DNA of 33,319 nucleotides, from contig JABJKS010000117.1 of NCBI GenBank assembly GCA_018660265.1, positions 1 to 33,319 of the forward strand, given 5' to 3'. The stretch is from Rhodospirillaceae bacterium. Lineage in GTDB: Bacteria; Pseudomonadota; Alphaproteobacteria; GCA-2731375. Positions 1-33,319 of the stretch are shown in pieces. Position numbers and translations under genes: made by a program. The stretch's first letter is position 1; each line of letters opens with the position of its first letter. The notes under the pieces are model-generated. The model saw only the letters and a list, made by a program, of their open reading frames with translations. It did not search any database and had not been told where the DNA came from.

Positions 1-123
1 CTGGTCGAAAACTACTTCGCCAAGATCAAGGAATTCCGGGGCATTGCCACCAGATACGACAAGACAGATACAAGCTATGCCGCTAACCTAAACCTCGTCG
101 CAGCGATCATCGCCGCAAGATAA
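1..123 (+). CDS. IS5-family transposase, C-terminal fragment cut by the window edge
   Basis: The first 41 codons read in frame to a TAA stop. They contain the end of a DDE transposase: a VENYFAKIK stretch, then FRGIATRYDK. This matches the conserved IS5-family block carrying the catalytic Glu and the downstream R-Y-x-K residues. The rest of the gene lies upstream of the window, so whether the element is intact, or made by a frameshifted orfAB as in the IS427 group, cannot be judged. The stop codon abuts the probable right terminal repeat of the element, the normal arrangement for these small IS. The family call rests on motif recognition by eye. Confidence 0.85.
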   Translation: MVENYFAKIKEFRGIATRYDKTDTSYAANLNLVAAIIAAR

Positions 124-140
124 ATGTCCACGGGCCCTAG
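124..140 (+). repeat. Probable right terminal inverted repeat of the IS5-family element
   Basis: The 17 bases directly after the transposase stop read ATGTCCACGGGCCCTAG. On the other strand this begins CTAGGGCCCGTGGACAT, which resembles IS5-family termini. CTAG at the outer edge could be the insertion target. The partner repeat is outside the window, so the exact boundary is inferred. Confidence 0.5.
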
Positions 141-228
141 ACAAATTCGCGCTGCAGCGGTATGCCCCGCCTTCCCCTATAGAAAATCGGCGCAGATCAA
201 CGGTAGATCGGTGCAAGCGGAGCAGCAA

Positions 229-1329
229 ATGGGTTTCAAATGCGGCATAGTCGGCCTGCCGAACGTGGGCAAATCGACGCTTTTCAATGCCTTGACCAAA
301 ACAGCGGCGGCAGCAGCGGAAAATTATCCCTTTTGCACCATTGAACCCAATGTGGGCCAGGTCCCTGTGCCCGATCCGCGCCTGCAATTAATTGCCGATA
401 TCGCCGAGCCCAAAAAGATCGTGCCGACCCTTTTGGCCTTCGTTGATATTGCCGGCTTGGTACGCGGTGCCTCCAAGGGCGAGGGCCTGGGCAACCAATT
501 CCTGGGCAACATCCGCGAAGTCGACGCCATATTGCATGTGCTGCGTTGTTTCGAGGATGACAACGTCACCCACGTCGACGGTCGCATCGACCCCATCGGG
601 GATGCCGAAACCGTCGATACTGAATTGATGCTGTCGGATCTGGAAAGTCTGGAAAAACGCACCCAGGCCGCCATTAAGCGGGAGCGGGGCGGCGACAAAG
701 AAGCCAAGATGCAGCTGGATTTGATAGGTCGGATCATCGAAGCCCTGCAGGACGGTCGCCCGGCCCGTGATGTGGAAATTTCCAAGGACGAGGCCAAGAC
801 ATTCCGGCAACTGCAACTCCTCACCTCCAAGCCGGTTCTTTATGTCTGCAATGTGGATGAGGCATCTGCGGGTACCGACAACGAATATAGCCGCTTGGTT
901 GAGGAAATGGCGCAGAGGCAAAGTGCCGCCGTCGTCGTGATCTCTGCTTCGATCGAGGCGGAACTGGCACAGCTGGATGATGACGAGGAAGTCAGGGCCT
1001 TTCTCGAAGACCTGGGCCTTTCGGAACCTGGCCTGGATCGGGTTATCCGCGCCGGGTACGATCTGTTGGGGCTGTTGACCTATTTCACCGCCGGTCCGCA
1101 GGAAGTCCGCGCCTGGACAATTACCGACGGCACCCTGGCACCTGGTGCCGCCGGTGTCATCCATGGTGATTTCGAACGTGGCTTTATCCGCGCCGAGACC
1201 ATCGCCTATGAAGACTTCCTATCGTGCAAGGGCGAACAAGGGGCCAAGGATGCCGGTCGCATGCGGTCCGAAGGCCGGGATTATCGGGTTCAGGACGCCG
1301 ACATTCTGCTGTTCCGCTTCAACGTTTAG
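229..1329 (+). CDS. ychF: Ribosome-associated P-loop ATPase YchF (OLA1 family)
   Basis: YchF is a universally conserved TRAFAC-class NTPase that binds ribosomes and prefers ATP. The start at 229 gives the family's typical beginning (MGFKCGIVGLPNVGKST) and 366 residues, close to the 363 of E. coli YchF. GGAG lies six bases upstream; an in-frame ATG at 124 lies inside the IS end and is rejected. The P-loop is at residues 9-17. NVDE stands in place of the GTPase NKxD motif, which is what gives the family its ATP preference. The last ~85 residues form the TGS domain and end in the typical DILLFRFNV. The IS upstream has separated the gene from its former neighbour, commonly pth in relatives, and may have displaced the native promoter. 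Confidence 0.96.
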   Translation: MGFKCGIVGLPNVGKSTLFNALTKTAAAAAENYPFCTIEPNVGQVPVPDPRLQLIADIAEPKKIVPTLLAFVDIAGLVRGASKGEGLGNQFLGNIREVDAILHVLRCFEDDNVTHVDGRIDPIGDAETVDTELMLSDLESLEKRTQAAIKRERGGDKEAKMQLDLIGRIIEALQDGRPARDVEISKDEAKTFRQLQLLTSKPVLYVCNVDEASAGTDNEYSRLVEEMAQRQSAAVVVISASIEAELAQLDDDEEVRAFLEDLGLSEPGLDRVIRAGYDLLGLLTYFTAGPQEVRAWTITDGTLAPGAAGVIHGDFERGFIRAETIAYEDFLSCKGEQGAKDAGRMRSEGRDYRVQDADILLFRFNV

Positions 1330-1377
1330 CCGTTTTCGACAGTTTTTGAATACTCAATTACGACCGCGACGGCGGCC

Positions 1378-1421
1378 CGGCGCTACTGCGCCGCCCCGCG
1401 GAGTGGCGCGCTTTAGCGCGC
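1378..1421. terminator. Two adjacent GC-rich hairpins between convergent genes
   Basis: Two perfect short stems lie between the ends of ychF and the MaoC gene: CGGCGC-TACT-GCGCCG at 1378-1393 and GCGCGC-TTTA-GCGCGC at 1406-1421. Being symmetric they could act on either strand. Neither has a clear T-run directly after it, so a bidirectional terminator role is plausible but unproven. Confidence 0.4.
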
Positions 1422-1439
1422 AAGCGTGAGCGATAAAAC

Positions 1440-1898
1440 TCAGGCGTAGGAAATGGAGATCGTTTCGGCGACCATGACGGGGCGGTCGCTGCCTTCCATC
1501 TCCATGGCCACATCGGCGATGATGCGTATGCCATCACCTTTGACATCTTCCGCAGCCTTCAACGTGGACCGCATGCGAACCCGGCTGCCAGCGGGCACCA
1601 TGCCCGTGAACCGGACTTTGTTGGAGCCATAGTTGACGCCACGACTTGTCTTTTTGATCTCCATAAGCTGTGCCGACAGGCGCGGCAGCAATGACAGTGT
1701 CAAATAGCCATGGGCAATGGTGGTGCCGATGGGCAGCTCGCGCTTGGCCCGCTCTACATCAACATGGATCCATTGATGATCGCCGGTGGCCTCGGCGAAT
1801 TTATCGATCATCTCCTGATCAATGGTGACCCATTCACTGACGCCCATTTCCTGACCCACGTGCTGCTTCAGGTCTTTTGGTGTTTCAACGGTAAGCAT
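1440..1898 (-). CDS. MaoC-family (R)-enoyl-CoA hydratase-like protein
   Basis: A single hot-dog-fold protein of 152 residues, the usual length for PhaJ/NodN-like MaoC proteins. The hydratase-2 signature is visible: FAEATGDHQWIHVD, carrying the catalytic Asp and His, followed by GTTIAHGYLTLSLL. Such enzymes add water to trans-2-enoyl-CoA to give (R)-3-hydroxyacyl-CoA, linking beta-oxidation to polyester or other (R)-hydroxyacyl products. The chain length used cannot be read from the sequence. The start is supported by GAGGAAA seven bases before the ATG. It is transcribed toward ychF and lies 49 bp downstream of the radical SAM gene on the same strand, so the two could share a transcript. A second, longer MaoC protein is at 27144-27998. 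Confidence 0.88.
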   Translation of the reverse strand: MLTVETPKDLKQHVGQEMGVSEWVTIDQEMIDKFAEATGDHQWIHVDVERAKRELPIGTTIAHGYLTLSLLPRLSAQLMEIKKTSRGVNYGSNKVRFTGMVPAGSRVRMRSTLKAAEDVKGDGIRIIADVAMEMEGSDRPVMVAETISISYA

Positions 1899-1947
1899 GG
1901 CGTTTCCTCTTCTATTTCGTAATGCTTTGTTCTTTTTACCGCATCAA

Positions 1948-3054
1948 TCACAGCAGGGAAAGCTGGCCATCCCGTTCCAAGGGCGGGCGGAACTGGCTGT
2001 TGTCCAGCAATTGCTCCTCCCGTCCCTGGTTTAGGCCCAGGCGGCGGCAGGCCAGATCGAAGCGCTGTGCGATCAACGTTGCATAAGGCCCTGTGCCAAC
2101 CATGCGCTGGTGAAACTGGCTGTCATAGTCCTTACCGCCGCGCGCCTCGCGAATATGGCGCATAATACGCTCGGCCCGGTCGGGGTAATGTTCCCCCAGC
2201 CATTCCCGCCACAACGCCTTAATCTCCAACGGCAGGCGGAGGAGGATATAGCCCGCACCTTGGGTGCCGACGGCAGCGGCCCGGCCCAAAATCGCCTCCA
2301 TCTCCATATCCGTCAGGGCCGGGATGACAGGGGCGACCATAACGGTGGTGGGAATACCCGCCTTGACTAAACTGGCAAGCGCGCCGAGACGCCGTTCCGG
2401 CGTTGCCGCCCGCGGCTCCATCCGCCGGGCCAGCTGCCGGTCCAACGTGGTCACGGACAGGGACACCTTAACCAGGCCACGGGCGGCCATTGGGCCCAGA
2501 ATATCAATATCCCGGCAGACCAGATTGGATTTCGTAACGATGGAGACGGGATGATTGAAGCTGTCCAGCACCTTCAACAGCTCCCGCGTGACGGACAATT
2601 GCCGCTCCACCGGTTGATAGGGATCCGTATTGGTACCCAGCGCCATCGTCCGGCATTTATAACCACTGCGCTGCAACTCCCGCGCCAGGACCGTGGGCGC
2701 ATCAGGCTTAAACGACAGCTTGCTTTCAAAATCCAGGCCCGGCGACAGGCCCAGCCAGGCATGGGTCGGGCGGGCAAAACAATAGATGCAACCATGTTCG
2801 CAGCCACGATAGGGATTGATGGCCCGGTCAAAGCCAAGATCGGGGGATTGGTTAAAGCTGATGACTTTGCGGCTGCTATCCTTGGTCAACGATGTGCGCA
2901 GGCTGGGCGGTGCGTCGTCCAGGTTGCCCCAGCCATCATCGCACCATTCCCGTTCCTGGGCCTCGTAGCGCCCGGATTGGTTAGAGGCCGCCCCCCGGCC
3001 ACGCCGGCCGGTGGGGTGCATGCGTTTTGTCGTGCTGTCATCTGTCAGATCCAT
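1948..3054 (-). CDS. PA0069-family radical SAM protein (SplB-like)
   Basis: The protein has 368 residues. CEHGCIYC at 85-92 is the CxxxCxxC motif that binds the [4Fe-4S] cluster used to cleave S-adenosylmethionine. A preceding NPYRGC, a TDPYQPVE stretch and ITKSN further on match the Rv2578c/PA0069 group, which resembles spore photoproduct lyase. The natural substrate of the group is unknown to me. From memory, the Pseudomonas aeruginosa PA0069 gene belongs to the LexA regulon, and here a LexA-type box lies 38-52 bases before the start, so a DNA-damage role is reasonable inference. The first ~55 residues are hydrophilic and basic. It is divergent from the glycosyltransferase at 3143, with 88 bp between them. 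Confidence 0.9.
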   Translation of the reverse strand: MDLTDDSTTKRMHPTGRRGRGAASNQSGRYEAQEREWCDDGWGNLDDAPPSLRTSLTKDSSRKVISFNQSPDLGFDRAINPYRGCEHGCIYCFARPTHAWLGLSPGLDFESKLSFKPDAPTVLARELQRSGYKCRTMALGTNTDPYQPVERQLSVTRELLKVLDSFNHPVSIVTKSNLVCRDIDILGPMAARGLVKVSLSVTTLDRQLARRMEPRAATPERRLGALASLVKAGIPTTVMVAPVIPALTDMEMEAILGRAAAVGTQGAGYILLRLPLEIKALWREWLGEHYPDRAERIMRHIREARGGKDYDSQFHQRMVGTGPYATLIAQRFDLACRRLGLNQGREEQLLDNSQFRPPLERDGQLSLL

Positions 3055-3091
3055 GATTTTTGGACTCTACGACTCCGCAAAAATAAATCAA

Positions 3092-3106
3092 GAACAAATC
3101 AAGAAC
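3092..3106 (-). promoter_or_regulatory. Candidate alphaproteobacterial LexA (SOS) box
   Basis: GAAC, seven bases, GAAC lie exactly here; read on the minus strand this is GTTC-N7-GTTC, the direct-repeat operator described for alphaproteobacterial LexA. It sits inside a perfect 11-bp tandem repeat, AAATCAAGAAC twice (3085-3106). It is 38 bases before the radical SAM start and 36 before the divergent glycosyltransferase start, in the only intergenic space of this region. The match is direct; regulation is inferred. Confidence 0.6.
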
Positions 3107-3142
3107 ATTATTTGACGGACAAAAATAGGTTATGATGATGTC

Positions 3143-3823
3143 ATGATTTCAATTGTCATCCCCACCCTGAACGCCGCCGCCACACTGCCCGCAACTATTA
3201 CCGCCCTGCAGGCGGGGCGGGATAGCGGCCTGGTCGGCGAAATATTGGTAATCGATGGCGGTTCCACTGACCGAACGATGGCAGTTGCAGAAGCCGTGGG
3301 GGCAAAAGTGCTGCACAGCGCACCGGGACGCGGCGGGCAATTGCAGCGCGGCGCAGTGGCAGCCAAAGGCGAGTGGTTCCTGTTCCTGCATGGCGACACA
3401 ATTTTGGCCAAAGACTGGCTGTTCGCCGTAGAAAATTTCATTTCGGATGAAGGCAACCGCAACCGCGCCGCAGCCTTTCGCTTTGCCCTGGATGACCCTG
3501 ATCCCAAGGCCCGCCGTCTGGAAAAGATCGTCGCCTGGCGCTGCACCACCTTTGGTCTGCCCTATGGCGACCAGGGCCTGTTGATATCCCGGCCATTTTA
3601 CGGCCGGGTCGGGGGCTATCGGGATCTGCCGTTGATGGAGGATGTTGATCTGGTGCGTCGCATAGGACGGCGTCGGCTAGCTATATTGGCGGTTGCGGCA
3701 ACGACGTCCGCCAAGCGCTATCGACAGGGGGGCTATGGCCTGCGCCCGGCCCGCAATCTGCTGTGTTTAAGCCTGTATTTCCTTCGCGTACCGCCTAAAT
3801 ATCTGGTCAAACTGTACAAATGA
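3143..3823 (+). CDS. TIGR04283-type family 2 glycosyltransferase
   Basis: The 226-residue protein begins ISIVIPTLNAA and has VIDGGSTDRT and LHGDT, the nucleotide-sugar and metal-binding parts of a GT-A fold family 2 glycosyltransferase. RPFYGRVGGYRDLPLMEDVDL matches the short TIGR04283 group. That group is named for arsenosugar biosynthesis but is widespread where no arsenic genes exist, so sugar and acceptor are unknown here. No membrane anchor is evident. The ATG at 3143 is the only in-frame start near the motif; two upstream ATGs (3132, 3135) are out of frame and no strong ribosome site precedes it. Its stop overlaps the next gene's ATG as ATGA, a sign of coupled translation. Confidence 0.88.
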   Translation: MISIVIPTLNAAATLPATITALQAGRDSGLVGEILVIDGGSTDRTMAVAEAVGAKVLHSAPGRGGQLQRGAVAAKGEWFLFLHGDTILAKDWLFAVENFISDEGNRNRAAAFRFALDDPDPKARRLEKIVAWRCTTFGLPYGDQGLLISRPFYGRVGGYRDLPLMEDVDLVRRIGRRRLAILAVAATTSAKRYRQGGYGLRPARNLLCLSLYFLRVPPKYLVKLYK

Positions 3824-4449
3824 AACCTATGGCAAACGAAAAGGGCACACTGATCCTGTTCGTCAAAGCGCCGCGCCTGGGCGCGGTGAAGACCCGCCTG
3901 GGCAAGACCATTGGCCCCTTGGCCGCCTGGCGTTTCTATAACAGGATGCTATCAAGGCTATGGCGACGCCTTGGCGATGATCCCCGCTGGCGCACCGTGG
4001 CCGCCGTCAGCCCCGACAAGGATTTCGCCCGCTGGCCACAAAATCTGCTGCGACAGCCCCAGGGCCGGGGCGATCTGGGCCGGCGCATGGCCCGCGCCAT
4101 GCAGTGCCATGACGGACCTGTGGTGCTGGTCGGCGGCGATATTCCCGATCTGGGCCCGGCGCATGTGGCCCAAGCCATGCAAGCCCTCAAATGCGCCGAC
4201 GCCGTATTCGGGCCGGCGGCGGACGGCGGCTTTTGGCTGGTCGGCTTGCGCCGTGGCCAATGGGCCGGTCGGCTGTTCAAAAATGCCCGCTGGTCCAGCG
4301 CCCATGCCCTGGCCGATTGCGTGTCCAACTTGCCAGGCACGGCGCGGGTCGTCATGTTGGAGACCCTGTCGGATGTAGATACAGCGGCGGATTTTGAGGC
4401 TTATCGAGACCGCCCACCTAAGAAAGATTACGAGAGAGACCATGAGTGA
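3820..4449 (+). CDS. TIGR04282-type (DUF2064) glycosyltransferase / nucleotidyltransferase-like protein
   Basis: The 209-residue protein shows VKAPRLGAVKTRLG near the N-terminus, VGGDIPDLGPAHV in the middle and FGPAADGGFWLVG after it. These are the hallmarks of the TIGR04282/DUF2064 family, whose fold resembles CofC- and GlmU-type nucleotidyltransferases. Members usually sit beside a TIGR04283 glycosyltransferase, as here, so the two probably act on one pathway. The function is not established for genomes lacking arsenic methylation genes. A second possible ATG is at 3829. The gene overlaps the previous one by 4 bp and the next by 8 bp, forming a compact three-gene operon. Confidence 0.85.
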   Translation: MKPMANEKGTLILFVKAPRLGAVKTRLGKTIGPLAAWRFYNRMLSRLWRRLGDDPRWRTVAAVSPDKDFARWPQNLLRQPQGRGDLGRRMARAMQCHDGPVVLVGGDIPDLGPAHVAQAMQALKCADAVFGPAADGGFWLVGLRRGQWAGRLFKNARWSSAHALADCVSNLPGTARVVMLETLSDVDTAADFEAYRDRPPKKDYERDHE

Positions 4450-5647
4450 CACTGAAGACCTACCTTACGAGGGACTGCGGGTCCTGGATATCTCCCAAGG
4501 GGTTGCCGGGCCCCATTGCGGCATGCTTTTGGCACGCCACGGCGCGGACGTTGTAAAGCTGGAACCCCTGGCGGGTGATTGGGGCCGCGAGATTGGCAAA
4601 ACCTATGGCGACAATTCCGCCTACGGCATGGCCTTCAACCGGGGCAAGCGCAGCCTGGCCCTGGATCTGAAGCACCCGGACGGCAAGGCCATCGCCCTTC
4701 GTTTGGCGCATGCGGCCGATGTGGTGATCGAGAACAACCGCCCCGGCGTCACGGCCCGCCTGGGCCTGGACTATGCCACGGTGGCCCGTAAAAACGCCGA
4801 TGTGATCTATCTGTCCATCACCGGCTTTGGCCAGACCGGGCCAAATGCAAACTTTCCCGCCACGGATGCCGTGATGCAGGCCTTTTCCGGCCTGATGTCC
4901 GTCAACAAGGATGCCGATGGTTTGCCCCAGCGTATCAATCTGCTGGCCATAGATGTGGTCACCGGCCTATACGGTTTTCAGGCCGTCGCACCCGCCCTTT
5001 ATCGGCGCGCCATGCAGAGGGGCACTGGGGCGGGCGGGACACATATCAAGACCTCCCTGATGGAAGCCATTGGTGCCTTCCAATCCGCCAAGATGATCGA
5101 GTACGCGCTTGAGAAAGGCGAGACCGCACCCCTGGGTGTGCCTGTTGGCATGTTCGCGGCCAAGGATGGCTACCTCAACATCAACGCCCGGCGGGACAAT
5201 CATTTTGCCAGCCTGTGTCATGTTCTTGGCCTGCCGGAATTGGTGGACGACCCAAAATACCGCGACGTGCCCGCCCGCTTTGCCAACGCCGACGGGTTGA
5301 TGCCCCTGTTACGGGCGGCGATCAAAACCAGGACATTGCAGGAACTATCCACAGCCCTGACGGCGGTTGATATGCTGTTTGCCAAGGTTCAGGACTATGG
5401 CGACTATTTCGCGTGCGAGCATGTCCGCGAAGTGGAAGCCGTGCGCTGGATCAACCAATCCGGCGTCGGCCAAATCCCCATGCCCATCATCCCCGGCGTC
5501 CGCCCCCCGCGTGAAGGCGACCCTCTGGTCCACGCCCCCCACCTTGGCGAACACAGCCGTGAGATTCTGTCAGAACTTGGCCACGCGGACGAAGACATCA
5601 ACGCCCTGGCCTCGTCTGGTGCCATCGGGCTGTATGCGGGGGTATAG
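4442..5647 (+). CDS. Class III (CaiB/BaiF-type) acyl-CoA transferase
   Basis: Family III CoA-transferases move CoA between carboxylic acids by a mixed-anhydride mechanism that uses one Asp. The 401-residue length is typical. LRVLDISQGVAGP near residue 12 and MLLARHGADVVKLEP match the N-terminal nucleotide-like fold. PATDAVMQAFSG puts the expected catalytic Asp at residue 142. The donor and acceptor cannot be told from sequence. I start it at 4442 (MSDTEDLPYEG); an extension to 4394 would lie wholly within the previous gene. A GAGAGAG stretch just before the ATG may be the ribosome site. The 8-bp overlap with the glycosyltransferase-like gene suggests cotranslation, an unusual pairing. Confidence 0.92.
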   Translation: MSDTEDLPYEGLRVLDISQGVAGPHCGMLLARHGADVVKLEPLAGDWGREIGKTYGDNSAYGMAFNRGKRSLALDLKHPDGKAIALRLAHAADVVIENNRPGVTARLGLDYATVARKNADVIYLSITGFGQTGPNANFPATDAVMQAFSGLMSVNKDADGLPQRINLLAIDVVTGLYGFQAVAPALYRRAMQRGTGAGGTHIKTSLMEAIGAFQSAKMIEYALEKGETAPLGVPVGMFAAKDGYLNINARRDNHFASLCHVLGLPELVDDPKYRDVPARFANADGLMPLLRAAIKTRTLQELSTALTAVDMLFAKVQDYGDYFACEHVREVEAVRWINQSGVGQIPMPIIPGVRPPREGDPLVHAPHLGEHSREILSELGHADEDINALASSGAIGLYAGV

Positions 5648-5714
5648 TCGAATAATACCTAATTGGCGTTATCTGGGTCAGCCCCCAGAAAAAATTCAAA
5701 ATTTTTCGCTCACG

Positions 5715-5730
5715 CCCCCCATATGGGGGG
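5715..5730. terminator. Perfect 16-bp palindrome after the CoA-transferase gene
   Basis: CCCCCCATATGGGGGG is a perfect palindrome, able to form a six-pair stem with an ATAT loop. It lies 68 bp after the CoA-transferase stop. It is not followed by a uniform T-run, although ACGCCC at 5712 can also pair with GGGCGT at 5745-5750 as an alternative stem. A transcription end for the operon is the likeliest role; a protein-binding site is possible. Confidence 0.4.
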
Positions 5731-5867
5731 TTGTCAACCCTTTTGGGCGTCGTTAAGATTTTGTTAGCTGAGGCGGCTACGCGTGAAGTCTGATTGTCTG
5801 GAATTGGGATAATGCGATACGGCAAACGTCTTCCTGGGGGAACCGTGGAGGCAACAAAGGGAAGACA

Positions 5868-6551
5868 ATGATGATAAAAATGAGCGCTTTGGCTGCAATC
5901 GCTATTGCACTGGCCGCAGTTGGGGTTACGCCCGCTTCTGCCACGTTGATAAAATATACCTTCGAGGGAGAGGTTACTAACATTATTAGTGACGATACCG
6001 GTCAGGTTGGTACTGCGGGAATTACCGCGGGGACGACATTCTCTGGTCAGTTCCAATACGATACATCAGCTGTGCTAACAACACTTGTTGGAACATTAAT
6101 CGCCGTATATCCGGGCATTAGCAATGATGTGACCTTTAATACCGGCGGTGCCGGGGTCGTGGTCCAGTCCAGCAGTTCCCGAGTTGTGATTGCTAATCAA
6201 CATCCGTCCCTCAACGACCGGGCCGTATTTGCGGGTGACGGGCTAACCTCCGCAAATTTTACTTACGATGATTCATATGCTTTCTCCGTAGATCTACAAG
6301 ATACAACACAAATGGTCTTTGATTCTCTTGATTTGCCGACAACGGCCCTCCTACTCTCCGACTTTGACCTGATAAGCTTTAACATTAGGGGACTAACCAT
6401 TGCAGGTGGGGAAGACAATTTTACGGGCACAATAACTGCCCTGACCGCCGATATCCCCGCAGTCCCGGTTCCCGCCGCTCTACCGCTCTTCCTATCAGGG
6501 TTACTTGGCCTAGGCGTGATGGCGCGGTGCCGGAAACAAAAAGCGGCGTAG
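5868..6551 (+). CDS. Secreted VPLPA-CTERM (PEP-CTERM-like) sorting-domain protein
   Basis: The 227-residue protein has an N-terminal signal peptide ending about PASA (residue 25). Its C-terminal tripartite sorting signal starts at about residue 199: VPVPAALPLFLSG, a hydrophobic stretch, then a basic tail (MARCRKQKAA). This matches the VPLPA-CTERM class processed by an exosortase in exopolysaccharide-producing bacteria. No exosortase is in the window, so it should be encoded elsewhere. The middle is rich in Thr, Ser, Asp and Gly, as expected of a surface protein, with no enzyme motif recognised. AGGGA precedes the tandem ATGs at 5868 and 5871. Base composition is clearly more AT-rich than in flanking genes, suggesting relaxed codon use or transfer. 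Confidence 0.82.
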   Translation: MMIKMSALAAIAIALAAVGVTPASATLIKYTFEGEVTNIISDDTGQVGTAGITAGTTFSGQFQYDTSAVLTTLVGTLIAVYPGISNDVTFNTGGAGVVVQSSSSRVVIANQHPSLNDRAVFAGDGLTSANFTYDDSYAFSVDLQDTTQMVFDSLDLPTTALLLSDFDLISFNIRGLTIAGGEDNFTGTITALTADIPAVPVPAALPLFLSGLLGLGVMARCRKQKAA

Positions 6552-6587
6552 CGTTTTATATCTGAATTTCGGCGACACGGTGTAATC

Positions 6588-6605
6588 GGTCAAGGTAATT
6601 TGACC
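6588..6605. promoter_or_regulatory. Inverted repeat GGTCAA-N6-TTGACC before the GMC oxidoreductase gene
   Basis: GGTCAAGGTAATTTGACC is a perfect 6-bp inverted repeat with a 6-base spacer, 73 bp before the preferred start at 6679 and 36 bp after the VPLPA-CTERM stop. Its size suits a dimeric repressor of the TetR or GntR type, but no regulator gene is nearby. A weak hairpin terminator is the alternative. Confidence 0.35.
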
Positions 6606-6678
6606 ACCCCCTGGCTCTCCCATACATTGATTGTGGCTTTCGGAATTGCCCGAGGGACCGGCACAGGTAGAGAGTTTC

Positions 6679-8274
6679 ATGCAGGACGCCGATATTCAAA
6701 GCTATGACTACATTGTCGTCGGGGCGGGTTCGGCGGGCGCTGTTGTGGCCAACCGTCTATCGGCGGACCCGAAAAATTCCGTGCTTGTCCTCGAAGCCGG
6801 CCCGGCCTCCAACCCCTGGTCCGCCTTCCCCATTGGCTATGCCAAACTGATTGAGAACCCCGCTGCCAACTGGTGCTATACGTCCGAGCCGGAGGCTTCC
6901 ACCAACGGACGCAGGATTGCGGTGCCCCGCGGGCGCCTGCTTGGCGGGTCCTCGGCCATCAACGGCCTGGTCTTTGTCCGTGGCCAGGCCCGGGATTACG
7001 ATACCTGGGCGCAGCTGGGCAACACGGGGTGGAGTTATGGGGATGTGCTGCCGTTTTTTAAACGGCTGGAAAGCTATGACGGCGGCGAGGATGAATTTCG
7101 CGGCCGGGACGGCCCCCTGCGCGTCACCAACCCGGATGAGACCGGGCCCCTTTACGATGCCCTGATCGCGGCTGCCGGACAGGTTGGCATACCCCACAAC
7201 CCCGATTACAACGGGGCCCGCCAGGAAGGCATCGCCATGAGCCAGGCGACCATCGCCAAGGGCCGGCGCATGAGCACGGCCCATTGCTATCTGGACCCGG
7301 TCCGCCGACGCCCGAACCTGCACATTGAAACCGATAGCTTAACGGGCTCCCTAGTGCTGGAGGGCAAACGCTGCACCGGCGTGCGCTATTCCGTGAAGGG
7401 CCAGGCGCGCGAGGCCCATGCCCGGGCAGAGGTGGTGATCAGCGCCGGTACCATCAATTCCCCGCAATTGCTGGAGCTGTCAGGCATCGGCCAGCCCGAA
7501 CGTCTGCGGGATCTGGGGATTGAAGTGCGCCACGCCTTGCCAGGCGTCGGTGAAAACCTGCGCGACCATTACGCCCCCCGGACCCGCTGGGCCATCGACA
7601 AGCCGGGCGTTACCTATAATGATATGGGCAGCGGCCTGGGCCTGGTGAAACAGGCCATGCGCTATTTGTTTTTGCGCAAAGGCATGCTGGGCATCCCCGC
7701 CGCCCCCATCCGCGCCTTCATCCACAGCCGCGAGGGGCTGGAGGCACCCGATAGCCTGCTTGGTATTGTGCCCATGCTGTACGAACCGGGTTTTAAGATG
7801 TCCAAGACACCCGGCATAACCTGTTATGCCCATCCCATGCGCCCGGACAGCACCGGCCATATCCACATAACCTCGCCCCATCCCGGCACCCCGCCGGCCA
7901 TCAACTTCAATTTTCTGTCTTCGCCCATGGATGGTGAGATTACCGTGCGTGCGATCCGCATCGTGCGCGCCATGATGACCGCACCCGCCATGGCCGCCCT
8001 GCAGACGCGAGAGCTGGCCCCCGGCCCGGCCCAGGGCACAGACGAAGAAATTCTGGATTGGGTCAGGCAGACGGCGGAGACGACCTATCATCCCGTGGGA
8101 ACCTGCAAAATGGGCAGCGACGCAAAGGCCGTGGTTGACCATCAACTGAAAGTGCACGGCGTGGAAGGCCTGCGGGTGGCCGATGCCTCAATCATGCCGA
8201 CGTTAATTTCCGGCAATACCAACGCCCCCGCCATCATGATCGGTGAAAAAGCCGCTGACATGGTGTTGAATTAA
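6679..8274 (+). CDS. GMC-family FAD-dependent oxidoreductase (choline/alcohol dehydrogenase-like)
   Basis: The N-terminus has YIVVGAGSAGAVVANRLS, the GxGxxG FAD-binding fold of glucose-methanol-choline oxidoreductases. PRGRLLGGSSAINGLVF follows as the first GMC signature, and AGTINSPQLLELSGIG is the second. HPVGTCKMG places the catalytic His at residue 471, with the partner Asn near 515 in GNTNAPA. Such enzymes oxidise an alcohol to an aldehyde and pass electrons to a quinone or oxygen. It resembles bacterial choline and aliphatic-alcohol dehydrogenases, but the substrate is not determinable. I choose ATG 6679 (531 residues), preceded by AGGTAGAGAG, over an upstream TTG at 6631. It converges on the Old Yellow Enzyme gene. 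Confidence 0.93.
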   Translation: MQDADIQSYDYIVVGAGSAGAVVANRLSADPKNSVLVLEAGPASNPWSAFPIGYAKLIENPAANWCYTSEPEASTNGRRIAVPRGRLLGGSSAINGLVFVRGQARDYDTWAQLGNTGWSYGDVLPFFKRLESYDGGEDEFRGRDGPLRVTNPDETGPLYDALIAAAGQVGIPHNPDYNGARQEGIAMSQATIAKGRRMSTAHCYLDPVRRRPNLHIETDSLTGSLVLEGKRCTGVRYSVKGQAREAHARAEVVISAGTINSPQLLELSGIGQPERLRDLGIEVRHALPGVGENLRDHYAPRTRWAIDKPGVTYNDMGSGLGLVKQAMRYLFLRKGMLGIPAAPIRAFIHSREGLEAPDSLLGIVPMLYEPGFKMSKTPGITCYAHPMRPDSTGHIHITSPHPGTPPAINFNFLSSPMDGEITVRAIRIVRAMMTAPAMAALQTRELAPGPAQGTDEEILDWVRQTAETTYHPVGTCKMGSDAKAVVDHQLKVHGVEGLRVADASIMPTLISGNTNAPAIMIGEKAADMVLN

Positions 8275-8317
8275 CGGGTGCTGAATTAGCGCACCTCGGC
8301 ATTAGTACATTGAGCGC

Positions 8318-9487
8318 TTATGCAGGACCTGCCGCTTTGGCAGCGGCGAGGGAGCGGGCGCGCTTTTCCAACCACCAGGCGTCATTCGGTCGCCAGAAAT
8401 GGTCGTAGGCTTCATCGCCCATAAGCGCCAGGCTGGACTGTAGCGGCCATTGCGGATTGAACAACGCTTCGCGCCCGATGGCGATCAGGTCCGCACGCCC
8501 GTCCTGCAGCACGCCTTCAGCAAATTCCGGCTCCATAATCAAACCGACGGTCATTGACTTTAGGTCCGTATTCCGCCGGATGCCCTCCGCGAAGGGAACC
8601 TGGAACCCTTGTTCTCTGGGCACGGTCACGGGCGTGGTGCGCTGTCCCAGACCGCGGGAGGAGCAATCGATGACATCGACGCCCAGGCGGCCCAGTTCCT
8701 GCGCCAGAATAATGCTATCTTCCATTGTCCAGCCGTCCGGTTCGTCGTCGATGCATGACAGGCGGTAAAAAAGTGGCTTATCATCGGGCCATTCGTCCCG
8801 CACAGCCGCCGCGATTTCAAGCGCCAGACGCATACGGCCTGCCAGATCACCGCCGTATCCGTCTGTGCGTTGATTGCTGATGGGCGACAGAAATGTGTGG
8901 ATCAAATAGCCGTGCGCGCCATGAATATCCAGGACTTCAAATCCGGCCTGGCGACAACGCCTTGCTGCCGCACCGTGCGCCGTCACAATTTCCGCAATCT
9001 CCGCCTCCGTCAGTTCGCGTGGCGTCGGCCAACCGGGGTTGGCCGGCAGGGGCGAGGGCGCAACCGTTTGCCATGGTGCCTCTCCCCTGGCTTCACGATC
9101 CTGGTCCGACAGGGGCATATAGCCCTGCCAGGGCCGTTGCACGGAGGCCTTGCGCCCGGCATGTAAAATCTGCGCGCCCGGCACGGCACCCAAGGCACGG
9201 ATATTATCTGCCAAGCGGGCCAGGGGCTCGACAAATTCGTCATGCCAAATGCCCAGGTCGCTGTAGGTCAAGCGGCCTTCGGGCGCAACGCACAGGGCTT
9301 CAGTGAATACCAATCCGGCCCCGCCCATGGCCATGCGGCCATAATGTACCGTGTGATAGTCAACCACTTTGCCGTCGGGACCGGCGGCATATTGCTGCAT
9401 CGGCGAGATTGCGATGCGGTTTTTCAGGCTCACATTACGCAAGGTCAACGGCGTAAATAGCAGCGGCGCGGGTACTTGCGCTGTCAT
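8318..9487 (-). CDS. Old Yellow Enzyme family NADH:flavin oxidoreductase (YqjM-like)
   Basis: OYE-family FMN enzymes reduce activated C=C bonds of enals, enones and nitro compounds with NAD(P)H. The protein starts LFTPLTLRNVSLKNRIAISPM, the usual beginning of the YqjM/xenobiotic-reductase branch. HAGRKAS is at about residue 125, and the substrate-binding pair is in DIHGAHGYLIHTFLSP, followed by RTDGYGG. IAIGREALFNPQWP near the C-terminus is the FMN phosphate site. I start it at 9487, giving 389 residues, because the extra 24 codons upstream do not match the family. GGAGG lies 11 bases before this ATG, slightly far. It is the last gene of a same-strand run, 78 bp after the nucleoside hydrolase. 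Confidence 0.92.
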   Translation of the reverse strand: MTAQVPAPLLFTPLTLRNVSLKNRIAISPMQQYAAGPDGKVVDYHTVHYGRMAMGGAGLVFTEALCVAPEGRLTYSDLGIWHDEFVEPLARLADNIRALGAVPGAQILHAGRKASVQRPWQGYMPLSDQDREARGEAPWQTVAPSPLPANPGWPTPRELTEAEIAEIVTAHGAAARRCRQAGFEVLDIHGAHGYLIHTFLSPISNQRTDGYGGDLAGRMRLALEIAAAVRDEWPDDKPLFYRLSCIDDEPDGWTMEDSIILAQELGRLGVDVIDCSSRGLGQRTTPVTVPREQGFQVPFAEGIRRNTDLKSMTVGLIMEPEFAEGVLQDGRADLIAIGREALFNPQWPLQSSLALMGDEAYDHFWRPNDAWWLEKRARSLAAAKAAGPA

Positions 9488-9565
9488 TTCAAAGGTAGCC
9501 TCCAAATGTACTTCGACAATTTCAAACTGATGCAGATGCCGTAAGGGCCTTTCTCTCACGCGGCA

Positions 9566-10498
9566 TTAACCTAAATTGGCTAATCGCCGCGTCAACAGAT
9601 CAAAAAAACCATCCGCGTCAACGTCGCCGATCACCATGGCATTTTTGTCTCGATCCGTGACGCCCCACCAATCCACCGCCGTGGCACCACGGGTCAGCGG
9701 CGAGGTGGTTTCGATTTCCACATTGCACATGCGGCCCTGAAACAAGTCAGGCTGCAACAGCCAGGCGATTGTCGTCGGGTCATGCAGGGGGCCGCCGTCC
9801 GTGCCGTATTTGTTCACGTCATAGCGTCTGTAAAACTCCAACATCTCAACCATGGCACGGGCGGCACGATTGTCGATGGCGCGAATGCGTTCAATGCGGG
9901 GCCGTGTGGTCAGCACTTTGTGGGTAACATCCAGGGGCATCATGACCATGGGCACGCCGGAGGCGAAAACCACGGCAGCGGCCTCCGGATCGGCATAGAT
10001 GTTGAACTCCGCCGACGGCGTGACGTTGCCTTGGGCGAAGTAGCCGCCACCCATCAACACGATCTGTTGCATCCGCCCGGCAATTTCAGGCTGCTTTTGC
10101 AGGGCCAGGGCAATGTTGGTCAGCGGCCCGATGGGGCATAATGTGACGCTTTCAGCGGCCTCTGTCATTAATGTACGAACGATGAAATCGACCGCGTGGC
10201 CGTCATGCAAAGAAAACGAAGGCTCAAACAATTCCGGGCCATCCAGGCCGCTTCTGCCATGGACATGTTCCGCCGTGACCTGACGGCCGTGCAATGGGCC
10301 GTCGGCACCGGCAAAAACTTTAACGTCCCGGCGACCGGACATCTCGCAGATGATACGCGCATTGCGCTCGGTCAACGCCAGCGGCACATTGCCGGCCACC
10401 GCCGTGATGCCCAGCAGTTCTATTTCCGGGCTGCCCAGCGCCAGCATGATCGCGGCGGCATCGTCCTGGCCAGGATCCGTATCAATGATGATTTTCAA
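9566..10498 (-). CDS. Inosine-uridine-preferring nucleoside hydrolase family protein
   Basis: The protein starts KIIIDTDPGQDDAAA. The Asp cluster (residues 6, 8, 12 and 13) is the calcium site of IU-nucleoside hydrolases, which split ribonucleosides to base and ribose. Later VLMGGG and AEFNIYADPEAA match the conserved ribose-contact regions, and the 310-residue length is typical. The start codon is TTG, fixed by the family's N-terminus; GGGGGTAAG lies upstream. Base specificity cannot be read. The gap to moaB is only 34 bp and contains a 14-bp tandem repeat. It may salvage nucleosides; the operon link with MoaB and OYE gives no obvious shared pathway. Confidence 0.93.
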   Translation of the reverse strand: MKIIIDTDPGQDDAAAIMLALGSPEIELLGITAVAGNVPLALTERNARIICEMSGRRDVKVFAGADGPLHGRQVTAEHVHGRSGLDGPELFEPSFSLHDGHAVDFIVRTLMTEAAESVTLCPIGPLTNIALALQKQPEIAGRMQQIVLMGGGYFAQGNVTPSAEFNIYADPEAAAVVFASGVPMVMMPLDVTHKVLTTRPRIERIRAIDNRAARAMVEMLEFYRRYDVNKYGTDGGPLHDPTTIAWLLQPDLFQGRMCNVEIETTSPLTRGATAVDWWGVTDRDKNAMVIGDVDADGFFDLLTRRLANLG

Positions 10499-10502
10499 CG
10501 AC

Positions 10503-10530
10503 GCTTACCCCCGTTCGCTTACCCGCGTTC
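10503..10530. repeat. Tandem 14-bp direct repeat between moaB and the nucleoside hydrolase
   Basis: GCTTACCCCCGTTC is followed at once by GCTTACCCGCGTTC, differing at one base. The pair fills nearly all of the short intergenic space and doubles the G-rich stretch that precedes the hydrolase start on the minus strand. It looks like a recent local duplication. Confidence 0.7.
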
Positions 10531-10532
10531 GC

Positions 10533-11066
10533 CTATAGGTGCTCCAACAAGCGGGGCATCAGCTCAGCAAAATTACAGGGGCGGAAACGGATATCCAGCT
10601 GATCCTTGAGGATATGATCCCAACCATCCCGACAGGCCCCCGGTGAGCCCGGCAAGGCAAATAGATAGGTCCCCCCTGCCACACCGGCGGTGGCGCGGGA
10701 TTGAATGGTCGAGGTGCCGATGAACTTGAAACTGATCTGTCGGAAGACCTCGCCAAAGCCCGCGATCTCCTTCTCGTAGACGCCTGCAAAAGCCTCCGGC
10801 GTGACGTCCCGGCCCGTGACCCCGGTTCCCCCTGTGGAGATTACCGTTTCAACGCCTGCATCGGCGATCCAGGCCTTCAGCTGGGCGGTGATCGCGGGCA
10901 CGTCGTCCTTGACGATGGCGCGGTCGGCCAGGTTATGGCCATATGCCGTCAATCGCTCTACCAGAATATCGCCGGATTTATCATCTTCCAGGGTGCGGCT
11001 GTCAGAGACCGTCAGGATGGCGATGTTGATGGGCTTAAAGTCGAGGTTTTCGTCAATTCCGGGCAT
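10533..11066 (-). CDS. moaB: Molybdenum cofactor biosynthesis protein MoaB
   Basis: MoaB/MogA-fold proteins bind molybdopterin and, in MogA-like members, adenylate it before molybdenum insertion. The protein begins PINIAILTVSDSRTLEDDKSG about 12 residues in and carries STGGTGVTGRDVTPEA and LPGSPGACRDGWDHIL, both highly characteristic. I start it at 11066 (177 residues, the normal MoaB length). Thirty-four extra upstream codons would lie in the lytic transglycosylase gene and match nothing. The ATG overlaps the end of that gene by 14 bp, implying cotranslation. No other molybdopterin genes are in the window, but this position beside the transglycosylase recurs in alphaproteobacteria. Confidence 0.94.
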   Translation of the reverse strand: MPGIDENLDFKPINIAILTVSDSRTLEDDKSGDILVERLTAYGHNLADRAIVKDDVPAITAQLKAWIADAGVETVISTGGTGVTGRDVTPEAFAGVYEKEIAGFGEVFRQISFKFIGTSTIQSRATAGVAGGTYLFALPGSPGACRDGWDHILKDQLDIRFRPCNFAELMPRLLEHL

Positions 11067-12924
11067 TGCGCGCGACTGCTTTCGTTGCTTTGTCCAAATG
11101 GAAATAGATCGGCCAGTGACCGGACGCCACGGCATCCAGGGACGGGCTGTCTTGTGAGAAACGTTCACGATAGATCCAGAAATTCGTCAGCACCCGTTCC
11201 ACAAACAGGCGGGTCTCCCGCCAGGGGATGCTTTCCACGAACATCAATGGATCGTCGCCAAACTTGGCTTTGCGCAGCCACTTGCTCAGATTACCAGGAC
11301 CCGCATTGTAGGCAACTGCGAGGTGGAACAAATCACCTTTGACCAGACTGTCACCCAGCAGATAGCCGATGTATTTTTGCCCCAGCTCCAAATTGTATTC
11401 CGGATCATACAGCTTCGACTTATTGCTTCGGCGCAGGCTACGGTCGTTGGCCATATATGATGCGGTGCGCGGCATCAACTGCATCAGGCCGCGGGCACCA
11501 ACGGGGCTTTTTGCCCGTGCGTTGAAACCGGATTCCTGACGCATAAATGCGAACATCAGGGCCCGGTCCATGGCAAAGCCTTTGGCTGGTCGCCACGACG
11601 GTGCGGGGAACAGGGCCCGGTCAAAGGGCCGGTCATCATCGCCACGCACCCCCTTGGCCATGCGCAACTGGGTGGCGGGCAGGTCCAGTTTATGGGCCAG
11701 GGCCAACAACGCCGGGCCGCTGAGATGATTGGCATCATAATAACTACGGCGCAATTCCCGCTCGGCCATATGGCGCTGTCCCATCTGGGCCAGGGCGATG
11801 GCACGGCGGGCACCGGGAATATTGTCCACCAGGGCCCGCCCATCCATAGTCAGTGGCGGGGCTGTCCATTGCAGATCCAGTTCCACACCCAATTGCCGGG
11901 CCGCGATCAAGCCATGAAAGGTACGCGGATAACCGGCTGCAATTTGCAGCATGGGATTGACCCGGTTCGGCTGCCGGTTCACCAAATAGGCCCGTGCGGC
12001 CCAAAAAGCACCCGCCGCCCGGTTCCAATCATCGGCGACCCCGGAACCTGCCAGGGCCGCAAAATGCCCGGCCGCCAGAACAGTCTTTTGCAAACGCCAC
12101 GCTGACAGACCAGCGATCCAATCTGCGGTCGATACGCGTTTGCGGGATCTTTCCGCCGCCGGGCTGGCCAGGGCCAGGGCTTTTGCTGCATTGCCGCGAT
12201 AAAACCATCCCGCCGCGACCCGGGTCAGCAAGGCATCCCGTTCCACGGTATCGAGTAATTTTCGAACATCCCTGCGGGCCAGGTATGTCTCAGACGCAGT
12301 GAGAATTTCATGCCGGACGTTGCGGCGAATTTTAGCGGAAATATTTCTGACCTGACGGCGCTGCGCCGCGGTTCGCTTTCGCGGCGACCGGTAGGCCGGA
12401 TCCGGTGCCAATTCCGCATAGCCCCGCGCCGTCGCCGGGCCGATGGGACGCTGTGGCAGCCGATAGTTTTTCGGTCGTCGCCGCATAGCCAATTTGTAAA
12501 TCGCCGAAGCACCAGGGTGATCGGCATATTTCGCCAGCCAGCCCTTCAGTTCCCGATAGCGGGAGCGGTATTTCCTTGGGTGCATATATCGTTGATACAG
12601 CACATGACCCAGCAACAGATCATCATCAAGCTGGCGGATCAGGCGATCCGCAGCCTTCCATTTGCCAACCTTTTGCAGGGTGAAAATGCGCTGATAGCGG
12701 CGAACATCCTCCGCGCCCAGCATTTGCGGCAAACCAAGGTCTTTGGATGAAACCGGCGCAGCGGGGGGGGTAATTGTTTGGTTGGCCAAACTTGTCGTCG
12801 GGGCGGCAACGGATAGCATCAGGGCAACGGCTGCAATCCACCCCAAGGCATGATCGCGCCAAAACGAACGCGCCCCGATAGGCCCGTTCCCGGGCCGCAT
12901 TGTATGTTTCAAATCTTCCGGCAT
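11053..12924 (-). CDS. Soluble lytic murein transglycosylase (Slt70-like, GH23)
   Basis: This periplasmic enzyme cleaves the MurNAc-GlcNAc bond of peptidoglycan, forming 1,6-anhydro ends. The 623-residue protein has a basic N-terminus and a hydrophobic signal segment at about 29-47 ending near SLA. A long helical, repeat-like region follows, typical of the Slt superhelical ring. The catalytic SLT domain is near the C-terminus: MRQESGFNARAKSPVGARG puts the catalytic Glu at 464, with GLMQLMPRTA and AVAYNAGPGN behind it. A second ATG at 12900 would shorten the leader by eight residues; neither start has a clear ribosome site. It overlaps moaB by 14 bp and follows the UDG gene at about 100 bp. 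Confidence 0.94.
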   Translation of the reverse strand: MPEDLKHTMRPGNGPIGARSFWRDHALGWIAAVALMLSVAAPTTSLANQTITPPAAPVSSKDLGLPQMLGAEDVRRYQRIFTLQKVGKWKAADRLIRQLDDDLLLGHVLYQRYMHPRKYRSRYRELKGWLAKYADHPGASAIYKLAMRRRPKNYRLPQRPIGPATARGYAELAPDPAYRSPRKRTAAQRRQVRNISAKIRRNVRHEILTASETYLARRDVRKLLDTVERDALLTRVAAGWFYRGNAAKALALASPAAERSRKRVSTADWIAGLSAWRLQKTVLAAGHFAALAGSGVADDWNRAAGAFWAARAYLVNRQPNRVNPMLQIAAGYPRTFHGLIAARQLGVELDLQWTAPPLTMDGRALVDNIPGARRAIALAQMGQRHMAERELRRSYYDANHLSGPALLALAHKLDLPATQLRMAKGVRGDDDRPFDRALFPAPSWRPAKGFAMDRALMFAFMRQESGFNARAKSPVGARGLMQLMPRTASYMANDRSLRRSNKSKLYDPEYNLELGQKYIGYLLGDSLVKGDLFHLAVAYNAGPGNLSKWLRKAKFGDDPLMFVESIPWRETRLFVERVLTNFWIYRERFSQDSPSLDAVASGHWPIYFHLDKATKAVARNARN

Positions 12925-12983
12925 AGGTTATCTAAATACCCCATTGGAAAGAGTCCGGCAACACAGCCGTTCCATGCAAAACA

Positions 12984-13024
12984 CCATATTTAGTAGTTAT
13001 GATAATTTTAAACGCTAAATATGG
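12984..13024. terminator. Perfect 10-bp inverted repeat after the UDG gene
   Basis: CCATATTTAG at 12984-12993 and CTAAATATGG at 13015-13024 are exact inverted copies around a 21-base AT-rich loop. On the minus strand it starts 3 bases after the UDG stop and is followed by TGTTTTG, so a weak terminator is likely. It also lies 60-100 bp before the transglycosylase start and could be an operator. Confidence 0.45.
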
Positions 13025-13027
13025 CCG

Positions 13028-13843
13028 TCAAGATATATCTTGTAGCCTGGCCTTGATGGCCAGAAGGTCGATCCAGGCCTGCCGTTTCAAAGCCGGCTGT
13101 CGTAAAAGATAGGCCGGGTGGAATATTGGCATGGCTGGAATGGCGCTGCCGCCGTCCACCATATAGTCGAACCATCGCCCCCGCATACGGGTGATGCCGT
13201 CGTTACGATCCAACAATGTGGTAGCCGCTGTGCCGCCGACAAAAACCAGCAGATCGGGCGCGACCAGTTCAATATGCCGGCGGATAAACGGCAGGCACAT
13301 TGTGGTTTCTTCCGCCGTCGGCTTACGATTACCCGGCGGCCGCCAGGCCAGCATGTTGGTGATATAGACATTGTCCCGGTCCAGCCCGATGGAGGCCAGC
13401 ATGCGGTCCAGTAATTGGCCGGACACGCCCACAAAGGGCTGACCCTGGCGGTCTTCGTCCGCGCCGGGAGCTTCCCCAACCAACATCAACTTGGCCGCAG
13501 CGTTGCCGGCACCAAATACGGTATTGGTCGCGGTCCTGCGCAATGGGCACAGATCAAACCCTGCCATGACGTCTTGCAAGGCAGCCAGATCGGCAGCACC
13601 GGCAGCCAGGGCCCTGGCAGAGGTCTCCGCCTCCGTCTGTGCCACTTTCCGTGGCGCGGCAGCTTTCGACGATGATGCCGATGTCTGTCGGCGCGGCGCT
13701 TGTGGTGCCGGTGCTTGTGTGACCGCCGCCTGCGTGGCCTTGCTTTCCGTATAGCGATCAACGGGCATGGTGCCAATAACCTCGTCCACGCCGGCATCGA
13801 CATAGAAGTTCAGCGCGGCAAGACAATTAGCTGTATGTTCCAT
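13028..13843 (-). CDS. Family-4-like uracil-DNA glycosylase, cluster cysteines incomplete
   Basis: The enzyme removes uracil from DNA in base excision repair. GEAPGADED at residues 123-131, [28 protein letters not shown] and HPAYLLR at 242-248 match the family 4 UDG active site. Thermostable family 4 enzymes carry four Cys binding a [4Fe-4S] cluster. Here only C99 and C183 remain, with F96 and W167 where the other two are expected. I believe alphaproteobacterial homologues share this. The first ~85 residues are a low-complexity Ala/Gln/Pro/Ser linker. I start at 13843 ([14 protein letters not shown], 271 residues); a longer form to 13918 is possible. No good ribosome site is visible. It is divergent from ETF-QO. 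Confidence 0.88.
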
Positions 13844-13951
13844 AGAGGCAAGTTTAACACAGCTTCGCGAATGCCACCATTGACCCGACACGGTATTCGG
13901 CGGCATAACGGACGACAAATATAGGTTAGTTCGGTTATAGGAAAAGGTGCC

Positions 13952-15628
13952 ATGGAGCTTGAATCTGAACGTGAATCGATGGAAGTGGATGTGCTGATTG
14001 TTGGCGCCGGACCGGCGGGACTATCAGCAGCCATCCGTTTGATGCAGATGGCAGAGGCGGCGGGCACCGAACTATCGGTTTGCGTCCTGGAAAAAGGTTC
14101 AGAAGTTGGTGCGCATATCCTCTCTGGTGCGGTCATGGAACCGCGCGGCATGGATGAGCTGTTTCCAGATTGGGCCGAGCGCGGCGCGCCCCTGAACGTT
14201 CCCGTGACCAAAGAAAAGCTGATGTTTCTGACTGCGGTTAATTCTATTCCACTACCGAATTTCATGCTGCCCAAGGCAACCCATAACCACGGCAACTACA
14301 TCATTTCACTAGGCAACGTCGCCCGCTGGATGGCAGAGCAGGCAGAGGCCATGGGCGTGGAGATTTTCCCGGGCTTTGCCGCATCCGAGTTACTGTTTCA
14401 CGATGATGGCCGGGTCAAGGGCGTGGTTACCGGGATCATGGGCATCAACGCCGAGGGCGAACAGAAACCCGCGTTTGAGCCAGGCATGGAACTGCATGCG
14501 AAATACACGCTGATGGGCGAAGGCTGTCGGGGTTCGCTGTCCCAGCAACTGCTGGAGCGTTTCGATCTGGCCAAGGATTGCCAACCGCAAACCTATGGCA
14601 TCGGGCTCAAGGAACTGTGGGAAGTACCTGACGAGGTCCACCAGGAAGGCCTTGTGGTACACACCGCCGGCTGGCCCATGGACAATGCCACTTATGGCGG
14701 CTCGTTCCTCTATCATCTGGACAACAATCAGGTCGCCGTCGGCTTTGTCATCGCCTTGGACTATCAAAACCCCTATCTGTCGCCGTTCGATGAATTTCAG
14801 CGCTACAAGACCCACCCGGACATCGCCTGTCACCTGGAGGGGGGCAAGCGAATTTCCTATGGTGCCCGGGCCATCAACGAAGGCGGCCTGCAATCCATAC
14901 CCAATCTGATTTTCCCCGGCGGTGCCCTGATGGGCTGCAGCGCGGGTTTTGTCAATGTGCCCAAGATCAAAGGCAGCCACAATGCCATCAAGACCGGCAT
15001 GCTGGCAGCCGAGGCGGCATTCGCGGCAATCCAGGCAGCTAATGAGGCCGGCCAGGAAATGCCCGCCGCTTTGTTGGAGGACTATCCCGTATCCGTGCGG
15101 GAATCCTGGGTCTGGAAGGAAATGACCGCGGCCCGGAACTTCCGCCCTGCCTTTGCCAAATGGGGACTGATCGGCGGCACTTTATACAATGGTTTTGATC
15201 AATTCCTGGGCGGCAATGTAGGCTGGACTTTGTCTCACCCGCATGCGGATTACGAGGGCCTGAAGCCGAAAGATCAGTGCAAGGAAATTGATTACCCAAA
15301 ACCTGACGGCGTATTCAGCTTCGACAAACCTTCATCGGTCTTCATATCCAACACAAACCACGAAGAAGATCAGCCGGTTCATTTGAAACTGACTGACCCG
15401 AACGTGCCCGTCGATCATAACCTGGCTCTCTATGATGCGCCTGAACAACGCTATTGCCCGGCCGGGGTCTACGAAATTTTGACCGATGATGATGGCAGCA
15501 ATCCACGACTGCAAATCAATGGGCAGAATTGCCTTCATTGCAAAACCTGTGACATCAAAGATCCGACGCAGAATATTACCTGGACAGTACCGGAGGGAAC
15601 GGGTGGCCCGAATTATCCCAATATGTAA
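13952..15628 (+). CDS. Electron-transfer flavoprotein:ubiquinone oxidoreductase
   Basis: ETF-QO is a membrane-associated enzyme that takes electrons from ETF, reduced by acyl-CoA and amino-acid dehydrogenases, and passes them to ubiquinone. The 558-residue protein has the FAD site [17 protein letters not shown] at about residue 14 and [15 protein letters not shown] after it. The [4Fe-4S] ligands are C502 and the CLHCKTC block (C527, C530, C533), followed by the family ending PNYPNM. AAGG precedes the ATG. It is the first gene of a plus-strand group: the TPR lipoprotein begins one base after its stop. It fits the acyl-CoA oxidation genes elsewhere in the window, for which it would be the common electron exit. 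Confidence 0.97.
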
Positions 15629-15629
15629 C

Positions 15630-17384
15630 TTGTTTTCCCGCACCACCTCTCACACCAAAACGTTCGGGGCGGTACTGACGGCAGCGGCGTTGGCGGTCTC
15701 GCTTTTATCGGGCTGTGCCAATTCCGCCATGGAACCTGGTGTGACCGACAATTCGGCGGCGGCTATGGCAACGCCGGATCCCTCTCCCCTTGGCCACTTC
15801 CTGTCGGGGCGGGTGGCCCGCGATAAGAAAGATTCCCGTCGCGCCGCGACCTATTACGACGTCGCCCTGGCCGCCGATCCTGACAATCAATCCCTTTTGC
15901 ACCAGACCATGGTGTTGATGTTGATGGAAGGGCGCATGGCCCGCGCCATCGAGTTGGCGGAACGCCGGATCGGTCGCCAAAAGGACGCCGCCTTCGCACG
16001 TTTGATTTTGTCGGCACAGGCAATTCATTTGGGCGATTTAGCCTCGGCACGGACGCATTTGCTGGCCTCCAACCGGGAAAGTTATATGTCTCTGTTGCAG
16101 CCCATGATCATGGCTTGGGTTGAGGCCGGCAACAACGAATATGAAGCGGCGATGGAAACTCTGGAAGGCTTGAAAAAGCGCAAGGCCTTTGCCCCCTTTC
16201 GCACCTATCATATGGCTTTGATCAGCGATTTTGCCAGCCATGACGAGGCCGCTGCAGCGGCCTATGAGGCGGCGCTGAAAAATGACGCCCGCCGGGTTAC
16301 CAGGGTCACCTTGAATTACGGCGGTTTTTTAGCGCGCCGTGGTGACCGGGAACAGGCATTGGCGCTGTATGATAAATTCCTCAAGCGCCTTCCCAGCAAC
16401 CCGGTGATCGGCTGGGCCAAAGAGCAATTACAGGCCGGCGAAGATCTATTGCCGCCCATGGCCAGCGTCGCGGACGGTGTGGCCGAGGCTTTGCTGTCAA
16501 CGGGCTTTGCCATCGCCAATGCGCGGAACGGCAACCAGGCCCGCATCTACGCCAATCTGGCACTGTATTTGCGTCCTGGTCTCGACTCCGCCCTCATGCT
16601 ACGCGCCGAAATTCTGGAAAATGTAAATCGGTTTGAGGACGCCATCGCCGTTTATAAACGTATTCCAGACGGCTCCCCCTTCCATTGGAATGCGCGCATC
16701 CGTACGGCGGCGAATATGAATAGCCTGAACAGGATTGATGAGACCGTCAGCCTGTTGCAAAGCATGGCGAAAGAACGGCCCAAAGACACCTCAGCCCTGA
16801 TAACGACGGCGCGAATTCTGCGTTTCGAAGAACGCTTCGAAGAAGCCATTGCTGCATATGACGAAGTTATTAAACGCATCGGTACGTTAAGTGCTCGCCA
16901 CTGGACCTTGCTGTATGAGCGCGGCATAGCGTTGGAGCGATCAAAACAATGGGGCAGGGCCGAGGCTGATTTTCTAAAGGCTTTGTCGTTTCGTCCCGAA
17001 GAGGCCAGCGTGCTGAATTATCTGGGCTATTCCTGGATCGATCAGGGTATCAATCTTGTCCGGGCTCGTGAAATGATCGAAAAGGCGGTTTCGAAACGGC
17101 CCAACGACGGCTATGTGGTGGATAGTCTGGGTTGGGTGTTTTATCGATTAGGCCGGTATGAGGAAGCGGTCAAGCATCTGGAACGTGCCGTTGAATTGCG
17201 GCCGCAGGACCCCATCATTAATGATCATCTGGGCGATGCTTATTGGCGGGCCGGGCGAAAACTGGAAGCGGGCTTTCAATGGAACCATGCAATCGACCTT
17301 GGCGCGGAGAAGAAAAGCATACCCGCCATTCAAGAGAAACAAGCGAATGGGCTTGGTCCGGCCAAACCCTTAGGACAGCAATAG
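15630..17384 (+). CDS. TPR-repeat outer-envelope lipoprotein
   Basis: The protein has a lipoprotein signal: a basic start, a hydrophobic stretch, then SLLSGC with the lipobox Cys near residue 29. After it come many tetratricopeptide repeats over about residues 60-560, clearest in the C-terminal third (GWVFYRLGRYEEAVKHLERAV and LGDAYWRAGRKLEAG). TPR lipoproteins act as scaffolds; no partner is evident. I choose the TTG at 15630, one base after the ETF-QO stop, giving 584 residues. The open frame runs further upstream inside ETF-QO, and the next ATG (15729) lies past the lipobox. No close ribosome site is seen, so translation may depend on ribosomes finishing ETF-QO. The order ETF-QO, TPR, ispE recurs in alphaproteobacteria. 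Confidence 0.88.
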   Translation: MFSRTTSHTKTFGAVLTAAALAVSLLSGCANSAMEPGVTDNSAAAMATPDPSPLGHFLSGRVARDKKDSRRAATYYDVALAADPDNQSLLHQTMVLMLMEGRMARAIELAERRIGRQKDAAFARLILSAQAIHLGDLASARTHLLASNRESYMSLLQPMIMAWVEAGNNEYEAAMETLEGLKKRKAFAPFRTYHMALISDFASHDEAAAAAYEAALKNDARRVTRVTLNYGGFLARRGDREQALALYDKFLKRLPSNPVIGWAKEQLQAGEDLLPPMASVADGVAEALLSTGFAIANARNGNQARIYANLALYLRPGLDSALMLRAEILENVNRFEDAIAVYKRIPDGSPFHWNARIRTAANMNSLNRIDETVSLLQSMAKERPKDTSALITTARILRFEERFEEAIAAYDEVIKRIGTLSARHWTLLYERGIALERSKQWGRAEADFLKALSFRPEEASVLNYLGYSWIDQGINLVRAREMIEKAVSKRPNDGYVVDSLGWVFYRLGRYEEAVKHLERAVELRPQDPIINDHLGDAYWRAGRKLEAGFQWNHAIDLGAEKKSIPAIQEKQANGLGPAKPLGQQ

Positions 17385-17471
17385 GATCAGAAGCCTGGCC
17401 AACCGTTGGCTTAAAAAACGCAAAAGGTGACTGAGTAGAAGGCAGTCGAGGCAAGGACCGGTTCATTAGCT

Positions 17472-17486
17472 GGAGCGGAAAATATC
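17472..17486 (+). promoter_or_regulatory. Ribosome binding site and putative ATC start of ispE
   Basis: GGAG at 17472-17475 is followed by eight bases and an in-frame ATC at 17484. It is the only Shine-Dalgarno-like site placed to start the IspE reading frame ahead of its conserved N-terminal motif. Initiation at ATC is inferred from position only. Confidence 0.45.
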
Positions 17487-18359
17487 AAAGCGAATAATCC
17501 TGAACAGTGGCTGGCGCGGGCCAAGCTCAATCTTTATCTGCACGTAACCGGCAGGCAGGCCGATGGCTATCATTGCCTGGATAGTCTGGTCGTCTTTGCT
17601 GACATCGGTGACAAGATCACGGTCACGGCGAGCGATAATCTGGCCCTGGATATAACCGGGCCTTTTGCCCGACATCTACCCGCAGACGAAAGCAATTTAG
17701 CCTGGCAGGCGGCAGCGGCATTGGCGCGGGCGGCCGGACGCCCACCCCAGGCGCGGATCACGCTGCATAAATCATTGCCCATCGCGGCGGGGATTGGTGG
17801 CGGCTCTGCCGATGCCGCGGCGACTTTGTTGGCGTTGCGAGCCTTGTGGAAGTTGCCTATCGATGACGACGCGCTGGCGACCCTGGCCGCACCCCTTGGC
17901 GCAGACATCCCTGTATGCCTGCGTACAGTTCCCAGTATCATTACCGGCATCGGCCATGATGTGGGGGAAGTTGGCATCCTGCCATCCTTCGCGGTTTTAT
18001 TGGTCAACCCAGCCCAGCCATTGTCGACGGCCGCTGTCTTCAAAAATATGCACAGGCCATTTTCTGACAATCAACCTATGCATGAATTTCCATCGCAACG
18101 GGATGATTTTATTCAAGCCCTGGCCCGTCAACGCAATGATCTTGAAGTCCCCGCCCGTGCGTTGTGCCCGGTGTTGGATGAAGTCTTGGCTGCGTTGTCG
18201 GCCCTGCCCCAGTGCCGCCTGGCGCGCATGTCGGGATCAGGCGCAACCTGTTTCGGATTGTTTGACGTGCTGGCCGAGGCAGAGGCAGCAGCGGCGCTGC
18301 TATCCGGAAACCACCAGGATTGGTGGGTACGGGCAGCTTCAATAGAAGGAGCGGGATAG
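17484..18359 (+). CDS. ispE: 4-diphosphocytidyl-2-C-methyl-D-erythritol kinase IspE, non-canonical start
   Basis: IspE phosphorylates CDP-methylerythritol with ATP, a step of the MEP isoprenoid pathway. ARAKLNLYLHVTGRQADGYH is the diagnostic N-terminus. PIAAGIGGGSADAAA near residue 99 is the GHMP-kinase ATP loop, and MSGSGATCFGLF near the end is the third motif. The frame is open from a TAG at 17436 but holds no ATG, GTG or TTG until 17721, which would delete 79 residues including the substrate-binding start. The best start is ATC at 17484, with GGAG (17472-17475) eight bases before it, giving 291 residues against 283 in E. coli. CTG at 17511 is the alternative. The stop overlaps the next gene's GTG by one base. 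Confidence 0.9.
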   Translation: MKANNPEQWLARAKLNLYLHVTGRQADGYHCLDSLVVFADIGDKITVTASDNLALDITGPFARHLPADESNLAWQAAAALARAAGRPPQARITLHKSLPIAAGIGGGSADAAATLLALRALWKLPIDDDALATLAAPLGADIPVCLRTVPSIITGIGHDVGEVGILPSFAVLLVNPAQPLSTAAVFKNMHRPFSDNQPMHEFPSQRDDFIQALARQRNDLEVPARALCPVLDEVLAALSALPQCRLARMSGSGATCFGLFDVLAEAEAAAALLSGNHQDWWVRAASIEGAG

Positions 18360-19228
18360 TGGACCGGGCGCATTGGGGTAACGGTCGGATTTTTTGTTTT
18401 GCGCGGACAATGGGGCTGCTTTTGGTAAGCGGGTTGTTTCTGGGCGCCTGCGAAAGTGAAACCTGGAACCGCAGCGAACTGCTGAACCCAGCCGCGCTGA
18501 CCGAGACCAACAGCGATATCGCGCGAACTTTTGACCTCGCCACCATCGTGCTGCCGCGGTCCAAAGGACAGGAGCCACTGGTCGGGAAACTGTCCGACAA
18601 AGCGGTGCAGGAACATCTGGACGGTTTGTTACCTGGGCGACGTTATCCGACAGTCCTTTATATGCATGGCTGTACCGGGTTGGGTCGGCTAACGCCATTG
18701 TTGGCATTTGCCAAGGCGGGCTTTGTCGTTTTTGCACCGAATAGCTTTGCCAGACGTTTTCGCCCTCTGCAATGCCGCCCATCGGAACAGACGGGCGGGG
18801 AGAATATTTTCGTCTTTGACTTTCGCCTGGTGGAAATCAGCTATGCCCTCCAACGCATGGCGCAACTGTCCTGGATCAACAACCGTCGTTTATTTTTGGT
18901 CGGCACATCAGAGGGCGGGGTCGCGGCAGCTCTATATCGGGGTGAGGAATTCAACGCCCGCATTATCAGCCAATGGACCTGTCACGGTGCGCCGTTCATC
19001 CACGGTTTAGCGGCACCTGAGGGGGAGCCGGTACTGGCTATCGTGCGCAGCGATGATCCTTGGTACCAACCTGATCGCACGTCGGGGCAACTAGGTGATT
19101 GCAGTAAATTCTTCAAAACACCGACGCGTTCGAAATCTTTGATAATAGATGGCGGTGGTGCAGCGCACGATATTTGGGGCCACGCCGGTGCCATGGATGC
19201 GGCTTTGGAATTTCTAGGCAAGTATTGA
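18359..19228 (+). CDS. Dienelactone-hydrolase-like alpha/beta-hydrolase lipoprotein
   Basis: The 289-residue protein starts at GTG 18359, with AAGGAG seven bases ahead, overlapping the ispE stop by one base. The leader ends LFLGAC, a lipobox with the Cys near residue 28, so the protein is probably anchored in the envelope. YMHGCTGLG provides the oxyanion region, GTSEGG is the GxSxG nucleophile elbow, and HDIWGHAG near the C-terminus likely holds the catalytic His. The family hydrolyses esters or lactones; the substrate is unknown. It is the last gene of the ETF-QO group and converges on the DUF3108 gene with a gap of only 7 bp. Confidence 0.85.
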   Translation: MDRAHWGNGRIFCFARTMGLLLVSGLFLGACESETWNRSELLNPAALTETNSDIARTFDLATIVLPRSKGQEPLVGKLSDKAVQEHLDGLLPGRRYPTVLYMHGCTGLGRLTPLLAFAKAGFVVFAPNSFARRFRPLQCRPSEQTGGENIFVFDFRLVEISYALQRMAQLSWINNRRLFLVGTSEGGVAAALYRGEEFNARIISQWTCHGAPFIHGLAAPEGEPVLAIVRSDDPWYQPDRTSGQLGDCSKFFKTPTRSKSLIIDGGGAAHDIWGHAGAMDAALEFLGKY

Positions 19229-19235
19229 TGCCTGT

Positions 19236-20183
19236 CTATTTTTGGTCATCACGAGGTCTGTCATACAGCTTATCAGTGGGTGCTGCGGATGCCGCGCTTT
19301 TCGGACCTTCCCCAGGCGGATATATTCGACCGCCAACAGCAACCAGGCGCGCCACCATGGCACCCATCCCTGCATCAGCCTCCAGACGCAAAGGCAAAGC
19401 CGGTAAATCGGCCCGTATTTTGGCCAACCAAATATCCGTCCATTCAGGACGCACGAAACGAGGCAGCCATTTTCTCTTGGAGGCACCGGCGAGTATATTT
19501 TGTCTGATACGACAGATTTGCACCAATCCGGGAGGTGCCGAAAACAGCTGTGCTTTATCTTTCAATGTGCCCGCATCAACGTTGCCAATGGACTGAAATC
19601 GAAAGTTATAACGACGGCGTCCATCGAACACCTTGGCTATTCCATCACAAGAACCCGTAGCCTCATTGCGCAATAACGCCTCATACATGGCGCTGATGGG
19701 GTCCATGGTACCAGGCAGAAGGTTGCTGGGGACAGCTTCGCGCTCATCCTCAACTGCGCCCGGTCTGGCAACGAAACGTACAATATTTCCACTATCGCCC
19801 TGCGTTCCGTACTCAATTTGTACGGAACGATCTTTCCCCGCCCATTGTCCAGTTGTGTTGTAGGTGGTTGGATAAGCTTTCTCTGCTACGAATCGACCCA
19901 TAACCTCGTTCCGACGCCGCAATTCAATAAGGTAGTCCAACACCCCATGAGTGCTTGATATTGTTGTAATGTGATAGTGGCCGTCAGTAATCTTGGCGCT
20001 CAGATCAACTGTCCCCGATAGAAAGCCGCCCAAAAAAATATCGTAAGACAACGCCACGCCATGATCTCTTGTTTGCGCCGCAGCCCCGGATATCATGTCC
20101 CCGGCCAGCGCCTGGACGGAAAATCCTAATAGCAGCAAACACTTAAGCGTCGGAAAATTTGGCTTTGGCCGTTCAGTCGTCAT
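19236..20183 (-). CDS. Exported DUF3108 family protein
   Basis: A 315-residue protein with a basic start, a hydrophobic leader and a likely signal peptidase site near AAAQT at about residue 37. The mature part shows LSYDIFLGGFLSGTVDL, a later GVLDYL, then VPSNLLPGTMDPISAMYEALL and VFDGRRRYNFRF, the pattern of alphaproteobacterial DUF3108 proteins. They are thought to be periplasmic or outer-membrane-associated beta-rich proteins of unknown function. The C-terminal ~35 residues are rich in Pro, Ala and charged residues. It is somewhat more AT-rich than the ispE group and is transcribed from the AT-rich region at 20184-20621. The end is 7 bp from the convergent hydrolase gene. Confidence 0.8.
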   Translation of the reverse strand: MTTERPKPNFPTLKCLLLLGFSVQALAGDMISGAAAQTRDHGVALSYDIFLGGFLSGTVDLSAKITDGHYHITTISSTHGVLDYLIELRRRNEVMGRFVAEKAYPTTYNTTGQWAGKDRSVQIEYGTQGDSGNIVRFVARPGAVEDEREAVPSNLLPGTMDPISAMYEALLRNEATGSCDGIAKVFDGRRRYNFRFQSIGNVDAGTLKDKAQLFSAPPGLVQICRIRQNILAGASKRKWLPRFVRPEWTDIWLAKIRADLPALPLRLEADAGMGAMVARLVAVGGRIYPPGEGPKSAASAAPTDKLYDRPRDDQK

Positions 20184-20621
20184 AAATCAATTATCGAAAA
20201 TCTCGATTCCCCGTAGCATTCATCTGACAATATAAGCAATTTCATTAACCTTTTCCCTCTACAAGAATGACAATACGGTATTGCTGTTTTTGGCTAGGTA
20301 ACCTGCCTGTTGTATTGTTGCCACAATATGTGATTTTCTTGCCTCGATTGTGGAAATGCACTTGCGAAAAACCAGGAATATCCGTAGGTTGCTGGCGTTT
20401 GTTGAAAGCAAAATTTATTTTTGCGACATAGTTTCTAACTTTTGCTTGCATCAAATTACTTGTATCGAAAGAATGCAAGAATGGCTTTATGATTTGTGAG
20501 GGTCAGACATACTGTATTCGCGTCCGAGATTAGTTTTTGAAGACGCGATGGATAGCAGTTGTCGGGCATCAGTTAAATCGTTAAAATTTTTTGAAGTGTT
20601 TCAATTTGGAGGTCCTCGGCA
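20184..20621. other. AT-rich 438-bp intergenic region with small palindromes, no convincing gene
   Basis: This is the upstream region for two divergent genes: DUF3108 (minus) and the small secreted protein (plus). It holds several short inverted repeats: ATCGA-N5-TCGAT at 20193-20207, CAATAC-G-GTATTG at 20271-20283, TATTGT-TGCC-ACAATA at 20313-20328 and CTTGCAT-N21-ATGCAAG at 20445-20479. A 77-codon minus-strand frame at 20245-20478 has no recognisable features or ribosome site. Operators or a small RNA are possible. Confidence 0.5.
20559..20587 (+). promoter_or_regulatory. Sigma-70-type promoter for the small secreted protein gene
   Basis: TTGTCG at 20559-20564 and TAAAAT at 20582-20587 are separated by exactly 17 bases. 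Transcription would begin near 20594, leaving a short leader that contains the GGAGG site at 20608-20612 before the ATG at 20622. The call is by motif and spacing only. Confidence 0.5.
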
Positions 20622-20918
20622 ATGGTCGTTAAAAAGACACTGACTGCATTTAGCTTGGCAATCGCTTTGGCGGCAGCGCCAACCTATGCCTATGCGCAGT
20701 CGCAAGCTGCTAAAACTGGTAGCGGCACACAAACTGGCGTAACCGCGGGCCAGAGTGGAGAAGGCGGCGGAGCTGCCGGCTTGAGCGCCGGCGCGATTGC
20801 TGCCGGTGTAGCAGTTGCCGCAGCGATTGCGATTGCAGTTGCCGCAGCTTCAAGCGACAATAACAACACCAGCACAGATACATCCAGCAGCACGTCGACC
20901 TCCACCGCGACAAACTAA
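20622..20918 (+). CDS. Small secreted protein with Ala/Gly-rich hydrophobic segment and Ser/Thr/Asn tail
   Basis: The 98-residue protein has a clear signal peptide (KK, hydrophobic core, cleavage about AYA-Q at 25). A Gly/Ser/Thr linker follows, then one Ala/Gly/Ile-rich hydrophobic segment at about 51-77, and an all-polar tail of Ser, Thr, Asn and Asp. There is no enzyme motif. The architecture resembles small exopolysaccharide-linked proteins such as GfcA and YjbE of E. coli, which also end in Thr/Ser-rich tails. That is likeness of layout, not shown homology. GGAGG nine bases before the ATG, a good promoter and a strong terminator argue for a real, monocistronic, perhaps highly expressed gene. 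The tail could be a glycosylation substrate. Confidence 0.8.
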   Translation: MVVKKTLTAFSLAIALAAAPTYAYAQSQAAKTGSGTQTGVTAGQSGEGGGAAGLSAGAIAAGVAVAAAIAIAVAAASSDNNNTSTDTSSSTSTSTATN

Positions 20919-21225
20919 CGTTGCCGGTCGAAAAACGCTGAAGATTTCAGTGATAGGCAGCCTGCTATTTAGCGGGCTGCCTTTCGCTGTTTTATTTCGT
21001 ATCGTCTATCCTGGCGACAGATTTTCCAAACGCCATCTGCATCCGGCCTAATGTATATTCCATATCGATACTATTTCGTTTTGGGTCCGGCGATTGCCCC
21101 GCCAAGGCATGTTTCTTTTAAACATGCCCAGGGCGATGGGACGCTTAAGAATCGAGCAATTAGGCCAATCGCTTAGATCGCGCCGATTGGGCGACGGGGG
21201 CGATTCCAATTAATCGAAAATTGCC
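20919..21225. other. 307-bp region with terminator and two further hairpins, no gene
   Basis: After the terminator at 20955-20998 this region holds two more stems. GGCATGTTT-CTTTT-AAACATGCC (21106-21128) is a perfect 9-bp stem. CCAATCG (21165-21171) pairs with CGATTGG (21184-21190). Either could end the APH-kinase transcript coming from the right, although neither has a T-run on that strand. No coding frame is convincing. Confidence 0.5.
20955..20998 (+). terminator. Rho-independent terminator of the small secreted protein gene
   Basis: AGGCAGCC (20955-20962) pairs perfectly with GGCTGCCT (20975-20982), with a partly pairing loop. It is followed by a T-rich stretch ending near TTTTATTT. It lies 37 bp after the stop codon, the classical layout. 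Confidence 0.8.
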
Positions 21226-22272
21226 CTAATTTCGTATGTTGGCCACGGCTTCGCTTGAAAGATCCAAAGCCTTGCCAATCCGCATACGCAGATTGTCAAG
21301 GTCTGCACCCACCGCGCTTTTTTTACCGGCGCAGTAGCGGGCATAGACCCCATGCACAATGCAGGCCGTCTTCCACCAATTGAAGCCAACATAATATTCC
21401 AGCATTGAAAGATCGCGACCGGATCGCGCCGCATAGCGGGCGGCCAGTTCAGCCTTCATCGGAAATCCAGGCAAATTGGTTGGTGCCTCATGGCGCCAAT
21501 CACCCGGATCGGCCCATTGGTTCAAGGCATAAGCCAGATCTGCCAGGGGATCGCCAAGTGTCGATATCTCCCAATCCACCACGGCTGTAACATGGCCGCC
21601 CGATCCAATCAGGCAATTGTGCAGGCCATAGTCCCCATGCACCACCCGCGCCGGTCCCTGGTCTGGGATATTCCGGCTGAAATAATCTTGCAACTCATGG
21701 GCCCGTGGATCGTCATATTCGGCGTCATCAATGGACGAGGTCCAGGAACGGAACCACGTGCGCAACTGGCGGCCCACATAGTCCTCTTTCTTGCCCAGAT
21801 CACCCAGGCCGATGTCATCCGGATCAAGAGAATGGAGATCCGCCAGTACATCGATAAATGATCGCGCCATTGTTTGGCGATTTTCCATTGGCACCACGGC
21901 CTCGGTATCAGCGGTACTGTACAGCGGGCGACCGTCGATCAAACCCATGACATAGAACCAGGCACCGGTAACCTTCGGGTCCTCACAGAAGCCCATGGCG
22001 GGTGCCACAGGCACCGGTGTAGGCCCCAGACAGGATATAAGGGCCCATTCCCGGCCCATGTCGTGGGCCTTTGGCAGCAGCACGCCTTGCGGCGGGCGGC
22101 GGATAACGGCGGCGCGGCCTTGCGTATCGTCAATACGATAGGTGAGGTTCGAGTGCCCGCCCTGCAGGCGAGTCCACTTAAAAGGCGGTGTCAGGTCGCT
22201 GACATTGCCGGCGATCCATGCCTCAACGGCGGGGACATCATAGCCTTCCGGTTCGGTAGTTTGCGGATCCAT
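21226..22272 (-). CDS. APH-family phosphotransferase (ACAD10/11 N-domain-like)
   Basis: The 348-residue protein has the aminoglycoside-phosphotransferase-like kinase fold: LQGGHSNLTYRI is the nucleotide loop, VVHGDYGLHNCLI the catalytic HGD motif, and VVDWEISTLGDPLADLAY the metal-binding DxE/D motif. The last two are typical of the branch related to the kinase domain of ACAD10/11, which phosphorylates 4-hydroxy-acyl groups in fatty-acid breakdown, rather than drug-resistance enzymes. In bacteria it often sits with acyl-CoA genes, as upstream here. The exact substrate is unknown. GGAG lies nine bases before the ATG. It follows recQ by 14 bp and is probably the last gene of the run that starts at 27998. 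Confidence 0.9.
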   Translation of the reverse strand: MDPQTTEPEGYDVPAVEAWIAGNVSDLTPPFKWTRLQGGHSNLTYRIDDTQGRAAVIRRPPQGVLLPKAHDMGREWALISCLGPTPVPVAPAMGFCEDPKVTGAWFYVMGLIDGRPLYSTADTEAVVPMENRQTMARSFIDVLADLHSLDPDDIGLGDLGKKEDYVGRQLRTWFRSWTSSIDDAEYDDPRAHELQDYFSRNIPDQGPARVVHGDYGLHNCLIGSGGHVTAVVDWEISTLGDPLADLAYALNQWADPGDWRHEAPTNLPGFPMKAELAARYAARSGRDLSMLEYYVGFNWWKTACIVHGVYARYCAGKKSAVGADLDNLRMRIGKALDLSSEAVANIRN

Positions 22273-22286
22273 TGTTGATGTCTCCC

Positions 22287-24185
22287 CTATTGATTATGTT
22301 CGGAAATCACGACCATGAATTGGGCTGCGAATTTTTTCAATTTGGCCTGGCCAACACCGTGGATATTCGCGAATTCCGCCACCGATGTAGGCCTTTGCTG
22401 TGCCATATCGGCCAGGGAACGATCGGAAAAAACCACATATGCCGGCACATTGCGCGCCTTAGACAAGGTAGAGCGTAAGGCCTTCAGCGCACCCAATAGA
22501 TCCAGATCCCGTTCCGAGAGGTTCTGTTCCTCGCCCGCTGCTGGGTTTGCCGTTTTGGTCGCGCGCCGCGCGTTACCCTTGGCCTTCGCTTGGGGCGTCG
22601 CGTCCGGGCGATAGGGGAAGGTTTCCTCATCCCGCAAAATGGCCTGGCCCCGCAAAGCAATGGCCATGCCGCCATAGCCTTCCACATCCAGCTCCAAATA
22701 CCCCCCCGCCACCAATTGCCGCAAGATCGATTGCCATTCCGGCTTGCCACGGCCCTTACCCGAACCATGGCTGTCGAGGCGGTTGTGATTGAACTTGCGA
22801 ACCTTTTCATTATTGGCCCCGCACAGCACGTCGACAATATGAGACGCGCCGAACCTTTGCCCCGTATCGCGCACCGCCGCCAGGGCCAAGAGGGCCAGAT
22901 GGGTACCATCCACTGCCGGAGTGGTATCGAGGCAGAGATCGCAATTACCGCAGGCTGCCTTGTCCTCGCTGAAGTAGGCCAGCAAAGTCTGTCGGCGACA
23001 TTGGGGCGCCTCGCAATAGGCCAACAGGGCGTCCAGGCGTTTATGTTCCTGGCGGCGGCGGTCTTCACCACCCCCCTCCTGTTCGATAAATTGCCGGCGC
23101 ATACGAATATCGCCCAGACCGTACAGCATCAAGGCCTGGGCTGGACTGCCATCCCGGCCCGCGCGGCCAAACTCCTGATAATAGGCCTCCATACTGCCGG
23201 GCAGATCCGTGTGCAGAACATACCGCACATCCGGTTTGTCGATACCCATGCCGAACGCAATGGTCGCCACCATGACGATACCGTCCTCACGCATAAAGCG
23301 GTCCTGGTTACCGTCCCGTTGCCATTTTTCCATGCCCGCATGATAGGGCAGGGCTGAAATACCATTAGCCTGCAGCAGGGCGGCGGTTTCATCAGTCTTT
23401 TTGCGGGAGAGGCAATAGACGATGCCGCTTTCTCCCTGATGCTTGTCGACAAAGTCCAAAGTCTGTTGCTTCCAATCCGCCTTGAAGGTCACGGCCAGTT
23501 GGATATTCGGGCGGTCAAAGCCCTGCACGAAAATCTTCGCATCCGGGCCGAATAGCCTCCCGGCAATATCCCGGCGGGTCACTTCGTCCGCCGTGGCGGT
23601 CAGGGCGACCATGGGAATGCCTGGAAATAAGTCTCGTAGACGTGACAGATCGCTGTATTCGGGCCGAAAGGCCGGGCCCCATTGGGAAATACAATGGGCT
23701 TCATCCACCGCGATCAGACTGATGGGCAGTTGCGCGAGGGCGGTGAGCATACGGTCCGTCATCAGGCGTTCGGGGGAGAGATACAATATAGAGACATCGC
23801 CGGTGGCAACCCGACGCCAGATCTCCACATTCTCCCCACGGTCTTTTGCGGAATTGATGGTTTCCGCCCTAACGCCTGCTAACTGCAATGCAGAAACCTG
23901 ATCCTGCATGAGGGCCAACAGGGGTGAGACGACAATGGTCAATCCGCCCAGGGCCAGGGCCGGCACCTGAAAGCACAGCGATTTGCCGGCACCCGTGGGC
24001 ATGACAGCCAATGTGCAATCGCCTGCCAAAAGGGTATCGATAATCTCTGCCTGGCCGGGGCGAAAGCCGGAGAAGCCAAAAACATCGGCCAGGATGCGGT
24101 GCTTTTCATCCAATGTATCTTCTGCGGCATCATTTGGGGTTTGATCAGGGTTGGAAAGGGCCATATTCATATCAACTTGCCCCAT
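22287..24185 (-). CDS. recQ: ATP-dependent DNA helicase RecQ
   Basis: RecQ unwinds DNA 3' to 5' in recombination and fork repair. FRPGQAEII is the motif 0 region, MPTGAGKS near 63-70 is Walker A, VDEAHCISQWG is motif II with the RecQ aromatic-loop start, and QEFGRAGRDG is motif VI. The zinc site follows (CEAPQCRR, then CGNCDLC), then the winged helix. A C-terminal HRDC domain fills the last ~80 residues. The total, about 632 residues, is slightly more than E. coli RecQ. The start is uncertain: GTG 24188, ATG 24185 and ATG 24170 are all in frame and lie within or next to the end of the dehydratase gene (stop at 24172), so translation is probably coupled. Confidence 0.96.
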   Translation of the reverse strand: MGQVDMNMALSNPDQTPNDAAEDTLDEKHRILADVFGFSGFRPGQAEIIDTLLAGDCTLAVMPTGAGKSLCFQVPALALGGLTIVVSPLLALMQDQVSALQLAGVRAETINSAKDRGENVEIWRRVATGDVSILYLSPERLMTDRMLTALAQLPISLIAVDEAHCISQWGPAFRPEYSDLSRLRDLFPGIPMVALTATADEVTRRDIAGRLFGPDAKIFVQGFDRPNIQLAVTFKADWKQQTLDFVDKHQGESGIVYCLSRKKTDETAALLQANGISALPYHAGMEKWQRDGNQDRFMREDGIVMVATIAFGMGIDKPDVRYVLHTDLPGSMEAYYQEFGRAGRDGSPAQALMLYGLGDIRMRRQFIEQEGGGEDRRRQEHKRLDALLAYCEAPQCRRQTLLAYFSEDKAACGNCDLCLDTTPAVDGTHLALLALAAVRDTGQRFGASHIVDVLCGANNEKVRKFNHNRLDSHGSGKGRGKPEWQSILRQLVAGGYLELDVEGYGGMAIALRGQAILRDEETFPYRPDATPQAKAKGNARRATKTANPAAGEEQNLSERDLDLLGALKALRSTLSKARNVPAYVVFSDRSLADMAQQRPTSVAEFANIHGVGQAKLKKFAAQFMVVISEHNQ

Positions 24186-25143
24186 CACTGCCCGTACCGC
24201 AGATCAATGCTGTACAAACCGCACCCGGTGCGGGGACATAAACGCCCGCTTGCAGGGCCGCTATGGCCGCAGCCGCGGATAATTCCACGCCCAAACCGAA
24301 CTCCCGCCATAACCAACGGGCGGCTTCCTGCATCTGCGCATCCGTCACCAGGACAATCTGGTCCACATTGTCCTGGATCAGACCAAGATTAATATCCTCG
24401 CTGCGCCTTGGTGCCAGGGTATTGGCCTTGGTATCGACGCTGGCCAGTTCCACCAACTCGCCTGCCGCGACGCTGTTGTGCAAGGTCGGCGCGCCCACAG
24501 GTTCAATGCCGATAACTGTAATCTCCGGCTTTAGGGCCTTGGCCGCCATGGCGGCCCCCGCGATCAGACCGCCGCCGCCGATAGAAACCAGCAAGACATC
24601 CGTATCGGGTGCATCCGCCAATACTTCCAGGCTGACCGTGCCTTGACCGGCAATGACCTCTGCGTCTGCAAAGGGATGGATATAGGTTTTGCCATCCCGT
24701 TCCGCGACCTTCAATGCCTCCTTGTTGGCGTCATCCCAGACATCCCCATGCATATGCACCTCCGCGCCCCAACGGCGCAGGTTTTCTGCCTTCGAGGGCG
24801 GCGTATTGCCCGGCAGATAGATGGTTACCGGGACGCCTGCCGAATGGCCCGCATAGGCGACGCCCAGGCCATGATTGCCACCCGATGCCGTGATCAGGCC
24901 CCGCGCCTTGGCGGCCTCATCCAGGATGGTCAGCTTGCTCATGGCCCCCCGCGCCTTGAACGAGCCGGAGACCTGCAGGCATTCCAGCTTCAGGTTCAAG
25001 TTGGGATTTCCCGGCAAAGGCATGTGGGCCAGGGTGGCGGGCAGCAGGGGTGTACGCCGGATGCGGCCCTCAATGCGCCGGGCTGCGGCCTGGACGTCGT
25101 TGATAGTGACGGATGGCGTAACAGATGGGGTAACCTTGGTCAT
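24172..25143 (-). CDS. PLP-dependent threonine/serine dehydratase-like enzyme (fold type II)
   Basis: The 323-residue protein has SGSFKARGA with the PLP-binding Lys at residue 63, TASGGNHGLGVAYAG, and the phosphate-binding SIGGGGLIAG. These define the threonine dehydratase / serine racemase group, which removes water from Thr or Ser to give an enamine that decays to a keto acid and ammonia. There is no C-terminal ACT domain, so it is the catabolic (TdcB-like) form rather than the feedback-controlled biosynthetic one. Threonine versus serine or hydroxyaspartate cannot be decided. The N-terminus has a short VTPSVTPSVT repeat. It starts 4 bp after the RidA-like gene, a functionally telling pair, and overlaps recQ. 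Confidence 0.9.
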   Translation of the reverse strand: MTKVTPSVTPSVTINDVQAAARRIEGRIRRTPLLPATLAHMPLPGNPNLNLKLECLQVSGSFKARGAMSKLTILDEAAKARGLITASGGNHGLGVAYAGHSAGVPVTIYLPGNTPPSKAENLRRWGAEVHMHGDVWDDANKEALKVAERDGKTYIHPFADAEVIAGQGTVSLEVLADAPDTDVLLVSIGGGGLIAGAAMAAKALKPEITVIGIEPVGAPTLHNSVAAGELVELASVDTKANTLAPRRSEDINLGLIQDNVDQIVLVTDAQMQEAARWLWREFGLGVELSAAAAIAALQAGVYVPAPGAVCTALICGTGSDGAS

Positions 25144-25147
25144 ATAC

Positions 25148-25540
25148 TCAAGCGTCCTCAGACAGTTCCGCGTAGGCTTCGATCTCCACCTTCATATCAG
25201 GTGCGATCAGGCCAACGACTTGTACCAGGGTCGAGGCCGGGCGGATATCGGCAAAAACTTCGCCATGGGCCTTGCCCACGTCCTCAGCATCGGCGATGTC
25301 GGTCACATACATGACCGTGCGGACGACATCTTCCGGTTTCGCGCCGGCCTCTGCCAGAGCGGCGATAATGGTTTTCAGGATCTGCCGGGTCTGGCCCAGA
25401 GCATCGGGCGAGACCATGTTGCCGTCAGGGCCAAAGCCTGTAGTGCCCGCCACATGTATGGACCGGCCCACACGGACAGCGCGGGAATAGCCCACTTTCG
25501 CCTCCATTGGACCGCCCGATGAAATATTTTGTCGGCTCAT
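25148..25540 (-). CDS. RidA/YjgF-family protein lacking the catalytic arginine
   Basis: The 130-residue protein has the Rid fold: VAGTTGFGPDG, then ALAEAGAKPEDVVRTVMYVTDI and VEIEAYAEL at the end. RidA enzymes hydrolyse reactive enamines and imines made by PLP dehydratases, matching the gene 4 bp downstream. However, at the position of E. coli RidA Arg105 (PARSCVEVARL) this protein reads PASTLVQVVGL, with Ser at residue 103. That Arg is needed for deaminase activity in RidA, so this one belongs to another Rid subgroup and may act differently. GGAG lies eight bases before the ATG. It follows the carboxylase gene by 24 bp on the same strand. Confidence 0.9.
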   Translation of the reverse strand: MSRQNISSGGPMEAKVGYSRAVRVGRSIHVAGTTGFGPDGNMVSPDALGQTRQILKTIIAALAEAGAKPEDVVRTVMYVTDIADAEDVGKAHGEVFADIRPASTLVQVVGLIAPDMKVEIEAYAELSEDA

Positions 25541-25564
25541 GATATCGTCTCCAACTATTCTAAA

Positions 25565-27127
25565 TTACCAGGGCTCAACAACCCGCTTGCGATCACGGTG
25601 CGGGTTGGGTTTGGGAAATGCCGCCAAGGTGCGGGCCAGAATGGCGCGGGTATCGGCAGGGTCGATCACGTCATCAACATGAAAGCGCGCGGCGGTGGCA
25701 AGCGCGGTATTATAGGTCCGCATCTCATCCGTCCGTTGTTTGTGCCGGGCGGCTTTCTCTACCTCGTCCTCGATCGCGGCCAGCTCATTCGCGTGAATGA
25801 TATTCACCGCGCCTTCCAACCCCATGCCGCCGAATTCGGCCGTCGGCCAGGCCACCAGCAGGTCCGGCTCGCACGCTTCCGAGCCCATGACGTAATAGCC
25901 CAGGCCATAGGCCTTACGCAGAACCACGGTCATGAAGGGTGTGTCCGCATTGGCCAGCGCCGTCAGAACGCGGGCGGAATGGCGCACCAGGGCGGTCTTT
26001 TCCACCTCCGGGCCGACCATCAGGCCCGGCGTATCGCACAGAAACAGCATGGGAATATCGTAGGCGTCACATAGCTGTATAAAGCGCGCGATTTTGTCCG
26101 AGGCAGCGCTGTCGATGGCACCGGCCAGGACCATGGGTTGGTTGGCGATGACACCAACCGGCCAGCCGTCGATCCGCGTCAAGGCTGTGACGGCGGCCTT
26201 GCCGAATTTGGGCCGCAACTCCAACATACTGTCCCCGTCAGACAGGCCTTCGATCACCTTGCGCACGTTGTAGGCCCGGCGTGGGCTTTCAGGAATAATG
26301 TCACGTAGGAAGCCCTGATCGCCAGCCTCGCCAGCAGCGTCCGTCTCGGCACCTGCCTGCCGGCCACGGAAATAGCTTAAATACTGCCGCGCAGCACCCA
26401 GGGCGCTGTCTTCATCAGGCACCAGGATATCAATTGCGCCGGAGGCTTCATGTACCTCCATCGGCCCAATCTCTTCCGGGCTTAACCAATGTCCAAAGGC
26501 AGCCGCGACCAGGGGCGGACCCGCCATGCCCATGGTGGCATCCGGCGTGGCGATGACGAAATCCGATAATCCGGCCAGATTGGCCTGTCCGGCAAAGGCC
26601 CGGCCGGTGATGATGGCGATGGTGGGAACCTTGCCCGACAATCGGGCGTATGTGACGAAACATTGGCTGAAGCCGCGGGCCGGCAGCATCATATCGTGGG
26701 TCCGGGCACCGGCACCGTCCCACCAGCCAACAACGGGCCAGCCATTGCGTTCGGCAAGGGCAAACATGCGGGAGGTCTTGCGATGGCTAATGGCACCCTG
26801 GCTGCCCACATGCACCGTGTAGTCATAGCCGACAACAACTATGGCGGCACCATCAACCGTCGCCGTGCCCATGACGATGCCGTCCGCTGGGCCTGTCATG
26901 TCAGCCCTGGCAGGTGCGGCCAGACCGCCGTATTCAACAAAGCTGCCCGCATCCGTCAGGGCGGCGATAGAGGCGCGAATGGTGCTTAGTCCGCGTTTCT
27001 CCTGGCGTGCAACCGCATCGGGCCTCGCCTCATCCAAGCGGGCTGTGCGCGCGGCCAAAACTTCTGCCAAATCGGCCCTTGGACGGCCTGCTGCAAGGTC
27101 TATTGGGGGTTCGGATTTTTCACTCAT
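25565..27127 (-). CDS. Acyl-CoA carboxylase carboxyltransferase (beta) subunit
   Basis: The 520-residue protein has the two-part crotonase-like carboxyltransferase fold of biotin-dependent acyl-CoA carboxylases (PccB/MccB-like). GGLAAPARADMTGPADGIV and GAGART lie in the N-half. LCDTPGLMVGPEVE and YVMGSEACEPDLLVAWPTAEFGGMG in the C-half match the carboxybiotin side. It transfers CO2 from carboxybiotin to an acyl-CoA. No biotin carboxylase or biotin carrier gene is in the window, so it must use an alpha chain encoded elsewhere or have a distinct role. Substrate (propionyl, methylcrotonyl or other) is not decidable. It starts 16 bp after the hydratase gene; the ribosome site is weak. Confidence 0.93.
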   Translation of the reverse strand: MSEKSEPPIDLAAGRPRADLAEVLAARTARLDEARPDAVARQEKRGLSTIRASIAALTDAGSFVEYGGLAAPARADMTGPADGIVMGTATVDGAAIVVVGYDYTVHVGSQGAISHRKTSRMFALAERNGWPVVGWWDGAGARTHDMMLPARGFSQCFVTYARLSGKVPTIAIITGRAFAGQANLAGLSDFVIATPDATMGMAGPPLVAAAFGHWLSPEEIGPMEVHEASGAIDILVPDEDSALGAARQYLSYFRGRQAGAETDAAGEAGDQGFLRDIIPESPRRAYNVRKVIEGLSDGDSMLELRPKFGKAAVTALTRIDGWPVGVIANQPMVLAGAIDSAASDKIARFIQLCDAYDIPMLFLCDTPGLMVGPEVEKTALVRHSARVLTALANADTPFMTVVLRKAYGLGYYVMGSEACEPDLLVAWPTAEFGGMGLEGAVNIIHANELAAIEDEVEKAARHKQRTDEMRTYNTALATAARFHVDDVIDPADTRAILARTLAAFPKPNPHRDRKRVVEPW

Positions 27128-27143
27128 GACAAATATTCACGCT

Positions 27144-27998
27144 CTATTCGGTGATTGTGGCGTAGCCATTGGATAGCACGATCTGTTCCCGCGCCGGCAC
27201 GGAAGTTGTGAAATAGATCTCATCCTCATCATCCCAGATATGGGTTTGCAGCATATCGCCGGGCATCACGGGGGCCGAGAACCGCGCAGAAAAACTAGTC
27301 ATCCGTTCTGGTTGATAGTTGCAACAGGCCCGGATCACCGCATGACAGGCATGGCCATAGGTACACAGGCCGTGGAGGATGGGCTGCTCGAAGCCACCCG
27401 CCGCAGCGAAGTCTGGGTCGCAATGGAGGGGATTGCGATCACCGGACAGCCGATAGATCAGGGCCTGACGGGGCAGGGTCTGGAATTCGACAACATGATC
27501 GGCAAGACGCATGGGAGATTTCGGCAATGGCTCCGGTGCCCCTTGGGGGCCGCCATAACCGCCGTCACCACGGGCGAAAATGACCGATTCCATCGTGCAG
27601 AGTTTCTCACCGTTGGATTTATCCCGCAGCACCGTCTCCATCAAAATGATCGCGCCGCGCCCCTCTCCCTTATCGAAAGCGTCCGTGACCCGGATATCCG
27701 ATATCACCGTGGCGGCAACGGGTAGGGGGCGGTGCAGGGTCAGACGCTGTTCGCCGTGGACCATTTTCACCACATCGATGCCACAATCCCAAAAAATGCT
27801 GGTATCAAAGGCAACGACGGTGGCTTGTGACGGCATGATCTTCTGGCCGTTCTCATAACAAAAGGCCAGCTCAGCCCGGTTCATGGGATCTTCCCCCATG
27901 CCGATGCCCAGGGCGTACAGCATGCTGTCGTTATCCGTATAGGTAAATTCCTTACCCATGATTTGCAGTGCCATCAAACTTTCTTGCGTGATCGCCAT
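27144..27998 (-). CDS. MaoC-type hydratase-2 family protein (double hot-dog)
   Basis: The 284-residue protein has two hot-dog halves, like the hydratase-2 part of human HSD17B4 and fungal multifunctional enzyme. The C-half has YRLSGDRNPLHCDPDFAAAG, with the catalytic Asp and His, and QPILHGLCTYG. The N-half has lost these residues, as expected. Such enzymes hydrate trans-2-enoyl-CoA to (R)-3-hydroxyacyl-CoA, often for long or branched chains. I start it at 27998 (MAITQESLMALQ), with GGGGAG upstream; 16 more codons to 28046 do not match. It is the first gene of the minus-strand run and is divergent from the dienoyl-CoA isomerase-like gene, 91 bp away, so the two probably share control. Confidence 0.92.
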   Translation of the reverse strand: MAITQESLMALQIMGKEFTYTDNDSMLYALGIGMGEDPMNRAELAFCYENGQKIMPSQATVVAFDTSIFWDCGIDVVKMVHGEQRLTLHRPLPVAATVISDIRVTDAFDKGEGRGAIILMETVLRDKSNGEKLCTMESVIFARGDGGYGGPQGAPEPLPKSPMRLADHVVEFQTLPRQALIYRLSGDRNPLHCDPDFAAAGGFEQPILHGLCTYGHACHAVIRACCNYQPERMTSFSARFSAPVMPGDMLQTHIWDDEDEIYFTTSVPAREQIVLSNGYATITE

Positions 27999-28089
27999 TG
28001 CCTGCTCCCCAAAATATTGTTGTTGCGATTGAGGGTATGGTATCACAGGACAAATTTGAACGTGAAAATCAGACCATCGGGAGATTTGA

Positions 28090-28923
28090 ATGGCCTACGA
28101 AACATTGAGCCTGGATGTCACGAACGGCATCGCCCATGTGCAGCTAATCCGTGGCGATGCCTTCAACACCATGAACAAGGCATTCTGGTCCGAGATGGTG
28201 CAGGTGTTTGATGCGATAGGTGATGACCACACAGCCCGCGTTGTGGTCTTTTCCGCCCAGGGCAGGCATTTCACATCCGGCCTGGACCTGAACGATTTCG
28301 GGGCCGGTCTGATGGGCACGGACAGCGAACCCGCCCGCAAGGCAGAGGCCCAACGCCGCACCATTTTGCATATGCAAAACACCATGTCGGTCATTGACCG
28401 CTGCCGCCTGCCGGTTCTTGTCGCCATTCAGGGGGCCTGCATTGGCGGTGGTATCGATTTGATCAGTGCCTGCGATATGCGCTATTGCGCCGCGGATGCG
28501 TTCTTTTCCATCCAGGAAACCAACATCGGCCTGACGGCGGATGTGGGCACCCTGCAACGCCTACCGCACATCCTGCCGCACGGCATTGTCCGCGAATTGA
28601 CATTTACGGGCCGGCGCATGATGGCACCGGAGGCGCGGGAATGGGGTCTGGTCAATCAGGTCTTTGACGACGCAAAGGCATTACAGGACGGCGTCATGGC
28701 CATAGCGGCGGAAATCGCCGCGAAAAGCCCCATTGTCACCGTGGGCAACAAGGAAATGCTGAACTATGCCCGGGATCATTCCATCCAGGATGGCCTGAAC
28801 TACATCGCCACCTGGAACGCGGCCATGCTGTCCCGCGCCGATATCGGTGAGGCCTTCCAGGCCAAATCAGAAAAGCGGGAACCCACCTACAAAGACCTGG
28901 ACCCAACACGAAAGCTCGCTTGA
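28090..28923 (+). CDS. Enoyl-CoA hydratase/isomerase family, dienoyl-CoA isomerase (ECH1)-like
   Basis: The 277-residue crotonase-fold protein has FSAQGRHFTSGLDL, the oxyanion-hole region, and IQGACIGGGIDLISACDMR. Acidic residues D123, E143 and D151 are spaced exactly as D176, E196 and D204 of rat ECH1, and GLTADVGTLQRLP is an ECH1-type stretch. That enzyme shifts 3,5-dienoyl-CoA to 2,4-dienoyl-CoA in the breakdown of unsaturated fatty acids. The residues make isomerase more likely than hydratase, which needs two Glu. GGGAG precedes the ATG by eight bases. It is divergent from the hydratase/carboxylase run and convergent with the HlyD gene. Confidence 0.92.
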   Translation: MAYETLSLDVTNGIAHVQLIRGDAFNTMNKAFWSEMVQVFDAIGDDHTARVVVFSAQGRHFTSGLDLNDFGAGLMGTDSEPARKAEAQRRTILHMQNTMSVIDRCRLPVLVAIQGACIGGGIDLISACDMRYCAADAFFSIQETNIGLTADVGTLQRLPHILPHGIVRELTFTGRRMMAPEAREWGLVNQVFDDAKALQDGVMAIAAEIAAKSPIVTVGNKEMLNYARDHSIQDGLNYIATWNAAMLSRADIGEAFQAKSEKREPTYKDLDPTRKLA

Positions 28924-29070
28924 TCGGCAATATTCGCCGCTAACTGCCGCCGGTTTTCAATAATGTTTGCACCATAATACCGACGCCGTAATTCGAGGTG
29001 CAGATAAGCCAAGTGAACGCACCCTTGTTAACGACGTCGTCGGTAGAACGCACGGCAAATAGGTGGTTGC

Positions 29071-30165
29071 CTACCAAAGCTTGATCCAGTCATAAATTCG
29101 GACATTTATGTCGGCGCGCATACCGGGGGTCAACTTAGGCGGCGGGTTGTCTATGGAGATCCGTACCGGCACCCGTTCGTTGGAGCTGCCGAAGCGATTG
29201 TTGCCGTTTACTTTTGCATCGAGCCCCATTTCCGTCGTCGTTATGCGGCCGATTTGCTTTATTTTGCCGGTAAAATCCTCGAACGGGCGGGCCGACAGGT
29301 TGATCAATACATCCTGGCCGACGCGCAGGTGACGGAGCTGGCTTTCATCGATATAGGCCTCCACCCAATAGAGTTTCGGGTCGTGCAGCATGATGATATT
29401 GACGCCGTCCTCGACATATTCGCCGTGGAATTTGATGATGCGGCCAACGACACCGTCAATCGGGCTGGTAATGTGCCTGTAACTGGTCTTGAGTTCCTGC
29501 TGCCTGATCGAATCCTCGATCCGGGTCTGTTCAATGTCGGAAATTTTTATCTCGTTCTCGATGATCGAAATCTTGTTACGCGTAACGCGAAGCTGCACCA
29601 GTTCCTGCTGGGCAACGGAAATCCGACCCGCCAGCAGCGACGCCTCGCCTTCCAGGGCAAGGACTTTATCCTGTTCGGCGATAAGCGCCGTATCCGCCGT
29701 GAGTTTTCGTTTCACCAAAAGTCTCACCCGCGAAAGGTTCTTGTTGGCTAGTCCCAGCCGTCCATCAATGGATTTGGATTCCTGCCTCATCGAACGGATC
29801 TTCACGAGCTGGGTTTCGACCTTGGAGGCGAGATCGGTTTTGAAAACAGCTTTTTCCGTCTCCAACCCGGCGCGTTTCGCCCGCTCAAGGGACAGGTCGG
29901 TCTGTAGCGACTTGATATTCAGCTTGATATCCTCATGATGGAGAACAAGTAGCAGCTGGCCCTTTTCCACCGCGACGCCTTCATCGACCAGGACGCTCTC
30001 AATCTTGCCATCGACTTGCGCGGAAATATTTGTAATGTCCGTCCGGATTCGCGCATTATCTTCGTAGACATGGGTAAACCAGTGGAAAGCCTCGTAGCTA
30101 ACGGTCAGAAAGGCACCTACCAAGAGGAACGCAATGGCGGTTTTTATTTTCTGTTTCAAAATCAA
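29071..30165 (-). CDS. HlyD/EmrA-type membrane-fusion adaptor of an efflux system
   Basis: The 364-residue protein has one N-terminal membrane segment (about 10-27) and then ISAQVDGKIESVLVDEGVAV, the first half of the lipoyl/barrel-sandwich domain. A long coiled-coil hairpin at about 75-215, rich in Lys, Glu, Leu and Arg, follows, then the second lipoyl half (ITSPIDGVVGRI) and a beta-barrel domain. Adaptors of this kind bridge an inner-membrane exporter and an outer-membrane channel. The start is TTG at 30165 with GAGG seven bases before. The gene is divergent from an MFS exporter at 30386, its likely partner, although EmrA-like adaptors usually go with 14-helix EmrB-type carriers. No outer-membrane channel gene is seen. 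Confidence 0.9.
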   Translation of the reverse strand: MILKQKIKTAIAFLLVGAFLTVSYEAFHWFTHVYEDNARIRTDITNISAQVDGKIESVLVDEGVAVEKGQLLLVLHHEDIKLNIKSLQTDLSLERAKRAGLETEKAVFKTDLASKVETQLVKIRSMRQESKSIDGRLGLANKNLSRVRLLVKRKLTADTALIAEQDKVLALEGEASLLAGRISVAQQELVQLRVTRNKISIIENEIKISDIEQTRIEDSIRQQELKTSYRHITSPIDGVVGRIIKFHGEYVEDGVNIIMLHDPKLYWVEAYIDESQLRHLRVGQDVLINLSARPFEDFTGKIKQIGRITTTEMGLDAKVNGNNRFGSSNERVPVRISIDNPPPKLTPGMRADINVRIYDWIKLW

Positions 30166-30385
30166 AAGATAACCTCTTTGGCCGAAATCGATAGCAACTA
30201 ACTAACCGGAATGGAGGGCGTCCGCCATGCGAAACATTCACCCGCTCTCAGCCGGAATGGCAACAACCTCGTTTTTATACGGTCTGCTCCAATACAGCGA
30301 TGGCACATATTCAGCGAAGCCCATACAACCGTCAATTCCATTGTCCGTTTCCTGTCTTGCACGCAGGCGGTCGAGGCGTGGTTGA

Positions 30386-31639
30386 TTGAGTTCCACATCT
30401 GGTCCCGATCTCGTGGAATCCGATACTCGGGTGCTGTTGCGCGACCCGAATTTCTTATCGTTCTGGCTGGTTGGTGGATTTACCGGTGTGATCCGCTGGT
30501 TTCAGCTGTTGGCACTTGGCGTCTACACCTTCGAGACGACGAATTCACCACTGCTGGTCTCTATCGTGCCGCTGTTGTGGATGCTGCCACTGGCGCTGTG
30601 TGGGCCATTCGTTGGCGCCATTGCCGATAAACTGAACCGCAAAATTCTGCTCGCCGGCTCTCTCGCCATGATCACTTTGGTATCTGGTGCCATGGCGGGG
30701 TTGGCCTGGGCCGGGGAGCTTGAATTCCAACATATCGCGATAGCCTCTATTCTGAGTGGTATTTTCTGGGCCACGGACATGCCGGTTCGCCGACGTCTGC
30801 TTGGTGATCTGTCCGGCGGGGCCGTCTCCACAGCCATGAGCCTTGATGCCGCAACCGGTAATGCGACCCGTATGCTCGGGCCTTTATTGGGCGGCCTGAC
30901 ACTGCAGTCGGTGGGTTTATTCGGCGTATACTTTTTCAGCGCCGCCACCTTTGCCGTTTGCTTCGTTATGGTTGTCATGGTCCGGGTGTCCGGCCGTGTG
31001 TCTCCCTTGGGGTCTTTCACCCTTCTCAGCGATCTGCGCGCGGGTATTCGCTATGTGCGCGGTGACCGGAAACTGCGTCGCATCCTCGCCATAACCGTCG
31101 CCTTCAATGTATTTGGTTTTCCATTCACCTCGATGATCCCGGTGCTGGGGCGCGAAAATTTGGGCCTTGACGCTTTCATGGTTGGGGTTCTGTCTAGCCT
31201 GGAAGGGCTGGGCGCGTTCGCCGGCGCCTTGTTCGTGGCCTGGCTGGCGCGGCCGACCAACTATTTCCAGCTCTATCTCTGGGGTACGGTCACCTATATT
31301 TTGCTGATCTTTTACCTCAGTATTTTGTCCTACGTTGCCGGTGGGCCCTATCATTCCCTGGTTGTGGTTTCGATCGTATTGATGATGACAGGCATTGCCG
31401 GCGCTTGTTTCGCGGCGATGCAGAGTACGTTGACGTATCTCGGTGCCTCGCCCGAATTCCGTAGCCGCGTCCTTGGCGTGCTGACCCTGTGCATTGGCTC
31501 GGGCCCCATTGGCTTTCTCAACGTCGGTTGGATGGCCGATCTCTGGGGCGCGCCGACCGCGTTACTTGTGATGTCGTTGGAAGGTCTGTTTGTTTTGTTA
31601 CTGTTGTGGCTGTACGCGAGGGACGATAATTCCGCATAG
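30386..31639 (+). CDS. MFS transporter of the EntS / MFS_3 type
   Basis: The 417-residue protein is strongly hydrophobic with about 12 membrane helices. PFVGAIADKLNRKILLAGS is the MFS loop 2-3 signature (G-x3-D-x2-x-R/K). MPVRRRLLGDL after helix 4 and the ENLGLDAFMVGVLSSLEGLGA stretch starting the second half fit the EntS/MFS_3 exporters, which expel siderophores, drugs or lipids. The start is TTG at 30386, the first possible codon after an in-frame TGA, with GAGG nine bases before. Both this gene and the divergent HlyD gene use TTG, which may keep their synthesis low. A 220-bp divergent region separates them; no operator was recognised. The cargo is unknown. Confidence 0.88.
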   Translation: MSSTSGPDLVESDTRVLLRDPNFLSFWLVGGFTGVIRWFQLLALGVYTFETTNSPLLVSIVPLLWMLPLALCGPFVGAIADKLNRKILLAGSLAMITLVSGAMAGLAWAGELEFQHIAIASILSGIFWATDMPVRRRLLGDLSGGAVSTAMSLDAATGNATRMLGPLLGGLTLQSVGLFGVYFFSAATFAVCFVMVVMVRVSGRVSPLGSFTLLSDLRAGIRYVRGDRKLRRILAITVAFNVFGFPFTSMIPVLGRENLGLDAFMVGVLSSLEGLGAFAGALFVAWLARPTNYFQLYLWGTVTYILLIFYLSILSYVAGGPYHSLVVVSIVLMMTGIAGACFAAMQSTLTYLGASPEFRSRVLGVLTLCIGSGPIGFLNVGWMADLWGAPTALLVMSLEGLFVLLLLWLYARDDNSA

Positions 31640-31667
31640 CGTCTTAGCTACAGTGTCAACGATCCGA

Positions 31668-31803
31668 CCTAGTGGTTCGACCGAGACGAAAGAGTCCGGC
31701 GCTATGCGGGCCTTTCGTCGAGATAAGTTGAACCATAACAAATAGATAGCTAGTGGTTTGGGCCGGCACTCCCGGTTCGGAGCGTTGGAATCAATCCACT
31801 AGG
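31668..31803. repeat. 136-bp segment bounded by CCTAGTGG / CCACTAGG, possible transposon remnant
   Basis: CCTAGTGG (31668-31675) and CCACTAGG (31796-31803) are perfect 8-bp inverted copies. A third copy, CTAGTGGTT, is inside at 31750. The segment also holds a stem, GACGAAAG (31685-31692) with CTTTCGTC (31712-31719), that could end MFS transcription. CTAG borders and terminal repeats suggest a small non-coding mobile element or leftover IS ends. No coding sequence is inside. Confidence 0.4.
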
Positions 31804-31843
31804 ACCCTTGCTGTTAGTTGTTCTCCTTGTCCTGAAGCTAACT

Positions 31844-33319
31844 CTAAGAACCGCCCAGTATCGCATCCGCGATTTTTTCAGCCGTCATCAGGACCGGGAA
31901 ATTCGTGTTCGCGCAGGGCACGACGGGAAAGATGGACGCATCGCAAACCCGCAAACCATCAACGCCCCGCACACGCCCCGCATTGTTGGTTACCGCACGC
32001 GGATCATCATCACCGCCCATGCGGCAGGAGCATGAGGCATGCCAGACGCCCACGGCGGCCTGCTTGACGAATGTTTCCATGGCATCATCATCTTCGAGCA
32101 GTTGGGGCAGGGTGAATTGTTCCAGAATCAAATTGTTCATCAGGAAACGACGCATCGGTCCGGGTCCATCCAACAGTTTCGCCATCATACCGGTCAGAAA
32201 TTTATTTTTGGCTGTGACTTCGCCCACCTGGCGCACTTTGTCGGAATAGCTGGCGGGAAATGGATCCGATGTCGCGGCCTGAAGGGCGGGCATGGCATGC
32301 AGGGCGGCCATTCTGCGCACCGCATCCTTCAGACGGTCCAAATCCCGATGATCCGATAGCAGGTTGAATTCTACCGTCGGTTCGTCCCTCCAATCCGCTG
32401 TTGTCAACTTAACCTGACCGGTTTCTGAGTATGTCTTATTGACGAAAATCACCATCGAGGCGATTTGTTCCCCTACTGCATGCCAAGCGGATTTAGATGC
32501 TGCAGCAATGAACATATCGCCTTTAGGGATGCCGTCGAGTTGCGATGAATAGCGCAAACCTACCATCAGATGGCGGCGGGTATTGTCGTTGACCCGGGCA
32601 TGCGGTTTGATAAAGGAGGCTAAGGCGATGGAGGGATGATCCATCAAGCCTTGGCCCACGCCGGGCAGATTGGCACGGACATCGATGCCCATCTCGGTCA
32701 AGGCCATAGCGGACCCGATGCCGGCGCGCAGCAAATGGGCCGGAGAATGGATCGCGCCTGAAGATAGTATGACCTCGTTGCCGCGAAAGATCTGCTCTCG
32801 GCCCGCGACCATTGCCTTGACGCCCACGCATTTGTTGCCCTCGAACAATAACTCGGTGACCTGAGTGTGGGTGGAGATCGTCAGGTTCTCCCGCAGGCGG
32901 GTGCCGGGATCAAGATAACCGATGGCGGCTGAAACCCGACGTTCGTAGGCATTTGAGATCGTGATTGGAAAGTAGCCATCTTTGAATTCACCATTCTGGT
33001 CAGGCAGAAATTCGAAACCCGCCTGCCCGAAGGCTTTGCCAACAGCCGTGGCGTGACCATTCCAATCATCGGGCATAATGCGGCGCACGGGAATGCGGCC
33101 TTCATTGCCGTGATAGTCATCATCGGGATAATCCATATCCCGTTCCACTTTTTTGAAATAGGGCAATACCGCATCCCAGTTCCAGCCCTTGGCACCGCGC
33201 GCTTCCCATTCATTGAAATCCGTCGGCGCGCCGCGGTTGGCCATCTGACCGTTGATGGAGGAGCCACCACCCAACACTCTGGCTTGCTCATACTTGCGCA
33301 GGGGCGGGCGATCCACATC
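31844..33319 (-). CDS. GMC-family FAD-dependent oxidoreductase, N-terminus beyond the window
   Basis: The frame is open to the window's right edge, so the first ~80 residues with the GxGxxG FAD motif are missing. The visible 491 codons begin near ARVLGGGSSINGQM, the first GMC signature. They include LSSGAIHSPAHLLRAGIG, the second signature, and end with WHASCSCRMG and PCANTNFPVLMTAEKIADAIL, carrying the catalytic His and Asn. It resembles the choline-dehydrogenase-like branch but is clearly different from the GMC gene at 6679, with Ser-Cys in place of Val-Gly-Thr after the catalytic His. An apparent GTG at 33316 is internal, not a start. Substrate unknown. Confidence 0.9.
   Translation of the reverse strand, partial: DVDRPPLRKYEQARVLGGGSSINGQMANRGAPTDFNEWEARGAKGWNWDAVLPYFKKVERDMDYPDDDYHGNEGRIPVRRIMPDDWNGHATAVGKAFGQAGFEFLPDQNGEFKDGYFPITISNAYERRVSAAIGYLDPGTRLRENLTISTHTQVTELLFEGNKCVGVKAMVAGREQIFRGNEVILSSGAIHSPAHLLRAGIGSAMALTEMGIDVRANLPGVGQGLMDHPSIALASFIKPHARVNDNTRRHLMVGLRYSSQLDGIPKGDMFIAAASKSAWHAVGEQIASMVIFVNKTYSETGQVKLTTADWRDEPTVEFNLLSDHRDLDRLKDAVRRMAALHAMPALQAATSDPFPASYSDKVRQVGEVTAKNKFLTGMMAKLLDGPGPMRRFLMNNLILEQFTLPQLLEDDDAMETFVKQAAVGVWHASCSCRMGGDDDPRAVTNNAGRVRGVDGLRVCDASIFPVVPCANTNFPVLMTAEKIADAILGGS

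Follow-up and report, generated by a model that had tools for sequence, protein, structure and literature searches.

An 88-bp divergent gap (3055-3142) lies upstream of a PA0069-family radical SAM gene in the window (the whole stretch of 33,319 nucleotides that was analysed), and it raises the question of whether the direct repeat held in it is a LexA operator of that gene, and what such control would say about the enzyme. A sequence-only reading had described an exact GAAC-N7-GAAC inside a perfect 11-bp tandem repeat in this space, and all of these elements are present in the sequence (Table 1). Read on the minus strand, the repeat (3106-3092) is the sole exact GTTC-N7-GTTC match within the window, and its end lies 37 bp from the ATG of the radical SAM gene (3054). 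GTTC-N7-GTTC is given as the LexA motif of Alphaproteobacteria and of Caulobacter in PMC3323433 and PMC9578287.

Table 1. Features of the operator region and the neighbouring genes
Feature	Position	Strand	Basis
LexA-type operator GTTCTTGATTTGTTC (GTTC-N7-GTTC direct repeat)	3092..3106	-	exact match; core kept upstream in relatives
Perfect 11-bp tandem repeat, 2 x GTTCTTGATTT	3085..3106	-	sequence; right-hand 7 bp absent from same-genus L072
TTGATT in operator spacer; predicted -35 box of relatives	3097..3102	-	TAnnnT 16-18 bp downstream in 41/77 genes
Second TTGATT, predicted -35 box here, abutting operator	3086..3091	-	16 bp from TAGAGT, as in L072; by eye
TAGAGT, predicted -10 box, 9 bp before ATG	3064..3069	-	by eye against L072
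PA0069-family radical SAM protein, 368 aa, CxxxCxxC at C85/C89/C92	1948..3054	-	NF033668, PF04055
TIGR04283-family glycosyltransferase, divergent neighbour	3143..3823	+	profile match
TIGR04282/DUF2064 protein, overlaps end of TIGR04283 gene	3820..4449	+	profile matches
MaoC-like protein, 49 bp downstream of radical SAM gene, same strand	1440..1898	-	profile match

Conservation of the GTTC-N7-GTTC repeat

The core alone was not significant in the window, where 0.74 matches are expected and at least one occurred in 55 of 100 shuffles, and genome-wide we counted 125 matches as against 142 for the backwards control. Since the core was enriched neither in the window nor in the genome, we dropped the bare motif match as evidence, and since it stood at chance level we tested its conservation across relatives. 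The NF033668 family was found over its cut-off in 171 of 398 sampled Pseudomonadota and in 92 of the 190 Alphaproteobacteria that we sampled; for 91 of the 92, window included, we searched at most 470 bp upstream of the gene. The exact core was present upstream of 79 of the 91 genes, which come from related genomes so that the counts are not from independent samples, and 77 of the 79 copies run in the gene's orientation. Among controls, 200 dinucleotide shuffles of the same 91 stretches averaged 1.08 stretches with the core and never exceeded 4, the backwards pattern occurred in 2 of 91, and 68,250 bp of gene body contained one match. It is this conservation, not the bare core, that makes the operator significant. 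The search of upstream regions, where an SOS box had been proposed earlier for the window, showed that GTTC-N7-GTTC is kept in close relatives, including one of the same genus (L072) and one of the same family (L042).

The exact core was missing in 12 of the 91 genes. For seven of them the top-scoring candidate departs from the core at one position and is oriented like the gene (judged by eye, mismatched copies having no control). Also by eye, the one-mismatch copies in L017, L069 and L090 are all weaker or reversed, the site in L056 departs at two positions, and in L080 no copy was seen. Thirty further alphaproteobacterial loci, a biased set as these were top-scoring in a search of the phylum, had the core in 30 of 30 and the backwards control in 4 of 30. 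The core was likewise found in 11 of the 11 loci named as Alphaproteobacteria among 80 named loci, at least two of which repeat contigs from other sets (L235 is L006, and L212 is L147). Five of the 20 listed plasmid-record loci were examined, and four had the exact core; it was not found upstream of the gene on the plasmid record of Methylobacterium bullatum (L284).

Two side observations concern the state and setting of the gene. On pSymB of Sinorhizobium meliloti (L280) the family gene stands beside a glycosyltransferase, with GTTCTTGCTTTGTTC upstream, and this locus is well suited to laboratory work. In two genomes the family gene is in pieces (G065:C3:15439-16481, with internal stop codons, and G045:C351:7946-8999), through sequencing error or decay.

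The genome itself has one lexA match (177.6 bits; cut-off 110.95), and GTTC-N7-GTTC is present upstream of this lexA, where the core starts 113 bp before the start, of recA, and of an ORF preceding an imuB-like gene (imuA and imuB being named from gene order and a match to PF00817 only); the core was not found in the upstream region of dinB. Across the class, the core occurred within 260 bp in 22 of 30 lexA loci, with 0 for the control. Taken with the conservation above, the same core at the lexA, recA and imuB-linked promoters backs the earlier proposal of a LexA-type operator, and the site at 3092-3106 is very probably a LexA operator that represses the radical SAM gene. By these comparisons the operator is real, strongly conserved and ordinary in kind. 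Counted by genome, the family gene was over cut-off in 91 of the 160 that have a lexA match vs 1 of the 30 that lack one (paired by eye, ten of the 30 lexA-less genomes being deduced from gaps in the match list); we do not use this co-presence as proof, because it is confounded by genome reduction.

The two kinds of operator differ in sequence, 20 of 24 lexA operators beginning GTTCTA and radical SAM operators having mostly TTG(A/T/C)TTT as spacer. Their polarity is also opposite: 23 of 24 lexA sites run one way, a direction shared by only 2 of 79 radical SAM sites, and the recA and imuB-linked sites of this genome run in the lexA direction.

Operator types in other classes and earlier reports

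In 40 non-alphaproteobacterial Pseudomonadota loci, CTGT-N8-ACAG was present upstream in 26, with 0 for both the mirror control and the alphaproteobacterial core. The 80 named loci are those that scored best with a Pseudomonas-side query, and 69 of them are named as other than Alphaproteobacteria: 48 of these have CTGT-N8-ACAG (one together with the alphaproteobacterial core), two have the alphaproteobacterial core only (L220, L233) and 19 have neither, with control patterns in 0 of 80 (mirror) and 2 of 80 (backwards). CTGT-N8-ACAG was thus not found in 14 of the 40 loci nor in 21 of the 69. In 57 of 74 loci that carry it, the operator end lies 14-25 bp from the first in-frame start codon. The canonical operator is carried by most Halomonas/Marinobacterium-type loci and by 29 of 30 named Pseudomonas/Stutzerimonas loci, a set that does not include P. 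aeruginosa itself, as anticipated by the sequence-only reading, which had named a different operator for the Pseudomonas homologue. We take PA0069 to be under LexA control in P. aeruginosa, whose regulon was reportedly described by Cirz in 2006. The alphaproteobacterial core in one class and CTGT-N8-ACAG in others stand before the same family gene, suggesting that the operator changed and control stayed.

Searching the 80 named loci for other operators gave no match to the Xanthomonas type and one to the Gram-positive type GAAC-N4-GTTC (L236). Upstream of the family genes of Dyella, Luteibacter, Rhodanobacter and Frateuria (L210, L215, L219, L225, L237) neither operator type was found; these gammaproteobacterial genes may use a different LexA motif or may have lost the control. 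L220, named Mycobacterium sp. KBS0706, has a PA0069-family gene with an alphaproteobacterial-type operator, and a wrong name or a foreign contig looks likely there.

That control was kept while the operator changed, as the sequence-only reading had it, is borne out by the operator types per class, and has already been argued in print for alpha- as against betaproteobacteria (PMC3323433). The idea of SOS control is right but not new, having been in print since 2012, when LexA control of splB was predicted in alpha- and betaproteobacteria and was argued, from the different motifs, to be functional (PMC3323433). That splB resembles the present case in class, in operator type and in being an SPL-like gene, the family being likened by description. 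The same paper names the gene a predicted photolyase, contains no promoter geometry that we could find, and reports that the trait is not seen in Gammaproteobacteria, whereas here Pseudomonas loci carry the canonical operator. SplB-like radical SAM genes under LexA are also reported from other phyla with other operators, again likened by description: COG1533 SplB is SOS-regulated in several species according to a paper on the Bacteroidetes SOS network (PMC8565304), and a radical SAM gene is in the Gram-positive SOS core and in Balneolaeota SOS regulons according to PMC7739468. Two further papers link SplB-like proteins to SOS operons (PMC3765255) and list a radical SAM gene of Streptomyces venezuelae in a table of LexA ChIP-seq and mitomycin results (PMC9380542).

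Functional work on the family was looked for in literature found under PA0069, Rv2578c or LexA, and no functional test of the PA0069 family was found there. The papers examined that name PA0069 or Rv2578c contain a microarray list entry (PA0069, in a table that passes no comment on it; PMC6546240), the name of a chromosome-tag strain, and the attachment site of a phage, Streptomyces phage Samy reportedly integrating into a sister Rv2578c-family gene annotated as putative SplB (PMC12924846); the LexA-centred papers examined give predictions and one induction table. It is a fair inference from the operators that SOS control points to a DNA-damage role for the enzyme, and since LexA control through two operator types is difficult to account for if induction by damage brings no benefit, the family deserves a repair assay.

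Relation of the enzyme to spore photoproduct lyase

The radical SAM protein of the window scored 512 bits against NF033668 (cut-off 360) over positions 1-348 of 348, and C85, C89 and C92 are invariant in an alignment of 25 family sequences (A1). The nearest other family by profile is Rv2578c (NF038135; 207 bits, under its cut-off of 430), which is under LexA control in mycobacteria. Comparison of the predicted model (mean pLDDT 79) with solved structures gave spore photoproduct lyase (SPL; PDB 4FHC series) as the closest fold (4FHF: Z 16.4, rmsd 3.8, 252 aligned residues, 12% identity), followed by NifB (Z 13.9). The CxxxCxxC motif is common to SPL and the family, and the Tyr before its last Cys is kept as well. 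Since the SPL model picks up 17 of the 25 family members with E values no higher than 1 (the lowest being 5e-6), kinship of the family with SPL is likely.

It is nevertheless unlikely that the enzyme is a genuine SPL, as the 'photoreactivation' reading of PMC3323433 would have it. Although SPL is the best fold match, with a Z score above that of the next family, identity to it is low and the window protein reaches 10 bits (E 0.29) against the cut-off of 400 for the SPL model TIGR04070. In the 25 aligned family proteins invariance is confined to the three cluster cysteines, and no fourth invariant Cys was found. The SPL of Bacillus, by comparison, conserves one more Cys (C141 in B. subtilis) and has Y99 as its relay Tyr (PMC3742179). 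The catalytic Cys140/141 of SPL therefore has no invariant counterpart in the PA0069 family: the position aligned by eye to SPL C140-T-S-D is T, S, A, I, V, G or M in 235 of 241 proteins, and the remaining six, which fall outside the pattern, have no Cys there by eye. At the residue after CxxxCxxC, which matches Y99, 148 of the 241 proteins have F and 93 have Y. An alternative register leads close to a position where 111 of 235 proteins have Cys, which is not invariant either, and the A1-A2 profile-profile match behind this register is weak (37% probability), so the argument from the catalytic Cys rests mainly on the lack of a fourth invariant Cys. A profile search of solved structures with A1 returned no SPL chain up to E 10, and weak matches to the SPL family TIGR03886 in the class came to 5 of 181, with 0 over cut-off. 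Spore photoproduct forms in dry spores, and these bacteria are not known to form such spores.

The missing invariant fourth, catalytic Cys thus argues against the 'photolyase' label, which is poorly supported, and as the usual label of the enzyme looks doubtful, the locus is useful as a lead. On this evidence the enzyme has an SPL-like fold and probably another substrate.

Predicted promoter layout and the shared gap

In many relatives the operator spacer itself resembles a promoter element. We observed TAnnnT 16-18 bp after the spacer TTGxTT in 41 of 77 genes, with 0-5 in nine shifted windows and a mean of 1.90 (maximum 7) in shuffles; TAnnnT was not found at the expected place in 36 of the 77. 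A second, smaller TAnnnT peak, 6 bp farther (11 of 105 sites in a wider set), might go with another -35-like hexamer, TTGTTC. In the 41 TAnnnT genes the first in-frame start lies 6-9 bp past the -10 in 38, and exactly 6 bp past it in 28. Measured from the operator's first base, an in-frame start occurs at 38-42 bp in 56 of 77 genes, compared with 1-8 of the genes in each of six further 5-bp bins, and at the same distance in 19 of 30 loci of the second alphaproteobacterial set. From these spacings the operator spacer appears to be the -35 box of a near-leaderless message in roughly half of the genes, if not more. A spacer doubling as -35 box would explain why the orientation and spacing of the operator are locked, and shared ancestry could add to both patterns. 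This layout is apparently new: neither the spacer/-35/leaderless arrangement nor the locked orientation was found described in the literature examined, whose scope took in few of the subscription papers.

The window departs from this layout by one repeat unit. Its final 7 bp of tandem repeat lie outside the conserved operator and have no counterpart in L072, and the window operator is 11 bp farther from the start codon than that of L072 (both by eye). TAGAGT, a -10 box shared with L072, is separated by 16 bp from the second TTGATT, and relative to L072 the operator is displaced 11 bp upstream. The tandem repeat is thus best understood as the operator having moved by one turn, so that the -35 box now adjoins it, a reading made by eye on two sequences. 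A promoter scan did not list the TAGAGT/TTGATT pair, which by count has 8 of 12 consensus bases where the scan threshold is 9.

From these sequences we infer LexA binding, induction, use of the promoter and action of the enzyme on damaged DNA, as follows. In undamaged cells LexA would sit on GTTC-N7-GTTC, whose 7-bp spacer would itself be the -35 box (TTGATT) in many relatives, whereas in the window the extra 11-bp unit would set the -35 box directly beside the operator; in either layout LexA would block RNA polymerase. Upon DNA damage RecA filaments would bring about self-cleavage of LexA, the promoter would open, and the enzyme would then be made from a near-leaderless message. The fused operator, -35 box and leaderless start would offer a simple model for promoter silencing by a direct-repeat LexA site.

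The gap is shared, and the operator could instead chiefly serve the divergent TIGR04283/TIGR04282 pair, or both sides equally. A TIGR04283 gene is the divergent neighbour in 44 of 120 alphaproteobacterial loci, and a weak sigma-70-like pair pointing toward the glycosyltransferase (3112-3139) beats any that the scan listed for the radical SAM gene. However, the operator is kept in 66 of 76 loci without the glycosyltransferase vs 42 of 44 with it (many loci have short flanks, so that neighbours may have escaped notice in some), it is the radical SAM gene with which the operator's orientation and start-codon distance go, and in Pseudomonas another operator type stands before that gene. We consider this alternative very unlikely, and the divergent glycosyltransferase is probably not the operator's main target. 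It is scarcely credible that the repeat arose by chance or is a non-LexA element kept merely as promoter sequence, because, although the genome count is at chance level and the spacer partly resembles a -35 box, a promoter alone leaves the two GTTC blocks 11 bp apart unexplained, and the same core recurs at lexA, recA and the imuB-linked ORF with CTGT-N8-ACAG in other classes.

We tentatively propose, with somewhat less than even confidence, that PA0069-family proteins form a radical SAM enzyme group of their own, SOS-induced in vegetative cells, which would repair or remove a DNA lesion other than spore photoproduct by chemistry that dispenses with the cysteine relay of SPL. In Alphaproteobacteria a compact composite promoter would drive the gene, its LexA direct repeat holding the -35 box of a leaderless message and being locked in polarity to the gene.

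The MaoC-like gene was also considered as the real target and set aside, tblastn giving no match to it in 279 loci; this is a weak argument, as many loci end at the radical SAM gene (L031-L090, L126-L165). It could be co-transcribed with the radical SAM gene. On the other side of the gap, the TIGR04283/TIGR04282 pair carries the label of arsenosugar biosynthesis glycosyltransferases.
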